This document shows, in pieces, positions 1 to 64,000 of a DNA stretch of 64,000 bases. Source of the stretch: Streptomyces albogriseolus (GTDB taxonomy: Bacteria; Actinomycetota; Actinomycetes; Streptomycetales; Streptomycetaceae); assembly GCA_014650475.1 (NCBI GenBank), contig BMVA01000011.1, forward strand, positions 1 through 64,000, written 5' to 3'. The translations under genes and the position numbers were made by a program. The notes below the pieces were generated by a model. That model did no database searches, was not told the origin of the DNA, and was given only the letters and a program-made list of their open reading frames with translations. The stretch's first letter is position 1, and each line of letters starts with the position of its first letter.

Positions 1-239
1 GTACTCACCCTCTCGGGCTTTCCTCCGGGCGCTTCCCTTCGGTCTTGCGTTTCCGACTCTATCAGTGTTTTTCCGGCCTCCTGACCACCGTTCCGCAGGC
101 ATGCGGAAAGTGATCCGAAGTGAGGATCTGACGAGTTGGATTTGCTGCCGGGTCCTGGATGCGTGACTGCATCCCTCAGCCCCAGGCAGGTTTAAGACTG
201 TACACGGGGTCGCGGACCGCGTGCAAATCCATTAGAGTG
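1..239. other. Intergenic region upstream of crr; no gene supported
   Basis: No convincing reading frame is present; the short frame at 159-344 has poor composition and overlaps the crr regulatory region. A 7-bp hairpin (TTCCGCA at 91-97, TGCGGAA at 102-108, four-base loop) has no T-run after it. A TAGAGT at 233-238 could be the -10 box of the crr promoter, which would place the dre site over the transcription start. The beginning of the window may belong to the leader of a gene outside it. Confidence 0.5.
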
Positions 240-266
240 GGTGGTCTAGACCTCTTGTCTGGACCA
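240..266. promoter_or_regulatory. DasR-type dre operator upstream of crr-ptsI
   Basis: Positions 242-252 read TGGTCTAGACC, identical to the core of the dre consensus (ACTGGTCTAGACCAGT) bound by the GntR/HutC regulator DasR, which senses glucosamine-6-phosphate. A second degenerate copy (TGTCTGGACCA, 256-266) follows at once, and TCTGGACC recurs at 258-265 and 271-278. In S. coelicolor crr-ptsI is a known DasR target, so position and sequence agree. Repression by overlap with a -10 at 233-238 is inference. Confidence 0.85.
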
Positions 267-292
267 TGGATCTGGACCTGTCCCCCGGAACC

Positions 293-312
293 GGTATGTC
301 TCATGACATACC
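293..312. promoter_or_regulatory. Perfect palindrome in the crr leader
   Basis: GGTATGTC (293-300) and GACATACC (305-312) are exact reverse complements separated by TCAT. It lies between the dre site and the crr start codon at 384, so it is probably transcribed as a hairpin in the leader or serves as an operator for a second regulator. There is no T-run, so it does not look like a terminator. Confidence 0.6.
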
Positions 313-383
313 CTGCTGAGCAGCACGCCGGAGACAGCCAGTGACGGCGCTCGTACAGATCTCCATCTCTTGGGAGGACTCCC

Positions 384-833
384 ATGACCACCGTGACGTC
401 CCCGCTTGCAGGACGGGCCATCGGACTGACGTCCGTGCCCGATCCGGTCTTCTCCGGGGCCATGGTCGGCCCGGGCACCGCGATCGACCCCGTGCGGGAG
501 CCTTCCGAGGCCGTCTCCCCCGTCGACGGCGTGCTCATCTCTCTGCACCCGCACGCGTTCGTCGTCGTCGACGAGAGCGGGCACGGCGTGCTCACCCACC
601 TCGGCATCGACACCGTCCAGCTCAACGGCGAGGGCTTCGAGCTGCTCGTCAACAAGGGGGACACCGTCACGCGCGGGCAGAGCATCGTGCGCTGGAACCC
701 GGCCGCCGTCGAGGCCGCGGGCAAGTCCCCGGTGTGCCCGGTCGTGGCGCTGGAGGCCACGGCGGACGCCCTCTCCGAGCTGAACGAAGAGGGCGACGTG
801 AAGGCGGGCGACACGCTCTTCCTCTGGAAGTGA
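384..833 (+). CDS. crr: PTS glucose/N-acetylglucosamine-family enzyme IIA (Crr)
   Basis: 149-aa soluble phosphocarrier that takes phosphate from HPr and passes it to the IIB domains of sugar permeases, also able to act in signalling. The fold is the EIIA-Glc family: the segment around GVLTHLGIDTVQLNGEGF carries the expected phospho-accepting histidine (H72), and the supporting histidine is H57 in SLHPHAF. The length fits the free-standing EIIA form. The ATG at 384 is preceded by GGAGGA at good spacing. ptsI follows 75 bp later in the same direction, so the pair is probably one operon under the dre site upstream. HPr (ptsH) is not in the window. Confidence 0.95.
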   Translation: MTTVTSPLAGRAIGLTSVPDPVFSGAMVGPGTAIDPVREPSEAVSPVDGVLISLHPHAFVVVDESGHGVLTHLGIDTVQLNGEGFELLVNKGDTVTRGQSIVRWNPAAVEAAGKSPVCPVVALEATADALSELNEEGDVKAGDTLFLWK

Positions 834-908
834 CGTGACGCCGTCCCCGACGGCACGGATACATCGGACGCTGCGGCGCGACCCGCCGCTTTACCGGAGA
901 CGGGTGAG

Positions 909-2579
909 ATGGAGACAACGCTGCGAGGCGTCGGCGTGAGCCACGGTGTGGCGATCGGCGAGGTTCGGCACATGGGCACGGCGGTGCTGGAGCCGCCGGC
1001 CAAGCAGATCCCGGCGGAGGAGGCGGAGCGCGAGCAGCAGCGCGCCCGTCAGGCCGTGGATGCGGTCGCGGCCGATCTGACCGCGCGCGGGAACCTCGCC
1101 GGCGGCGAGGCGCAGGCGGTGCTCGAGGCGCAGGCCCTGATGGCGCAGGACCCGGAGCTGATGGCCGACGTCGACCGCCGTGTCGCCGTGGGCAGCTCCG
1201 CCGAGCGCGCGGTCTACGACGCGTTCGCCGCGTACCGCGAGCTGCTGGCGAACGCGGGCGAGTACCTGGCGGGCCGGGTGGCCGACCTGGACGACGTGCG
1301 CAACCGCATCGTGGCGCGGCTGCTCGGTGTGCCGATGCCGGGTGTGCCGGACAGCGACGAGCCGTATGTGCTGGTGGCGCGGGATCTCGCGCCGGCGGAC
1401 ACCGCGCTGCTGGACCCCACGCTGGTGCTCGGCTTCGTGACCGAGGAGGGCGGGCCGACCAGTCACAGCGCGATCCTGGCGCGGGCCCTGGGTGTGCCGG
1501 CGGTCGTGGCCCTGCCGGGGGCCGGTGAGATCGCCGAGGGCACGCTGATAGCGGTCGACGGCAGCTCGGGCGAGGTTTTCGTGAACCCGACCGAGGAGCG
1601 CCGGGCCGCTCTGGAGGCCGCGGCCGCCGAGCGGAAGGCCGCTCTCGCGGCGGCGACCGGGCCGGGGGCGACGGCCGACGGGCACAAGGTGCCGCTGCTG
1701 GCGAACATCGGCGGGCCGGCGGACGTGGCGGCGGCGATCGAGGCCGGCGCCGAGGGCGTCGGTCTGTTCCGTACCGAGTTCCTGTTCCTGGACGACAGCA
1801 AGAACGCTCCGTCCGAGGAGAAGCAGGTCGAGGCGTACCGGCAGGTGCTGGAGGCGTTCCCCGAGGGGCGTGTCGTCGTGCGGGTGCTGGACGCGGGCGC
1901 GGACAAGCCGCTGGACTTCCTCACGCCGGGCGACGAGCCGAACCCGGCGCTGGGCGTGCGGGGTCTGCGGACCCTGCTCGACCACCCGGAGGTGCTGCGC
2001 ACCCAGCTGACGGCGCTGGCCAAGGCCGCGGAGGGGCTGCCCGTGCACCTCGAGGTGATGGCCCCGATGGTGGCGGACCGGGCCGACGCGAAGGCCTTCG
2101 CGGACGCGTGCCGGGAGGCGGGGCTGCGGGCGAAGTACGGCGCGATGGTGGAGATCCCCTCGGCAGCGCTGCGGGCGCGCTCGGTGCTGCGCGAGGTGGA
2201 GTTCCTGTCGCTGGGCACGAACGACCTCGCGCAGTACACGTTCGCCGCAGACCGTCAGGTGGGTGCGGTCTCCCGGCTGCAGGATCCGTGGCAGCCGGCG
2301 CTGCTCGACCTGGTGGCGCTGTCCGCCGAGGCGGCGCGGGCCGAGGGCAAGAGCTGCGGTGTGTGCGGCGAGGCCGCGTCGGACCCGCTGCTGGCGTGTG
2401 TGCTGACGGGGCTGGGCGTCACCTCTCTCTCGATGGGTGCGGCGTCCATTCCTTATGTGCGGGCGTCGCTGGCGAAGTTCACGCTGGCGCAGTGCGAGCG
2501 GGCCGCCGCTGCCGCCCGGGCCGCGGACAGCGCGGACGAGGCGCGGAACGCGGCGCAGGCGGTGCTGTCGGGCGAGTAG
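909..2579 (+). CDS. ptsI: Phosphoenolpyruvate-protein phosphotransferase (PTS enzyme I)
   Basis: 556-aa cytoplasmic enzyme I. It autophosphorylates from PEP and phosphorylates HPr, so it is the entry point of all PTS sugar uptake. The domains are in the normal order: an N-terminal HPr-binding/helical part, the phosphohistidine domain with the signature GGPTSHSAILAR (H186), then the TIM-barrel PEP domain with GLFRTEFLF, SLGTNDLAQYT and the catalytic cysteine in CGVCGEAA (C486). The length is a little shorter than the enterobacterial protein, as is usual in actinomycetes. ATG 909 follows GGAGACGGG. It is co-oriented with crr and followed by a strong terminator, so transcription of the pair probably ends here. 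Confidence 0.97.
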   Translation: METTLRGVGVSHGVAIGEVRHMGTAVLEPPAKQIPAEEAEREQQRARQAVDAVAADLTARGNLAGGEAQAVLEAQALMAQDPELMADVDRRVAVGSSAERAVYDAFAAYRELLANAGEYLAGRVADLDDVRNRIVARLLGVPMPGVPDSDEPYVLVARDLAPADTALLDPTLVLGFVTEEGGPTSHSAILARALGVPAVVALPGAGEIAEGTLIAVDGSSGEVFVNPTEERRAALEAAAAERKAALAAATGPGATADGHKVPLLANIGGPADVAAAIEAGAEGVGLFRTEFLFLDDSKNAPSEEKQVEAYRQVLEAFPEGRVVVRVLDAGADKPLDFLTPGDEPNPALGVRGLRTLLDHPEVLRTQLTALAKAAEGLPVHLEVMAPMVADRADAKAFADACREAGLRAKYGAMVEIPSAALRARSVLREVEFLSLGTNDLAQYTFAADRQVGAVSRLQDPWQPALLDLVALSAEAARAEGKSCGVCGEAASDPLLACVLTGLGVTSLSMGAASIPYVRASLAKFTLAQCERAAAAARAADSADEARNAAQAVLSGE

Positions 2580-2607
2580 TCCTCGCCGGACGCGGACGTT
2601 GTGCTCG

Positions 2608-2635
2608 GGGCGCTCCACTTCGGTGGGGCGCCCCT
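2608..2635 (+). terminator. Rho-independent terminator after ptsI
   Basis: A 12-bp stem (GGGGCGCTCCAC / GTGGGGCGCCCC, with one G-U pair) is closed by a TTCG tetraloop and followed by TTGTGCTGT. It starts 28 bp after the ptsI stop codon. It may also stop leftward transcription coming from the convergent gene. Confidence 0.85.
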
Positions 2636-2662
2636 TGTGCTGTCCGGGGTCGGTGGCGGTGG

Positions 2663-3553
2663 TCAGTGGCGGTGGTCCGGGCCGGGGTCGGCGTCCGAGA
2701 GGTCGGGTGACGCGCAGTAGTCGACGTGGGACTCCGGCGGGATGATGTCGCCGGTCTCGGTGTCGGTGCAGTAGGCGTCGAAGACCTCTCCGGCGGTGAG
2801 GGGGATCAGTCCCTGGCCGCGGATGCGCCAGCCGTGGATGCGGTCGGGGGCGCCCGGGGCGCTGGTGCGCATCACGAGGCCGCCGGGACCGGCGCTGGCG
2901 AGGCCGACGGCCAGGACGGTGGTGAACTCCAGGGCTTCGGTCTCGTCGATGCGGACGCCGTCGTCGGTGTCGTCGGCGTGCAACACGGCGACCAGGGATT
3001 CGGGTGGTCCGGAGACGCTGCAGACGAGGTGGCGGTCGCCCGGTGGCGCGCTGTCGAGGATACGGGAGACGAGGCGGGAGGCGCGGGCGAAGGCCGCGTG
3101 TCCGAGGTCCTCGCCGCAGGAGGCGCAGGGGCCGAGGCGGGCGAGGAGTGTCGTGGCGTACTCCCAGGTGGCGCGGCGGACGGCTTCGTCGACGAGGGTG
3201 GTCATGAGGTCGGACAGGGGCCGGCCGTCGTAGGGGACGGCGGGTCCGGCGGCCGCGCGCTCGGCGGTGAAGCGGGTGCGGCTGAGGTGGCTGTCGGGGT
3301 CGAGGCCGTACTGCGCGCAGTAGTCGGCGTACTCCGCGGGGTCGAAGAGCGCCACCGTGGTGTGGCTGCCCTGGAGGGCGCGGGTGCGCAGCACGGCTTC
3401 GACGTGTTTCAGATAGGTGGCGTGGTCGTCGAAGACGAAGGTGTCGTAGCGCCGCATGGCGCGGAAGTCGTGTTCGTCGGTGAGCACGCCGATGGTGCCC
3501 ACGATCTCGCGGCGCAGGACGCGTCGCAGGGTCCGGTGGTCGGTGTACGCCAT
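2663..3553 (-). CDS. Hypothetical protein, 296 aa
   Basis: I do not recognise the family. The start is taken at the ATG at 3553 (MAYTDHRTLRR), which has AGGGGGAG at good spacing; an in-frame start at 3586 lacks this. No signal peptide or membrane segment is visible. The N-terminal half is rich in charged helices. A CASCGED motif sits near the middle and a further cysteine pair lies near the C-terminus, which ends in a histidine- and aspartate-rich tail. It is monocistronic and convergent with ptsI. Codon usage fits the neighbours, so a real gene is likely. Confidence 0.75.
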   Translation of the reverse strand: MAYTDHRTLRRVLRREIVGTIGVLTDEHDFRAMRRYDTFVFDDHATYLKHVEAVLRTRALQGSHTTVALFDPAEYADYCAQYGLDPDSHLSRTRFTAERAAAGPAVPYDGRPLSDLMTTLVDEAVRRATWEYATTLLARLGPCASCGEDLGHAAFARASRLVSRILDSAPPGDRHLVCSVSGPPESLVAVLHADDTDDGVRIDETEALEFTTVLAVGLASAGPGGLVMRTSAPGAPDRIHGWRIRGQGLIPLTAGEVFDAYCTDTETGDIIPPESHVDYCASPDLSDADPGPDHRH

Positions 3554-3644
3554 GTCTCCCCCTCTGCACGGTCGATCAATGCTCACTCACCGTAATCGGC
3601 GGCACTGACAACGGGTGCGGAGGAGGAGACGGGGGCGTGACCGG

Positions 3645-5621
3645 TCAGGGGCGGGTGCGGGCCAGCTCCTGGTAGTGGGCGAGCAGGTCGAGGTTGTCGA
3701 TGGAGCCGGGGTTGACGGCCTTCTCCAGGGGGGTGCCCTGGAGGAGTCGCTTGACCGGGACCTCGATGCGCTTGCCGGTGAGGGTGTGCGGGATGCCGGG
3801 CACCTCGATGATCTCGTCGGGGACGTGCCGGGGCGAGAGCTGGGTGCGGATGGTCTTCCTGATGCGGTCGGTCAGGTCGTCGTCGAGGGTGGCGCCGGGC
3901 GCCAGGTGGACGAAGAGCGGCATCCAGTAGCCGCCGTCGGGCTGTTCGATGCCGACGACCAGGGACTCCTTGATCTCGGGGAGGCGTTCGACGGCCTCGT
4001 AGATGTCGGCGGAGCCCATGCGGACGCCCTGGCGGTTGAGGGTGGAGTCGGAGCGGCCGTGGATGACGACGGAGCCGCGGGAGGTGAGGGTGATCCAGTC
4101 GCCGTGGCGCCAGACGCCGGGGTAGGTGTCGAAGTAGCTGTCGTGGTAGCGGCTGCCGTCGGGGTCGTTCCAGAAGCGGATCGGCATGGACGGCATGGGG
4201 TTGGTGACCACGAGTTCGCCGACCTCGTCGGTGAGGGGCTTGCCGCTGGGGTCCCAGGACTGCAGGTCGGTGCCGAGGCAGGGGGCCTGGAGCTCGCCGA
4301 CGTGGACGGGCAGGGTGGGGACGGCTCCGGCGAAGCAGGAGCAGACGTCGGTGCCGCCGCTGACGGAGGCGATCCACAGGTCGGCGCCGCTCTCGGCGAA
4401 CTCGTCGTGCAGCCAGCGGAAGCCGTCGGGCGGCAGCGGCGAGCCGGTGGTGGCCACGCACTTCACGGCGGACAGGTCGTGGTCGCGTGAGGGGTGGACA
4501 CCGGCCTTGCGGCAGGCCATCACGTACGCGGCGGAGGTGCCGTAGAGGGTGGCTCCGGTGCGTTCGGCGATGCGCCACTGGGCGCCGGTGTCGGGGTGGC
4601 CGGGGCTGCCGTCGTAGAGGACGACGGTGGTGCCGGTGAGGAGGCCGGAGACGAGGAAGTTCCACATCATCCAGCCGGTCGAGGTGTACCAGAAGAAGCG
4701 GTCCTCGGGGCCGAGGTCGCAGTGCAGGCCGAGCTGCTTGAGGTGTTCGACGAGGATGCCGCCCTGCGACTGGACGATGGCCTTGGGCAGTCCGGTGGTG
4801 CCGGAGGAGTACAGCACCCACAGCGGGTGGTCGAAGGGCACCTGCTCGAAGAGCGGCTCGGTGTCGGCGGCGGTGAGGGCGGACCACTCCAGGGCGCCGT
4901 CGGGGGCGTCGGTGCCGAGCAGCGGGATGTGCACGACGGCGCGCAGGGTGGGCAGTTCGCGGCGGAGTTCGGCGACGATCTCGCGGCGGTCGTGTTCCTT
5001 GCCGCCGTAGCGGTAGCCGTCGACGGTGAACAGGACGACCGGTTCGACCTGCTGGAAGCGGTCGAGGACGCTGCGGGCGCCGAAGTCGGGGGCGCAGGAG
5101 GTCCACACGCCGCCGACGGCCGCGGTGGCGAGGAGGGCGACGACGGCCTCGGGGATGTTGGGCAGGTAGCCGCTGACCCGGTCGCCGGGGCGTACGCCGA
5201 GGGCGCGCAGTTCGGCGGCAAGGGAGCCGACCTGGCGGCGCAGGTCGGCCCAGGTGACGGGGCGGGGGTCGTGGGTCTCGTCGACGTGGAGCAGGGCCGG
5301 CTCGTCCGCGCGGGCGCCGGCGGCGCGCAGGGCGTGCTCGGCGTAGTTGAGGGTCGCTCCGGGGAACCACTGGGCGCCGGGCATGGAGCGGTCGCCGAGG
5401 ACGCGCTCGTACGGCGTGGTGAAGCGGACGTCGAACCACTCGGTGACCGCTTTCCAGAAGGTCTCCAGCTCCTCGACGGACCACCGGTGGAGCGCCGCGT
5501 AGCCGCCCTCGGCCGGGGCGCCGTGGTGTTCGGCGGCCCAGGCCTGGAACCGGGTGATGCGGGCCTCGGCTGTACGTTCCGGTGTGGGCTGCCAGAGCGG
5601 CTGAGGGTTCACGGTCGACAT
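3645..5621 (-). CDS. Acetoacetate-CoA ligase (acetoacetyl-CoA synthetase)
   Basis: 658-aa adenylate-forming enzyme that activates acetoacetate to acetoacetyl-CoA with ATP, feeding ketone-body or polyhydroxybutyrate carbon into central metabolism. Visible motifs are the phosphate-binding loop YSSGTTGLPKAIVQS, a middle-domain GGTDVCSCF region and the C-terminal HTLTGKRIEVPVKRLL, whose lysine after TG is the expected acyl-adenylation residue. The opening PLWQPTPERTAEARITRFQAW is typical of the acetoacetyl-CoA synthetase branch (about 650 aa) rather than acetyl-CoA synthetase. The start is the ATG at 5621; upstream in-frame starts would add about 40 residues of unlike composition. Confidence 0.92.
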   Translation of the reverse strand: MSTVNPQPLWQPTPERTAEARITRFQAWAAEHHGAPAEGGYAALHRWSVEELETFWKAVTEWFDVRFTTPYERVLGDRSMPGAQWFPGATLNYAEHALRAAGARADEPALLHVDETHDPRPVTWADLRRQVGSLAAELRALGVRPGDRVSGYLPNIPEAVVALLATAAVGGVWTSCAPDFGARSVLDRFQQVEPVVLFTVDGYRYGGKEHDRREIVAELRRELPTLRAVVHIPLLGTDAPDGALEWSALTAADTEPLFEQVPFDHPLWVLYSSGTTGLPKAIVQSQGGILVEHLKQLGLHCDLGPEDRFFWYTSTGWMMWNFLVSGLLTGTTVVLYDGSPGHPDTGAQWRIAERTGATLYGTSAAYVMACRKAGVHPSRDHDLSAVKCVATTGSPLPPDGFRWLHDEFAESGADLWIASVSGGTDVCSCFAGAVPTLPVHVGELQAPCLGTDLQSWDPSGKPLTDEVGELVVTNPMPSMPIRFWNDPDGSRYHDSYFDTYPGVWRHGDWITLTSRGSVVIHGRSDSTLNRQGVRMGSADIYEAVERLPEIKESLVVGIEQPDGGYWMPLFVHLAPGATLDDDLTDRIRKTIRTQLSPRHVPDEIIEVPGIPHTLTGKRIEVPVKRLLQGTPLEKAVNPGSIDNLDLLAHYQELARTRP

Positions 5622-5834
5622 GGGGCGGCTCCCGGACTGTGCGCGTCGTGTGCGTCCTCCGCGCACGGGCTGGGGTGTGCGCGTGACGCGGCTGACAGGG
5701 ACGATGCCACGTGATCGACTTCTGCACCAGGGCGCCCCCCACATAGTCCCCTTCGTGAAGATGTGGTCCGATCACGGGTGAACGGGAGTTGAACGCCACG
5801 CTTGCGGGGCGCGGTCAATGGCAGGGTGAGCAAC

Positions 5835-8045
5835 ATGAACGGTCTTGACCTGGTGCGTTCGTGGTGGTCGGTCGGCAGGACGGGAGCGGCACGGGGGTTG
5901 CGTACCGTACGAGCAGCGTGGCGCAGGCGGGGTGCGGACGCCACCGGGCCGGGGCCGCGGGGGCCGGTGCGGGCGCGGGTGCCGGGGACCGTGCGGGAGG
6001 TGGAGCCGGGTCCCGGCGGGGGTGTGATCCGGTTCGCCCGCTCGGAGCTGCGGATCCTCGTCGCGGTGAACGGCGCGGTGTTCTGGGGGTGGGACGGAGC
6101 GGGTCCGGAGCCGTCGTACGCGCTGGCCGGTGCGTGTCCCGAGCCGGATCCGCGGGCCGCGCTGGAGCCGGACACGGACGGCGGCTGGCGTGTGGTGGCC
6201 GAGCGGGTGACGGTCGCGGTGTCGCGGCACGGCGCCCTGGAGGTGCTCACACCCGGGGGTGTGACGCTGCGGCGGGATCTGCCGCCGCGGTGGTGGGAGG
6301 CGGAGGACGGGCCGGCGCGGTGGATGCAGCGGTCGGAGGTTCCGGCGGACGCCCGGTTCTTCGGTCCGGGTGGCCGGGCGGCGGGGGTGCGGCTGCGGGA
6401 CGGCGCCTACCGGCTGGGGAACGGCGTGGCCGGGCGGGCGGCCGAGGGGGCGGGGCGTGCGGCGCCGGTGGCGATGCCCGTGCAGCTGGTGGTGGCCGAC
6501 GCGGGCACGCATCTGCTGTTCGTCGACAACCCGTGGGACGGCACGGTGACGCTGCGGGAGGGCGCGGAGGGCGCCGGTTCCGGGCACGACCGGGCGGGCA
6601 CGTGCGAGCTGCGCATGGAGGGCGGTCCGGTGCGCGGCTGGGCGATGGTGGGCACGCCGGCGCGGGTCCTGCTGACGTGGGCGTCGCTGACCGGGGCGCC
6701 GGCGCTGCCGCCCGCATGGGCGTTCGGCCATCACCATGTGCGGGAGGGCACGGGCGGGGAGGACGAGGTGCGGCGGGTCGTCGCCGGGCACCAGGAGCGG
6801 AGGCTGCCGCTGGACGCGGTGCATCTGGGGGACGGTCATCTGGACGGCGGCCGGGCGTTCACCGTCGACCTGGATCGCTTCCCGAAGCTGCCCATGCTGG
6901 CCGACGAGCTGCGGCGCGAGGGGATACGGCTGGTGTCGGTGGTGCCCCCTGCGGTGCGGGCGGAGGACCGGCGCGGCGAGGCGGTGTTCCCTGATCTCAC
7001 CGGCGCGCGCGAGCGGTACGCGGGGCAGGCGGCGCAGGGCTTCGCGGGGGTGTGGCACGCGCTCGGGTCCTCCGCCCCGGTCGGGCGGGAGGCGCACCAC
7101 GTGGACGCGCTGTGTCTGGCCCGGTCGGCGTACGAAGGGCTGCGCAGCGAAGTGCCCTCCGGCGAAGGGCCGCTGGTGCTGTCGCGGTCCGGGTGGGCGG
7201 GGCTGCAGCGGTACGGCGGGGTGTGGTGCGGCGAGGGCGCCGCGGGGTGGTCCGGACTGCGGGCGTCGCTCGCGCAGGTGCTGGGGCTCGGGTTGTGCGG
7301 TGTGCCGTTCTCCGGGCCGGACGTCGTGGGCGGCGGCAGGGACGGGGCGTCCGAGCTGTACGTGCGGCGGATGCAGTTGGCCGCGTTTCTGCCGTTGCTG
7401 CGCACGGTCGCCGCGGGCCCGGTGGGCGGCGGGCCGTGGGAGTACGGCGCGGTGGTGCTGGGGCACGCGCGCGTGGCGCTGGGCGAACGGCGGCGGCTGC
7501 TGCCGTACTTCGTGACGCTGGCGCACCTCGCGCGACGGACCGGGGCGCCGATGGTGCGGCCGTTGTGGTGGCCGGCGCCGGAGGAGCGAGCGTTGCGGGA
7601 CTGCGAGGACGCCTTTCTGCTGGGTGACGCGCTGCTGGTGGCGCCGGTGCTGGAGCCGGGCGCGGTAGGGCGGGAGGTGCGGCTGCCGCGCGGGCGGTGG
7701 TACGACACGGCGACGGGGCGGGTGTACGAGGGGCCGGCGAAGGTGCTGGTCGACGCCCCGCTGGAGCGGATACCCGTGTTCGTGCGGGCGGGCGCCGTGG
7801 TCCCGGTGCGCGGGGAGGAGGGCGGGACGGAGCTGGAGGTGTGGGCGCCCGCCCCGGGCCGGACCGGGGGCGGGCTGGTGGTGCCGGACGACGGGGACGG
7901 CGGGGACGGGCCGGAGGCCGAGCGGTACTCGGTGACCCGCTCGGGCCCGCGGGTCGTCGTACGGCGGGAGACGGAGAACGGCGCGGAGGAGCCGTCCCGG
8001 CCGGTGCGCGTGCGCGGGCTCGGCGGGTCGGGCGGTCAGATGTAG
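5835..8045 (+). CDS. Glycoside hydrolase family 31-like protein, probable pseudoenzyme
   Basis: 736 aa with the overall architecture of GH31 alpha-glucosidases/alpha-xylosidases: an N-terminal beta-sandwich, a barrel with LVLSRSGWAGLQRYGGVW and GLCGVPFSGPDVVGG, and a C-terminal beta domain with FLLGDALLVAPVLEPGA. The two catalytic motifs are not conserved. Where GH31 enzymes have W-x-D-M-N-E the protein reads GVWHALGSSAP, with alanine (A409) at the nucleophile. Where they have W-T-G-D-N it reads VWCGEGAAGW, with E467 at the acid/base position. Flanking residues align well, so a local error is unlikely. It may bind sugar without hydrolysing it. The ATG at 5835 has GGCAGGG 8 nt upstream; a GTG at 5826 is the alternative. 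The 3' end overlaps the convergent Nudix gene by 10 bp. Confidence 0.85.
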   Translation: MNGLDLVRSWWSVGRTGAARGLRTVRAAWRRRGADATGPGPRGPVRARVPGTVREVEPGPGGGVIRFARSELRILVAVNGAVFWGWDGAGPEPSYALAGACPEPDPRAALEPDTDGGWRVVAERVTVAVSRHGALEVLTPGGVTLRRDLPPRWWEAEDGPARWMQRSEVPADARFFGPGGRAAGVRLRDGAYRLGNGVAGRAAEGAGRAAPVAMPVQLVVADAGTHLLFVDNPWDGTVTLREGAEGAGSGHDRAGTCELRMEGGPVRGWAMVGTPARVLLTWASLTGAPALPPAWAFGHHHVREGTGGEDEVRRVVAGHQERRLPLDAVHLGDGHLDGGRAFTVDLDRFPKLPMLADELRREGIRLVSVVPPAVRAEDRRGEAVFPDLTGARERYAGQAAQGFAGVWHALGSSAPVGREAHHVDALCLARSAYEGLRSEVPSGEGPLVLSRSGWAGLQRYGGVWCGEGAAGWSGLRASLAQVLGLGLCGVPFSGPDVVGGGRDGASELYVRRMQLAAFLPLLRTVAAGPVGGGPWEYGAVVLGHARVALGERRRLLPYFVTLAHLARRTGAPMVRPLWWPAPEERALRDCEDAFLLGDALLVAPVLEPGAVGREVRLPRGRWYDTATGRVYEGPAKVLVDAPLERIPVFVRAGAVVPVRGEEGGTELEVWAPAPGRTGGGLVVPDDGDGGDGPEAERYSVTRSGPRVVVRRETENGAEEPSRPVRVRGLGGSGGQM

Positions 8046-8566
8046 CGGCCCTCGAAGAAGGCGCGCACCGCCACGGTGTGCAGGGGGAAGGCGAGTTCCT
8101 CGGGGCGGCGCAGCAGGTGCGTGCCCTCGGTCTCGTCGGTGGGTGCGGAGGCGGGCAGGTCGGCCGCCGGGCGTTCGGGGAGCAGGCCGAACAGCAGCAG
8201 GTGGCCGTCGGGGGCGCTCATGGCGTCGACGAGCCGGACGTCGCGGCTCTCGGCGTCGAGGCCGGTCTCCTCCTTGAGTTCGCGGACGACGGCGTGGCGC
8301 CAGTCCTCGCCGTCGTCGATGTAGCCGCCGGGCAGGGCGGTGCCGCCCTTGGCGGGCGGGATCGACCGGGTGACGACGACCAAGGCGGTGCCCTGGGTGT
8401 CGTACACGGGCTGGAGGGCCACGGCGACGGGGAGCGGGTTGCGGTAGGCGACGGCGCCGCAGGCGGGGCAGGTGCGCGGCCAGCCGGAGACGCCCTCTCC
8501 GTAGGGCGCGCCGCAGGACGAACAGTGGCTGCCCGCCGCGGAGTTGGGAACGTGAGTATCGGACAC
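8036..8566 (-). CDS. Nudix hydrolase with N-terminal zinc ribbon
   Basis: 176 aa. The N-terminus has two CxxC pairs (CSSCGAP and CPACG) that form a small zinc ribbon, followed by a Nudix domain with the box GGYIDDGEDWRHAVVRELKEETG. The spacing and the conserved G, REL, EET fit a magnesium-dependent pyrophosphohydrolase of nucleoside-diphosphate compounds. The ribbon resembles that of NudC-like enzymes, but the domain is shorter and the substrate cannot be named. The start is a GTG at 8566 with a weak ribosome site. It overlaps the stop of the convergent GH31-like gene. Confidence 0.88.
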   Translation of the reverse strand: MSDTHVPNSAAGSHCSSCGAPYGEGVSGWPRTCPACGAVAYRNPLPVAVALQPVYDTQGTALVVVTRSIPPAKGGTALPGGYIDDGEDWRHAVVRELKEETGLDAESRDVRLVDAMSAPDGHLLLFGLLPERPAADLPASAPTDETEGTHLLRRPEELAFPLHTVAVRAFFEGRYI

Positions 8567-8615
8567 GCGCGGGACTGTATCCGATGGCGGAAGGGACGTC
8601 TCCGGTAGGTCGGGG

Positions 8616-9425
8616 TCAGCGGTGGCCGGCGAGGGACCCGCGGGACACGGGGAAGTCGAAGTAGGTGTCCGGGTACGCCTCGGGCTTGAAGGTGTAATGC
8701 CACCACTCCTCGGCGAGGTTCACGAAGCCGAGGTCCTCCAGGGTGTTCTTGAGCAGCATGCGGTGGGCGCGCTGCACGCCGGTCACCCGCGGGTCGAGGG
8801 TGTGGCTGAGGGTGTCGAAGCAGTCGTAACCGGTGCCCATGTCCACGGAGTTGTCGGGGAACCGCTCGTCCTGGGGTGCGAAGCAGGGGGTGAGCGTCTC
8901 GCCCGGGCGGTAGGGACGGGTGGGGTGTGCGGGGAGCTTCACCAGGGTGAGGTCGACCGTGGAGCCGCGGCTGTGGCCGGACTTCTCGGCGATGTACCCG
9001 TCGGCGAACAGGCGGGTCTTGTCGACGTTCGGGTAGAACTCGGCCTTCATGGTCTGGTCGTCGAGGTCCTCGGCCCAGCGGACGAAGTGGTCCACGGCGC
9101 GCTGCGGGCGGTAGCAGTCGTACACCTTGAGGGAGTAGCCCTGCGGCAGCAGCCGGCGCTGGGCGGTGCGGAGGGCCTCGGCGGCGGGGCGGGTGAGGAT
9201 GCACAGGGGCTGCCGGTAGCCGTCGATGCGCTCGCCGACGAAGTTGTGCGGGGTGACGTAGCGGATGTCGTGCAGGATCGTCGGGTCGACGCTGTGGAGG
9301 GCCACGAAGTCGCGGGGCGCCTTGGGTTCGGGGGTCGCCCGGGCGGGTGCGGCCGCCGCGGTCGCGGTGAGCAGGGCGGCGAGGGCGGTGACCAGGGCGC
9401 GTACCGCGCGGGAGGATCGTGTCAT
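8616..9425 (-). CDS. Secreted D-alanyl-D-alanine dipeptidase-like peptidase, family M15D (VanX-type)
   Basis: 269 aa with a signal peptide (RSSRAVRALVTALAALLTAT...ARA) and a VanX/DdpX-type domain. The metal ligands are visible as SGHSRGSTVD (H151, D158) and EEWWHY (H243, with E240 as base); CYRPQRAVDHF supplies the substrate-binding arginine. The family cleaves the D-Ala-D-Ala dipeptide. Without van genes nearby and with an export signal, a role in cell-wall turnover or D-Ala-D-Ala salvage outside the cell is likelier than glycopeptide resistance. The start ATG at 9425 has AGGGG close by. Confidence 0.9.
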   Translation of the reverse strand: MTRSSRAVRALVTALAALLTATAAAAPARATPEPKAPRDFVALHSVDPTILHDIRYVTPHNFVGERIDGYRQPLCILTRPAAEALRTAQRRLLPQGYSLKVYDCYRPQRAVDHFVRWAEDLDDQTMKAEFYPNVDKTRLFADGYIAEKSGHSRGSTVDLTLVKLPAHPTRPYRPGETLTPCFAPQDERFPDNSVDMGTGYDCFDTLSHTLDPRVTGVQRAHRMLLKNTLEDLGFVNLAEEWWHYTFKPEAYPDTYFDFPVSRGSLAGHR

Positions 9426-9753
9426 GTCCCCTGCATTTATCAGACGGGGGCCGCCGCGCGGAAGCAGGCGCCCCGACCCGTTCTGCCGCCGACCTTGACG
9501 CTTCCTGACCGCCGGTGAACACTTCCGGTGTCAGTCGACATCGCCGTACATCTCGGCGCATTTCGGCGCGCCACGGCAGGCGTCCACCGACGCCAGGACT
9601 CCCCCACGGGCGATGCGGCTGCGACGGCACGCTCGTCACGGACGCCGGGCGGGGCGCGGATCCTCCCTGCCTTCGGCTGAAGTCGCCACGGGAAACGCAC
9701 CCTGCACGTGAGGTCCGGGGCCGACCGTCTCGGGCCCCGGCCCAGGAGCCGCC
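9426..9753. other. Divergent intergenic region, M15 peptidase / glpF
   Basis: No gene is supported in these 328 bp. There is an imperfect inverted repeat, CTGAC (9505-9509) with GTCAG (9530-9534) and inner CCGG blocks, and a TTGACG at 9495-9500 that could be a -35 hexamer for glpF without a clear -10. In other Streptomyces glycerol genes are controlled by the IclR-type GylR; no gylR is adjacent here. Confidence 0.4.
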
Positions 9754-10476
9754 ATGAGCAACGGAGACATATTCGTCGGCGAGGTCATCGGCACCGCCAT
9801 CCTCATTCTCTTCGGCGCCGGCGTGGTCGCCGCCGTCGTCCTCAACCACTCGAAGGCGAAGGACGCCGGCTGGGTGGTCATCGCGTTCGGCTGGGGCTTC
9901 GGCGTGATGGCCGGGGCGTACACCGCGGCCCCGCTGTCCGGGGGCCACCTGAACCCGGCGGTCACCCTCGGGATCGCCGTCGACACCGGCGAGTGGGACA
10001 AGGTCCCGGTCTACGTCGCCGGGCAGATGGCCGGCGCGATGCTGGGCGCCCTGCTGTGCTGGCTGGTCTACTACGCACAGTTCGAGGCCAACGCCGAGGA
10101 GGACATCTCCCAGCCGACGCTCGGCATCTTCTCCACCACCCCGGCGATCCGCCGTCCGGTCGCCAACCTCGTCACCGAGATCATCGCGACCATGGGCCTG
10201 GTGCTGCCGATCCTGGCGTTCGGGCTCACCAAGGGGCTCGGCGAGTCGGGCACCGCGATCCTCATCGTGTCGTTCCTGGTCGTCGGCATCGGCATGTCGC
10301 TCGGCGGCCCCACCGGGTACGCCATCAACCCGGCCCGTGACCTCGGCCCGCGCATCGTGCACGCGCTGCTCCCGATCCCCCGCAAGACCTCGGACTGGGG
10401 ATACGCGTGGGTTCCAGTCGTGGGCCCGCTCATCGGCGGGGCGCTGTCCGGGCTCGTGTTCAACGCAGCGTTCTGA
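9754..10476 (+). CDS. glpF: Glycerol uptake facilitator (aquaglyceroporin)
   Basis: 240-aa six-helix MIP channel that lets glycerol diffuse in. Both half-helix motifs are present: [11 protein letters not shown] (N67-P-A) and [12 protein letters not shown] (N192-P-A). The aspartate directly after the second NPAR (D196) is the hallmark of glycerol-conducting members rather than water-only aquaporins. The N-terminus [21 protein letters not shown] is typical. The start ATG follows AGGAGCC. glpK starts 28 bp downstream, so the two are co-transcribed and the kinase traps imported glycerol. Confidence 0.94.
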
Positions 10477-10504
10477 CTCCGCAGAACCCGACGAAGGGGA
10501 CGTC

Positions 10505-12016
10505 ATGACGGACAAGTTCGTCGCCGCGATCGACCAGGGCACCACCTCCAGCCGTTGCATCGTCTTCGACCAGCACGGCGCGATCGTCGCCGTCGACCAG
10601 CGCGAGCACCGCCAGATCTTCCCGAAGCCGGGCTGGGTGGAGCACGACGCCACGGAGATCTGGTCCAAGGTGCAGGCCGTGGTGGCCGGCGCGCTCGCCA
10701 AGGCCGGCCTGCGCGCCGACCGGCTCAGCGCGCTGGGCATCACCAACCAGCGTGAGACGACGGTCCTGTGGGACCGGTCCACGGGCAAGCCCGTGCACAA
10801 CGCCATCGTGTGGCAGGACACCAGAACCGCCGGGCTGTGCGCGCAGCTCGGCGGATCCGACGGGCAGGACCGGTTCCGCGACCGCACGGGCCTGCCGCTG
10901 GCCAGCTACTTCTCCGGGCCCAAGGCGGCCTGGCTGCTGGACCACGTGCCCGGGCTGCGGGCCCGCGCGGAGAACGGCGAGATCGCCTTCGGCACCATCG
11001 ACTCCTGGCTGATCTGGAACCTCACCGGCGGCACCGACGGCGGACGGCACGTCACCGACGTGACCAACGCCGGGCGGACCATGCTGATGAACCTGGAGAC
11101 CCTCCAGTGGGACCCGACCGTCCTGGACGCGATGAACGTCCCGGAGGCCGTGCTCCCGGAGATCAGGTCCTCCGCCGAGGTCTACGGCACCGCCGTGGGC
11201 CAGCTCGCCGGGGTGCCCGTCGCCTCCGCGCTGGGCGACCAGCAGGCCGCGGTCTTCGGACAGGCCTGCTACGACGTCGGCACCGCCAAGAACACCTACG
11301 GCACCGGGAGTTTCCTGCTGCTCAACACCGGTGACCGGCCCGTGCCGTCGAAGCACGGGCTGCTCACCACCCTGGGCTACAAGATCGGTGACGAGGCTCC
11401 CGTGTACTGCCTGGAAGGGTCGATCGCCATCACGGGCGCGCTCGTGCAGTGGTTCCGCGACCAGCTCGGCATCATCCGCACCGCGGACGAGATCGAGCCG
11501 CTCGCGGCGAGCGTGGAGGACAACGGCGGCGCGTACATCGTGCCCGCGTTCTCCGGCCTCTTCGCCCCCTACTGGCGCTCCGACGCGCGCGGGGTGGTCA
11601 CGGGCCTGACCCGTTACGTCACCAAGGCGCATCTGGCGCGGGCGGTCCTGGAGGCGACGAGCTGGCAGACGCGCGAGGTCGTCGACGCCATGTACCAGGA
11701 CTCCGGGGTGCGCATCACCACGCTGAAGGTGGACGGCGGCATGACGAAGAACGGCCTGCTGATGCAGCACCAGGCGGACGTGCTCGGGGTGCCGGTGATC
11801 AGGCCCCGGGTGTCGGAGACGACCTGTCTGGGCGCCGCCTACGCGGCGGGACTCGCCACGGGCGTGTGGAACGGCCTGGACGAGCTGAAGTCGCACTGGC
11901 TCAAGGACGCCGAGTGGACGCCCGCCATGTCGTCGTCCGTGCGGGACCGTGAGCACCGCAACTGGCGCAAGGCGGTGGAGAAGAGCCTCGGCTGGGTCGA
12001 GGAGGGCGAGGACTGA
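10505..12016 (+). CDS. glpK: Glycerol kinase
   Basis: 503-aa FGGY-family kinase making sn-glycerol-3-phosphate from glycerol and ATP. Visible signatures are [16 protein letters not shown] (ATP phosphate loop), [22 protein letters not shown], the central [14 protein letters not shown] and the C-terminal [17 protein letters not shown]. The ATG at 10505 has GAAGGGGA just upstream; the longer in-frame extension runs back into glpF and is not used. No glpD follows, so the dehydrogenase must be elsewhere in the genome, which suggests a second glycerol locus. Confidence 0.96.
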
Positions 12017-12022
12017 GCCACG

Positions 12023-12056
12023 GCGGCTCGTGCTCCGGTCGTCGGGGGCACGGGCC
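12023..12056. terminator. Hairpin between convergent glpK and the conservon GTPase gene
   Basis: A 13-bp stem (arms 12023-12035 and 12044-12056, with a few G-U pairs) and an 8-base loop start 7 bp after the glpK stop codon. No T-run follows, as is common in Streptomyces. It probably acts on both strands. Confidence 0.65.
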
Positions 12057-12074
12057 GCGCCTTCCCGGCCGCGG

Positions 12075-12660
12075 TCAGGTGGTGACCGCGCTGCGCCGCC
12101 GCGCGGCCTGGGTCATGGCGTGCTGGACGACGCCGACCAGGACCTCCTTGACCGACTCGCGGTCGCGCGCGTCGCACAGCACCAGCGGTACGTCGTCGTC
12201 GAGGTCGAGGGCCCGCCGTACCGCGTCCTCCGGGTAACGGGCCGATCCCTCGAAGCAGTTGACGCCGACCAGGAAGGGTATGGCGCGCCGCTCGAAGTAG
12301 TCGACGGCGGCGAAGCAGTCCTCCAGGCGCCGGGTGTCGGCGAGGACGACCGCGCCCAGGGCGCCCTCGGACAGCTCGTCCCACATGAACCAGAACCGCT
12401 CCTGGCCGGGCGTGCCGAACAGGTACAGCACCAGGTCCTCGCGCAGGGTGATGCGCCCGAAGTCCATGGCCACCGTGGTGGTGCTCTTCGCCTCGACGCC
12501 GCTGGTGTCGTCGACGGGCCGCCCGGCCTCCGTGAGCAGCTCCTCGGTGCGCAGCGGCCTGATCTCGCTGACCGCGCCGACGAGCGTGGTCTTGCCCACG
12601 CCGAAGCCGCCGGCCACCAGGATCTTGAGCGTGACCGGCTCGACCGGGGGCTTGCCGCGC

Positions 12661-12680
<20 letters not shown>
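12075..12680 (-). CDS. Conservon Ras-like GTPase (CvnD type)
   Basis: 201-aa cytoplasmic GTPase of the conservon family. The P-loop is [10 protein letters not shown] (K30, T31), switch II is [13 protein letters not shown], and the NKxD motif is replaced by GVNCFEG as in other CvnD proteins. It is predicted to work with the sensor-like, Roadblock and DUF742 proteins encoded just upstream as a membrane-associated signalling complex that resembles G-protein relays. Unusually, it is separated from them by the oxoprolinase gene: its ATG (12680) lies 20 bp inside the end of that gene, the overlap normally seen with the DUF742 gene. Confidence 0.92.
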
Positions 12681-16305
<3,625 letters not shown>

Positions 16306-16329
16306 GTCACTACCCCGCTTCCGCGCCGG

Positions 16330-16725
16330 TCACAGCGCCCGGAGGCCGTTGATCACGTCGCGCAGAATACTCTCGTCCGGCAGCTCGGCCGGGGGTACCG
16401 GCCGGTTCACATGGACCAATTCGGCGTCCACGAGATCGCCCACGAGGACCCGGACCACGCCCACCGGCAGGTCGAGCCCGGCGGCGAGTTCGGCGACCGT
16501 CTGGGGGGTGTCGCGGCACAGGCCGACGATGTCGACGTGCTCCGGGGAGAGGGAGGGGTCGTCCTGCGCCTCGTCCGCGTGCGGCTCCACGACGACCACG
16601 GCGATCAGGTCGAGGCGGTGCTGGGCCGCACTGGTGGTGCGGCCCCGCGTCATGGCGTACGGACGGACGACCGGTCCGGCGTCCTCGTCGAACCAGTGGC
16701 TACTACCCTGACCGTGATCGCTCAT
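16330..16725 (-). CDS. Conservon DUF742 protein (CvnC type)
   Basis: 131 aa, DUF742 family: a winged-helix-like domain with GLCRDTPQTVAELAAGLDLPVGVVRVLVGDLVDAELV and the characteristic C-terminus ILRDVINGLRAL. It is the third member of the conservon, starting 9 bp after the Roadblock gene. In complete conservons its last codons overlap the GTPase gene; here the oxoprolinase gene follows instead. Its biochemical role is unknown; the fold suggests a DNA- or protein-binding adaptor. Confidence 0.9.
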   Translation of the reverse strand: MSDHGQGSSHWFDEDAGPVVRPYAMTRGRTTSAAQHRLDLIAVVVVEPHADEAQDDPSLSPEHVDIVGLCRDTPQTVAELAAGLDLPVGVVRVLVGDLVDAELVHVNRPVPPAELPDESILRDVINGLRAL

Positions 16726-16734
16726 GTCGGTCCA

Positions 16735-17166
16735 CTACCCACCCGAGGGCAGATCGGTGCGTGGCGCGGCGCCCAGATGCACGCCGACGCGCTTGACCAG
16801 CAGGGTCATCTCGTAGGCCACCTGGCCGACGTCGGAGTCGGCGTCCGCGAGGACCGCGAGGCAGCTGCCGTCCCCGGCGGCGGTGACGAACAGGAACGCC
16901 TCGTCGAGCTCGACGACGGTCTGGCGGACCTCACCGGCCTCGAAGTGGCGGCCCACGCCCTTGGCGAGGCTGTGGAAGCCGGAGGCGACGGCGGCCAGGT
17001 GCTCGCTGTCCTCCCGGGTGAGGTCCTTGGACGCCCCCGTGGGCAGACCGTCGCCGGAGAGCACGATCGCCTTGCGGATGCTGGCGACGCGGTCCACCAG
17101 GTCGTCGAGGAGCCAGTTCAGCTCGCCCTTGTCGTTCGTGTGGCCGGTGGCGCTCGGTTCGGTCAT
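16735..17166 (-). CDS. Conservon Roadblock/LC7-domain protein (CvnB type)
   Basis: 143 aa with a single Roadblock/LC7 domain (NWLLDDLVDRVASIRKAIVLSGDGLPTGAS ... FLFVTAAGDGSCLAVLADADSDVGQVAYEMTLLVKRVG). Such proteins dimerise and regulate small GTPases, here presumably the CvnD-like GTPase. The ATG overlaps the stop of the sensor gene (ATGA at 17163-17166), which indicates coupled translation. Confidence 0.93.
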   Translation of the reverse strand: MTEPSATGHTNDKGELNWLLDDLVDRVASIRKAIVLSGDGLPTGASKDLTREDSEHLAAVASGFHSLAKGVGRHFEAGEVRQTVVELDEAFLFVTAAGDGSCLAVLADADSDVGQVAYEMTLLVKRVGVHLGAAPRTDLPSGG

Positions 17167-20087
17167 CGACCGTCCCCCTTAGTCCTTCGTCGTGGTGCTG
17201 TGCCGCTGCCGGCGTCGTCGCCCGCGGCGTTCTCCTCCCGGCCGCGCTGCCAGCCGCGCTGGAGCGAGGCCATGCGGCTGCGTACGTCGTCCGCGTCCCG
17301 TTCGACGGGCCGGGCCCGGTCGGTCTTCCGGGTCGCGGCGTCACGCTTGAGCTGCGGGGCCAGGCTGGCCTGCCGCACGCGCCGGGGCAGTGGTGCGCTG
17401 TCGGGCTGCGGTGTGCCGGTGTCCGTGTCGTCGGTGACCGGAGAGGAGTCGTCGGGGCCGCCGTGCGTGGTCGCGGGGCGGCGGGCGGGGGCGCCGGACG
17501 CAGGGCCCGCGGGCGCGGGGGCACCGGGCGCGGGGGCGGCGTCCCGTTCCCCCGGACCGTCGGCGGGCCGGGCGGGTCCGGTGGTGCGGCGGCGGCCGGG
17601 CAGGGGCGGCGGTGTCTCCGCGTCCGGCTGCTCCGGGTCGCGCGCCGGGAGCTCCGACACGGGTTCCGCACCGGCGCGGCCGATGGCCCGGCGGCTGGTG
17701 TCGCCGCGGCGCCGGGCGGGCAGCGGAGGGGGCTCGTCCGCGCCGGGGCGGCCGGGCGGGGCTGCGGTGTCGTCGTCGGTCCGTCCGCCCCGGGCCCGCT
17801 GGTCGCGGACCGGGCGGCCGTGGGAGCTGACCAGCTTGGGGGTCGCCCGGCGGGTGAGCGGCACGGGTCCGCTCCCCCGCTCGCCGGTGTCGTCCCGGCC
17901 GTCGGCGGCGCTCCCGTGCCGTGCGGTGTCGCGGCCCGGCCGCTCGTCGTCGGTGCGGGAGCGGCGGGGCCCGAACAGGCCGCCGTGCTCGCCGTCCTCG
18001 TCGTCCAGGGCGGGGAAGCCGTCGAGGGCGTCCAGGTCGACGGGCGCTTCGAGTTCGACCGGCCCGTCCAGCACGGAGGCGGGCAGTCCGGGCAGGGCCA
18101 CGGGCACCTGGGAGAGCGCGGCGCGGCGGCCGTCCGCCGGTTCCTTCTCCGTGCGGCGCGGGCGGTCGAGGCGGAACCCGACGCCGTTGGTGTCGGGCAC
18201 GTCGTCGGTGAGCAGCGCGTCCGGGATGAAGACGACGGCCGTGGTGCCGCCGTACGGGGAGGGCTGGAGGGAGACGCGGACGTTCTGGCGCTGTGCGAGC
18301 CGGCTGACCACGAACAGGCCGAGCCGGTCGGTGTCGGACAGTTCGAACTCCGGTGTCTCCGCGAGCCGCAGGTTGGCGTCGAGCAGCGCGTCGGCGGCCA
18401 TGCCGAGGCCCCGGTCGTGGATCTCCAGGGTGAAGCCGTTGCCGACGCGTTCGCCGACGACCTGCACGGCGGTGTGCGGCGGCGAGAACACCGTGGCGTT
18501 CTCCAGCAGTTCGGCCACCAGGTGGGTCAGGTCGGCGACGGCCGGCCCGGTGACCGCGACGCGAGGCAGCCGGCGGACCTCGATGCGCTCGTAGTCCTCG
18601 ACCTCGGCGACGGCGGCCCGTACGACGTCCATGAGCTGGACGGGCTTGCGCCACTGCCGGGAGGGGGCGGCGCCGGAGAGGATGACCAGGCCCTCGGCGT
18701 GCCGGCGCATACGGGTCGTCAGGTGGTCCAGCCGGAACAGGTCGGCGAGTTCCTCGGTGTCGTCGGTCCTGCGCTCCATCGCGTCGAGCAGGGTGAGCTG
18801 CTTGTGCAGCAGCACCTGGCTGCGGCGGGCGAGATTGACGAACACCTCCGAGACGCCGGCCCGCAGTTCGGCCTGCTTGACGGCGGCCTCGACGGCGGCG
18901 CGCTGCAAGGTGTTGAGGGCCTGGCCGACCTCGCCGATCTCGTTCTTGTCGTACTCCAGGCGCGGGACCTCGGTCTCCACGTCGACCTGTTCGCCGGCCG
19001 AGAGACGGCGCATCACGCTGGGCAGCCGCACCCCGGAGGCCTCGTGGGCGTCCAGGCGCAGCTGCTTGAGGTCGCGGATGAGTTTCCGGCCGACGCGCAC
19101 GGAGAGGAACAGGGAGAACAGCAGGGCGGCCAGACCGAGCACTCCGGCGGCGACGGCCTGGGCGATGACGCCCATGGCGACCGGCCGGACGCGTTCCTGG
19201 TAGCGGTCGGTCGCCCGGTCGTTGAGGGCGCCGAGTTCGTCGAGCACGTTGCCGGCGGCGGTGTCCCAGCTCTTGGCGGTGACCCCGCGGGGCTCGCCGT
19301 CCTCGGCGAAGACGGCGGCCTGCTCGCCGACCCGCAGCGGGGCGGTCGCGGCGTTGCCCCAGAAGGTCTCGTACCGGTCGCGCTCGTCCGCGGGGAGCTG
19401 CGGCAGGGCGGTGTCGTAGAGCAGGGTGCGCTGGGCCATGAGGTCGGAGACGTCCCGCACCTCGGTGGGGGCCAGCTTGCCGACGATCAGGGCGGAGCCG
19501 AGCAGGGCGTCCTCGCGGGAGAGCAGTTCGCGGGCGCGGGAGAGGTTCACCAGGGCGCGGTACTGCTTGTCGAGGTCGACGTCCTCGACCACGTGCAGGT
19601 CGGACAGCAGCACGTAGCAGGGGTCGACGAGGCGGTTGTAGAGGTCGAGCGCCTGACGGCGGTCGACGGTGCCGTCGTCGACGCTGCGGCGGAGGGACTC
19701 GATGCCCTCGAACGAGTCGAGGGCGGCGTCGAGTTTGTCGGAGTTGCCGTGCATGGCCTCGCGCACGCCGCTGCCGGACGCGCTCCTGCGCACGGCGGCC
19801 ACGGCCTTGTCCGTGGCGGTGCGGCTCGCCTTGAGGGCCGTGAGCCCGTCGGAGGCGCGGGGGTCGGCGAGATGGACGAGGGTCTGCCGCCGCTCCTGCT
19901 GGAGGACGCGGACGGTGTCCTCGACGGGGTAGCCGACCTCCTCCATCACCGACGACACATCGAACAGGTGGCTCGCCTCACGGCTCGTGATCACGGTGGT
20001 GAAGGCCCAGAGCGTGGTCAGGGACACCAGCGGCACGAGAAGCAGCGCCACGATCTTCCGGCGGATGGACTTCCCGCGAAAGCGCAT
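17163..20087 (-). CDS. Conservon sensor histidine-kinase-like protein (CvnA type)
   Basis: 974 aa. An N-terminal membrane helix (KIVALLLVPLVSLTTLWAFTTV) leads into a large extracytoplasmic helical nitrate/sulfonate-sensing-type domain with the second helix at GVIAQAVAAGVLGLAALLFSLFLSV. Next come a HAMP-like linker, a dimerisation region and a GHKL ATPase domain with the N-box LVAELLENATVFSPP and the G-box HDRGLGMAAD. The last third, from about residue 640, is a proline/arginine-rich disordered tail. No partner response regulator is nearby, as usual for conservons. The ATG at 20087 has GGGGAGG at ideal distance, so the longer frame to 20126 is not used. Confidence 0.92.
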   Translation of the reverse strand: MRFRGKSIRRKIVALLLVPLVSLTTLWAFTTVITSREASHLFDVSSVMEEVGYPVEDTVRVLQQERRQTLVHLADPRASDGLTALKASRTATDKAVAAVRRSASGSGVREAMHGNSDKLDAALDSFEGIESLRRSVDDGTVDRRQALDLYNRLVDPCYVLLSDLHVVEDVDLDKQYRALVNLSRARELLSREDALLGSALIVGKLAPTEVRDVSDLMAQRTLLYDTALPQLPADERDRYETFWGNAATAPLRVGEQAAVFAEDGEPRGVTAKSWDTAAGNVLDELGALNDRATDRYQERVRPVAMGVIAQAVAAGVLGLAALLFSLFLSVRVGRKLIRDLKQLRLDAHEASGVRLPSVMRRLSAGEQVDVETEVPRLEYDKNEIGEVGQALNTLQRAAVEAAVKQAELRAGVSEVFVNLARRSQVLLHKQLTLLDAMERRTDDTEELADLFRLDHLTTRMRRHAEGLVILSGAAPSRQWRKPVQLMDVVRAAVAEVEDYERIEVRRLPRVAVTGPAVADLTHLVAELLENATVFSPPHTAVQVVGERVGNGFTLEIHDRGLGMAADALLDANLRLAETPEFELSDTDRLGLFVVSRLAQRQNVRVSLQPSPYGGTTAVVFIPDALLTDDVPDTNGVGFRLDRPRRTEKEPADGRRAALSQVPVALPGLPASVLDGPVELEAPVDLDALDGFPALDDEDGEHGGLFGPRRSRTDDERPGRDTARHGSAADGRDDTGERGSGPVPLTRRATPKLVSSHGRPVRDQRARGGRTDDDTAAPPGRPGADEPPPLPARRRGDTSRRAIGRAGAEPVSELPARDPEQPDAETPPPLPGRRRTTGPARPADGPGERDAAPAPGAPAPAGPASGAPARRPATTHGGPDDSSPVTDDTDTGTPQPDSAPLPRRVRQASLAPQLKRDAATRKTDRARPVERDADDVRSRMASLQRGWQRGREENAAGDDAGSGTAPRRRTKGDGR

Positions 20088-20503
20088 GGCCTCCCCCAGC
20101 TCGGCCCCCTGGACGACCGGGGGCACACATGTGCGTCAACAAACGGCGCGAGCCTACTACCGCCCCGGCGACAACTCGAAGACCCGGCCGGAGGGTTCGA
20201 TTCCGGCACGCGGTCGGTTCAGGCGGAGTTGTCCGGCCATTGCGGGAGATTGCCTCCCCGAATCCGGGACGAGTTCCCCAGCCCCTTCTCCCGGCTTTCA
20301 CACGGGGGTTGGCCGAAATCTTTCCCGACCGGGAATCTTCACGACGCTCCGCACGTCCTTACCTGCGGGACACGGGGGCGGAATCGGACACAGGAGCCGT
20401 GTCCCGCACCTGGGCGGCGTAAAACAGCGCAAGCCGGGCAGCCAATGGGGAGCCGGGTCTTCGGACAGCAGCAGCGGGCTGGCGGCGGTGGGGAGTGACA
20501 CGG
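20088..20503. other. Divergent intergenic region of the conservon, with a sigma-R-like motif
   Basis: These 416 bp hold no supported gene. On the + strand GGGAAT (20331-20336) is followed after 18 bases by GTC (20355-20357), one base off the GGAAT-N18-GTT pattern of sigma-R promoters, about 150 bp before the next + strand gene. A self-complementary CACATGTG lies just upstream of the conservon start. Neither is proven. Confidence 0.35.
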
Positions 20504-21052
20504 GTGATGGGCACGGCGGAGCGGCGTGAGACGTCCGGGGACGGCACGGCGACCCGGGAGGTGACGCGGCAGGAGGCCGCGCCGGCGGTGCACGCGCCGG
20601 GCGCGGCCGGGCGGCGGGCGGACGGCGGACCGGCCCGGGATGCGGCCGAGGGCCGGACGGCGTACCGGCCGCTGTGGGTGGAGGAGCCGGCCAAGCGGCG
20701 CAGGCTGCCCGACCCGGTGCGGACGGCCGCGGTGCGGGCGGTGCTCGTCATCGCGGTGACGCTGATCCAGGCCATGGTGGCCGTGCTGTGCACGCTGGCC
20801 GGGTCCTGGCTCGCCTTCCCGGTGGTCGTCAGCAGCGTCGTCAGCACGATCGCGGCCACCTGGGCGGTGCTCGACGTGTGGGTGACCCGCCAGGTGTGGA
20901 ACCAGCGGCACGGCGTGGTGTCCGTGCCCAGCAGCACGGCCCGGGCACTGCGCCGCGAGCGGCGCCAGGCCCGCCGCCGGGAGCGGGCCGCCGAGCGCGA
21001 GCGGGCCCGCATACGCCGGCGGGGCGGCACCGGGCAGCTGTCGCACCCGTAG
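20504..21052 (+). CDS. Hypothetical membrane protein with basic C-terminal tail
   Basis: 182 aa. A hydrophilic, alanine/arginine-rich N-terminal half leads to two adjacent hydrophobic stretches (VLVIAVTLIQAMVAVLCTLAG and FPVVVSSVVSTIAATWAVLDVW), then a very basic tail (ALRRERRQARRRERAAERERARIRRR). The tail is probably cytoplasmic and may bind nucleic acid or acidic lipid. I do not recognise a family. GTG 20504 has GGGGAG 8 nt upstream; GTG 20495 and ATG 20507 are alternatives. It is divergent from the conservon and could share its regulatory region. Confidence 0.75.
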   Translation: MMGTAERRETSGDGTATREVTRQEAAPAVHAPGAAGRRADGGPARDAAEGRTAYRPLWVEEPAKRRRLPDPVRTAAVRAVLVIAVTLIQAMVAVLCTLAGSWLAFPVVVSSVVSTIAATWAVLDVWVTRQVWNQRHGVVSVPSSTARALRRERRQARRRERAAERERARIRRRGGTGQLSHP

Positions 21053-21158
21053 GCACCCCCTCGGTAGGGTGACGTTCCGTACGACGCACAGGTGAGCGCG
21101 GTGCGCGACGGCCCGGCGGGCGGCGCGCACCGGGTGTACGGAGAGACGGGGGCCGGCC

Positions 21159-21953
21159 ATGACCCGTGCGGGGCGGCCCGGAGAGCGGCGGAAGGGCCCG
21201 AGCGGCGCCGTGCAGTCCGTGGACCGGGCGGTGAGCGTGCTGGAGATCCTCGCCCGGCGCGGCGAGGCCGGGGTCACGGAGATTTCCGAAGAGCTGGGCG
21301 TGCACCGCTCCACCGCCTTCCGGCTGCTGGGCGTCCTGGAGAACCGCGGCCTGGTCGCGCAGGCCGGCGACCGGGGCAAGTATCACCTGGGGGCCGGTGT
21401 GCTGCGCCTCGCGGGCGCGGCGGCCGTGCGGCTGGACGTCTCGCAGGAGGCCGTCCCGGTCTGCCGCGACCTCGCCGACGAAGTGGGCGAGACGGTCAAC
21501 ACGGCGGTGCTGGACGAGGACGCGGCCGTCAACATCATGCAGGCGCGCGGCACGGCCGCCGTGACGGCACAGGACTGGCTGGGCCGGCGCACGGCGCTGC
21601 ACGCGACGTCCAGCGGCAAGGTGTTCCTGGCCCATATGACGCCCACGCGCCGCGAGGAGCATCTGTCCCGCACGCTGCGCCGGTTCACCGAGCACACCGT
21701 GACGGACGCCGCCCTGCTGCGCTCCGAGCTGGAGCGGGTCCCCGAGCAGGGGTACGCGGCGACGCGAGAGGAGCTGGAGCTCGGACTCGTCGCCGTCGCG
21801 GCGCCGGTCCGCGCGCACGACGGCGCGGTGATCGCCGCGGTCAGCGTCTCGGGCCCGGTGTTCCGGATGACCCCCGAGCGGCTGCCGTGGGTGGGCGCGC
21901 GGACCGCGGCCGCGGCGGGCGAGCTGTCGCGGCGGATGGGGTACGGATCCTGA
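21159..21953 (+). CDS. IclR-family transcriptional regulator
   Basis: 264 aa. An N-terminal winged helix (AVSVLEILARRGEAGVTEISEELGVHRSTAFRLLGVLENRGLV) is followed by the IclR effector-binding domain (VNTAVLDEDAAVNIMQ ... LHATSSGKVFLAH ... GYAATREELELGLVAVAAPV). Such proteins control catabolic genes in response to small carboxylates or sugars. It sits alone, convergent with the SMC-like operon, so its target cannot be inferred from context. Its helix sequence does not look like that of GylR, so I do not link it to glpFK 9 kb away. Confidence 0.93.
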   Translation: MTRAGRPGERRKGPSGAVQSVDRAVSVLEILARRGEAGVTEISEELGVHRSTAFRLLGVLENRGLVAQAGDRGKYHLGAGVLRLAGAAAVRLDVSQEAVPVCRDLADEVGETVNTAVLDEDAAVNIMQARGTAAVTAQDWLGRRTALHATSSGKVFLAHMTPTRREEHLSRTLRRFTEHTVTDAALLRSELERVPEQGYAATREELELGLVAVAAPVRAHDGAVIAAVSVSGPVFRMTPERLPWVGARTAAAAGELSRRMGYGS

Positions 21954-21998
21954 CGGTGCGGCCTCCGGGCAGGGCGCGGACGCGGTCCGCGCCGTCAT

Positions 21999-24900
21999 TC
22001 AGGTCGTCGCCGCCGGCCGCTTGAACATCCGCGTCGCCGTGATCTCGCTGTGCGTCTCCTGGCCCGGGTCCGGCTGGGGCAGGCCCGGGCGGAGGTGCTC
22101 CTCCACGCTGATGTACTTGAGGCCTGCCCGCAGGTCGGCGTCGTTGCGGAGCCGGATGACCAGGGGGAACTCGGCCAGGGCCGTGGTGTCGAACAGGCCT
22201 GTGGTGTACAGCAGCTGGACGCCGAGCGCGTCGGCGACCGCACGCTGGAGCTCCAGCAGATAGGTGGCGTTGGCCCGGCCGATGGGGTTGTCGAGGAACA
22301 GGGTGCCGGCGTGCCGGTGCTTGTCGCGGCCCCGGTCGTTGGAGCGCAGCGCGGCCATGGTGCAGTACAGGGCGATGGCCGCGGTGAGCAGCTGCCCGCC
22401 GGAGAACACGTCGCCCATCTGCCCGACCGGCACCCGCTCGGCGCGCAGCACCGCGTCGGGCTTGAGGATCTCCACCGCCACGCCCTTGGGCCGCAGGGCG
22501 GCGGCGACGCCGCGCAGCAGCAGGGACATGCCGTCGCGCCGCAGGTCGGAGTTCTTCCTGACGGCCGCGCGGGTGGCCTCGTCGATGACCTCGCCGAGGC
22601 GCTCGGTGAGGGTGGCCTGGTCGGGCTCCTCGAAGCGGATGCGCAGGAACTCCTGCCCTGACCACTCCCCCAGGCCCTCCGGCAGCCGGGACAGCCGCTG
22701 GGCGGAGCGCAGGGTGGCGAGGGCCGACTCGACCAGACCCCGCAGCCGGTCCACGATCGAGTCGCGGTTGCGCTCCAGCTGCTCCAGCTCGTCCGTGAGC
22801 ACCCGCAGCCGGGGGGCGAAGGCGTCGGACCACTTCTTGGCGTGCTCCGGCAGCGCGGAGGCGGGCAGTTCGCGGATCTGCTGGCGGGCAGGCGTGCGGA
22901 CCTGCTCGTAGCGGGTGGAGTTGGCGTGCCGCACCAGCACGTCGCTCGCCTCGCGCACGGCGGCCTCGGCGGCGGAGAGGTCGGCGGCGCAGCCGCGCAG
23001 CGAGCGGCGCGCCTCGGCGGCGGACCGCCGGGCGTCCTCCAGGTCGCCGGGATACGGCTCGGTCCGCTCCTGCTCCTCCTCGGCGGCGTGCTCGCGCAGC
23101 AGGTCGCGGAGCATGGCGGCGATCTCGTCGAAGCCGCCTGCCGCGTCCTCGGCGGACCGGTGGGCGGCGAGGAGTTCGGCGTGCGCCTCCTGGGCCTGGC
23201 GCAACTCCTCCTCGCGGGTGGCGAGTTCGGCGGTGGCCGTGCGCAGGAGGGCCTGGGCGTGCTCAGCGTCACGCGGGATCAGTTCCTCGGGGAGGTCGGT
23301 GTGCGCCCCGCCGTCCGCGGGGGCGAGGCGCTCGGCCTCGCCGCGGAGCCGACCGAGCTGCTCGCTCGCGCCGGACATACGGGTCTCCAGGAGCTGGACC
23401 AGCTCCTCGGCGCGGGCGGCGGCGGCCTGCCGGCTGGGCCCGTCGGATCCGTCGGGCGACTGGAGCAGCTGCTCGGCGCGGGTGCGGACCTTGTTGCTGA
23501 GCCGGTCCAGCTCGGCGCGGGCGGCGCTCTCGTCGCTCTCCGCGCGGGCCTGTTCGGCGCGCAGGTCGGCGCCGACGCCGACCTTCTCGTACAGCTGGGA
23601 CGCGGCGCGGTAGGCCTCCCGCAGGGCGGGCAGGGACGTCTGCGGGGCGCCGTCGCCGTCCTCGGGCAGGTCGTCGGGGGCGCCGGCGATCTCGGAGCGC
23701 TCGGCGCGCAGGGTGCGGGCCGTACGCCGGGCGTCGTCGGCGGCGCGCTGGGCGGCGCGCCGGTCCTCGTCGGCGGCGCGGGCGCGCTCCAGACAGGACT
23801 GGGCGCGGGCCTCCGCCTCGGCGGCGTCGTCGGCCAGTTCGCGCAGCTTGGCCTGCCAGCCGGCGCGTTCCCGCAGCCGGAAGGCGAGTCCGGCGAGGGC
23901 GTCGGCGGCGCGCCGGGCCTTCTGGGCGGCCTCCTGCCGCTCGTCGCGGACCCGGACCGCCTCGGCGGCCGCCTCCTCGGCCTCCGCCCGCAGGCCGCGC
24001 GCCTCGGCCAGCTCGGCCTCGGTCTCCTCGGCGAACGCCCGTGTCCGCTCGGCCGTCGCGGCCAGTTCGGCGAGGCGTCCGGCCGGGCAGCCGGTGCGCC
24101 ACGAGGCGAGCCGGGCGGCGAGTTCGCGGTCCTTGCCGAGCCGGGCGGCGAGGGCGCGGATCTCCTCGTCCCGTTCGGCGGCGCGGGCGCGCAGCGCCTG
24201 CCGCTCCTCGTCGGCGGCGTGCTCGTCGTGCATGGCCGGGTTCGGCGGTACAAGGAACACGTCGCCGGAGCCGGACGCGGGCGTGGGCGCGAGCAGCGCG
24301 GCGGCCGTGCCGACGGCGACGGCGGACCGGGGCAGCAGGGCCGCGTCGCTCAGCGCCTCGCGGGCGCGGACATGGGAGTCGGGGTCGGTGATGACGACGC
24401 CGTCGACCAGCTCGGGGCGGGCGGCCAGGACGCGCGCGTGGTCGGCGGGGTCGACGGCCTGGGCGAGGTAGCGCCACCCGGGGAGGGCGGGGATGCCGTG
24501 CTCACCGAGGAACTCGACGGTGGCCAGCACGTCCGGGCCGGGCGGCAGCAGTCCGCCGTCGCCGAGGGCGCCGAGGATGCGGGCGTCGTCCGCGGCGGCG
24601 GTGCGCAGCTCGAACAGCTGGCGCTCGGCGGAGGACACGGCGTCGTCCAGCAGCTCGCGCAACTCGTCGGCGAACCGGTCCAGTTCCTCCGCGCTCAGCC
24701 CGCCCTCGCGGGGGCCGTCGGCCGCGCCGCCGGAGTCCGTGCGCTGGCCGGGCAGGGCGGTCCGGCGCTTGCCGGAGGCGCCGGGCAGGCTCAGCAGCTC
24801 CGCGAGCCGCTGTTCGGCGGCGAGGCCCTCGGCGGTACGGCGCTCGCCCTCGTGGGCGCGCTCGGCGGCCGTGGCCGCGTCGGCGGCGCGGGCGGCGGTC

Positions 24901-26624
24901 AGCTCGGCGCGGCTCTCGGCGGCGGCCGCCTCACGGGCGTGCTCGGTGGCCCGGCGGGCGGTCTCGCGGGCGGTGTCCCAGGCGGCGACGGCGGTCTTCT
25001 CGGCGTCGCTGGCCGCGAGGGCGGCGCGGGCCGGGTCGGCGTCGGGGGCGCTGTCGTCGAGCCAGCCGGCCCGGACGGCCTCGGCGGTCTCCTGCTCGAC
25101 CTCGGCGAGCCGCTGGCGCAGGTGGCCGATCTCGCTGCGGGCGCGCTGCGCCTCGGTGGCGGCGGCGGTGGAGTCGCGGTAGGCGCCGTCGCCTGCCTCC
25201 TGGAGGGCGGCGGACCGCTCCTCCTCCTCGTTGGCGAGGTCCTCCGCGTTCCGTGCGGCGGCGTGCAGGGCGCGGACCAGGTCGACGGCGGCCTTGGCGC
25301 GTGCGGCGAGGGCCGGGGCGGCGTCCCGCTCGGCCTCCTGGATCGCGGCGGACACCCGGGCCACCCGGTCGGCGGCGGCGCGGTGCCGCAGCACGGACTC
25401 GGCGGCCTGCCAGGCGGAGTACAGGGTGCGCGCGTCGGCCAATTCGCGCTTCTGGGCGGCGGCGGACTTCTCGGCGGCGGCGAGCGCCAGCGAGGCGTGC
25501 CGGTAGGCGAGTTCGGCGGCGATGGACGCGCTGTGCGCGCGGGCGGTCTCGGCCCGGGTGACGGCGTGGGCGGCGGCGGTGACGCGGTGGGCGAGGTCGG
25601 CGGCTCGCTCGCGCTCCTGGGCGCCGCGCGCGGAGAGCCGGCGGGCGAGGGTGCGGGTGCGGCGTTCCGCGGAGGCGTGGATCTCCCGGGCGCGGGTGCG
25701 GGCGTCGGCGGCCTCGACGATCCGGCCGAGCAGGTCCGCCGACCCGGCGGTGAAGTCGCGTTCGGCGATGAGTTCGGCGCGCCGGCCCAGCTTGTTGCCG
25801 AAGCCGCTGACGAGGTCGGCGAGTCCGTCGGTGTCACGGGTGTCGGTGACGGCGCGCAGCAGCAGGTCGGTGAAGTCGGAGTCCTTCTTCACCGCGAAGA
25901 GGCCGGCCGCCTCGCCCTCGTCGGCGTTCATCTCCCGCTGGTAGCGGAAGAGTTCGGGGTCGAGCCCGAGGTCGCCGAGGTGCTCGGTCCAGCGCTCGTG
26001 GATCTCCTCCCAGTGCACCTCCAGGTGCGGGTAGGTCCTGCCCGCCTCGGTCAGGGCGTCGCGGAAGCCCTTCATGGTGCGGCGCCGGCCGCGCGCGCCG
26101 GACTGCCCCTCGGCGGGCGGGCGCACGGACGTGGCCTCGGCGACGGGCAGGTTGTCCAGGCTGAGGCCGGGTCCCGGGCGGAAGGAGTACCAGGCCTCGG
26201 CGAACTTCCGCGGGTCGTTGGAGACCTGACGGCCTCGCCATTCGCTGACCTTGCCGACGACGACGCACTCGCCGGTCTGCACATGCTGCCATTCGAGCGC
26301 CACATGGCCGCAGTCGTCGGCGAGCAGGAACTTGCGCAGCACACCGGAGCTGGCCCCGCCGAGGGTGTTGCGGTGGCCCGGGAGCATCACGGAGAAGATC
26401 AGCTTCAGCAGGACGGACTTGCCGCCGCCGTTCTCCAGGAAGAGCACCCCGGCGGGCGCGGGGCGGCGGGGCGGGCCGACGGGCTCGTCCGCGAAGAACT
26501 CCGCCTGCGTCGGCGCCGGGTTCGGCACGGTGGCGCCGACGCCGCGCAGGTCGAGCACGGTGTCGGCGTAGCGTGCGCCCGCCGGTCCGATGGAGTAGAG
26601 GCGGACCCGGGACAGCTCGTACAT
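21999..26624 (-). CDS. SMC/MukB-like ATPase of a condensin-like complex
   Basis: 1541 aa. The N-terminus holds the Walker A segment LENGGGKSVLL (residues 63-73, K69), with leucine where most SMC proteins have the first glycine. Long alanine/glutamate/arginine-rich coiled coils follow at about 330-700 and 800-1240, separated by a globular hinge-like part near 700-800 (LPPGPDVLATVEFLGEHGIP). The C-terminal head has the ABC signature FSGGQLL (1407-1413) and a Walker B strand GTLFLDNPIG with N1446 in place of the usual catalytic glutamate. It is the last gene of a three-gene operon in the order kleisin-like, small winged-helix-like, SMC, which is the mukFEB/mksFEB/jetABC order. It is distinct from the housekeeping Smc, which lacks these partners. 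Confidence 0.88.
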   Translation of the reverse strand: MYELSRVRLYSIGPAGARYADTVLDLRGVGATVPNPAPTQAEFFADEPVGPPRRPAPAGVLFLENGGGKSVLLKLIFSVMLPGHRNTLGGASSGVLRKFLLADDCGHVALEWQHVQTGECVVVGKVSEWRGRQVSNDPRKFAEAWYSFRPGPGLSLDNLPVAEATSVRPPAEGQSGARGRRRTMKGFRDALTEAGRTYPHLEVHWEEIHERWTEHLGDLGLDPELFRYQREMNADEGEAAGLFAVKKDSDFTDLLLRAVTDTRDTDGLADLVSGFGNKLGRRAELIAERDFTAGSADLLGRIVEAADARTRAREIHASAERRTRTLARRLSARGAQERERAADLAHRVTAAAHAVTRAETARAHSASIAAELAYRHASLALAAAEKSAAAQKRELADARTLYSAWQAAESVLRHRAAADRVARVSAAIQEAERDAAPALAARAKAAVDLVRALHAAARNAEDLANEEEERSAALQEAGDGAYRDSTAAATEAQRARSEIGHLRQRLAEVEQETAEAVRAGWLDDSAPDADPARAALAASDAEKTAVAAWDTARETARRATEHAREAAAAESRAELTAARAADAATAAERAHEGERRTAEGLAAEQRLAELLSLPGASGKRRTALPGQRTDSGGAADGPREGGLSAEELDRFADELRELLDDAVSSAERQLFELRTAAADDARILGALGDGGLLPPGPDVLATVEFLGEHGIPALPGWRYLAQAVDPADHARVLAARPELVDGVVITDPDSHVRAREALSDAALLPRSAVAVGTAAALLAPTPASGSGDVFLVPPNPAMHDEHAADEERQALRARAAERDEEIRALAARLGKDRELAARLASWRTGCPAGRLAELAATAERTRAFAEETEAELAEARGLRAEAEEAAAEAVRVRDERQEAAQKARRAADALAGLAFRLRERAGWQAKLRELADDAAEAEARAQSCLERARAADEDRRAAQRAADDARRTARTLRAERSEIAGAPDDLPEDGDGAPQTSLPALREAYRAASQLYEKVGVGADLRAEQARAESDESAARAELDRLSNKVRTRAEQLLQSPDGSDGPSRQAAAARAEELVQLLETRMSGASEQLGRLRGEAERLAPADGGAHTDLPEELIPRDAEHAQALLRTATAELATREEELRQAQEAHAELLAAHRSAEDAAGGFDEIAAMLRDLLREHAAEEEQERTEPYPGDLEDARRSAAEARRSLRGCAADLSAAEAAVREASDVLVRHANSTRYEQVRTPARQQIRELPASALPEHAKKWSDAFAPRLRVLTDELEQLERNRDSIVDRLRGLVESALATLRSAQRLSRLPEGLGEWSGQEFLRIRFEEPDQATLTERLGEVIDEATRAAVRKNSDLRRDGMSLLLRGVAAALRPKGVAVEILKPDAVLRAERVPVGQMGDVFSGGQLLTAAIALYCTMAALRSNDRGRDKHRHAGTLFLDNPIGRANATYLLELQRAVADALGVQLLYTTGLFDTTALAEFPLVIRLRNDADLRAGLKYISVEEHLRPGLPQPDPGQETHSEITATRMFKRPAATT

Positions 26625-26657
26625 GGCGGACTCTCGTGAGGCTTCGTGGGGTGGGGG

Positions 26658-27539
26658 TCAGGCGGAGTGGAAGGGCAGGCCGGCGTCGGCGACCAGGTCC
26701 AGGGCGTCGCCGTCCTCGGGCGGCAGCAGGGTGGGGGTGCCGTCGGTGACGGGGACGACGCCGAGGTCGAGCAGTTCGGCCATGGCCGCGCTGCCCGCCA
26801 TGTCGCGGACCTGGAGCTGGTAGCGGGCGGTGGTGCGGTAGGTGCCGCCGTTGTCGTCGCCGGTGCGCTGGAGGAAGCCGGAGTCGGTGAGGAAGGAGAC
26901 GGCCTTCGCAACGATGCCGGTGGTGGAACCGGCCAGACGGCGGGCGTCCTTGGTGGCGCCGGTGGCGCTGCGCCGGGACCAGATCCGCCAGGCGGCCTCC
27001 AGTCCGGGGGCGCCGGTGGCCGGGTCGGTGTTCTCGCCCTGCTCGGCGGCCCGCTCCTCCAGCCGGTGGCAGGCCTGGCGGACGAAGGCGTCGACGCCGT
27101 TGACCGTGACGCGTCCGATGTAGCCGTCGTCGGCGAGGTCCTCGGGGCGGGGGAAGGCCATGGCGGCGACGGCGAGGTGGGCGAGGCCGTGCAGGAAGCG
27201 GTCGCCGCCGTCGGCGGAGGCGCGGCGCGCGTAGTCGCCCATGCGGACGGCGAACACGGAGTCCTCGGCGGCGGTGACGGCCATGCCGGCGCGCGGGGAC
27301 ACCTCCAGCACGACGAGTCCGAGGCCGGTGGCGACGGCGTCGGCGAGCCGCGCGAACGGCGGGTCCTCGCGGTAGCGGCGCAGCAGGTCCGCGTACTCCT
27401 GGTCGCGGGCGGGCTGGAGCTTGGGCTGGAGGCCGAAGGCGACGAGCCGGGCCGCGTCGGCGGCGTCGGCGGGCGTGACGGCGGTGCTCGCCGGCGTCGC
27501 CGCGGGCTCCGGCTCGCTCCGGTCGGCGTGCTCGGTCAC
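26658..27539 (-). CDS. MukE/MksE/JetB-like accessory subunit (putative)
   Basis: 293 aa, soluble. After a disordered N-terminus the protein is mostly helical; the C-terminal half (RRLAGSTTGIVAKAVSFLTDSGFLQRTG ... YRTTARYQLQVRDMAGSAAMAELLDLGVV) reads like a winged helix followed by a helix-turn segment, as in kite-type subunits. Identification rests mainly on size, predicted fold and its place between the kleisin-like and SMC-like genes (gaps of 82 and 33 bp). The start is GTG 27539 with GAGGAG 8 nt upstream. Confidence 0.65.
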   Translation of the reverse strand: MTEHADRSEPEPAATPASTAVTPADAADAARLVAFGLQPKLQPARDQEYADLLRRYREDPPFARLADAVATGLGLVVLEVSPRAGMAVTAAEDSVFAVRMGDYARRASADGGDRFLHGLAHLAVAAMAFPRPEDLADDGYIGRVTVNGVDAFVRQACHRLEERAAEQGENTDPATGAPGLEAAWRIWSRRSATGATKDARRLAGSTTGIVAKAVSFLTDSGFLQRTGDDNGGTYRTTARYQLQVRDMAGSAAMAELLDLGVVPVTDGTPTLLPPEDGDALDLVADAGLPFHSA

Positions 27540-27621
27540 GGTCGGGACTCCTCGGTGCAGGGGATGTCGGTGCGGGGGATGTGGCCGTGAGGGGCGCGCA
27601 TGCGGGGTGCCGGTGTCGCGG

Positions 27622-29148
27622 TCATGCCGCCTCCGTACGGTCCGCGGCCATGCCCGCCGCGTCCAGCAGGGCCGTGCCCACGATGAGGTCGGCGCCGCCG
27701 AACTCGGGGTCGTCGAGCTCGGTGCCGTCGTCCACGGCGAACAGCAGCTTCCGTTCGCCCTGGCGGTAGGCCGTGCCGACCGGGGGGCTGGCGGCGTGGA
27801 CGGCCAGCAGGGCGACCAGGTAGGGCAGCTCGGGGTCCTTGCGGCGGGCGTCGGCGAGCAGCCCGGACAGCCGGCGGGGCGCGTCGGCCGGGAGGTCGAG
27901 CAGCTCGGTGGCGGCCGCGAGCTGCTCTTCGCTGAAGCGGCTGTCGTCGGGCGTGGCGATGAGGTCCGGCTCGGGCATCTCCGCGCCGAGGTGCTCCCGC
28001 TCCACGGGCGGGGTGAGCAGGATCTCGACGAGGTCGGCGACCCGGACGGACACGGGCGTGCGCAGTCCGGTGCCGTGGGCGAAGAACGCGTCGGTGACCC
28101 GGGACGCCTGCTCCACGGGGAGCGGCAGCAGCGGCGCGAGGAGCTGGCCGTAGAGGTCGGTGCCGGCGGCCGCGGCGGGCGTGGCGAAGGCCTGCCGGTC
28201 CTGCTCGGCGCGGAACAGCGGACCGGCCTCCAGGAGCCGGGACTGCAGCTGGGTGTGGCGCCGGATGCAGTCCTTGACGATGTCCACCAGCTCGGCGGCG
28301 CGGCGCTTGTGCTCGGGGTCCTCGGACTCGTCGCGGGCCTTGCGGATGTTGGTGAGGATCGCGTTCTCGTGGCGGTAGCGGTCGGCGACGTGGTCGAGCG
28401 CCTCGGCGATCATGTCGGGCACGGCGCTGAGCCAGTCCACCGCGCGGACGTTGCGCCGGGTGGCCTCCAGGGCGCGGCGCAGGGTCTCGGAGTACTGCAC
28501 CGTGCGGTAGCGGGCCTGCTCGGCGGCGAGCTGGGCGTCGGCGAGCCTGCCCCGGCTGATCAGCACCTCGAGCTTGACCTCGGCGGCGATCTGGGCGCTG
28601 GTGACGTCGGTGTCGAGGGCGCCGACCAGGACGTTGACCGCCTCGTCGGTGGTGCGCAGGTACACCGTGCCGCCGGGGCCCGGCACCTCCTCGATCAGCT
28701 TGAAGTCGTAGTCCCGGCGGACGTACGTGCCGTCCGGGCCGAAGACGCCGTACACCGCGCGGAAGCCGCGGTCGACGCTGCCGACGTTGATCAGGTTCTC
28801 CAGGACCCAGCGGGCCACGCGCTCGTGCTCGGCGGCGGGGCGGTCCGGGGCCTGGGCGGCGACGCGGGGGACGAGCCGGGCGACGATCTGGTCGTGGTCG
28901 GCGCCGGTGTCGAAGTCCATGTTCAGCGTGACCAGGTCGATGGCGGCGAGCGCGATCTCCGCCATGCCGTACACCGAGTACTCGCCCGCGAGATTGGCCT
29001 TGCGGGTGTCCAGGTCGTGCAGCGGCGCGGTGCACGCGAGCGCGCGCAGCCGCCGCGCCAGTCCCTCGTCGGCGGCCGGGCCCGGCGCGGGGCGCGGCCC
29101 CGCGCTGAGCTGGGGCGGAACGCTGTCCGTCGATGCAGGCGAAGTCAC
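27622..29148 (-). CDS. MukF/MksF/JetA-like kleisin subunit (putative)
   Basis: 508 aa, soluble and largely helical. The start is taken at GTG 29148 (VTSPASTDSVPPQ); the open frame continues upstream into the GntR gene with implausible composition, and the ribosome site here is weak, so the start is uncertain. The N-terminal part (ALACTAPLHDLDTRKANLAGEYSVYGMAEIALAAIDLV) and the long middle helices (LETLRRALEATRRNVRAVDWL-type region, then ENAILTNIRKARDESEDPEHKRRAAELVDIVKD) suit a MukF-like arrangement of winged helix, helical middle domain and C-terminal domain. It is the first gene of the SMC-like operon. The assignment is by order and fold impression, not by a diagnostic motif. Confidence 0.6.
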   Translation of the reverse strand: MTSPASTDSVPPQLSAGPRPAPGPAADEGLARRLRALACTAPLHDLDTRKANLAGEYSVYGMAEIALAAIDLVTLNMDFDTGADHDQIVARLVPRVAAQAPDRPAAEHERVARWVLENLINVGSVDRGFRAVYGVFGPDGTYVRRDYDFKLIEEVPGPGGTVYLRTTDEAVNVLVGALDTDVTSAQIAAEVKLEVLISRGRLADAQLAAEQARYRTVQYSETLRRALEATRRNVRAVDWLSAVPDMIAEALDHVADRYRHENAILTNIRKARDESEDPEHKRRAAELVDIVKDCIRRHTQLQSRLLEAGPLFRAEQDRQAFATPAAAAGTDLYGQLLAPLLPLPVEQASRVTDAFFAHGTGLRTPVSVRVADLVEILLTPPVEREHLGAEMPEPDLIATPDDSRFSEEQLAAATELLDLPADAPRRLSGLLADARRKDPELPYLVALLAVHAASPPVGTAYRQGERKLLFAVDDGTELDDPEFGGADLIVGTALLDAAGMAADRTEAA

Positions 29149-29251
29149 GGTGCACAGACTAGGTCCTCGGTCCGACAACGGCCCAAACGAGGCAGTTGCA
29201 CCCCGGCGCCGTGACCTGCGGACCGTCCGGGAGGACCGTTTCCGTACGGTC

Positions 29252-29947
29252 CTAGTCCCCGCCCCCCACCTTGCGTCGGTAGACCTCCCCCACCCGTTCC
29301 AGCGACACGTCGAGGTAGGCGGCGAGCAGGCGTTCGGCCGTGTCCCGCTCGCCCGCCTCAAGAGCCTGGAGAATCTCGACATTTCGCGCGATGTACGGTT
29401 CGTGCAGCCGCTGCGGCTCGTCCACCGCGTGGAAGGCGAGCCGGAGTTCGGCGAAGACGCTGCGCATCAGCTCGGCGGTGCGCTCGCCGGAGGCGAGGGC
29501 GACCAGTTCCTGGTGGAAGTGGATGTTGGCCGTGCCCACCGCTTTCCAGTCACCTTCGCGGGCCGCCCGCCGCCCCTCCGCGACCGCCTGGGCGAGTCCG
29601 TCGAGGGCGTAGGGCGGCTCACCGAGTCCCCGTACGACGGCGCACTCGACGAGCCGGCGGGTGCGGTAGATGTCCTCGACGTCCTCGACGGTCAGCACCC
29701 GCACGAACACGCCCCGGTTGAGCTCGTGGACGAGCAGCCGTTCGTGCGTGAGCAGCCGGAACGCCTCGCGCAGCGTGTTGCGGGAGACCCCGAGGGCGCC
29801 GCCGATGCTGTCCTCCGAGAGCCGGGTGCCGGGTGGGAAGAAACCCTCGGCGATGCGGCTCCTGAGGATGTCCGCGACACGCTCGGCGGTGCTGGTCCTG
29901 CCCAACAGGGCACGGTCGTCGGCCAGTCCGCTCATCCGCTCTGCCAT
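29252..29947 (-). CDS. GntR-family regulator, FadR/FCD subfamily
   Basis: 231 aa from ATG 29947 (other in-frame starts at 29965 and 29935; none has a clear ribosome site). The winged helix is VADILRSRIAEGFFPPGTRLSEDSIGGALGVSRNTLREAFRLL. The C-terminal FCD helical bundle, with conserved histidines in ANIHFHQELVAL and AFHAVDEPQRLHEPYI, usually binds a metal and an organic acid. It is divergent from the MFS/DUF1445/pxpABC operon with a perfect palindrome between them. It therefore most likely represses that operon and is released by 5-oxoproline or a related acid (inference). Confidence 0.93.
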   Translation of the reverse strand: MAERMSGLADDRALLGRTSTAERVADILRSRIAEGFFPPGTRLSEDSIGGALGVSRNTLREAFRLLTHERLLVHELNRGVFVRVLTVEDVEDIYRTRRLVECAVVRGLGEPPYALDGLAQAVAEGRRAAREGDWKAVGTANIHFHQELVALASGERTAELMRSVFAELRLAFHAVDEPQRLHEPYIARNVEILQALEAGERDTAERLLAAYLDVSLERVGEVYRRKVGGGD

Positions 29948-29990
29948 GCCGGAATTCAAGCGCACACCGAAGGATGAGACAACATGGGTA

Positions 29991-30020
29991 TTGAAGGATC
30001 GTTCAACGATCCTCTACCTT
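29991..30020 (+). promoter_or_regulatory. Promoter of the 5-oxoproline operon with GntR operator in its spacer
   Basis: GGATCGTTCAACGATCC (29996-30012) is a perfect 17-bp palindrome, extended by one pair on each side. A second nested repeat, TTGAA (29991-29995) with TTCAA (30002-30006), overlaps it. TTGAAG (29991-29996) and TACCTT (30015-30020), 18 bp apart, can serve as -35 and -10 boxes, so a bound dimer would cover the core promoter. This is classic geometry for a GntR-type repressor. Confidence 0.75.
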
Positions 30021-30081
30021 GCTGAGGCACTGGCACGGCTCACTCCTTCCTTGCACCCCCGTCCCCTTCTGCGAGGTGCCC

Positions 30082-31404
30082 ATGAGCACGACCCCTCCTC
30101 CGTCGAGCGCCCTGACCGGTCCCCCACGCTCCGTCAAGCCCGAGCCCCCCTCCGAGGACGGGGCGTTCGGCTGGCTGCGCGCGCTCGGCCCGCGCGGCAG
30201 GCGCGCCTTCGGTGGCGCTTTCGGCGGGTATGCCCTGGATTCGTACGACTACTTCACGCTGCCGCTGACGATGGTGGCGCTGTCCGCGTACTTCGGTCTG
30301 AACAGCGGTCAGACCGGACTGCTGACCACCGTGACCCTGGTCGTCTCGGCGGTGGGCGGCGCCCTGGCAGGCGTCCTCGCGGACCGCGTCGGCCGGGTCA
30401 AGGCGCTGCTGCTGACCGTGATCACCTACGCGGTGTTCACCGTGGCCTGCGGCTTCGCCCCCAACTACGAGACGCTGCTGGTGTTCCGCGCCCTCCAGGG
30501 CCTCGGCTTCGGCGGCGAGTGGGCGGTCGGCGCGATCCTGGTCGCCGAGTACGCCGGCGCCCGCCACCGCGGACGCACCCTCGGGGCGGTGCAGAGCTCC
30601 TGGGCCGTGGGCTGGGCCCTGGCCGTGATCGTCTACACGGCGGTCTTCTCGCTGGTCGACGGCGACCTGGCCTGGCGCGTGATGTTCTGGACCGGTGCGC
30701 TGCCCGCGCTGCTCGTGGTCTGGGTGCGGCGCAGCGTGCAGGACGCGCCGGAGGCGGCCGCCGCGCGGGAGAAGAGCCCGGGCAAGGGATCGTTCGCGGC
30801 GATCTTCCGGCCGGCCCGTGAGGGCTCCCCCGGGCTGCTGCGCACCACCCTGTTCGCGGTCCTGCTCTCCACCGGCGTCCAGGGCGGCTACTACACCCTC
30901 GCCACCTGGGTGCCGACGTACCTCAAGACCGAGCGCGACCTGTCGGTCGTGGGCACCGGCGGCTATCTCACGTTCCTCATCTCGGGCGCGTTCATCGGCT
31001 ATCTGACGGGCGGTTACCTCACCGACCTGCTGGGCCGCCGGCGCAACATCTGGCTGTTCGCCCTGCTGTCGGCGGTGTGCATCGTCGCGTACACGAACAT
31101 CCCCAGCGGCGCGAACACCCTGGTCCTGGTGCTCGGCTTCCCGCTCGGGTTCTGCATGTCGGCCATCTTCAGCGGCTTCGGCTCCTACCTGAGCGAGCTG
31201 TACCCGACGGCCGTGCGCGGCACCGGACAGGGCTTCACCTACAACACCGGCCGCGCCGTCGGCGCCGTCTTCCCCACCACTGTCGGCTTCCTCGCCGACA
31301 GCTGGGGCGTGGGCGGCGCCCTGGTCTTCGGCGCCATCGGGTACGGCCTGGCCGCGCTGGCGCTGCTCGGGCTGCCTGAGACGCGCGGGAAGGAGCTGGA
31401 GTGA
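30082..31404 (+). CDS. MFS transporter, probable 5-oxoproline or organic-acid carrier
   Basis: 440 aa with 12 predicted membrane segments and the major-facilitator signatures [15 protein letters not shown] (after helix 2) and [13 protein letters not shown] (after helix 8). The [19 protein letters not shown] opening and [20 protein letters not shown] resemble the metabolite:H+ symporter family of aromatic and carboxylic acid carriers. ATG 30082 is preceded by GAGG; the longer frame has no support. The next gene starts inside its stop codon (GTGA), and pxpABC follow, which suggests that the substrate is pyroglutamate or a precursor. Confidence 0.9.
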
Positions 31405-32246
31405 CCCCCTCCGACGACGGCGCCCGCACCGCCGTGGACGACCGCCCCGTGGTCCTCGCCGACGACACCACGCGCGCGTGGAGCCCGCGGACGGCCCGCG
31501 CCCGCTTCCGGGAGGGCCTGGCGGTCCCCACGGCCGGCGTGGCCGCCGGGTACGCCCAGGCCAACCTGGTCTCCGTGCCCGCCGACTGGGCGTACGACAT
31601 GCTGCTGTTCTGTCAGCGCAACCCGCGCGCGTGTCCCCTCCTCGACGTCACCGACGCCGGTTCCACCACCACCGTGCTCGCCTCCGGCGCCGACCTGCGC
31701 ACCGATCTGCCGCGCTACCGGGTGTGGGAGGACGGCGAGCTGGTGGACGAGCCGACGGACGTACGGGCGTACTGGCGGGACGATCTGGTGTCGTTCCTCA
31801 TCGGCTGCAGCTTCACCTTCGAGTGGGCGCTCGCGGCGGCGGGGGTGCCGCTGCGCCACGTCGAGCAGGGCCGGAACGTCCCGATGTACCGGACGACGTG
31901 GCAGTGCCGGCCGGCGGGGCGGCTGAGCGGCCCGATGGTGGTGTCGATGCGTCCGGTGCCGCCGGAGCACCTCGACGCCGCCATCCGGGAGAGCGGTCTG
32001 ATGCCGGCCGTGCACGGCGCCCCGGTGCACTGCGGCGACCCGTCCGTGCTCGGCGTCGACGACCTGGACCGTCCCGACTTCGGCGACCGGGTGGAGCTCG
32101 CACCGGACGACATCCCGGTGTTCTGGGCTTGCGGGGTCACCCCGCAGGCGGCGGTCATGGCGTCCCGGCCGCCGTTCGCCCTCACCCACGCGCCGGGCCG
32201 GATGTTCATCGGCGACGCCCGGGACGAGCAGTTCCGTGTGGTCTGA
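31401..32246 (+). CDS. DUF1445 family protein (putative hydro-lyase / D-glutamate cyclase-related)
   Basis: 281 aa, soluble. The DUF1445 signatures are clear: [58 protein letters not shown] and [19 protein letters not shown], with TH in [12 protein letters not shown]. Bacterial members are annotated only as putative hydro-lyases. The eukaryotic D-glutamate cyclase, which forms 5-oxo-D-proline, carries a related domain, and this copy is translationally coupled between the carrier and pxpABC. A step that supplies or isomerises 5-oxoproline is therefore a reasonable but unproven guess. It starts with GTG 31401. Confidence 0.85.
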
Positions 32247-32291
32247 CCTCCCCGCGCACGACACCGCACCACGAGAAGAAGCGAAGGATTC

Positions 32292-33050
32292 ATGACCTCG
32301 ATCGATCTGAACGCCGACCTCGGTGAGGGCTTCGGCCACTGGCGGCTCACCGACGACGAGCGGCTGCTGTCGGTGGTGACCAGCGCCAATGTGGCCTGCG
32401 GGTTCCACGCGGGGGACGCGCCCACCATGCGCCGGGTGTGCGAACTCGCCGCCGAACGCGGGGTGCGGATCGGCGCCCAGGTGTCCTACCGGGACCTGGC
32501 GGGGTTCGGCCGGCGGGCGATGGACGTGCCGCCCGCCGAGCTGACGGCCGAGGTGGCCTACCAGATCGGCGCCCTCGAGGTGTTCGCCCGCGCGGCGGGG
32601 ACCCGCGTCGCGTACGTCAAGCCGCACGGGGCGCTCTACAACCGGGTGGTGCGCGACGAGGAGCAGGCGCGCGCGGTGGTCGACGGGGTCGTCCTCGCCG
32701 ACCCCACGCTGCCCGTGCTCGGACTGCCCGGCTCACGGCTGCTGGAGCTGGCCGCGAAGGCCGGGCTCCCGGCCGTCGAGGAGGCGTTCGCGGACCGCGC
32801 GTACACCGACGAGGGCACGCTGGTGGCGCGCGGTCAGGAGGGCGCCCTGGTCACCGACCCGGGGGCCGTCCTGCGGCGTTCGGTGGACCTGGCCCGCAGC
32901 GGCGAGGTCGTGACGGTCTCGGGGCGGCGCATCGGGATGAGGGCCCGCTCCCTGTGCCTGCACGGCGACACACCGGGCGCCGTGGACCTGGCGCGACAGG
33001 TGCGGGACGCCCTGGAGACGTCCGGGGTCCGCGTGGAGGCGTTCGCATGA
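32292..33050 (+). CDS. pxpA: 5-oxoprolinase subunit A (LamB/YcsF family)
   Basis: 252 aa. LamB/YcsF signatures: SIDLNADLGEGFGHWRLTDDERLL, VTSANVACGFHAGDAPTMRR, GAQVSYRDLAGFGRR and VKPHGALYNRVV. In the prokaryotic 5-oxoprolinase PxpA works with the PxpB-PxpC pair, which activates 5-oxoproline with ATP, to give glutamate. ATG 32292 has GAAGGA upstream. Its stop overlaps the pxpB start (ATGA at 33047-33050). Confidence 0.95.
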   Translation: MTSIDLNADLGEGFGHWRLTDDERLLSVVTSANVACGFHAGDAPTMRRVCELAAERGVRIGAQVSYRDLAGFGRRAMDVPPAELTAEVAYQIGALEVFARAAGTRVAYVKPHGALYNRVVRDEEQARAVVDGVVLADPTLPVLGLPGSRLLELAAKAGLPAVEEAFADRAYTDEGTLVARGQEGALVTDPGAVLRRSVDLARSGEVVTVSGRRIGMRARSLCLHGDTPGAVDLARQVRDALETSGVRVEAFA

Positions 33051-33676
33051 AGGCGCTGCCCGTCGGCACGGACGCGCTGCTCGTCGAGGTGGCCTCGGGC
33101 GAGGAGGCGCAGGCTCTCCTCGCGGACCTGATGCGCCGCCGCGCGGAGGGGTCGCTGACGGTCCGTGAGATCGTCCCGGCCGCGCGCACGGTGCTGCTCG
33201 ACGGCCTGTCCGATCCCGCGCGCCTGGCCGCCGAACTGACCTCACGGCCGGTGCCGCCCGTGCCGCCGCGCACGGCCGGGACGGTCGAGATCCCGGTGCG
33301 GTACGACGGTCCGGACCTGGCCGACGTGGCGGCGCACTGGGGCGTCCCGGAGGCGGAGGTGGCACGGATCCACGCGGACGCCGAGTTCCGCGTGGCCTTC
33401 TGCGGCTTCGCCCCCGGCTTCGGCTACCTCACCGGCCTCCCCGCCCGCTACGAGGCGCCCCGCCGCTCCACCCCGCGGACGTCCGTCCCGGCGGGCTCGG
33501 TGGCTCTCGCCGGGCCGTACACGGGCGTCTACCCGCGCCCCTCCCCCGGCGGCTGGCAGCTCATCGGCACCACGGACGTCGTGCTGTGGGACCACACCCG
33601 GGAGCCCGCGGCGCTGCTCTCCCCCGGCACGCGCGTGCGGTTCGTCCCGGTGGCCCCGACGGGACCGGCGACATGA
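33047..33676 (+). CDS. pxpB: 5-oxoprolinase subunit B (KipI-like)
   Basis: 209 aa, carboxyltransferase C/D-type domain: PVGTDALLVEV at the start, then VAFCGFAPGFGYLTGLP and RRSTPRTSVPAGSVALAGPYTGVYPRPSPGGWQLIG, which is the strongly conserved core of the family. It forms a complex with PxpC. The ATG at 33047 overlaps the pxpA stop and its own stop overlaps the pxpC start, so the three subunits are made in a coupled way. The longer frame opened at 32438 is the shadow of pxpA. Confidence 0.95.
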   Translation: MKALPVGTDALLVEVASGEEAQALLADLMRRRAEGSLTVREIVPAARTVLLDGLSDPARLAAELTSRPVPPVPPRTAGTVEIPVRYDGPDLADVAAHWGVPEAEVARIHADAEFRVAFCGFAPGFGYLTGLPARYEAPRRSTPRTSVPAGSVALAGPYTGVYPRPSPGGWQLIGTTDVVLWDHTREPAALLSPGTRVRFVPVAPTGPAT

Positions 33677-34551
33677 CGGACCGCGCGCTCTCCGTCGTGC
33701 GGGCGGGGGCCCTGACGACCGTTCAGGACCGCGGCCGCCCCGGCCACGCCCACCTCGGCGTCCCCCGCTCCGGCGCACTGGACGGCCCGGCCGCCGCGCT
33801 CGCCAACCGGCTGGTGGGCAACGGCCCGGACGCGGCCGTCCTGGAGACCACCCTCGACGGCTGCTCCCTGCGACCCCGTTCGACCGTCACGGTCGCGGTC
33901 ACCGGGGCGCCCTGCCGGGTGACGGTGGACGGACGGCCTGCCGCCTGGGGCGCGCCGGTACGGGTGCGGGCCGGGGCCGTGCTGGACGTCGGTCCCGCGG
34001 TTCTGGGGGTACGCGCCTACGTCGGCGTGTCCGGCGGGGTGGCCGTGGAGCCGGTGCTGGGGAGCCGGTCCACCGACCTGCTGTCCGGGCTCGGCCCGGC
34101 GCCGCTGACGGACGGGGCGGTGCTGCCGCTGGGCGCGCGAACGGGTCTCCACGCGCGCGTGGACGTGGCCCCGCAGGCGGCGCCGCCCGCCGAACTCGTC
34201 CTGCGGGTGACGCTCGGGCCGCGTGACGACTGGTTCACGGCGGAGGCGGTACGGCGCTTCGTGACCGGCACGTTCTTCGTCTCGCCGGCGAGCAACCGCA
34301 TCGGGCTGCGGACGACGGGGCCGGTGCTGGAGCGGGCGCGGGAGGAGGAGCTGCCCAGTGAGGGGATGGTGCTGGGGGCGGTGCAGGTGCCGCCGGCGGG
34401 GACGCCGGTGATCTTTCTCGCCGATCATCCGACGACCGGCGGCTATCCGGTGATCGGCGTGGTGCACGCGGCGGATGTGCCTGCGGCGGCGCAGGCTCGG
34501 CCGGGGACGCCGGTGCGGTTCGTCGCGGTGCGGGGGCGTGGGGGTTTCTGA
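33673..34551 (+). CDS. pxpC: 5-oxoprolinase subunit C (KipA-like, carboxyltransferase A/B fold)
   Basis: 292 aa. Family hallmarks: VVRAGALTTVQDRGRPGHAHLGVPRSGALD at the N-terminus, GPRDDWFTAEAVRRF, VSPASNRIGLRTTGP, LPSEGMVLGAVQVPPAGTPVI and DHPTTGGYPVIGVV near the C-terminus. It is the partner of PxpB in ATP-dependent opening of 5-oxoproline. It is the last gene of the GntR-controlled operon and is followed by a long hairpin. Confidence 0.95.
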   Translation: MTDRALSVVRAGALTTVQDRGRPGHAHLGVPRSGALDGPAAALANRLVGNGPDAAVLETTLDGCSLRPRSTVTVAVTGAPCRVTVDGRPAAWGAPVRVRAGAVLDVGPAVLGVRAYVGVSGGVAVEPVLGSRSTDLLSGLGPAPLTDGAVLPLGARTGLHARVDVAPQAAPPAELVLRVTLGPRDDWFTAEAVRRFVTGTFFVSPASNRIGLRTTGPVLERAREEELPSEGMVLGAVQVPPAGTPVIFLADHPTTGGYPVIGVVHAADVPAAAQARPGTPVRFVAVRGRGGF

Positions 34552-34633
34552 GGTTTCCTCGCCCCCGCCGCCCCTTCCCGTCCCGTCCCTGGGGCTACGC
34601 CCCGGACCCCCTTGTCGGCCCTGGCGGGCCTCG

Positions 34634-34680
34634 TCCTCAAACGCCGGACGGGCTACGGACAGCCCCCCGGCGTTCGAGGA
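34634..34680. terminator. Hairpin within a common Streptomyces intergenic repeat, between convergent genes
   Basis: TCCTCAAACGCCGG (34634-34647) and CCGGCGTTCGAGGA (34667-34680) pair at 13 of 14 positions. The flanking GGGGCTACGCCCC (34591-34603) is another small hairpin. The block from about 34585 has the look of a repeat found between genes throughout Streptomyces chromosomes. It separates the convergent pxpC and HEAT-repeat genes and probably ends transcription from both sides. Confidence 0.65.
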
Positions 34681-34685
34681 GCGGA

Positions 34686-36104
34686 TCACACGGCCGTGCC
34701 CTCGGGACCGATCCTGCCGCGGACCGCTGTCTGGACCTCGGCCTCCTCCGCCGGGTCGGCGGCGAGGCGGCGGAGGCGGTCCACGACGCGGGCGTCACCC
34801 GTCTCGGCGTGGCGGGCCGCGATCTCGCGGGTGGTCTCCTCGCAGTCCCACAGGCATTCGACGGCGAAGCCGGTGGGGAAGGACGGGTCGGTGGCGGCGA
34901 GGGCGCGGGCGGCGCGGCCGCGGAGGTGGGAGGAGGCGGTCTCGCGGTAGATGTGCCGCAGTACGGGTGCGGCGCAGACGATGCCGAGGCGGCCGGCGCC
35001 GTCGACGAGGGTCCACAAGGTCGTCGCGTCGGGGCCTTCGCCCCGTACGGCCTCGCGGAGTGCGGCGAGGACCAGGTCGCGGTCGCGCGTGCCGCCCCGG
35101 CAGGCGAGGACACGGGCGGCGGCCTCGCCGAGCGCGTCGGGCCGGCGGGCCCAGCCGCGCGCCCGGTCGACGGCGGCCACACTGCGCATGCGTTCGAAGG
35201 CGTCGACGGCGGCGTCCACGACGGCCGTCGAGCCGTCGGTCGCCGCGGCCTCGATCAGGTCGAGGGCGTCGGGATCGGCGGTGTCGGCGAGATGGCGCAG
35301 GGCCGTACAACGGGCTCCGTCGGAGCCGTCCCGGGCGGCCCGGACGATCTCCGGGCGGTCCTCGGGCCCCGCCACGGCGGAGAGGCAGCGGGCGGCCGGC
35401 ACATGAAGGGCGGCGCCACGGTCCATACCCTGCTGGGCCCAGTCGAACACGGCCTGGACGCTCCAGCCGGGGCGTGGCCCGGCGGGGCGCATCTGCCGTT
35501 GCCAGCGGTCGAAGGAGCCGGCCTCCTGGGCGGCCCGTACGCGCGTGGCGACGGCCGGGCGCGGGTCGTCGGCCCACAAGCGCCAGGGACGTGGTTCGAA
35601 GGCGTCGCGGACGGTCGCGGCCAGTTCGGCCTCGCCCTCGGCGTCGGTGGAGAAGCGTGCGAGCACCGGGGCGGCGAGGGAGCGCAGCCCGGCGTCGTCG
35701 TCGCGCAGGGCGAGCTCGTCGAGGGCCCAGGCCCAGTTGGTGCCCTGGGCGGCGTACCTGCGCAACAGATGCAGGGCGTCCTGCCGGCCGTAGGAGGCGA
35801 GGTGCCCCAGGACGGCGAGGGCGAGCCCGGTGCGTGACTCGTCGGTGTCGAGGACGTCCTCGGGATCGAAGAGGTGCGCCTCGACGGCCTCGAGTCCGCC
35901 GTGCAGGTCGAGGTAGAGGCGGGCGTAGTAGAGGGAGCGGTTCTCCACCTGCCAGTCGTGGCGCGGGTCGCGCAGCACACAGTGGTTCAGCGCCGCGAGC
36001 GCCTCGGAGCGCGGGGCGGTGAGCGCGTGCAGTGTGCCGTCGCCGCGGCCCCGCTGGAGCAGGCCGAGCAGCGTACCGCTGGGCGCTATGACCGGATCGA
36101 ACAT
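34686..36104 (-). CDS. HEAT-repeat protein
   Basis: 472 aa, soluble, built of alpha-helical HEAT-like repeats across most of its length (for example CLSAVAGPEDRPEIVRAARDGSDGARCTALRHLADTADPDALDLIEAAATDGSTAVVDAAVDAFERM and VLRHIYRETASSHLRGRAARALAAT, each split here by ordinary repeat boundaries). These make a curved binding surface for protein or nucleic acid. No catalytic motif is seen. ATG 36104 has GAGG 9 nt upstream and is preferred to GTG 36119. Monocistronic; partner unknown. Confidence 0.82.
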   Translation of the reverse strand: MFDPVIAPSGTLLGLLQRGRGDGTLHALTAPRSEALAALNHCVLRDPRHDWQVENRSLYYARLYLDLHGGLEAVEAHLFDPEDVLDTDESRTGLALAVLGHLASYGRQDALHLLRRYAAQGTNWAWALDELALRDDDAGLRSLAAPVLARFSTDAEGEAELAATVRDAFEPRPWRLWADDPRPAVATRVRAAQEAGSFDRWQRQMRPAGPRPGWSVQAVFDWAQQGMDRGAALHVPAARCLSAVAGPEDRPEIVRAARDGSDGARCTALRHLADTADPDALDLIEAAATDGSTAVVDAAVDAFERMRSVAAVDRARGWARRPDALGEAAARVLACRGGTRDRDLVLAALREAVRGEGPDATTLWTLVDGAGRLGIVCAAPVLRHIYRETASSHLRGRAARALAATDPSFPTGFAVECLWDCEETTREIAARHAETGDARVVDRLRRLAADPAEEAEVQTAVRGRIGPEGTAV

Positions 36105-36404
36105 GGGAAACAGCCTCACATCAAGCGTCGACGCAACCGGGAGTGTGGATTACCTGGCCGCGTGACAACACGTCGGGGCGCCCGCCGTTTCCTGCTTGTT
36201 GTAGACCATCTCTCTCTGCCTCTCGTCGGTGGCCCATGCGGACCGCGTCACGGCCCGCGCGGTGCGGCAACACCTGCCCAGCCATCGCGTCCGTGAATCA
36301 CGTCGTCATGATGACCCGGCGGTCACATCTACCGCGACCGTATTTCGGCGGCCCTGTACCGCCTCCCCCGTTTTCCGTGTCGTCGCTGGTCGGAGCGGAC
36401 TCGC
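36105..36404. other. Intergenic region, nothing recognised
   Basis: The 300 bp between the ankyrin and HEAT-repeat genes contain only short frames of poor composition. I see no clear hairpin, tRNA or conserved repeat; the AT content is higher than in the neighbouring genes, which fits a promoter for the HEAT-repeat gene. Confidence 0.4.
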
Positions 36405-36797
36405 TCAGCTCTTGCCGAACAGCTCGAGCAGCTCCGTGCGGGCGAACATCCGGGCCGTGTCGACGGCCGACGGGGTGCCCGCGGAGGGGTCGGCGCCGCC
36501 CTCGAGGAGGGCCTTGACGACGCCGGTCTCGCCCTTGAAGACCGCTCCCGCGAGTGGCGTCTGACCGCGGTCGTTGACGCGGTCGGCGTCGGCGCCGCGG
36601 GCCAGCAGGGCGCGCACCGCCTCGGCGTGGCCGTGGTAGGCGGCAAGCATCACGAGGGAGTCGCCGCGGTCGTTGGTGAGGTCCGCGGGGACGCCCGCGT
36701 CGACGTAGGCCACAAGGTCCTCGGTGCGGCCGCGCCGGGCCAGGTCGAAGATCTTGGTCGCGAGCTCCACGACCTCGGGGTCGGGGGCTTCACTCAT
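36405..36797 (-). CDS. Ankyrin-repeat protein
   Basis: 130 aa. Ankyrin repeats are visible as GDSLVMLAAYHGHAEAVRALLARGADADRVNDRGQTPLAGAV and the following FKGETGVVKALLEGGADPSAG, with a partial repeat before them and a C-terminal helical cap (VDTARMFARTELLELFGKS). It is a small cytoplasmic protein-binding module. ATG 36797 is preceded by GAGGCGG; the upstream in-frame extension (rich in cysteine and arginine) is untranslated. The HEAT-repeat gene lies 300 bp downstream on the same strand, so they could share a function. Confidence 0.88.
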   Translation of the reverse strand: MSEAPDPEVVELATKIFDLARRGRTEDLVAYVDAGVPADLTNDRGDSLVMLAAYHGHAEAVRALLARGADADRVNDRGQTPLAGAVFKGETGVVKALLEGGADPSAGTPSAVDTARMFARTELLELFGKS

Positions 36798-37056
36798 CGC
36801 CGGACCGCCTCTCACTGCACAGGTACACGCATCGGAACAGGGCGTACGTCTGCACGTGGGGCAGCCGTACGGGTGAATCGCCAGGGTACTGGCTCGGGCG
36901 GCACATGACCCGACGCGCCCGAGGCAATGAATCAACGCAGACCCGGAGGGGCGTTCAGGGCGGATATCCACCCAGTTGCACCTTTTATCGTATAGATACA
37001 TTCTGTGATCAGGGAAGTACTCATGGTGACTGCCCCCGTGAACCAGGAGAACTCAC
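36798..37056. promoter_or_regulatory. Divergent regulatory region with an AT-rich operator-like repeat
   Basis: An unusually AT-rich patch includes TATC (36986-36989) and GATA (36995-36998) around TATAGAT-like sequence, and TTGCAC at 36976-36981. It lies upstream of the 64-aa membrane protein and FtsK-like genes, and the repeat resembles GntR-type operators. AGGAGAA at the end serves the 64-aa gene. No gene is seen. Confidence 0.4.
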
Positions 37057-37251
37057 ATGATCATCTCGATCTCATGCGTGGTGCTGCTCGGCATCGTCGT
37101 CTTCGTCTTCTTCCGCAAGGACGGACTGAAGCTGTCGCACGCACTGGTGGCGATGCTGTTCGGCTTCTATCTGGCCAGCACGGCCATCGCCCCGAGCATC
37201 AAGGCGGGCGGCGAGAGCCTCGCCGGCCTCCTGGGCGGGTTCAAGTTCTGA
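37057..37251 (+). CDS. Small membrane protein, 64 aa
   Basis: Two membrane segments (IISISCVVLLGIVVFVFF and ALVAMLFGFYLASTAI) are separated by a short basic loop (RKDGLKLS), and a glycine-rich end (GGESLAGLLGGFKF) completes the protein. ATG 37057 follows AGGAGAA. It is 49 bp upstream of the FtsK/TraB-like gene and almost certainly co-transcribed with it. Small membrane partners beside such translocases are known from Streptomyces mobile elements (spread genes), but this pair stands alone here. Confidence 0.8.
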   Translation: MIISISCVVLLGIVVFVFFRKDGLKLSHALVAMLFGFYLASTAIAPSIKAGGESLAGLLGGFKF

Positions 37252-37300
37252 CCCGTCCGCCCACGCCCCGCCCGCCCGTACGCACCCTCTGGAGACAGTA

Positions 37301-38983
37301 GTGGCCCGGCGTCCCCTTCCCCGCATCCTCAGCAACGGCAGCGCCCAGCTCGCCCGGAGCCGGGAGCTGGCCAGGACGGCGGCCGACAGCGCCACGGACG
37401 TCCTCCACCCGCTGATCACCATCACGCGCGGGCTGCGCCGGCTGGCCTCGGCCGGACGGCGCAGGTGGGTCGACACCCCCAAGGAGCGGCGCGGCGCGCT
37501 GCTCTTCGCCGTGGCGGCGGTGCTGCTGGCCGTGGCGCTCGCGCCGTACGGCCCGCTGCTCGCCGTCGTCGCCCTGATGGCGGCGGCGGCCTGGCACGGC
37601 CGGGACCGCGCGCCCGCGGCTCCCGCCGGACCCGCCCCCGGCCAGCTGCAGCGCCTGAAGTCGCTGTACGAGGCCCTGGTGCCGTACTTCTCGGCGAGCG
37701 ACGACCCCGAGCCGCTGTACGCCCGCGGCGGCGACTGGGGGAAGGTCTTCTCCGAGTACGAGTTCGACGGCGACGGCCGTCTCGCGCACCTGGTGATCTC
37801 CTACCCGGCCTACTTCACGGACGCCGAGCCCGACTCCCGGGCGCGGATCGAGCATCTGCTCGGCGCCAAGTGCGGACGCGGCCGGGAGTACCACTTCGCG
37901 TGGGACGAGGAGGCCAACCAGCTCACCGTCCGCGTCCTCGCCCCGCTGTCCACCGACATCGCCGCGCAGCCCTTCGTCACGGCCCCCGGCGAGACGGTGC
38001 TCGGCTTCACGGACCCCACGCGCGTGCAGCGGACGCTGCCGCTCACCCATGGCGCGCACGGCGAGGAGCGGACCGACGTCCCCCCGGTCGTGTGGCGCAC
38101 CGGCGTCCGCTCCACCGAGCCGCATCTGCTCGCCGTCGGCCAGCCGGGCAGTGGCACCTCGACGCTGCTGCGGTCCATCGCCCTCCAGGCGCTGCACCAC
38201 GGCGACGTGGTGATCGTCGACGGCGGCGGGACCGGCGAATACGCCTGCCTCACCGGCCGGGACGGGGTACTCGCCGTGGAGTGCGCCCTGTCGGGGGCGG
38301 TGACCAGTCTGGAGTGGGCGGCCGCCGAGACCGAGCGCCGGCTGGCCGCCGCGAGCAAGGCGCACCAGGCGGGCGACCCGCCCCCCGAGGACACCAGGCG
38401 TCCGCTGTGGCTGCTGCTGGACCGGCCGAGCGTCTTCACCCACCTGGCCGCGGCGGACGACGGCACCGATCCGCAGTCCCTCCTCCAGGCCCCGCTGCGG
38501 CACGGGCGCGCGGCGAACGTCACCGTCGTGGTCGCGGAACAGTTCGACGGCCTCGACGCCCTGACCGCACCGGTACGGCAGCACACCCGCGCGCGGGTGG
38601 TGCTGGGGCCCGCCACGGCCGGGCAGCTGGAGTCCGTTCTGGGTGCGCCGCCGCACACGACGCCGGTCGAGCAGATGCCGCCCGGACGCGGCTACGCCCG
38701 GCTCGGCACGGGTCCGGTCCACCGCCTCCAGGTCCCGGCGACCCCGGACCCGTACGACGACGCGACCAGCGAGGCCCACCGTCAGGCCGTCCTGGACCTC
38801 CTCCCGCCCCGCACGACGCCGGCGGACGAGGAGCCGGGTCCGGTGCCGGAGGCGGTACGGCTGGACAAGGCGGCGACGGAGAAGGTGGCCGCGGCGGCGC
38901 TGGCCGCGGAGACGGAGATGTCGGAGCCGGCCTCCGCGCCGCCCGCCCCGGAGGGCGCGGCGGTGGCGGAGTCCTCCTCCTGA
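37301..38983 (+). CDS. FtsK/TraB-like membrane ATPase with altered P-loop
   Basis: 560 aa. Two membrane helices near residues 65-105 (LLFAVAAVLLAVALAPYGPLLAVVALMAAAAW) are followed by a cytoplasmic part with a translocase-like NTPase domain: LLAVGQPGSGTSTLLRSIALQALHHGDVVIVDGGG, RRPLWLLLDRPSVF and VVVAEQFDGLDA. The normal lysine of Walker A is replaced by threonine (GQPGSGTST, T286), so ATP hydrolysis is doubtful. The tail is acidic and alanine/proline-rich. GTG 37301 follows GGAG. It looks like a domesticated relative of the double-strand DNA translocases of Streptomyces conjugative elements, without replication, integrase or spread genes around it. Confidence 0.78.
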   Translation: MARRPLPRILSNGSAQLARSRELARTAADSATDVLHPLITITRGLRRLASAGRRRWVDTPKERRGALLFAVAAVLLAVALAPYGPLLAVVALMAAAAWHGRDRAPAAPAGPAPGQLQRLKSLYEALVPYFSASDDPEPLYARGGDWGKVFSEYEFDGDGRLAHLVISYPAYFTDAEPDSRARIEHLLGAKCGRGREYHFAWDEEANQLTVRVLAPLSTDIAAQPFVTAPGETVLGFTDPTRVQRTLPLTHGAHGEERTDVPPVVWRTGVRSTEPHLLAVGQPGSGTSTLLRSIALQALHHGDVVIVDGGGTGEYACLTGRDGVLAVECALSGAVTSLEWAAAETERRLAAASKAHQAGDPPPEDTRRPLWLLLDRPSVFTHLAAADDGTDPQSLLQAPLRHGRAANVTVVVAEQFDGLDALTAPVRQHTRARVVLGPATAGQLESVLGAPPHTTPVEQMPPGRGYARLGTGPVHRLQVPATPDPYDDATSEAHRQAVLDLLPPRTTPADEEPGPVPEAVRLDKAATEKVAAAALAAETEMSEPASAPPAPEGAAVAESSS

Positions 38984-39000
38984 CACCGTCCGCCGTCTGC

Positions 39001-39271
39001 GGACCGTCCGTGGCTGGTCGCGCAGTTCCCCGCGCCCCTGAGGGCGTCGGCACCCGCCGGCGTCTGCGGGCAGTCGTGCCGCAGGGCGGCACGGGTGGGC
39101 GCGGGCGGCACCTTGGCAGCGGGCCTCGCCGACAGCGCCGTGCCTGCGGCTAAGGGGGTGCCGCGCACGGTCGTACGCCGGGTGCGGACCGTCCGTGGCC
39201 GGTCGCGCAGTTCCCCGCGCCCCTGAGGGCGCCGTCACCCTGTGCCCGGTCGCGCAGTTCCCCGCGCCCCT
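39001..39271 (+). repeat. Three copies of a dispersed Streptomyces intergenic repeat
   Basis: GGTCGCGCAGTTCCCCGCGC, continuing CCCT, occurs at 39016, 39201 and 39248. The first two also share the flank GGACCGTCCGTGGC before it and GAGGGCG after it. The unit is common between genes in many Streptomyces. The 301-bp gap (38984-39284) contains nothing else that I can support; the repeats may form the transcription end of the FtsK-like gene or of the convergent MocR gene. Confidence 0.7.
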
Positions 39272-39284
39272 CTCGGGGTGGCCC

Positions 39285-40784
39285 TCACGCCACGAAGGTG
39301 CGGGGGGCCTCCCCGCCCGACGTTCCCCCCGTCTCGACGATCCGCGCCGCCGCCGCCAGGCGGACCGCCGCCTCCTCGGCGACCGCGCCGCCCACCGTGA
39401 ACGGCAGCCGGACGTAGCCCTCGAAGGCGCCGTCCACCCCGAAGCGGGGCCCGGACGGGACGCGTACGCCCACCCGCTCCCCCGCCTCGGCCAGGCGGGA
39501 GCCGGACAGGCCGCCCGTGCGGACCCAGAGGGTGAGCCCGCCGCGCGGGACCTCGAACTCCCAGCCGGGGAGTTCCCGCCGCACCGCGCCGACCAGTTCG
39601 TCCCGGTTCTGCCGGGCCTGGGCGCGGCGCAGTTCGACCGCCTCCTCCCATCCGCCGGTACCGAACAGCCAGTTCACGGCGAGCTGTTCGAGCACCGGCG
39701 TGCCGAGGTCGGCGTAGGCGCGCGCCGCGACGAGGCTGCGGATCACGTCGGGTGCGGCGCGCACCCAGCCGATGCGCATCCCCGCCCAGAACGCCTTGCT
39801 CGCCGAGCCGACCGTGATGACCGTCGACCCGGCGGGGTCGAACGCGCACACCGGCCGCGGCATCTCCACGTCCTCGTCGAGCCACAGCTCGCTCATCGTC
39901 TCGTCGGCGACGAGCACCGTGCCGGCCGAGCGGGCCGCGTCGACGAGCCGGCGCCGCTGGCCGTCGTCGGCGAGCGCGCCGGTGGGGTTGTGGAAGTCGG
40001 CGACGACGTAGGCGATGCGCGGCGCGGCCTCGCGCAGCACCTGGCGCCAGCGGTCGAGGTCCCAGCCGGTGAGGCCCTCGGCCATGGCGACGGGGACCAG
40101 CCGGGCGCCGGCCTCGCGCATCAGCTGGAGGATGTTGGCGTAGGAGGGCGACTCCACGGCGATGCGCTCGCCGCGTCCGCCGAAGAGATGGCAGATGGCG
40201 TCGATGGCGCCCATCGCGCCGGTGGTGACCATGATCTGCTCGGGCATGGTGGCGATGCCCCGCTGGGTGTAGCGGTCGGCGATCATCGCGCGCAGCGCGG
40301 GCAGCCCGGCCGGGTAGTCGCCGTGGGTGTGCGCGTACGGCGGCAGTTCCTCCAGCGCGCCCTGCACGGCGCGGGTGAGCCACGGCTCGGGGGCGGGCAG
40401 CGCGGCACAGCCGAGGTCGATCATGGAGCCGAGCGCCTCGGGCGGCAGCGGCTCCAGGCCCCGCGCTGGCACCGGGTTGCCCGCCGGGACGGCGGTCCAG
40501 CTGCCGGCGCCGCGCCGTGACTCGAGGAAGCCCTCGCCGCGCAGCGCCTCGTAGGCGGCGGCGACGGTGGTGCGGCTGACGGAGAGGGCCAGAGCGAGTT
40601 CCCGCTCGGCGGGCAGCCGCGCGGCGACCGGCACGCGCCCTTCGAGCACCAGCAGCCGGACGCCGTCGGCGAGGGCGCGGTAGGCGGGCGGGCGCCGGGT
40701 GCCGGGACCCGCCGGGCGGTCCTGCTGGGAGCCGAGCAGCCGGGCCAGCTGGGCGGCTCCCACTGCGGAAGTCCACTGCGCCAT
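39285..40784 (-). CDS. MocR-type regulator (GntR winged helix fused to aminotransferase fold)
   Basis: 499 aa. The N-terminal GntR helix-turn-helix (YRALADGVRLLVLEGRVPVAARLPAERELALALSVSRTTVAAAYEAL) is joined to a fold-type I aminotransferase domain with the PLP lysine in VGSASKAFWAGMRIGW (K330). Such proteins sense PLP or an amino acid rather than catalyse. ATG 40784 starts MAQWTSAVG and has AGGTGG upstream; the longer frame crosses the promoter region. It is divergent from a YczE-like membrane protein, the same arrangement as yczR-yczE in other bacteria, which suggests that this is its target. Confidence 0.93.
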   Translation of the reverse strand: MAQWTSAVGAAQLARLLGSQQDRPAGPGTRRPPAYRALADGVRLLVLEGRVPVAARLPAERELALALSVSRTTVAAAYEALRGEGFLESRRGAGSWTAVPAGNPVPARGLEPLPPEALGSMIDLGCAALPAPEPWLTRAVQGALEELPPYAHTHGDYPAGLPALRAMIADRYTQRGIATMPEQIMVTTGAMGAIDAICHLFGGRGERIAVESPSYANILQLMREAGARLVPVAMAEGLTGWDLDRWRQVLREAAPRIAYVVADFHNPTGALADDGQRRRLVDAARSAGTVLVADETMSELWLDEDVEMPRPVCAFDPAGSTVITVGSASKAFWAGMRIGWVRAAPDVIRSLVAARAYADLGTPVLEQLAVNWLFGTGGWEEAVELRRAQARQNRDELVGAVRRELPGWEFEVPRGGLTLWVRTGGLSGSRLAEAGERVGVRVPSGPRFGVDGAFEGYVRLPFTVGGAVAEEAAVRLAAAARIVETGGTSGGEAPRTFVA

Positions 40785-40809
40785 ACGAATCAGTCCACCT
40801 TCCCCGGAT

Positions 40810-40830
40810 TGGCCATGGATGGCATGACCA
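40810..40830. promoter_or_regulatory. Candidate MocR operator
   Basis: TGGCCATG (40810-40817) and CATGACCA (40823-40830) form an inverted repeat with 7 of 8 pairs, in the 99-bp gap between the divergent MocR and YczE-like genes. TTGACT on the minus strand (40829-40834) overlaps its edge and could be a -35 box of the regulator gene. TCCAC-type blocks recur near 40793 and 40860. Confidence 0.45.
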
Positions 40831-40883
40831 GTCAAGCTCCAGGGTGACACGCGTCGGTCCACTTCCACCACAGGGGGCACCTC

Positions 40884-41549
40884 TTGGCCAGAAACGCGCT
40901 CGGCGAGCGCCATGTCGTGCGGCGGCTGTTCCAGCTCTACGCGGGCCTGGCCCTGTACGGGGCGAGTTCGGCGCTGCTGGTGCGGTCCGGGCTCGGGCTC
41001 GAACCGTGGAACGTCCTGCACCAGGGCCTGTCCGAGCGCACGGGGCTGTCCATGGGCGTGGTGCTGACCGCGGTGGGCGCGGCGGTGCTGCTGCTGTGGA
41101 TCCCGCTGCGGCAGCGGCCGGGACTCGGCACGGTCTCCAACGTGCTGGTGATCGGCGTGGCGATGGACGCGACGCTGGCGGTGGTGCCGGACGCGCGGGG
41201 CATGGCCGTGCGGGTGGCCCTGATGGCGTCGGGGATCGTGCTGAACGGCGCGGCGACCGGCCTGTACATCGCGGCCCGGTTCGGTCCGGGACCGCGCGAC
41301 GGGCTGATGACCGGCCTGCACCGGCGCACGGGCGTGTCGGTGCGCCTGGTCCGCACGGCCATCGAGATCACCGTGGTGGTCACCGGCTTCGTGCTGGGCG
41401 GCACGGTCGGCGTCGGCACCCTGCTGTACGCGGTGGCCACCGGCCCGCTCGCCCAGCTGTTCCTACGCGTCTTCGCCGTCCCCGCGCCGGGAGAGGGCAG
41501 CACCGTCGTTGCGGGGCGGACCCCCCGGCGGGCGATACTGCGGTCGTGA
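40884..41549 (+). CDS. YczE/YyaS-family membrane protein
   Basis: 221 aa with about five membrane segments. The family signature regions are LFQLYAGLALYGASSALLVRSGLGLEPWNVLHQGL and GLYIAARFGPGPRDGLMTGLHRRTGVSV. The function is unknown; homologues are often controlled by a divergent MocR regulator and have been suggested to move a vitamin B6-related or other small molecule. The start is TTG 40884 with CAGGGGG 8 nt upstream. Its stop overlaps the start of the next gene (GTGA at 41546-41549). Confidence 0.87.
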   Translation: MARNALGERHVVRRLFQLYAGLALYGASSALLVRSGLGLEPWNVLHQGLSERTGLSMGVVLTAVGAAVLLLWIPLRQRPGLGTVSNVLVIGVAMDATLAVVPDARGMAVRVALMASGIVLNGAATGLYIAARFGPGPRDGLMTGLHRRTGVSVRLVRTAIEITVVVTGFVLGGTVGVGTLLYAVATGPLAQLFLRVFAVPAPGEGSTVVAGRTPRRAILRS

Positions 41550-42313
41550 CCCCGCGGATACGCCATCCCTACCTCGACCATCCCGGACCGCTCGCCTTCG
41601 CCCATCGGGGCGGGGCCGCGGACGGTCTCGAGAACACCGTCCGGCAGTTCCGGAGCGCCGTCGAGGCGGGCTACCGGTACATCGAGACCGACGTCCACGC
41701 CACGCGCGACGGCCGGCTCGTCGCCTTCCACGACGCCACCCTGGACCGGGTGACGGACGGCGCGGGCCGGATCGCCGACCTGCCCTGGACGGAGGTGGCG
41801 CGGGCGCGGGTGGCCGGCCAGGAGCCGGTCCCGCTGTTCGAGGAGCTGCTGGAGACCTTCCCCGAGGTCCGCTGGAACGTCGACGTGAAGGCCGAGGCGG
41901 CGCTGCGCCCGCTGCTGGACCTGGTCGAGCGCGCCGCGGCCTGGGACCGGATCTGCGTCGGGTCCTTCTCGGAGGCGCGTGTGGTGCGCGCCCAGCGGCT
42001 GGCCGGGCCGCGGCTCGCCACGTCGTTCGGCACCCGGGGCGTGCTCGGCCTGCGGCTGCGGTCCTGGGGGCTGCCGGCGCCGCTGCGCCGGTCGGCCGTC
42101 GCCGCCCAGGTGCCCGAGGAGCAGTCGGGCGTCCGCGTGACCGACGAGCGTTTCGTGCGGACGGCCCACGCGCGGGGGCTCCAGGTCCATGTGTGGACCG
42201 TGAACGATCCGGAACGCATGCACCGGCTCCTCGACCTGGGGGTGGATGGCATCATGACCGATCACATCGACACACTGCGCAAGGTCATGGAGGACCGCGG
42301 CACCTGGGTCTGA
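41546..42313 (+). CDS. Glycerophosphodiester phosphodiesterase
   Basis: 255 aa, GDPD family TIM barrel. Catalytic and metal residues are seen in FAHRGGAADGLENT (HR), YIETDVHATRDGRLVAFHD (E, D, H) and the closing VHVWTVNDPERMHRLLDLGVDGIMTDH. It hydrolyses glycerophosphodiesters to glycerol-3-phosphate and an alcohol. No signal peptide, so it is cytoplasmic. It starts with GTG 41546 inside the stop of the YczE-like gene, so the two are translationally coupled. Confidence 0.93.
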   Translation: MTPRIRHPYLDHPGPLAFAHRGGAADGLENTVRQFRSAVEAGYRYIETDVHATRDGRLVAFHDATLDRVTDGAGRIADLPWTEVARARVAGQEPVPLFEELLETFPEVRWNVDVKAEAALRPLLDLVERAAAWDRICVGSFSEARVVRAQRLAGPRLATSFGTRGVLGLRLRSWGLPAPLRRSAVAAQVPEEQSGVRVTDERFVRTAHARGLQVHVWTVNDPERMHRLLDLGVDGIMTDHIDTLRKVMEDRGTWV

Positions 42314-42366
42314 GACCCCTGCGGCCCTCGTCACCTCGACGCGCACACGGGGAAGCGAGGGCACGG

Positions 42367-43713
42367 GTGGACACCGACACCGTGCGGTCACCGGCGGCGG
42401 ACGACAGCGCCGGACGGCGGCGCGAGCAGCGCGGCTGGTACTTCTACGACTGGGCCTGCTCCGTGTACTCCACGAGCGTGCTCACCGTGTTCCTCGGCCC
42501 CTACCTGACCTCGGTCGCCGAGGCCGCGGCGGACGCGGACGGGTTCGTGCACCCGCTGGGCGTCCCCGTGCGGGCGGGCTCCTTCTTCGCGTACGCCGTG
42601 TCCCTGTCGGTGGTCGTGGCGGTGCTGGTGATGCCGCTGGTGGGGGCCGCCGCCGACCGCACCGGGCGGAAGAAGCCGCTGCTCGCGGCGGCCGCGTACA
42701 CCGGAGCCGCCGCCACCGCCGGGATGTTCTTCCTCGACGGCGACCGCTATCTGCTGGGCGGTCTGCTGCTGGTGGCGGCGAACGCCGCGCAGTCGGTCGC
42801 GATGATGCTCTACAACTCCTACCTGCCGCAGATCGCGCCGCCGGAGGAGCGCGACGCCGTCTCCTCGCGCGGCTGGGCCTTCGGCTACGCGGCGGGGGCG
42901 CTGGTGCTGGTGGCGAACCTCGTGCTCTACACGGGGCACGAGAGTTTCGGGGTGTCCGAGGGCATGGCGGTGCGCATCTGTCTGGCCTCGGCCGGGCTGT
43001 GGTGGGGCGCGTTCGCCCTGATACCCCTGCGCCGGCTGCGGGACCGCCGTACCCCCGCGCGGGAGGCGGCCCTGCCGGGGTTCCGGCAGCTTGCGGCGAC
43101 GGTACGCGACATGCGAAAGCACCCGCTGACCCTGGCGTTCCTGCTGGCGTACCTGGTCTACAACGACGGCATCCAGACGGTGATCTCCCAGGCCTCCGTG
43201 TACGGCTCGAGGGAGCTGGGGCTCGGGCAGTCGACGCTGATCGTGGCCGTGCTGCTGGTCCAGGTGCTGGCGGTGGCGGGCGCGTTGCTGCTCGGCAGGC
43301 TCGCCCGGAGGTACGGCGCGAAGCGCACGATCCTCGGCTCGCTGGTCGCCTGGACGCTGACGCTGGCGGCCGGATACTTCCTGCCGGCCGGCGCGCCGGG
43401 GTGGTTCTTCGTGCTGGCCGCCGGGATCGGCCTGGTCCTCGGCGGCAGCCAGGCCCTGTCCCGCTCCCTCTTCTCCCAGCTGGTCCCGCCCGGCAAGGAG
43501 GCCGAGTACTTCTCGGCGTACGAGATCAGCGACCGGGGGCTGAGCTGGCTCGGGCCGCTGCTGTTCGGTCTGACGTACCAGCTCACCGGCAGCTACCGGG
43601 ACGCGATCGTCTCCCTCGTGGGCTTCTTCGTCCTGGGATTCGTCCTGCTCGCGCGGGTACCCGTACGGCGGGCGATCGCCGACGCGGGCAACCCGGTGCC
43701 CCAGCGGATTTAG
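42367..43713 (+). CDS. MFS transporter, UMF1/autophagy Atg22-like family
   Basis: 448 aa with 11-12 membrane segments. The opening RGWYFYDWACSVYSTSVLTVFLGPYL and the motifs YNSYLPQIAPPEERDAVSSRGWAFGYAAGAL and GGSQALSRSLFSQLVPPGKEAEYFSAYEISDRG are diagnostic of the UMF1 (DUF894) branch. Members probably export amino acids or sugars; the substrate here is unknown. GTG 42367 has GCGAGGG upstream. It stands 53 bp after the GDPD gene and may belong to the same transcript. Confidence 0.9.
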   Translation: MDTDTVRSPAADDSAGRRREQRGWYFYDWACSVYSTSVLTVFLGPYLTSVAEAAADADGFVHPLGVPVRAGSFFAYAVSLSVVVAVLVMPLVGAAADRTGRKKPLLAAAAYTGAAATAGMFFLDGDRYLLGGLLLVAANAAQSVAMMLYNSYLPQIAPPEERDAVSSRGWAFGYAAGALVLVANLVLYTGHESFGVSEGMAVRICLASAGLWWGAFALIPLRRLRDRRTPAREAALPGFRQLAATVRDMRKHPLTLAFLLAYLVYNDGIQTVISQASVYGSRELGLGQSTLIVAVLLVQVLAVAGALLLGRLARRYGAKRTILGSLVAWTLTLAAGYFLPAGAPGWFFVLAAGIGLVLGGSQALSRSLFSQLVPPGKEAEYFSAYEISDRGLSWLGPLLFGLTYQLTGSYRDAIVSLVGFFVLGFVLLARVPVRRAIADAGNPVPQRI

Positions 43714-43795
43714 CGTTCGACGTGAAAGGGCGGTAGTGTACGCGTTTGGCCTGCCAGGCGTACCGTTACTGCGCGTCAAAGATGCCGAACCGCTG

Positions 43796-43820
43796 TGTGA
43801 CATCTGTGACCAGATGTGAC
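43796..43820 (+). promoter_or_regulatory. Three TGTGAC direct repeats upstream of rbpA
   Basis: TGTGAC occurs at 43796-43801, 43805-43810 and 43815-43820, with starts 9 and 10 bp apart, that is, on the same helical face. CATCTG (43801-43806) and CAGATG (43811-43816) also form a perfect inverted repeat across the middle copy. The block lies about 85 bp upstream of the sigma-R-type promoter of rbpA and could be an activator site or part of a second promoter. Confidence 0.5.
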
Positions 43821-43905
43821 AAACCGGGCGTCGGTGGGTACTGCACTGGTTGACAAAGGCTGCGGCCACGACGGCGACACATGACCCGGAACGGGACTCG
43901 GAACG

Positions 43906-43931
43906 GGAATCTTTACCGCCGACCGGACGTT
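43906..43931 (+). promoter_or_regulatory. Sigma-R-type promoter of rbpA
   Basis: GGGAAT (GGAAT at 43906-43910), an 18-base spacer and GTT (43929-43931) match the sigma-R consensus GGAAT-N18/19-GTT exactly. rbpA of S. coelicolor is a known member of the sigma-R disulfide-stress regulon, and this site sits about 62 bp before the start codon. Confidence 0.9.
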
Positions 43932-43992
43932 GACCGGATGACGACGACAGCGACACCTGTCCTGTGGGCGACAAGCCCGGGAGGCACGATTC

Positions 43993-44367
43993 ATGAGTGA
44001 GCGAGCTCTTCGCGGCACGCGCCTCGTGGTGACCAGCTACGAGACGGACCGCGGCATCGACCTGGCCCCCCGCCAGGCCGTGGAGTACGCATGCGAGAAG
44101 GGGCACCGCTTCGAGATGCCCTTCTCGGTCGAGGCGGAGATCCCGCCGGAGTGGGAGTGCAAGGTCTGCGGTGCCCAGGCACTCCTGGTGGACGGAGACG
44201 GTCCGGAGGAGAAGAAGGCCAAGCCTGCGCGTACGCACTGGGACATGCTGATGGAGCGGCGCACCCGTGAGGAGCTCGAAGAGGTCCTCGAGGAGCGTCT
44301 CGCCGTTCTGCGGTCCGGTGCGATGAACATCGCGGTGCATCCGCGGGACAGCCGCAAGTCGGCCTGA
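43993..44367 (+). CDS. rbpA: RNA polymerase-binding protein RbpA
   Basis: 124 aa. RbpA binds the principal sigma factor and RNA polymerase, stabilises the open complex and raises basal transcription and rifampicin tolerance in actinobacteria. The zinc-binding core is complete (C34, H38, C56, C59 in YACEKGH ... WECKVCG), followed by the basic linker and the C-terminal sigma-interaction helices (THWDMLMERRTREELEEVLEERLAVLR). The ATG at 43993 has a GGGAGG-type site. It is monocistronic between a sigma-R promoter and a very strong palindromic terminator. Confidence 0.97.
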   Translation: MSERALRGTRLVVTSYETDRGIDLAPRQAVEYACEKGHRFEMPFSVEAEIPPEWECKVCGAQALLVDGDGPEEKKAKPARTHWDMLMERRTREELEEVLEERLAVLRSGAMNIAVHPRDSRKSA

Positions 44368-44397
44368 TCCCGGCGGAAGCCCGCCCGGACGCACAGC

Positions 44398-44443
44398 GAC
44401 AGGACCGAGGGCGCCGTACATGTACGGCGCCCTCGGTCCTGTC
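44398..44443. terminator. 46-bp perfect palindrome, bidirectional terminator between rbpA and fxsA
   Basis: The arms 44398-44420 and 44421-44443 are exact reverse complements with no spacer (centre GTACA/TGTAC; outer ends GACAGGACC and GGTCCTGTC). The RNA would fold into a hairpin of about 21 bp with a minimal loop. It lies 31 bp after the rbpA stop and 46 bp after the convergent fxsA stop, so it can end transcription from both sides. Confidence 0.9.
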
Positions 44444-44488
44444 CGCGTGCCCGGAAGCGGGCCGGGTTGCCTCCTTCGTCCGCGGAGG

Positions 44489-45079
44489 CTACTTCGTCAG
44501 CGGAGGCCGCGGTCCCTGCCGGGTGTCCCCCGGGGTGCTTCCGTGCTCGTCCCTGATGACTTCGCCCTGGACCACCTTGCCGTCCGGACGGTGCATACGG
44601 GCCTGGGTGAAGGCGTCCCCCAGCGGACTCTGCGCGGCGGCCTCGCGGAGCTTGCGCTCGAAGGTGCGCTCCGCGTAGCGGCTGACGGCCTTCTGGACCG
44701 GCGGCACCAGCAGGAGCAGCCCCAGCGCGTCGGAGATCAGACCGGGCAGGACGATCAGCAGACCGCCCAGCATCGTCAGCCCGTTGCCCTCGCTGTTCGG
44801 CCGGGCGCCGGGGATCACCGGTCCGCCGCCCTGCTGCTGTCGCGCGGTCTCGGTGAGATTCCTGAACGCGCGGCGGCCCGCCCGCTTGATCACGTACGAG
44901 CCGAGGACGATGCCGGCCAGCAGGATCAGGAAGACCACCAGGCCGTTCGACGCGCCGGCGACCAGCGTCAGCAGCCAGATCTCCAGTACGAGCCATGCGG
45001 CGACGCCGAGCGGCAGCAGCGTGCGCAGCCGGGAGCGCCGGGGCCGGGCGGGGTACGGGCTCTGAGCACCAGTCGTCAT
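44489..45079 (-). CDS. fxsA: FxsA-family membrane protein
   Basis: 196 aa. FxsA family: membrane segments LLPLGVAAWLVLEIWLLTLVAG, NGLVVFLILLAGIVLGSYVIKRAG and the conserved GLTMLGGLLIVLPGLISDALGLLLLVPPVQKAV. In E. coli FxsA relieves phage T7 exclusion by F; in actinobacteria the role is unknown. The C-terminal 60 residues are hydrophilic. It is convergent with rbpA and lies downstream of ppm1. Confidence 0.92.
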   Translation of the reverse strand: MTTGAQSPYPARPRRSRLRTLLPLGVAAWLVLEIWLLTLVAGASNGLVVFLILLAGIVLGSYVIKRAGRRAFRNLTETARQQQGGGPVIPGARPNSEGNGLTMLGGLLIVLPGLISDALGLLLLVPPVQKAVSRYAERTFERKLREAAAQSPLGDAFTQARMHRPDGKVVQGEVIRDEHGSTPGDTRQGPRPPLTK

Positions 45080-45144
45080 ACCCCCAGTGTGCCTGGGCCC
45101 GGCTCAGCACGGGATAAGCGGACCCGGCGGCACCGGGTCCGGGC

Positions 45145-46014
45145 CTACGGCTCGGAGCGCCCGGTGTCCGGGGTCGTCTCCTTGACCGGGACGGCCTTGC
45201 CTGCGCGGGGCTGGCGGGGCTTGTCGTCGTCCGCGCGGCCGAGGACCTTGCCGACCCTCTCCCCCACGCCCCAGGCGGTGACCCGCCACAGGGCCTCGAC
45301 GAGGATGTCCCGGCTCATCTTGGAGTCGCCGAGCTCGCGCTCCACGAAGGTGATCGGCACCTCGACGACGTGGTAGCCGGCCTTCACCGCGCGCCGGGCG
45401 AGGTCGACCTGGAAGCAGTAGCCCTGGGAGGCGACCTCTTCGAGGCCGAGGCCCTCCAGCGTCTCGCGGCGGAACGCGCGGAAGCCGCCGGTGATGTCGC
45501 GCAGCGGAAGATCGAGCGCCATGCGCGAGTAGAGGCTGCCGCCGCGGGAGATGAACTCGCGGGACTTCGGCCAGTTGACCACCCGGCCGCCGGGCACCCA
45601 GCGTGAGCCGAGCACCAGGTCGGCGCCCTTGAGGGCGGTGAGCAGCCGGGGCAGCTCCTCGGGCTGGTGGGAGCCGTCGGCGTCCATCTCGACCAGCACG
45701 CCGTAGCCGTGCTCCAGGCCCCAGCGGAAGCCCGCGAGGTAGGCGGCGCCGAGGCCCTCCTTGCCCTTGCGGTGCAGCACCTGGACGTGGTCGTCCCCGG
45801 CGGCCAGTTCGTCGGCCAGCTTGCCGGTGCCGTCGGGGCTGTTGTCGTCGGCCACGAGGACGTGCGCCTCGGGAACGGCCTTGCGCACGCGTCCGACGAT
45901 CGCCTTGATGTTCTCCGCCTCGTTGTACGTGGGGATGATCACCAAAGCCGTACCGAGCGGGCCGAATTTCCGCCCCTGGGATCCTGCCGCGAGGGTCCCG
46001 CCGCCGTCGTTCAC
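45145..46014 (-). CDS. ppm1: Polyprenol monophosphomannose synthase
   Basis: 289-aa GT2 glycosyltransferase that makes polyprenyl-phosphate-mannose from GDP-mannose, the donor for protein O-mannosylation. Signatures: VIIPTYNEAENI, VADDNSPDGTGKLADEL (metal and nucleotide site), GLGAAYLAGFRWGLEHGYGVLVEMDADGSHQPEELP and FRRETLEGLGLEEVASQGYCFQVDL. Unlike mycobacterial Ppm1 there is no N-acyltransferase domain, as in S. coelicolor, where this enzyme is needed for phage phiC31 infection. It starts with GTG 46014 preceded by AGGGGC. The C-terminal tail is basic and proline-rich. Confidence 0.93.
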   Translation of the reverse strand: MNDGGGTLAAGSQGRKFGPLGTALVIIPTYNEAENIKAIVGRVRKAVPEAHVLVADDNSPDGTGKLADELAAGDDHVQVLHRKGKEGLGAAYLAGFRWGLEHGYGVLVEMDADGSHQPEELPRLLTALKGADLVLGSRWVPGGRVVNWPKSREFISRGGSLYSRMALDLPLRDITGGFRAFRRETLEGLGLEEVASQGYCFQVDLARRAVKAGYHVVEVPITFVERELGDSKMSRDILVEALWRVTAWGVGERVGKVLGRADDDKPRQPRAGKAVPVKETTPDTGRSEP

Positions 46015-46553
46015 TGCTGCCCCTTCATGTCCTGTGCGCAGGATCCCACCTTAGTGTGCACGGCCTGTCGTGACGTGACAGGACGTACATATGGTGGTGT
46101 CGTTTCCCGATCATCGGGTGTGCACATCTTCTTCCACCGGGTGCGCGCGGACGGCGGATGGGGGCCCGGCGCCCTTCGGGCCGGCCCGGGACCCGCCGGC
46201 TGCGGATCACCTGGAGCCGTTGTCTACTGAGCGCCCGGGCCCCACCCGGGGTCGCACCTCCCCGGCCGGCGGACACGTCCCTCGGTCCCGCGCCGCGCTG
46301 AGCCTGGCTCCCAGCGACGGTGCCCCGGTGCGGCACACCGTCCCTGACCCAGCGGCGCCGGCCCGAGTGGCCGGACGGTCTCCGGTCGGGCGTCCGGTGG
46401 TGGACCCGGCCGAACCTACCGGCCCCCCGCGGCCGCCTGTCAACAGTCGTCCGACCTGCGCAGTGTCGTTCAAGTGCCTGGTCAGGGGCGAGGATGCGCA
46501 GGTCGCACGACGGGCGCACGGCGCATGATCGCCCGCCGCGCCGCCCGTTCAGA
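46015..46553. other. Long intergenic region upstream of ppm1; no gene supported
   Basis: About 540 bp. A frame at 46091-46528 has the composition of a shadow, low in hydrophobic residues and rich in proline/arginine. Possible sites are CCTGTC (46064-46069) with GACAGG (46077-46082), an imperfect palindrome 50-70 bp before the ppm1 start, and CCTG/CAGG at 46031-46042. Both could be operators for ppm1. The rest is unexplained. Confidence 0.4.
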
Positions 46554-48158
46554 TCACTCGCCCGGCCGTACGAAGACCGTGCGGCCGCCGACCACCGTGC
46601 GGAGACAGACCGGCAGGTCACGGCCGGGGGTGAGGTCGGGCAGGCCGGGGGTGCCGGACCTCGGGTCGGTGGACCAGCGGGCCACCCGGTCGTCGGGCGC
46701 CTGGACGACGAGTGCGCCGGTGCGCCAGACCGCGTAGTCGGCCGGGGCGCCGGGCACCAGGACGCCCGCGTCGTCCCGTCCGGTCGCCCGCCAGCCGCCT
46801 CGGGTGTGGGCGGTGAAGGCGGCGCGGACGGAGACGCGGTGCTCGGGAGTGCGGTGGAAGGCCGCCGCCCGGACGGTGCCCCAGGGGTCGAGCGGGGTCA
46901 CCGGGCTGTCGGAGCCGAAGGCGAGCGGGACGCCGGCCCGCAGCAGCGCGGCGAACGGGTTCAGCGTGCGGGCGCGCTCCGCGCCGAGGCGCCGGGCGTA
47001 CATGCCGTCCTCGCCGCCCCACAGCGCGTCGAAGGCGGGCTGGACGGAGGCGGTGAGGCCGAGCTCGGCGAACGCGGCGATCGTCTCCGGGGTGACCATC
47101 TCGGCGTGCTCGACGCGGTGCCGGGCGGCGCGTACACGGGCCGGGCCGAGCTTCTCGGCCGCCGCGCGGACGCCGTCGACCACGGTGCTCACGGCGGCGT
47201 CGCCGATGGCGTGGAAGCCCGCCTGGAGGCCCGCCTCGGTGCAGGCGACCACATGGGCGGCGACCGCACCGGTGTCGAGGTGCGCGGTGCCGGTGTGGGC
47301 GGCGTCGGCGTAGGGCTCGTGCAGGCAGGCGGTGTGCGAGCCGAGGGCGCCGTCGGCGAAGAGGTCGCCGGCCGCGCCGAGCGCGCCCAGTTCGCGGGCC
47401 TTGGCGACGTCCTGCTCGGCCCAGTAGCCGACGACGCGGGGGCCGGGCTCCTCGCGGGCGAGGCGCAGCAGGCCGGTGAAGTCGTCCGCGGAGGAGATCT
47501 CGGGGCCGCCGCACTCGTGCACCGTGCCGATGCCGAGGGAGGCCGCGTGGGCCAGGGCGGCGCGCTGGGCGGCGGTGCGCTGGGCGGGGGTGACGGCGCC
47601 CAGGGCGGCGGCGCGCACCGCGTGATGGTCGTCGCCGGTGAGCGGGCGGTCCTCGCGGGTCACGCCGCCCGCGACGAGGTCGAGCAGCGCGGTGGAGACG
47701 ACGGCGGAGTGCACGTCGATGCGGCTCAGGTACAGCGGGCGTCCCGCGGTGGCCTCGTCGAGCTCCGCGCGGGTCGGGGGCCGGCCGCCGGGCCAGCGGG
47801 CGGCGTCCCAGCCGTGCCCGAGGAGGACGCGGTCGTCCGGGCGTGCGGCGGCGAACTCCCGCACCCGGGCGAGGGCGTCCTCCAGGGAGGCGGCGGTGGA
47901 CAGGTCCAGGCCGGTGAGGGCGAGGCCGGTGGCGGTGGTGTGGACGTGCGCGTCGGTGAACGCCGGGGTGACCAGCGCCCCGTCGAGGTCGACCACCTCG
48001 TCGACCCCGTCCGCGAAGGCGTCGGCGGCGCCCTCGGAACCCACCCAGGCCACCTGCCCGCGCTCGACGACCATCGCGGTGGCGAAGGGGTCGGCGGGGC
48101 TGTGGACCTCTCCACGACGGAGCAGGACGGTGGGCGGCGGGGCGGTACGTTCACTCAT
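46554..48158 (-). CDS. Amidohydrolase family protein (YtcJ-like)
   Basis: 534 aa, metal-dependent amidohydrolase of the YtcJ/AepA group. The N-terminal beta-sandwich strands (VLLRRGEVHSPADPFATAMVVERGQVAWVG) lead to the metal motif AFTDAHVHTTATG (HxH). Further barrel residues follow in HECGGPEISS, FHAIGDAAVSTVVDGVR, HRVEHAEMVTPE and FGSDSPVTPLDPW (final Asp). Substrate unknown; relatives act on amides and cyclic imides. ATG 48158 (MSERTAPPP) is taken; upstream starts lack support. Convergent with nothing; the Lrp gene follows 96 bp upstream on the same strand. Confidence 0.88.
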   Translation of the reverse strand: MSERTAPPPTVLLRRGEVHSPADPFATAMVVERGQVAWVGSEGAADAFADGVDEVVDLDGALVTPAFTDAHVHTTATGLALTGLDLSTAASLEDALARVREFAAARPDDRVLLGHGWDAARWPGGRPPTRAELDEATAGRPLYLSRIDVHSAVVSTALLDLVAGGVTREDRPLTGDDHHAVRAAALGAVTPAQRTAAQRAALAHAASLGIGTVHECGGPEISSADDFTGLLRLAREEPGPRVVGYWAEQDVAKARELGALGAAGDLFADGALGSHTACLHEPYADAAHTGTAHLDTGAVAAHVVACTEAGLQAGFHAIGDAAVSTVVDGVRAAAEKLGPARVRAARHRVEHAEMVTPETIAAFAELGLTASVQPAFDALWGGEDGMYARRLGAERARTLNPFAALLRAGVPLAFGSDSPVTPLDPWGTVRAAAFHRTPEHRVSVRAAFTAHTRGGWRATGRDDAGVLVPGAPADYAVWRTGALVVQAPDDRVARWSTDPRSGTPGLPDLTPGRDLPVCLRTVVGGRTVFVRPGE

Positions 48159-48254
48159 GCCCTTAGTCTCGCGCGCCGCGCGCACGGTCCGGCACGCAGG
48201 TCCCACTCGGGGCGCATGGAGGTGCGCGGGGGAGCCCGGCGCGCTCCGGACCCG

Positions 48255-48695
48255 TCAGATGCGCGGCGGGCGCGCCTCGTACGGCGTGGACAGGACCACG
48301 GTCGTGCGGGTGGACACTCCCGCCAGGGTGCGCACCCGCGCGAGGAGCTCCTCCAGTTCGTGCGGGGTCGCGACGCGGACCTTGAGGATGTAGTTCTCGT
48401 CGCCCGCGACGCTGTGGCACGCCTCGATCTCGGGGACGCCGGCCAGGCGGTCCGCGATGTCGTCGGGGGCGCTGGGGTCGAACGGCTTGACCGAGATGAA
48501 CGCGGTCATGGGCAGGCCGACCGCCTCCGGGTCGACCACCGCCGCGTAGCCGCGGATGACGCCGCGCTGCTCCAGCCGCCGCACCCGCTGGTGCACGGCC
48601 GACGTGGACAGGCCCGTGGCCTTGCCCAGGTCGGTGTAGCTCATCCGCCCGTCCTTGACGAGCAGCTGCACGATCTGTCGGTCCAGCTCCTCCAT
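48255..48695 (-). CDS. Lrp/AsnC-family transcriptional regulator
   Basis: 146 aa. The N-terminal helix-turn-helix (LDRQIVQLLVKDGRMSYTDLGKATGLSTSAVHQRVRRLEQRGVIRGYAAVVD) is followed by a RAM/AsnC ligand domain (ACHSVAGDENYILKVRVATPHELEELLARVRTLAGVSTRTTVVLS). It senses an amino acid and oligomerises. ATG 48695 starts MEELDRQ, the usual family start, so the longer frame to 48794 is ignored. It may regulate the downstream amidohydrolase. Confidence 0.94.
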   Translation of the reverse strand: MEELDRQIVQLLVKDGRMSYTDLGKATGLSTSAVHQRVRRLEQRGVIRGYAAVVDPEAVGLPMTAFISVKPFDPSAPDDIADRLAGVPEIEACHSVAGDENYILKVRVATPHELEELLARVRTLAGVSTRTTVVLSTPYEARPPRI

Positions 48696-48909
48696 GGCGC
48701 TGAACCTACAGGGCTCTTGATCGCCTCGGATACCGGAACGACGACGCGCGAGCACCACGGACGGCACCTGCGAGCAGCATGTGACGAAGACCACACACCT
48801 TGCGCCGTCTCCGTGATGTTCTCGTGATTACCCCCCGGAGGTGGAGGGAAGTGCTTGCTGTGGTCGAGGCCGCAGCGCCTGAACGGCCCAGCCCGAGGGG
48901 GAGAACCCA

Positions 48910-49344
48910 ATGCAGAGTCTTAAGCGCCCTGGTCGTACCACGTCCAAGCGGCAGCAGCCCGTCGTCACGCCCGAGCCGGAGTACGTCGAACCCGGAACCC
49001 CGGACGACGACTTCGACGCGTACGACACCTTCGAGATGTTCCGGGTCGTGTGCCCGGACTGCTCGCAGCCCATCGCCCTGCTGGCGGACGAGGAGGTCCT
49101 GCCGGAGCACGCACTGTGCGCCTCGCCGTGGAACCCGTTCGGGCTCACGGTCTGCCCCGGCACCGGCCGCCGGGCGTCCGAGGCCCGGCCCGCGGACGAG
49201 ACCGTGACGCCGCAGGAGCAGGACACCGCCCTGCTGCTGACGCTCCCTCAGGGGCTCGACTGGCGGACCCAGCCCTTCTCGCACGTCGGCGGACCGGGAT
49301 CGCGGCCCATCCGGTTCCCCGTGATGCGGCGCGACGCCGCCTGA
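48910..49344 (+). CDS. Hypothetical protein with a CxxC pair
   Basis: 144 aa, acidic N-terminal third (PEPEYVEPGTPDDDFDAYDTFEMF), then VVCPDCSQPIALLADEEVLPEHALC, which could bind zinc with the cysteines at VCPGTG. No membrane segment. The C-terminal region is hydrophilic. I do not recognise a named family; it looks like a conserved streptomycete protein. ATG 48910 has GAGGGGGAG in front. Confidence 0.78.
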   Translation: MQSLKRPGRTTSKRQQPVVTPEPEYVEPGTPDDDFDAYDTFEMFRVVCPDCSQPIALLADEEVLPEHALCASPWNPFGLTVCPGTGRRASEARPADETVTPQEQDTALLLTLPQGLDWRTQPFSHVGGPGSRPIRFPVMRRDAA

Positions 49345-49513
49345 GCGCGGGCCGGCCCGAGGGTGGCGGAGAGCCGCCACCCTCGCCGTTCGCCGCCCCG
49401 CCCTTCGCCGCTCCCTGGGCGATCCCGCCGGGTCCGCCGCTCGGGGCATCGCTGAACGCACGCTCTATTCGGGAGGCCGGTGACCCGGCCGCCCGTTCGC
49501 GCGTTGGCCGGGC

Positions 49514-49768
49514 ATGACGACCCCCACGTACTCGACGACCGGGCGTCAGCGCCATGTGTTCGTGCCGCCGCCCGTCGAGGCGGCCGTGACCGTCCCGCCG
49601 CCGCACCTGCCGGACCCGCCGATCTACCGCGAGATGATGCGGACGTGGACGGACCGGGGCCGCACCGTGCCGGGGCGGCACGACCCGGAGTGGGCCCGGC
49701 TCGCCGAGCCCTGGCGGGGCTTCGGCCGGTTCAGCGCGTCTCCGGCCCCGCGAGGTGGCGGGCGATGA
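49514..49768 (+). CDS. Hypothetical protein, 84 aa
   Basis: A small soluble protein, rich in proline, arginine and tryptophan (HVFVPPPVEAAVTVPPPHLPDPPIYREMMRTW ... HDPEWARLAEPW). No family recognised. Its last 38 bp overlap the convergent acyl-CoA dehydrogenase gene. The reading frame is open and starts with ATG, but the ribosome site is weak, so the gene is only probable. Confidence 0.6.
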   Translation: MTTPTYSTTGRQRHVFVPPPVEAAVTVPPPHLPDPPIYREMMRTWTDRGRTVPGRHDPEWARLAEPWRGFGRFSASPAPRGGGR

Positions 49769-50903
49769 CCATGCGCTGGATCTGGTTGGTGCCCTCGACG
49801 ATCTGCAGCACCTTCGCCTCACGCATGTAGCGCTCGGCGGGGAAGTCGGCGGTGTAGCCGTAGCCGCCGAGGATCTGCACGGCGTCGGTGGTGACCCGCA
49901 TCGCGGTGTCGGTGCAGTGCAGCTTGGCCATGGCGGCCTGCCGTCCGAACGGCCGGCCCGCGTCCCGCAGCCGGGCCGCCGCCAGGTACAGCGCGCGCCC
50001 CGCCTCGATCTGGGTGGCCATGTCGGCGAGCATGAAGCGCAGCCCCTGGAAGTCGGCGACCGGCCTGCCGAACTGGCGCCGCTCGGTGGCGTAGCCGACG
50101 GCCTCGTCGAGCGCCGCCTGGGCCACGCCGATGGCGCACGCCGCGATGCCGAGCCGGCCGCCGTCGAGCGCGGACAGGGCGATCGCGAAGCCCTGCCCCT
50201 CCTCGCCGATGCGGCGCGCGTCGGGCACCCGGACGCCGTCGAAGTGGACCTGGGCGGTGGGGGACCCCTTCATGCCCATCTTCTTCTCCGGCGCGGCGGC
50301 GCTGAGCCCTTCGGCGTCCCCGGGCACCAGGAACGCGCTGATGCCGCGCGCCCCCTCGCCGCCGGTGCGCGCCATGACCGTGTAGAAGTCGGCGACGCCG
50401 CCGTGGGTGATCCACGCCTTGGTGCCGTCGATGACCCAGTCGTCCCCGTCGCGGACCGCGCGGGTGCGCAGGGACGCGGCGTCGGAGCCGGAGGAGGGCT
50501 CGGAGAGGCAGTAGCCGCCGAGCAGTCCGCCGACGAGCATGGCGGGCAGATGCTCCGCCTGCTGCTCCTTGGCGCCGTGGGCCGCGAGCGGATAGGTGGC
50601 GAGCGTGTGCACGCTGACGCCGAGGGCCACGGTGAGGCGGGCCCGGGCGAGCTCCTCCAGGACCTGGAGGTAGACCTCGTAGGGCTGGTCGCCGCCGCCG
50701 TACTCGGAGTCGTAGGGCAGGCCGAGCAGGCCGGACTCGGACAGCAGGGTGAACAGCTCGCGCGGGAAGCGGCCGGCTTCCTCCTCCTCGGCGGCCCTGG
50801 GGGCGACCTCGCGCTGGGCGATGTCGCGGACGAGCGTGAGCAGGTCCCGGGCCTCGTCCGTGGGCAGTAGCCGGTCCACCGGCTGCGGGGCGCGGTCGGG
50901 CAT
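49731..50903 (-). CDS. Acyl-CoA dehydrogenase
   Basis: 390-aa flavoenzyme that oxidises acyl-CoA to trans-2-enoyl-CoA. Signatures: the FAD/substrate segment YCLSEPSSGSDAASLRTRA, WITHGGVADFYTVMART, KMGMKGSPTAQVHFDGVRVP, ERRQFGRPVADFQGLRFMLADM and QILGGYGYTADFPAERYMREAKVLQIVEGTNQIQRMVI, whose glutamate in EGT is the expected catalytic base. ATG 50903 has GGAGGAG 9 nt upstream. The chain length preference resembles short/branched-chain enzymes but cannot be fixed. Divergent from the chitinase gene. Confidence 0.95.
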   Translation of the reverse strand: MPDRAPQPVDRLLPTDEARDLLTLVRDIAQREVAPRAAEEEEAGRFPRELFTLLSESGLLGLPYDSEYGGGDQPYEVYLQVLEELARARLTVALGVSVHTLATYPLAAHGAKEQQAEHLPAMLVGGLLGGYCLSEPSSGSDAASLRTRAVRDGDDWVIDGTKAWITHGGVADFYTVMARTGGEGARGISAFLVPGDAEGLSAAAPEKKMGMKGSPTAQVHFDGVRVPDARRIGEEGQGFAIALSALDGGRLGIAACAIGVAQAALDEAVGYATERRQFGRPVADFQGLRFMLADMATQIEAGRALYLAAARLRDAGRPFGRQAAMAKLHCTDTAMRVTTDAVQILGGYGYTADFPAERYMREAKVLQIVEGTNQIQRMVIARHLAGPETR

Positions 50904-51122
50904 GGCGTCGCTCTCCTCCCTGTTGGGGCACATCGGCGTGCGCCTTGGGTGGAGGCGGCTCCGCCGGGGTCGTTCCGGTGCCGGGCCGATGGTCGCACTC
51001 CCGGGTCTCGGAAGCTGCTGACCAGCGGCTGTGCGCTGTGAGTATGCCCGATCGGCGGCATCCCGTCACCAGTTAACGACCGCTTACTTCGCGCGACCTC
51101 GCGGTACGCGCCCCGCGCTCGC

Positions 51123-51159
51123 ATTGGTCCGCACCATTGACCAACTGGTCTAGTCCTTC
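51123..51159 (+). promoter_or_regulatory. Pair of DasR-like boxes upstream of the chitinase gene
   Basis: ATTGGTCCGCACCATT (51123-51138) and ACTGGTCTAGTCCTTC (51144-51159) are two imperfect dre-like sequences 21 bp apart, about 80-115 bp before the start codon. The second keeps ACTGGTCTAG of the dre consensus. Paired TGGTCTAGACC-like direct repeats are a known feature of Streptomyces chitinase promoters, mediating chitin induction and DasR control. Confidence 0.82.
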
Positions 51160-51237
51160 TAGGGTTTCGCTCCAGCCCGAATCGCCGCGTTCATGCCACA
51201 CAACGCGGCTCTCCCCTCCCCCACGAGGAGACACCGG

Positions 51238-52476
<1,239 letters not shown>

Positions 52477-52496
52477 CCCCGGCGGCCGGCCCCGCG

Positions 52497-53153
52497 TCAG
52501 CCGTCGCGGCGCGCGGGCTCCGGGGCCGGCCAGGACGGGTCCAGCTCCTCGATGGCGCGCATCGCCCCGCCGAGCGTCTTCACCAGCAGCTCGCACATGG
52601 TTTCGCGGGACAGGTCGGGGTGGTCGATCCAGGCCAGCACCGCGCCCTCCACGCTGCACACCCAGGCCAGCAGCCCCATCCGGGCCACCGGGGCGATGTC
52701 GCGGCGGCCGTAGGCGCCCTCGGCGATGGTCGCGACGATCGCCTCGCGCACCCCGTCCCGGATGGCGTGCACCTCGGCGTCGAAGCCGACGCCGCCGCTC
52801 ACGATCGCGCGGTAGGCGGCCTGGTTGTGCTCGGCGTACCGCAGATAGCTGTCGATGGTGCGCTGCACCCGCTCCACGGGCGGCAGTTCGTCGCCGCTCG
52901 CCGCCATCGTGACGAGACCGGTCACCGAGTCCTCGATGATGGCCAGGTAGTAGCCGCGCTTGGAGTGGAAGTAGTAGTAGATCAGGCCCTTGGCGACCCG
53001 CGCCTGGCGTGCGATGTCGTCCATCGACAGCGCGTCGTAGGACCGGTCGGCGAACAAGCGGCGTCCGATGGCGATGAGTTCGGCGCGACGGGCCGACGCT
53101 CGCCGGGTGCCGCCGGCCGAGGGAGGCACGGCGGACTGCTGGCTGATGTTCAA
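52497..53153 (-). CDS. TetR-family transcriptional regulator
   Basis: 218 aa. The N-terminal TetR helix-turn-helix is ELIAIGRRLFADRSYDALSMDDIARQARVAKGLIYYYFHSKRGYYLAIIED; the ligand-binding helical domain follows (LPPVERVQRTIDSYLRYAEHNQAAYRAIVSGGVG). The start is uncertain: no ATG lies at the right place. A TTG at 53153 with AGGAGA 12 nt upstream is taken; the open frame to 53237 is less likely. It is convergent with the chitinase gene, 20 bp away, and upstream of the 46-aa membrane protein on the same strand; target unknown. Confidence 0.88.
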   Translation of the reverse strand: MNISQQSAVPPSAGGTRRASARRAELIAIGRRLFADRSYDALSMDDIARQARVAKGLIYYYFHSKRGYYLAIIEDSVTGLVTMAASGDELPPVERVQRTIDSYLRYAEHNQAAYRAIVSGGVGFDAEVHAIRDGVREAIVATIAEGAYGRRDIAPVARMGLLAWVCSVEGAVLAWIDHPDLSRETMCELLVKTLGGAMRAIEELDPSWPAPEPARRDG

Positions 53154-53244
53154 TGTCGGCCCAGGTCTCCTGCGGGGGCGGGACGGTCCCGCAGGAGTAT
53201 GGCAGGTCGGCCCGCGCCGGGGCAGGGCCGTTCGCACCTCGGGA

Positions 53245-53385
53245 CTACAGCAGTCCGAGCTGCGTCAGCAGCATCGCGAGGACCACGACGAGGGTCCAGC
53301 CCAGCACGTGTTCGGCGATCTCCGGACCGTCCTCACGGGGTCCGCCGGTACGGGCACGGGTGACGGTGGCGGTGTCGGCGCTCAT
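53245..53385 (-). CDS. Small single-span membrane protein, 46 aa
   Basis: A short gene: the protein begins MSADTATVTRARTGGPREDG, then carries one hydrophobic segment (HVLGWTLVVVLAMLLTQLGLL) to the end. ATG 53385 is preceded by GGGAGA 6 nt away, a good ribosome site, which supports translation. It lies 91 bp upstream of the TetR gene on the same strand and could be its leader partner or an independent small membrane protein. No family named. Confidence 0.6.
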   Translation of the reverse strand: MSADTATVTRARTGGPREDGPEIAEHVLGWTLVVVLAMLLTQLGLL

Positions 53386-53527
53386 CTACTTCTCCCTGGT
53401 CTCCGTGGTGTGTGGATCCCCCCGGGCGACGTCGTCCACCTTGCCACCGGAAACGGCGGATTCCGCCGAGAGGTTGCTCACACGCGGCGGGCCCCGGTGG
53501 CGGCCGGGACCCGCCGCGCGCGCCGGT

Positions 53528-54901
53528 TCAGCGCACGCCCACCGCCGCGAGCGCCTTGCGCTGGCGGGGGGTCGGGCGGGCCGGGAAGTACAGGTAGCAG
53601 ACGCCACCGGTGCCCGAGACGACCTTCCCGGAGGCGTTGTACCGCTTGGTGCGGAGCCAGATGTTCTCCCACTCGCGCCGCTGGTAGACGCGGCGCACGG
53701 CCTCGTTGTCGTCCGAGGCGGGGTCGTTGGCGATCACGTCGCCGTCGGCGGTGAAGCCGATCACGGTCATCAGGTGCCCCGAGGTGCCGTAGCCCGCACC
53801 CGTCAGCTCCTCCTTCAGGAACGACTGGGAGGTGATGGCCGGGATGCCCGCCGCGATCAGCGTCTCCAGGTCGGTGAGCGACCGCAGCCGGGTGACCACG
53901 CCCTGGAGGCCGGGGAAGGTGGCCGCGTAGGCGGCGTTGAACGGCCAGTTGCCGCACCCGGCGTACTGGTAGTCGTAGGTGTGGCGGGCCGCGTGGCAGA
54001 TCTGCGGGTCGGCGTACGCCGGGTCGACCCAGGAGAGCTGCTCCTCGCTGAGCCGGCCGCCCCAGTACTCGATGATCATCTGCGAGGAGGTGGGGCTGCA
54101 CCAGGCCTCGCCGCCGTTGTCGTACTCCGGGTACTGGCCCTTGTGGATCTCCTGCGAGTAGCGCGGGACGAGCAGTTCCTTGGCGAGCCCGGGCGCCGAC
54201 GCGGGGACGGTGAACCGGTCGGGGACGTCGGACCCCATCACGCCGAGCCGCCACACGGTCGGGGTGAGGCGGGTGCCGGGGCGGCGGTACAGGGTGAGAC
54301 GCAGCCGGACCGAGGCGAGGCGCAGCCCCGAGGCGGCGTCGTCGACGGCGAACGTGTCCGTCCAGACGCTGCTCCTGCCGTCGCCCTGGTCGTCGACGGA
54401 GGTGCGCCGGATGTCGGCGTCGCCGGCCGCCCAGCGGCCCATCACGTACCAGGGGGTGTCCGTGCCGTCGGAGTACGCGCCCTTCAGCTCGATCTGGATC
54501 CAGGTGCCCTCGGGGGTGTGCGCGTTCCAGGAGGCGATCGCCTCGGTGGAGGGGACCGCGAGGCGGTGGACGGGCGAGGTCCAGGTCGCGTACTCCCAGG
54601 CGGCCGTGCGGCCGGTGTGCGGGTCGGTGTAGTCCGTGGTGCCCGCCGCGTCGGCGATCACCAGGCCGGGGCGGAGGCCGGCCACGGCGCGGGTGCCGGC
54701 GGTGGCGCCGGAGCGCCAGTCGGTGTACGTGGTCCAGGCATGGTGGTCGACGGTGCGGGCGGCGGCCCGCCCGGGCGCCGCGGGCCGGGTGGCGCCGGTG
54801 GTCGGGACGGCCGCGGACGCCGTCGCCGCGCTCCCGGCGACGGTGGCGACGACCGCCGCGGTCAGAAGGGTTCTGCGGGACGGCAGTTCGGCTCTGCTCA
54901 T
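53528..54901 (-). CDS. Secreted C39-like cysteine peptidase
   Basis: 457 aa. A twin-arginine-like signal (SRRTLLTAAVVATVAGSAATASA) is followed by a beta-rich N-terminal domain (about 40-260, carbohydrate-binding-like) and a papain-like C39 domain with the cysteine in EAWCSPTSSQMIIEYWGG, histidine in SGHLMTVIGFTADGDVIANDP and the tail VYQRREWENIWL. Function of this streptomycete family is not established. ATG 54901; the 725-aa frame that extends to 55705 is the shadow of the kinase gene and is not used. Confidence 0.85.
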   Translation of the reverse strand: MSRAELPSRRTLLTAAVVATVAGSAATASAAVPTTGATRPAAPGRAAARTVDHHAWTTYTDWRSGATAGTRAVAGLRPGLVIADAAGTTDYTDPHTGRTAAWEYATWTSPVHRLAVPSTEAIASWNAHTPEGTWIQIELKGAYSDGTDTPWYVMGRWAAGDADIRRTSVDDQGDGRSSVWTDTFAVDDAASGLRLASVRLRLTLYRRPGTRLTPTVWRLGVMGSDVPDRFTVPASAPGLAKELLVPRYSQEIHKGQYPEYDNGGEAWCSPTSSQMIIEYWGGRLSEEQLSWVDPAYADPQICHAARHTYDYQYAGCGNWPFNAAYAATFPGLQGVVTRLRSLTDLETLIAAGIPAITSQSFLKEELTGAGYGTSGHLMTVIGFTADGDVIANDPASDDNEAVRRVYQRREWENIWLRTKRYNASGKVVSGTGGVCYLYFPARPTPRQRKALAAVGVR

Positions 54902-55246
54902 GGGTGGGGGACCCCCAGGTGTCGGAGTCGGGACAAGACCGGTGCACGGCCGCCGGACGGTGTGCGTCCGGCGGATGGAGCGGGTGTGCGCCCCACTATG
55001 AACGCAGCCGGGCGGGTCCTGCCAGCATCCGGGCCGCGCGGCGCCGGCCAACATGGGACTCGACCAATGGCGGAAGCGCCGCAGGTGACGGCTGCCCCGC
55101 CCGCGGCGGCCGGCATCCCGGGCGGGCGGACCCTGCCGCCCTCCGGGGCCTAGAGTGCTCCCGTCCGCCCTCCCCCACAGCCCCGGGAACCAGCCATTCA
55201 CACGCTCGCCTCCCGCATCCGCCGGCTCCCTCCCTCGTGCGGCCCG

Positions 55247-55804
55247 GTGCGGCTCGTCGCCGTCGACGGGCACGCCGGGTCCGGGAAGTCGACGTTCGCC
55301 GGGCTGCTGGCCGACCGGCTCGGCGCGGCCCCGGTGCTGCACCTCGACGACATCGCCCGCCACGACGAGCTGTTCGACTGGACCGCACGGCTGCACGACG
55401 AGGTGATCGGCCCGCTCTCCCGCGGCGCGACCGCGCACTACGCTCCCTACGACTGGCGCGCCCGCCGCCCCGGACCCCCGCTGCCGCTGCCCGCCGCGCC
55501 GGTGGTGCTGATCGAGGGCGTCGGCGCGGGACGCGCGGCGCTGCGCCCGTATCTGGCGCTGCTGCTGTGGATGGACGTGCCGCGTGAGGAGTCCTGGGCG
55601 CGGGGGCGGGCGCGGGACGGCGAGGAGCAGCGGGAGTTCTGGGACGGCTGGGAGCGGGCGGAGCGCGCGCACTTCGCGGACGATCCCTCGCGCCCCTTCG
55701 CGCACCTGCTGGTACGGCAGCGAGAGCAGGGGTACGAGGTGGTTCCCGGGCCTGCCGGGACAGGTGAGGCACCATGTCCCCTTACGGACGGTGACGAGTC
55801 GTAG
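55247..55804 (+). CDS. P-loop kinase, uridine kinase-like family
   Basis: 185 aa from GTG 55247. The P-loop is VDGHAGSGKSTFAGLLADRLG at the very N-terminus, followed by HLDDIARHDELFDW (Asp pair), APVVLIEGVGAGRAAL and the lid helix REESWARGRARDGEEQREFWDGWERAERAHF. The order is that of small uridine/cytidine-kinase relatives. The true start may be further upstream: in-frame codons give LASRIRRLPPSCGPVRLVAVDG, typical of homologous N-termini, but the only candidate is a rare ATT at 55196 after GGGAA. Substrate unknown. Confidence 0.8.
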   Translation: MRLVAVDGHAGSGKSTFAGLLADRLGAAPVLHLDDIARHDELFDWTARLHDEVIGPLSRGATAHYAPYDWRARRPGPPLPLPAAPVVLIEGVGAGRAALRPYLALLLWMDVPREESWARGRARDGEEQREFWDGWERAERAHFADDPSRPFAHLLVRQREQGYEVVPGPAGTGEAPCPLTDGDES

Positions 55805-55866
55805 GCGATGTGGTGATCCTGTGAAGAGCGGGTCCCGGACAAGTTGCCGCAGTCCCCCAACTCGGC

Positions 55867-55896
55867 TTGACCGAGGGCCCGTACAGGTCTTACGTT
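55867..55896 (+). promoter_or_regulatory. Strong housekeeping-type promoter in the intergenic region
   Basis: TTGACC (55867-55872) and TACGTT (55891-55896), 18 bp apart, match the consensus of Streptomyces HrdB promoters (TTGAC-N17/18-TANNNT). Transcription would start near 55903, about 100 bp after the kinase stop and 354 bp before the AAA+ gene, and run directly into the hairpins described next. Confidence 0.65.
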
Positions 55897-55901
55897 CTCA
55901 A

Positions 55902-55975
55902 TGTGCGGCCCTTCGGGAGCCGCCGGCAGACACGAAGCCCCCGGTTGTTCCCCCGTGACCGGGGGCTTCGTTCTG
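55902..55975 (+). ncRNA. Candidate small RNA (about 75 nt), or an attenuated leader
   Basis: Downstream of the strong promoter the transcript would hold a GC-rich hairpin (GCGGC ... GCCGC arms with a CUUCGG tetraloop, about 55906-55924) and the terminator hairpin at 55932-55971. No open reading frame of value is inside. Two compact structures with a promoter at one end and a terminator at the other are the signature of a short regulatory RNA. Since it is on the same strand as the AAA+ gene it may instead be an attenuator for that gene. Confidence 0.5.
55932..55971 (+). terminator. Strong terminator upstream of the AAA+ ATPase gene
   Basis: ACGAAGCCCCCGGT (55932-55945) and ACCGGGGGCTTCGT (55958-55971) are perfect 14-bp arms with a 12-base loop, followed by TCTGCCCTTTTC. 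It ends the candidate small RNA and any transcript coming from the kinase gene. Confidence 0.85.
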
Positions 55976-56256
55976 CCCTTTTCACGCTTTCCGGGCGCGC
56001 AGCGGCATATGACGATCACCCTCGGTGAGGATCACCTTCCGCGCCCCTCCCACGCGCCCCCCTTCCTCCTCCGTTCCACCTGCTCCGCACCCTGCGGACG
56101 CGGGGCCCCCGCAGGTACGATGCCCTCGGTGCGACCGGCGACGAAGCTTCGCGCACCTTGCAACTCCGGTCCGCGGCACAGCGGTTCGGCCACAGGGCGC
56201 CGGCGGCCGAAGGGCCGGCCGGCACACCGACGGGGGCACGGTTTGTGGGGGACGTG

Positions 56257-58119
56257 ATGGACTTCGGCACGCAGGGCCCGCAGGCCCCGGCCGACCTCGC
56301 CTGGCTGCGAGGCGTGGACGCCTACACGATGGGCGCCTATCCGCAGGCGGAGGAGGAGTTCCGGACCGCCGTACGGATCGACCCGGGGATGGCGGACGGC
56401 TGGCTCGGACTGCACGCGCTGCGCGTCGACACGACGACCGCGCTGCTGCGGATGTTCCGCCACCGCGACCGCTTCGGCGAACAGCGCACCCGGCACCACC
56501 GCACCCTCAACTCCTGGTACTGGCTGGGCTGGTGGGTGCAGCCCGTCCTCGAGACCCCGCGCGACCTGCTGCTCGCCCACGCCTCGCACTGGCTGGACGG
56601 CCGGCACGTCCCCGAGCTGGACCGCGCGCTCGCCGGACTGCCCCCGGTGGACACCGACCCGCAGGTGCGCTTCCTGCACGCCTGCCGCGCCTATCTCGTC
56701 AAGGACTGGGAGCAGCTGGTCCGGCACACCGACCCGCTCGTCGACGACCCGCTGCTGGGCATCGAGGCGGGCCTGTTCGGCGGCATGGCCCGGGTGCGCC
56801 TCGAGATGTACGGGCAGGCGGAGCCGCTGCTGTCGGCGGCGCTGATGCGGTGCCGCAGCGAGCAACCGCAGCGCAAGGAGCTGCGCTACTGGCTGGCCCG
56901 CGCCCGCGAGGGCACGGGCCGCAGCGCCGCCGCGCTCCCCCTGTACCGGGCCGTGCACCGGGTCGATCCGGCCTTCATGGACACCTCCGCCCGGCTCGCG
57001 GCGATCGCCGAGGGGGACGGCTACGACGACTGCGCCGACCTCGCCGCGATCACCCTGACCGGCACCGGGCAGGAGACCGTCGACGGCCAGGACACGCTGG
57101 ACCCGCTCTTCGGGACGGAGGGGCGCGACCTGAGGCTGTCCGACCCGGACCCCGCCCCTCCCCCGATGCCGTCGTTCGGCGGGTCCGGGGCGCGTGAACG
57201 CTCCGGCGGCCCCGGCCCGGTGCTGCCCCCGGGGCCCACCGATGCGGCGCTGCTGGAGGAGGCGCTCGCGGAGCTGGAGCGCATGGTGGGTCTGGAACCG
57301 GTGAAGCGCCAGGTCAAAGCCCTGTCCGCGCAGTTGAACATGGCGCGGCTGCGGGCCGGGCAGGGGCTGCCGGTGCAGCCGCCGAAACGGCACTTCGTCT
57401 TCTCCGGCCCCTCCGGCACGGGCAAGACCACGGTCGCCCGGATCCTGGGCCGGGTCTTCTACGCCCTCGGACTGCTCGGCGGCGACCACCTGGTGGAGGC
57501 GCAGCGGGCGGACCTGGTGGGCGAGTACCTGGGGCAGACGGCGGTGAAGGCCAACGAGCTGATCGACTCCGCGCTCGGCGGGGTGCTCTTCGTCGACGAG
57601 GCGTACTCCCTGTCGAACTCGGGGTACGGCAAGGGCGACGCGTACGGCGACGAGGCGCTGCAGGTGCTGCTGAAGCGGGCGGAGGACAACCGCGACCACC
57701 TGGTGGTGATCCTCGCCGGCTACCCGGAGGGCATGGACCGGCTGCTGGCCGCGAACCCCGGGCTGTCGTCCCGGTTCACCACCCGCGTCGACTTCCCCTC
57801 GTACCGGCCGCTGGAGCTGACCAGGATCGGCGAGGTGCTGGCCGCGGAGAACGGCGACGAGTGGGACGAGGAGGCCCTGGACGAGCTGCGCTCCATCGCC
57901 GGGCACGTGGTGGACCAGGGGTGGATCGACGAGCTGGGCAACGGGCGGTTCCTGCGCACCCTGTACGAGAAGAGCTGCGCCTACCGCGACCTGCGGCTGT
58001 CGGCCTACCCGGGGCCGCTGTCCCGGGACGACCTGGCGACCCTGCGGCTGCCGGACCTGATGCAGGCGTACGGGGAGGTGCTGTCGGGGCGGGGCCCGTC
58101 GGACCCGTCGGGGCCCTAG
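56257..58119 (+). CDS. EccA/CbxX-like AAA+ ATPase with N-terminal TPR domain
   Basis: 620 aa. The N-terminal 270 residues are tetratricopeptide-like helices (GAYPQAEEEFRTAVRIDPGMADGWLGLHAL ... GQAEPLLSAALMRCRSEQPQRKELRYWLARAREGTGRSAAALPLYRAVHRVDP), then a linker and a CbbX/CfqX AAA+ domain: Walker A FSGPSGTGKTTVARI (K390), Walker B GVLFVDEAYSL (D447, E448), sensor region VVILAGYPEGMDRLLAANPGLSSRF. This is the EccA architecture of type VII secretion, but no Ecc or Esx genes are in the window. ATG 56257 has GTGGGGG upstream; GTG 56254 is the alternative. Confidence 0.92.
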   Translation: MDFGTQGPQAPADLAWLRGVDAYTMGAYPQAEEEFRTAVRIDPGMADGWLGLHALRVDTTTALLRMFRHRDRFGEQRTRHHRTLNSWYWLGWWVQPVLETPRDLLLAHASHWLDGRHVPELDRALAGLPPVDTDPQVRFLHACRAYLVKDWEQLVRHTDPLVDDPLLGIEAGLFGGMARVRLEMYGQAEPLLSAALMRCRSEQPQRKELRYWLARAREGTGRSAAALPLYRAVHRVDPAFMDTSARLAAIAEGDGYDDCADLAAITLTGTGQETVDGQDTLDPLFGTEGRDLRLSDPDPAPPPMPSFGGSGARERSGGPGPVLPPGPTDAALLEEALAELERMVGLEPVKRQVKALSAQLNMARLRAGQGLPVQPPKRHFVFSGPSGTGKTTVARILGRVFYALGLLGGDHLVEAQRADLVGEYLGQTAVKANELIDSALGGVLFVDEAYSLSNSGYGKGDAYGDEALQVLLKRAEDNRDHLVVILAGYPEGMDRLLAANPGLSSRFTTRVDFPSYRPLELTRIGEVLAAENGDEWDEEALDELRSIAGHVVDQGWIDELGNGRFLRTLYEKSCAYRDLRLSAYPGPLSRDDLATLRLPDLMQAYGEVLSGRGPSDPSGP

Positions 58120-58131
58120 GACCCCGACGGG
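58104..58131. terminator. Terminator overlapping the AAA+ gene stop codon
   Basis: CCCGTCGGGG (58104-58113) and CCCCGACGGG (58122-58131) are perfect 10-bp arms around an 8-base loop that contains the TAG stop (58117-58119). It lies between the AAA+ gene and the convergent CBS gene and can serve both. Confidence 0.75.
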
Positions 58132-58152
58132 CATGCCGGCATGGGGCCGCGG

Positions 58153-59229
58153 TCAGGTGGCCAGCGCCTCCTCCGGAGCCCCGCTCGCCCGCTGCGGGGT
58201 GAGCGTGACCTCCCGGTGGGCGGGGTCCCGCACCTCGCCCACGAGCATCTCCAGCACGTCCTCCAGGGCGACCAGCCCCAGCACCTTGCCGGACGCGTCC
58301 GACACCTGCGCCAGATGGGTCGCCGCGCGGCGCATCACCGTGAGGGCGTCGTCCAGCGGCAGTTCGGGGCGCAGGGTGGTCATCGGACGCCACAGCTGCT
58401 GCGGGACGGCCCGGTCGGCGTCCTCCAGGTCCAGGACGTCCTTGACGTGCAGATAGCCCATGAAGGCGCCGCCCTCGGCGGCCACCGGGAAGCGGGAGTA
58501 CCCGGTGCGTGCGGTCAGCTCCACGATCTGCCCCGGAGTGACCGCCGGGGTGACCGTCACCAGGGACTCGCGGCGCAGCAGGACGTCCGTCACCGGGCGC
58601 GAGCCCAGCTCCAGGGCGTCCTCCAGGCGCTCCGCCTCCTCCGGGTCGAGAAGACCGGCCTGGCCGGCGTCCTCCACCAGCCGGTTGAGCTGCTCGCTGG
58701 TGAAGACGGCCTCCACCTCGTCCTTGGGCTCCACGCGGAAGAGCCGCAGGACGCCCTGGGCGCAGGCGCCGAGGGCGACGGTGACCGGCTTGCACAGACG
58801 GGCGAACCACACCAGGCCCGGGCTGAGCCACAGGGCCGCCTTCCCCGGCGCGGCCATCGCCAGGTTCTTCGGGACCATCTCGCCGATGACGAGGTGGAAG
58901 AAGACCACGGCGGCGAGCGCGATGACGTAGCCGAGCGGGTGGATCACCCCGTGCGGCAGGTGCATCCACGCGAACACCGGCTCCAGCAGCCGGGCGACGG
59001 TCGGTTCGGCGACCGCGCCCAGGGTGAGCGAGCAGACGGTGATGCCGAACTGGGCGGCCGCCATCATCTGCGGCAGATGCTCCAGGCCGTACAGCACCTG
59101 GCGGGCGCGGGCGGTGCCGAGCGGCTCGATCTGGCTGCGGCGGACCGACACCAGGGCGAACTCGGCGCCGACGAAGAAGCCGTTGGCGAGCACGAGCAGT
59201 GCGGCGAACAGCAGTTGCAGGACGCTCAT
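58153..59229 (-). CDS. CNNM/CorC-type membrane protein with CBS domains (second of pair)
   Basis: 358 aa. DUF21/CNNM membrane domain with about four helices (LLFAALLVLANGFFVGAEFALVSVRRSQ, AAQFGITVCSLTLGAVAEPTVARLLEP, IGEMVPKNLAMAAPGKAALWLSPG), then two CBS repeats (SRPVTDVLLRRESLVTVTPAVTPGQIVEL ... GYLHVKDVLDL; RPMTTLRPELPLDDALTVM ... VLGLVALEDVLEMLVGEV). It lacks the C-terminal CorC/HlyC FAD-like domain. Its ATG overlaps the stop of the first gene (ATGA at 59226-59229). The family exports Mg2+ or Co2+. Confidence 0.92.
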   Translation of the reverse strand: MSVLQLLFAALLVLANGFFVGAEFALVSVRRSQIEPLGTARARQVLYGLEHLPQMMAAAQFGITVCSLTLGAVAEPTVARLLEPVFAWMHLPHGVIHPLGYVIALAAVVFFHLVIGEMVPKNLAMAAPGKAALWLSPGLVWFARLCKPVTVALGACAQGVLRLFRVEPKDEVEAVFTSEQLNRLVEDAGQAGLLDPEEAERLEDALELGSRPVTDVLLRRESLVTVTPAVTPGQIVELTARTGYSRFPVAAEGGAFMGYLHVKDVLDLEDADRAVPQQLWRPMTTLRPELPLDDALTVMRRAATHLAQVSDASGKVLGLVALEDVLEMLVGEVRDPAHREVTLTPQRASGAPEEALAT

Positions 59230-60557
59230 CCGGCGGCCTCCGCGAGAGGGACCCGGGCCGTGCGGACCAGGCGGACGCGTTCCGCGCGGTAGTGGCCGAC
59301 CCGGCGCACCGACAGCCGCCAGCCCGGCAGTTCCGTGCGGTCCCCCACGGCCGGAATGCGGCCGAGCAGATCGGCGACCAGGCCGGCCACCGTCTCGTAG
59401 GGGCCCTCGGGGACCTCCAGTCCTATGCGGCGCAGGAGGTCGACCCGGGCGCCGCCGTCGACGTCCCAGGCCGGGTTGCCGTCCTCCGGCGGGGCGGGGG
59501 CGAGTTCGGGCACGTCCTGTCCGTCGTGCTCGTCGCGCACCTCGCCGACGATCTCCTCGACGATGTCCTCCAGGGTGACGACGCCGGCGGTGCCGCCGTA
59601 CTCGTCGACGACGACCGCGATGGGCTGCTCGCTGCGCAGCCGGGTGAGCAGCGGGCGCACCGGCAGCGTCTCGGGGACCAGCAGCGCCGGGCGGGCGATG
59701 CGGGCGACCGGGGTGCGCAGCCGTTCGTGCGCGGGGACCGCCAGGGCGTCCTTGAGGTGGACCATGCCGGCGATCTCGTCGATCCGCTCCCGGTACACGG
59801 GGAAGCGGGACAGGCCGGTGGCGCGGGTGAGGTTGACCACGTCCTCGGCGGTCGCGGACGCCTGGAGGGCGCTGACCCGCACGCGCGGGGTCATGACGTG
59901 CTGGGCGGTCAGCTCGCCCAGGGACAGGGTGCGGACGAAGAGGTCCGCCGTGTCCTGCTCCAGGGCGCCCGCACGGGCCGAGTGCCGGGCCAGGGAGACC
60001 AGTTCGCCGGGGGTGCGGGCGGAGGCGAGCTCGTCGGCGGGCTCGATGCCCATGGCCCGCACCAGCCGGTTGGCCACGGCGTTCAGTCCGGCGATGACCG
60101 GGCGGAACAGGCGGGCGAAGGCGTGCTGCGGGCCGGCGACGAAGCGCGCGACCTGCATCGGCCGGGACACCGCCCAGTTCTTCGGCACGAGTTCGCCGAT
60201 CACCATCTGCACCGCGGACGCGAGCAGCATGCCGATCACCACGGACACGCCGGAGACCGCGCCCTCGGGTATGCCGGCGCCGGTGAGCGGGCCGTCCAGC
60301 AGCTGGGCCAGGGCCGGTTCGGCGAGCATGCCGACCACCAGGGAGGTGATGGTGATGCCGAGCTGGGTGCCGGAGAGCTGGAAGGACAGTTCGCGCAGGG
60401 ACGCGACGACCCGGCGGGCGCGCCGGTCGCCGGCCGCGGCGGCCTCCTCGGCGTCGGCCCGTTCGACGGTGACCAGGCCGAACTCGGCGGCCACGAAGAA
60501 GCCGTTGGCGAGGATCAGCAGGAAGGCGGCTGCGAGAAGCAGCAGAGGGGTGCTCAT
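59226..60557 (-). CDS. CNNM/CorC-type membrane protein with CBS and CorC domains (first of pair)
   Basis: 443 aa: CNNM membrane domain (LLLLAAAFLLILANGFFVAAEFGLVTVER, LGITITSLVVGMLAEPALAQLLDGP, VIGELVPKNWAVSRPMQVARFVAGP), two CBS repeats (TAQHVMTPRVRVSALQASATAEDVVNLTRATGLSRFPVY ... GMVHLKDAL; ARPALLVPETLPVRPLLTRLRSEQPIAVVVDEYGGTAGVVTLEDIVEEIVGEV) and a C-terminal CorC-like domain. It is therefore the full-length form, while its partner gene encodes a shortened one. The two probably act as a heterodimer in divalent-metal transport. Confidence 0.93.
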   Translation of the reverse strand: MSTPLLLLAAAFLLILANGFFVAAEFGLVTVERADAEEAAAAGDRRARRVVASLRELSFQLSGTQLGITITSLVVGMLAEPALAQLLDGPLTGAGIPEGAVSGVSVVIGMLLASAVQMVIGELVPKNWAVSRPMQVARFVAGPQHAFARLFRPVIAGLNAVANRLVRAMGIEPADELASARTPGELVSLARHSARAGALEQDTADLFVRTLSLGELTAQHVMTPRVRVSALQASATAEDVVNLTRATGLSRFPVYRERIDEIAGMVHLKDALAVPAHERLRTPVARIARPALLVPETLPVRPLLTRLRSEQPIAVVVDEYGGTAGVVTLEDIVEEIVGEVRDEHDGQDVPELAPAPPEDGNPAWDVDGGARVDLLRRIGLEVPEGPYETVAGLVADLLGRIPAVGDRTELPGWRLSVRRVGHYRAERVRLVRTARVPLAEAAG

Positions 60558-60811
60558 GATGCCGCCGCCTCCGCATGCGCGCGCACCGGGCGGTGGGCGC
60601 TATGTCGGCAGGGGGCGGCGCAGGTACTGCAGGACGATCCGTCCATCGCCGGAGAGGGTCACTCCTCGGATAGCTGGGGCCCCTCGGCGCACCGGGCGGG
60701 GCGGCAGGGGCGGAGGCGTTGTCGGCGCGCCTCCGCCCAACAGATTAATCAAGACAGGGGCGACTGCGGCAGGTCCGTTCTCCCCGCGGGACGGTGCCGG
60801 ACGGCTCCGGG

Positions 60812-61273
60812 TCAGTCGCGGGGCGCCTCGGCCCCGGGTGCGGAGTGCGCCTCGGCGAGGGCCCGCAGGGCGCGGGCGTCGGCGACCGCTCGCTGCCGGG
60901 CGATGCCCGGCTGGATGCCGAGCGCGGGCAGGCTGGTGCCGTCGCTGAGGTCGAGGAACACCCAGGGATCACCCGAGCGGAGGTTCACCTGAAGGATCTC
61001 CGCCCACTCCAGACGGCGCCGGTTCACGATGTTGACGACCGTGACGCCCGTCTCGTCGGCGACGATCTTCGGCCGGGCCAGCAGGAACAGCACACCGGCC
61101 AGCAGCGCGGCGGTGAACACGAAGCTGATCCGCTCGCCCGGGCCGAGCCCGCCGAGGAGCAGGCCGATCAGGCTGACCACGACGAAGAGCGCGACGCCCG
61201 CGGTGAGCAGCACGGCGCGGGTGCGGCCGGGCCGGAAGGTGACGGGCAGCTCGGGGAGCTGGGTGCCGGACAT
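60812..61273 (-). CDS. PH-domain membrane protein
   Basis: 153 aa. Two hydrophobic segments (AVLLTAGVALFVVVSLIGLLLGG and ISFVFTAALLAGVLFLLA) are followed by a bacterial PH-type domain (PKIVADETGVTVVNIVNRRRLEWAEILQVNLRSGDPWVFLDLSDGTSLPALGIQP). Its function is unknown. It starts 19 bp after hisG on the same strand and ends about 250 bp before the CBS genes, so it probably closes the rib/his operon. Confidence 0.85.
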   Translation of the reverse strand: MSGTQLPELPVTFRPGRTRAVLLTAGVALFVVVSLIGLLLGGLGPGERISFVFTAALLAGVLFLLARPKIVADETGVTVVNIVNRRRLEWAEILQVNLRSGDPWVFLDLSDGTSLPALGIQPGIARQRAVADARALRALAEAHSAPGAEAPRD

Positions 61274-61292
61274 GGTGGCTCTCCCTGCCCCG

Positions 61293-62141
61293 TCAGAGGC
61301 GGCAGGCGTGGATCGCCGTGGTGAGGATGGCGCGGGCCCCGATGTCGTACAGGTCGTCCATGATGCGCTGCGCCTCCTTGGAGGGGACCATCGCCCGGAC
61401 GGCGACCCAGCCCTCGTTGTGCAGCGGGGAGACGGTCGGGGACTCGAGGCCGGGGGTCAGCGCGACGGCCTTCTCCAGCTGCTCGACCCGGCAGTCGTAG
61501 TCCATCATCACGTACGTGCGGGCGACCAGGACGCCCTGGAGGCGGCGCAGGAACTGCTGCACCTTGGGGTCCTCGCCGTCCGTGCCGGTGCGCCGGATCA
61601 CCACGGCCTCGGACGTCATGATCGGCTCGCCGACGACCTCGAGGCCGGCGTTGCGCAGGGAGGTGCCGGTCTCGACGACGTCCGCGATGACCTGGGCGAC
61701 GCCGAGCTGGATGGCGGTCTCGACCGCGCCGTCGAGGTGGACGACGGAGGCGTCGATGCCGTGTTCCGCGAGGTGCGCGGCGACGATGCCCTCGTAGGAG
61801 GTGGCGACGGTCTTGCCGGCGAGATCGGCGGGGCCGGTGATCGTGCCGGGCTTGGCGGCGTAGCGGAAGGTGGAGCGGGCGAAGCCGAGCGGCAGGATCT
61901 CCTCGGCGTCGGCGCCGGAGTCGATCAGCAGGTCGCGGCCGGTGATGCCGATGTCCAGCTGCCCGGAGGCGACGTAGATCGCGATGTCGCGGGGGCGGAG
62001 GTAGAAGAACTCGACCTCGTTGACCGGGTCGACGATCCGCAGCTCCTTGGACTCCCTGCGCTGCTGGTAGCCGGCCTCATGCAGCATCTCCGCCGCAGGT
62101 CCTGACAGGGAACCCTTGTTGGGGACGGCGATGCGCAGCAT
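61293..62141 (-). CDS. hisG: ATP phosphoribosyltransferase (histidine biosynthesis, long form)
   Basis: 282 aa, first enzyme of histidine biosynthesis (PRPP + ATP to phosphoribosyl-ATP). The long form carries a C-terminal ACT-like regulatory domain that binds histidine, so no HisZ is needed. Signatures: MLRIAVPNKGSLSGPAAEML, PRDIAIYVASGQLDIGITGRDLL, IADVVETGTSLRNAGLEVVGEPIMTSEAVVIRR, and the C-terminal VARTYVMMDYDCRVEQLEKAVALTPGLESPTVSPLHNEGWVAV. ATG 62141 has AAGGAAG upstream. It follows hisE by 45 bp. Confidence 0.97.
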   Translation of the reverse strand: MLRIAVPNKGSLSGPAAEMLHEAGYQQRRESKELRIVDPVNEVEFFYLRPRDIAIYVASGQLDIGITGRDLLIDSGADAEEILPLGFARSTFRYAAKPGTITGPADLAGKTVATSYEGIVAAHLAEHGIDASVVHLDGAVETAIQLGVAQVIADVVETGTSLRNAGLEVVGEPIMTSEAVVIRRTGTDGEDPKVQQFLRRLQGVLVARTYVMMDYDCRVEQLEKAVALTPGLESPTVSPLHNEGWVAVRAMVPSKEAQRIMDDLYDIGARAILTTAIHACRL

Positions 62142-62186
62142 GAGGTCGGCTTCCTTTGCGTGGAGGGGTGGGTGGAGCGGGGTTGC

Positions 62187-62459
62187 TTACAGGTGGGCGT
62201 AGACGTCGTCGAGGGAGATGCCGCGGGCGACCATCATCACCTGGACGTGGTAGAGCAGCTGCGAGATCTCCTCGGCGGCCGCCTCCTTGCCCTCGTACTC
62301 GGCGGCCATCCAGACCTCGGCGGCCTCCTCGACGACCTTCTTGCCGATGGCATGGACGCCCTTGTCCACCAGTTCGGCGGTGCGGGAGGTGGCGGGGTCC
62401 CCGTGGGCGGCCTTGTGCTGGAGCTCGGTGAAGAGCTCCTCGAACGTCTTCTTGGACAT
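62187..62459 (-). CDS. hisE: Phosphoribosyl-ATP pyrophosphatase
   Basis: 90 aa. It removes pyrophosphate from phosphoribosyl-ATP, the second histidine step. The helical MazG-like fold shows the ligands in [41 protein letters not shown]. It is the free-standing form, as usual in actinomycetes, where HisI is separate. It lies between ribH (34 bp) and hisG (45 bp) on the same strand. Confidence 0.97.
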
Positions 62460-62493
62460 GGTGGTCCTTACCCTACGCGGTGACGGGGACTGC

Positions 62494-62979
62494 TCACCGC
62501 CAGGGTTCGGACACCGAGCGCAGGCAGGCGGCGGTGGCGACGGCCGCGGTGACCGCCTCGTGTCCCTTGTCCTCGCGGGAGCCGGGCAGTCCGGCGCGGT
62601 CGAGGGCCTGCTGTTCGTCGTCGCATGTGAGCAGTCCGAAGCCGACGGGGACGCCGGTGTCGACGGACACCTGGGTGAGCCCCTGGGTGACGCCCTGGCA
62701 CACGTAGTCGAAGTGGGGCGTGCCGCCGCGGATGACGACGCCGAGGGCGACGATCGCGTCGTAGCCCCGGCCGGCCAGGACCTTGGCGACGACGGGCAGT
62801 TCCCAGCTGCCGGGGACCCTCAGCAGGGTCGGCTCGTCGATGCCCAGGTCGTGCAGGGCGCGCAGGGCGCCGTCCACCAGTCCGTCCATCACCTTCTCGT
62901 GCCACTGTGCCGCGATGACGGCGACCCGCAGATCGCCCACGTTGCGTACCGTCAGCTCCGGTGCACCCTTGCCGCTCAC
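62494..62979 (-). CDS. ribH: 6,7-dimethyl-8-ribityllumazine synthase
   Basis: 161 aa, penultimate step of riboflavin synthesis; members form icosahedral or pentameric shells. Signatures: [101 protein letters not shown]. The start is GTG 62979 with GAGGAGAG upstream; the longer frame to 63471 is the shadow of ribBA. It follows ribBA by 20 bp. Confidence 0.96.
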
Positions 62980-62999
62980 GTCTCTCCTCGTGGTTCTTG

Positions 63000-64000
63000 T
63001 TACTGGTTGCCGCAGGCGGGCACGGTCGGCGTGTCCAGCCAGGGCAGGTCGTGGCCCATCCGGTCCCGCTTGGTGCGCAGGTAGCGGAGGTTGTGCTCGC
63101 TCGCGGTGACGGGCATCGGCTCGCGCCGGACGACGTCGATGCCGTGGCGGGCGAGCGCGTCGGACTTGTCGGGGTTGTTGGTCATCAGGCGGACGCTGCG
63201 CACGCCGAGGTCGGCGAGGATCTGCGCGCCGGCCGCGTAGTCGCGGGCGTCGGCGGGCAGGCCGAGTTCGAGGTTGGCGTCGAGGGTGTCGCGTCCGCGC
63301 TCCTGCAGTTCGTAGGCGCGCAGCTTGGACATCAGGCCGATGCCGCGCCCCTCGTGGCCGCGCAGGTAGACGACGACGCCCCGGCCCTCGGCCTGGATGC
63401 GGTCCAGGGAGGCGTCGAGCTGGGGGCCGCAGTCGCAGCGCTGGGAGCCGAAGACGTCGCCGGTGAGGCATTCGGAGTGCATGCGGACGAGGACGTCCGC
63501 GCCGTCGCCGAGGTCGCCGTGCACCAGGGCGACGTGCTCGACGCCGTCGACGGTGGAGCGGAAGCCGTACGCGGTGAAGGTGCCGTGGGCGGTGGGGAGC
63601 CGGACCTCGGCCTCGCGGCGGACGGTGGGCTCGCTGCTGCGCCGGTAGGCGATCAGGTCCTCGATGGAGATGATCGACAGGCCGTGCTTGCGGGCGAAGG
63701 GAACCAGCTCGGGCAGCCGCAGCATGCGGCCGTCCTCACCGGCGATCTCCACGATGGCGCCGGCCGGGCGCAGTCCCGCGAGGCGGGCCAGGTCGACGGC
63801 GGCCTCGGTGTGGCCGTCGCGCTCGAGCACGCCGCCGGGGCGGGCGCGCAGCGGGAAGATGTGGCCGGGGCGGACGAAGTCGTCCGGCGCCGCGGTGCCG
63901 CCGGCCAGCAGCCGGAGGGTGGTGGCCCGGTCGGAGGCGGAGATGCCGGTGGTCACGCCGTGGGCGGCGGAGGCGTCGACGGTGACGGTGAACGCGGTCC
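63000..64000 (-). CDS. ribBA: Bifunctional DHBP synthase / GTP cyclohydrolase II, 5' part missing
   Basis: The window holds the C-terminal 333 residues; the gene continues past position 64000. The end of the DHBP synthase domain is visible ([64 protein letters not shown]), followed by the complete GTP cyclohydrolase II domain with the zinc cysteines in [22 protein letters not shown] and [34 protein letters not shown] and [19 protein letters not shown]. The protein supplies both precursors for lumazine synthase, encoded next. No riboswitch can be seen, since the operon start is outside the window. Confidence 0.97.

Follow-up and report, generated by a model that had tools for sequence, protein, structure and literature searches.

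A near-universal Streptomycetaceae JetABC operon without jetD suggests a type III Wadjet descendant turned to chromosome handling

The window examined here is a 64,000-nucleotide stretch of Streptomyces albogriseolus DNA (contig BMVA01000011.1, positions 1 to 64,000). It contains a minus-strand operon of three genes, given below in transcription order after the regulator gene upstream of them. The copy in the window belongs to a widely distributed set, called core here; the sporadic second copies found in some genomes are called accessory.

29252..29965, minus strand: GntR/FCD regulator gene (Pfam GntR and FCD), directly upstream of the operon
27622..29148, minus strand: jetA-like gene for a putative kleisin subunit, 508 aa, GTG start; PADLOC JetA3 (PDLC00567), E = 4.3e-189
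26658..27539, minus strand: jetB-like gene for a putative KITE subunit, 293 aa, GTG start; Foldseek match of its model
26667..26684, minus strand: AGLPFH motif in the JetB C-terminal tail; found in 152 of 153 distinct core JetBs and 0 of 22 distinct accessory JetBs
21999..26624, minus strand: jetC-like gene for a putative SMC ATPase, 1541 aa, ATG start; PADLOC JetC3 (PDLC00588), E = 0, 1422 bits
26415..26429, minus strand: Walker A GGGKS of JetC, residues 66-70; identical in 64 of 71 core rows, the other 7 being gapped there
22392..22406, minus strand: ABC signature FSGGQ of JetC, residues 1407-1411; identical in 71 of 71 core rows
22284..22301, minus strand: Walker B region of JetC, residues 1442-1447; LFLDNP in 71 of 71 core rows

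The first-pass annotation had described three minus-strand genes encoding proteins of 508, 293, and 1541 aa, with Walker A, ABC signature, and Walker B motifs in the largest, and all of these were located. It had also proposed an SMC-kleisin-KITE trio of MukBEF or Wadjet type lacking jetD. The Wadjet-like trio without jetD was upheld; the generic MukBEF assignment was not, and by profile the genes are assigned to the JetA-JetB-JetC core of Wadjet type III. Pfam and NCBIfam models of MukBEF/MksBEF-type proteins gave no match to the trio at E values up to 1. The A-B-C order on one strand was present in all 79 relatives in which the three genes were matched (80 loci). JetB had no match above cut-off among sequence families, and the same was true of two scanned JetBs from JetABCD copies. 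The AlphaFold model of JetB (mean pLDDT 77.6) was compared with the PDB using Foldseek, and the 13 top-ranked rows all belonged to MukE-MukF, MukBEF, or JetABC entries; examples are 3rpu_G (E = 3.3e-3, prob 0.99), 8dk1_E, and 8as8_C. For the JetA model, the best 3 Foldseek rows were MukBEF entries and the best 8 VIA-align rows were MukF or MukBEF entries, with JetABC from Escherichia coli and N. vireti ranking lower; no Foldseek E value for either model was <0.001, and the subunit identity of the matched chains was judged from chain length, except for 1t98, which is named MukF. These predicted folds support the assignment of JetA as the kleisin, through its likeness to MukF/JetA structures, and of JetB, previously described as a small winged-helix-like protein, as the KITE subunit, through its likeness to MukE/JetB structures.

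The usual Walker B glutamate is absent from every aligned type III JetC, and LDNP occupies the site in all 18 accessory rows of the same alignment. Because the glutamate is missing from all aligned type III copies, the complex may not hydrolyze ATP efficiently. The idea that LDNP marks a dead core copy was rejected; since the accessory rows carry it too, it does not reflect decay of the core copy.

The absence of jetD claimed for this locus was borne out. Downstream of core jetC, no jetD was found in any of the 70 loci in which the jetC stop was seen and at least 3.4 kb of sequence followed (the other 10 of 80 loci did not show the jetC end or did not have all three genes). An orphan JetD elsewhere in the genome had also been suggested as a target for searching; the search was run, and none was found in the window's genome using Pfam JetD_C, a 16-sequence type III profile, or PADLOC JetD3. 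PF09983 (JetD_C) was dropped as the sole test of JetD. It gave no listing at E values up to 0.001 in four genomes (G007, G022, G090, and G094) that each hold a type III JetD by the type III alignment profile, and because of these misses, the searches were widened with that alignment (A1) and PADLOC JetD3. Strong matches to type III JetD (E below 1e-90) were confined to 11 of the 150 genomes sampled in the genus, leaving 139 without one, though 147 hold jetA. Weak rows were obtained with A1 in the genus (G113, G132, G135, and G137) and with JetD3 in the family (G594, G698, and G803).

The survey of Streptomyces proposed for the trio showed it to be conserved, with jetA in 147 of 150 genomes. 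In the Streptomycetaceae sample jetA was present in 294 of 297 genomes and the core copy in 293, the difference arising because the sole jetA of G545 is a 27% identical copy carrying jetD. The core copy was present in 16 of 17 sampled genera. Outside the family, only 5 of 384 genomes in the phylum sample had a match, and these were divergent. Six genomes in the genus and family samples had no jetA match; three of them keep jetC (G050, G073, and G663), and neither jetA nor the jetC end was found in G079, G600, and G736. A further genome, G121, gave a jetA row of only E = 2.9e-71, yet has a core jetC. In comparisons with the window genes, dN/dS was 0.06-0.15 for JetA (9 pairs), 0.08-0.24 for JetB (9 pairs), and 0.12-0.18 for JetC (8 of 9 pairs, omitting that with L035); all three genes are under purifying selection. 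The window's genome encodes a canonical Smc at C17:143968-147585, the sole match to SMC_prok_B (TIGR02168) over the cut-off; this model matched nothing on C11, to which the window belongs.

Sporadic second copies of the trio, 23-57% identical, have a different composition. Of 24 that were fetched, 20 carry jetD, which either overlaps the end of jetC or begins no more than 20 bases from it, and the remaining 4 are truncated at contig ends or degraded. In the genus, the genomes with at least two jetA rows and those with a strong type III jetD are exactly the same 11 of 150. In the family, 26 genomes have a strong JetD3 (E below 1e-45), and 22 of these have at least two jetA rows; G605, G658, and G711 have JetD3 with only the core jetA, with JetD sited away from the core trio and, in G605, beside a jetC end, and the remaining genome, G545, has just its jetD-bearing copy. 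There are likewise 26 family genomes with at least two jetA rows, and the four without a strong JetD3 have one gene in pieces (G547, G599, and G609) or remnants (G778). In trees of JetA (95/92), JetB (88/91), and JetC (SH-aLRT 100), the core copies group together as a single clade among the jetD-bearing copies. The JetA tree was rooted at the midpoint and omits L180, L182, L218, and L225, which are broken or partial; the JetB and JetC trees were rooted with an outgroup of our choosing and omit several long or broken rows. Long branches were flagged in all three. The 10 core rows in the JetC tree are all from Streptomyces because the flanks fetched for the distant core loci were short. Given the nesting of the core clade, a single loss of jetD is probable, followed by fixation of the disarmed complex in Streptomycetaceae.

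The core and accessory proteins also differ at the JetB termini. The AGLPFH tail hardly varies within the core clade and does not occur in second copies, and the core JetB N terminus is longer than in jetD-bearing copies, insofar as the start codons can be judged. Outside this tail, the two groups differ by substitution at only 7 positions of JetA and 4 of JetB (thresholds: core 90%, accessory 60%).

Compared with known systems, the operon resembles Wadjet type III (JetABCD) in its JetA3 and JetC3 profile matches, gene order, ATPase motifs including LDNP, and predicted KITE and kleisin folds. It has JetA, JetB, and JetC but no JetD in the operon, and unlike type III Wadjet it is a core gene set of a bacterial family rather than a patchy one, with a distinct JetB tail and apparently extended N terminus. 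MukBEF and the MksBEF of Pseudomonas aeruginosa, which lacks MksG, are likewise nuclease-free SMC-kleisin-KITE trios, but the present trio belongs by profile to another Wadjet lineage. MksBEFG of Corynebacterium glutamicum is also an actinobacterial SMC-kleisin-KITE complex; according to the excerpt of PMC10123090, it differs in having the nuclease MksG and acting in plasmid defence. A parallel is described for Borrelia burgdorferi in the excerpt of PMC10406323: its SMC-like MksB works alongside Smc in shaping a linear chromosome. According to the same excerpt Borrelia lacks MksE and MksF, whereas the Streptomyces operon retains the full trio. JetC is unlike the SMC of Smc-ScpAB in having no TIGR02168 match over the cut-off.

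The reading we favor, and consider reasonably probable, is that the operon encodes a Wadjet-derived type III JetABC that lost jetD once and became a core-genome complex organizing or segregating the host chromosome beside Smc. Its product would be an SMC-kleisin-KITE motor descended from an anti-plasmid system, from which the JetD nuclease was lost, probably in a single event no later than the last common ancestor of Streptomycetaceae, the trio then being inherited as a core-genome complex. Like MukBEF and the JetABC of Wadjet systems, it would most likely load on DNA and use ATP to extrude or bridge loops; with no cutting, it would act on the cell's own chromosome. Counting against this reading are the off-centre position of the operon, the Walker B without its glutamate, the midpoint or chosen roots and long branches of the trees, the existing explanation of Streptomyces arm alignment and terminal domains by other proteins, and the family genomes that have JetD3 without a second jetA or have neither jetA nor jetC. 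Among the roles offered in the first-pass annotation, a second chromosome-organizing complex fits best because the trio is near-universal and a canonical Smc is present in the same genome, and we infer that it is most likely a second condensin. A plasmid-restriction system with a borrowed nuclease is weakened by the JetD searches of this genome and of the genus, and the suggestion of a new type holds only if it means a type III descendant that has been disarmed and fixed in the family.

A more specific proposal is tentative, with a little under an even chance of being correct: a Streptomycetaceae-specific second condensin arose from type III Wadjet by a single nuclease loss, independently of MukBEF/MksBEF, and gained a new target, either the linear chromosome or hyphal growth and sporulation, with AGLPFH serving as a new docking peptide by which the JetB tail may bind a new partner. 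Such a complex could help explain why Streptomyces smc mutants are viable. In Streptomyces Hi-C work, arm alignment and terminal domains are explained by ParB, SMC, and HupS (excerpt of PMC8410768), and the portions consulted of Streptomyces chromosome papers discuss Smc and do not name the trio. No description of a jetD-less type III trio in Streptomyces was found among titles and opening lines of abstracts. A defence-system history for condensins such as MukBEF is already a published proposal, as outlined in the excerpt of PMC10586767; the present trio is apparently a single, independent case, in which jetD-bearing copies and a disarmed, fixed copy occur side by side in living genomes. It suggests a weapon turned into a permanent chromosome-handling tool, and an apparently unstudied, near-universal SMC complex in the main antibiotic-producing genus, which defence-finding programs may count as a partial Wadjet.

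Defence genes usually turn over, and the slow evolution and near-universality of the core trio, compared with the patchy distribution of jetD-bearing copies across those genera, make it unlikely that JetABC still defends the cell by recognizing small circular DNA and silencing or sequestering it instead of cutting. That idea does draw on a defence ancestry evident in the type III profiles and JetA tree, on the few substitutions separating core from accessory JetA and JetB, and on JetABC being the sensing part of Wadjet; this sensing role and the silencing of viral circles by human Smc5/6 are both described in the excerpt of PMC10586767. We consider it quite improbable that JetABC is paired with a nuclease or topoisomerase from another locus, be it a borrowed JetD, Topo IV, or some unknown enzyme: although MukB binds Topo IV (excerpt of PMC10123090) and profiles can miss nucleases, as PF09983 did in four genomes, all three profile searches of this genome were negative for JetD, and jetA is far more widespread in the genus than strong type III JetD.

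Loss of the effector could instead mark a decaying Wadjet relic on its way out, and jetA is in pieces in G547, G609, and G599, by frameshift or assembly error. This explanation has almost no chance of being right and is already contradicted by purifying selection on jetA, jetB, and jetC, by ATPase motifs that are identical where covered, and by the core copy's presence in nearly every sampled genus.

The surroundings of the operon are partly conserved. An IclR gene on the other strand and a GntR gene of unrelated role had been noted as neighbors; IclR proved to be a local neighbor (12 of 72 loci) and was rejected as a partner of the trio. The description of GntR was refined: it adjoins the operon on the same strand in all 77 close-relative loci with >1.2 kb upstream (of 80), and in 3 of 25 mostly more distant core loci (1.5-kb flanks), all from the same genus. 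Across 32 single-contig genomes of the genus with a core copy, the operon lies off-centre, at a median of 16% from a chromosome end and within a quarter of the chromosome from an end in 27, and it is transcribed toward the nearer end in 29.

The jetA-, jetB- and jetC-like genes of the window are arranged head to tail on the minus strand, and PADLOC assigned the first and third to type III Wadjet systems. The operon and the genes beside it are as follows.

29148-27622, minus strand: first gene of the trio (jetA-like); JetA type III (PADLOC, 4.3e-189)
27539-26658, minus strand: second gene of the trio (jetB-like); no PADLOC profile match
26624-21999, minus strand: third gene of the trio (jetC-like); JetC type III (PADLOC, E=0)
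29252-33050: beside the trio, a GntR/FCD regulator, a divergent MFS gene and two more genes, which we take to be DUF1445 and 5-oxoprolinase subunit A

Scanning the three trio proteins against Pfam and NCBIfam gave no model that reached its curated cut-off. The A-B-C order on one strand was found in all 79 loci in which the three genes were matched. The neighbors are usually retained in close relatives: the MFS gene and the last gene were each seen at 64 of the 80 loci, a set that includes loci with short flanks.

The first-pass annotation held that jetD was missing beside the trio, and this was borne out: a type III JetD profile search of loci L001-L110 returned no match, and in 70 of them, all core loci, the sequence covers the jetC stop and at least 3.4 kb past it. 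Its suggested search for an orphan JetD was also carried out, and none was found in the source genome (G000) using PF09983 (Pfam JetD_C), a profile from a type III JetD alignment (A1) or the PADLOC type III model (JetD3).

The conservation survey proposed in the same annotation detected jetA in 147/150 Streptomyces genomes. In the Streptomycetaceae sample, jetA was present in 294/297 genomes, or 293 once G545 is set aside, as its only jetA is a 27% identical, jetD-bearing copy. Core copies are mostly 83-98% identical to that of the window within the genus (among those listed) and 76-89% identical in 15 other genera of the family. Six genomes of the two samples gave no jetA match; the jetC end is present in three (G050, G073 and G663) and was searched for but not found in G079, G600 and G736. 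A sample of 396 genomes across the phylum yielded 17 jetA matches, 12 in Streptomyces (including G000) and 5 among the 384 genomes from elsewhere (30-42% identity). The distribution of jetA is that of a lineage core gene.

Some genomes contain a second, divergent copy of the system. Of 24 such loci fetched, 20 possess JetD, starting no more than 20 bases from the jetC end or overlapping jetC; the others have a broken jetC (L180), reach contig ends (L184 and L216) or retain a jetA remnant (L225). In one JetD-bearing locus, L182, jetB and the greater part of jetC are missing. Scans of three JetDs gave JetD3 matches (5e-95 to 4e-110), and the A1 profile reached MksG (8b7f) in the PDB (E 0.0042). 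At least two jetA rows were found in 11 of the 150 Streptomyces genomes, and the A1 profile gave strong type III JetD matches (E below 1e-90) in the identical 11 and weak rows in a further 4. Across the 297 family genomes, strong JetD3 matches occurred in 26, of which 22 have at least two jetA rows, a fit that is good but not perfect. PF09983 misses several type III JetDs of the genus (e.g., L111:13693-14883), and counts of Wadjet III that rely on Pfam would thus be underestimates. Degraded copies (L180, L182, L218, L225 and G605:C1:1241096-1242396), in which jetA is broken, jetC is truncated or jetD accompanies the jetC end alone, are signs of turnover of the jetD-bearing form.

A midpoint-rooted JetA tree of 40 rows groups the core copies in a single clade (95/92) with short internal branches among jetD-bearing copies. 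All rows on the far side of the core branch bear jetD apart from L184 and L216, where the contigs run out. The JetB tree (33 rows; core clade 88/91) and JetC tree (23 rows, quick method; SH-aLRT 100), both rooted on three divergent copies, agree, with long branches flagged in all three trees alike. Their simplest reading would be a single loss of jetD ahead of the family radiation, followed by vertical descent. The ends of JetB also differ. About 25 variable residues precede the anchor in 141/169 core rows, compared to 6-13 in 15 of the 18 anchor-bearing accessory rows (31 rows in all), although start codons are unproven and some rows are duplicates. An AGLPFH island in the variable C-terminal tail occurs in 152/153 distinct core JetBs (the exception reads AVLPYH) and in 0/22 distinct accessory sequences; such a near-invariant stretch within a variable tail resembles a docking peptide. 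According to the accessible text of PMC10586767, cross-linking placed JetD in contact with an IFDR motif at the JetB N terminus, so the altered ends would fit the loss of JetD.

Relative to the window, dN/dS was 0.06-0.15 for JetA (9 pairs), 0.08-0.24 for JetB (9 pairs) and 0.12-0.18 for JetC (8 of 9 pairs). All 71 core JetCs share the ABC signature FSGGQ and LFLDNP, and Walker A is the same in all 64 rows that reach it; Walker B (22284-22301 in the window) ends LDNP, the aspartate not being followed by a glutamate, in 18/18 accessory and 71/71 core JetCs. That the trio is fixed, evolves slowly and keeps its ATPase site intact argues for a housekeeping job. The accessible text of PMC10586767 regards Wadjet JetABC and MukBEF as loop-extruding motors; a JetABC motor without JetD would be unable to finish its action in a DNA cut. 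The main rival explanation is that JetABC silences small circles without cleaving them. We consider a chromosomal role probable. Because G000 also encodes a canonical Smc (C17:143968-147585, 911 bits), the trio would be a second SMC complex. The precedent is MksBEF of Pseudomonas aeruginosa, which probably lost JetD and contributes to chromosome organization (PMC10586767, accessible text). A nuclease-free Wadjet descendant is not new in kind. No mention of a jetD-less trio was found in the accessible portion of a survey of actinobacterial defense systems (PMC10482375). Of a type III nuclease-free descendant fixed family-wide with armed forms still alongside, no description was found in the literature searched.

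Streptomycetaceae are known for linear chromosomes. In 32 single-contig Streptomyces genomes with a core copy (genome sizes rounded as listed), the median distance of that copy from one end is 16% of the chromosome; it lies within 25% in 27/32 and is transcribed toward the nearer end in 29/32. The accessible part of the defense-system survey reports enrichment of Wadjet toward Streptomyces chromosome ends (PMC10482375). Wadjet genes appear as mirror-image pairs near both ends in G090 (G090:C1:8876-10297 and C1:9228837-9230258, locus L220) and also in G049 and G129, whose JetD_C matches lie ~34 kb in from the left end and close to the right one, as expected for terminal inverted repeats.
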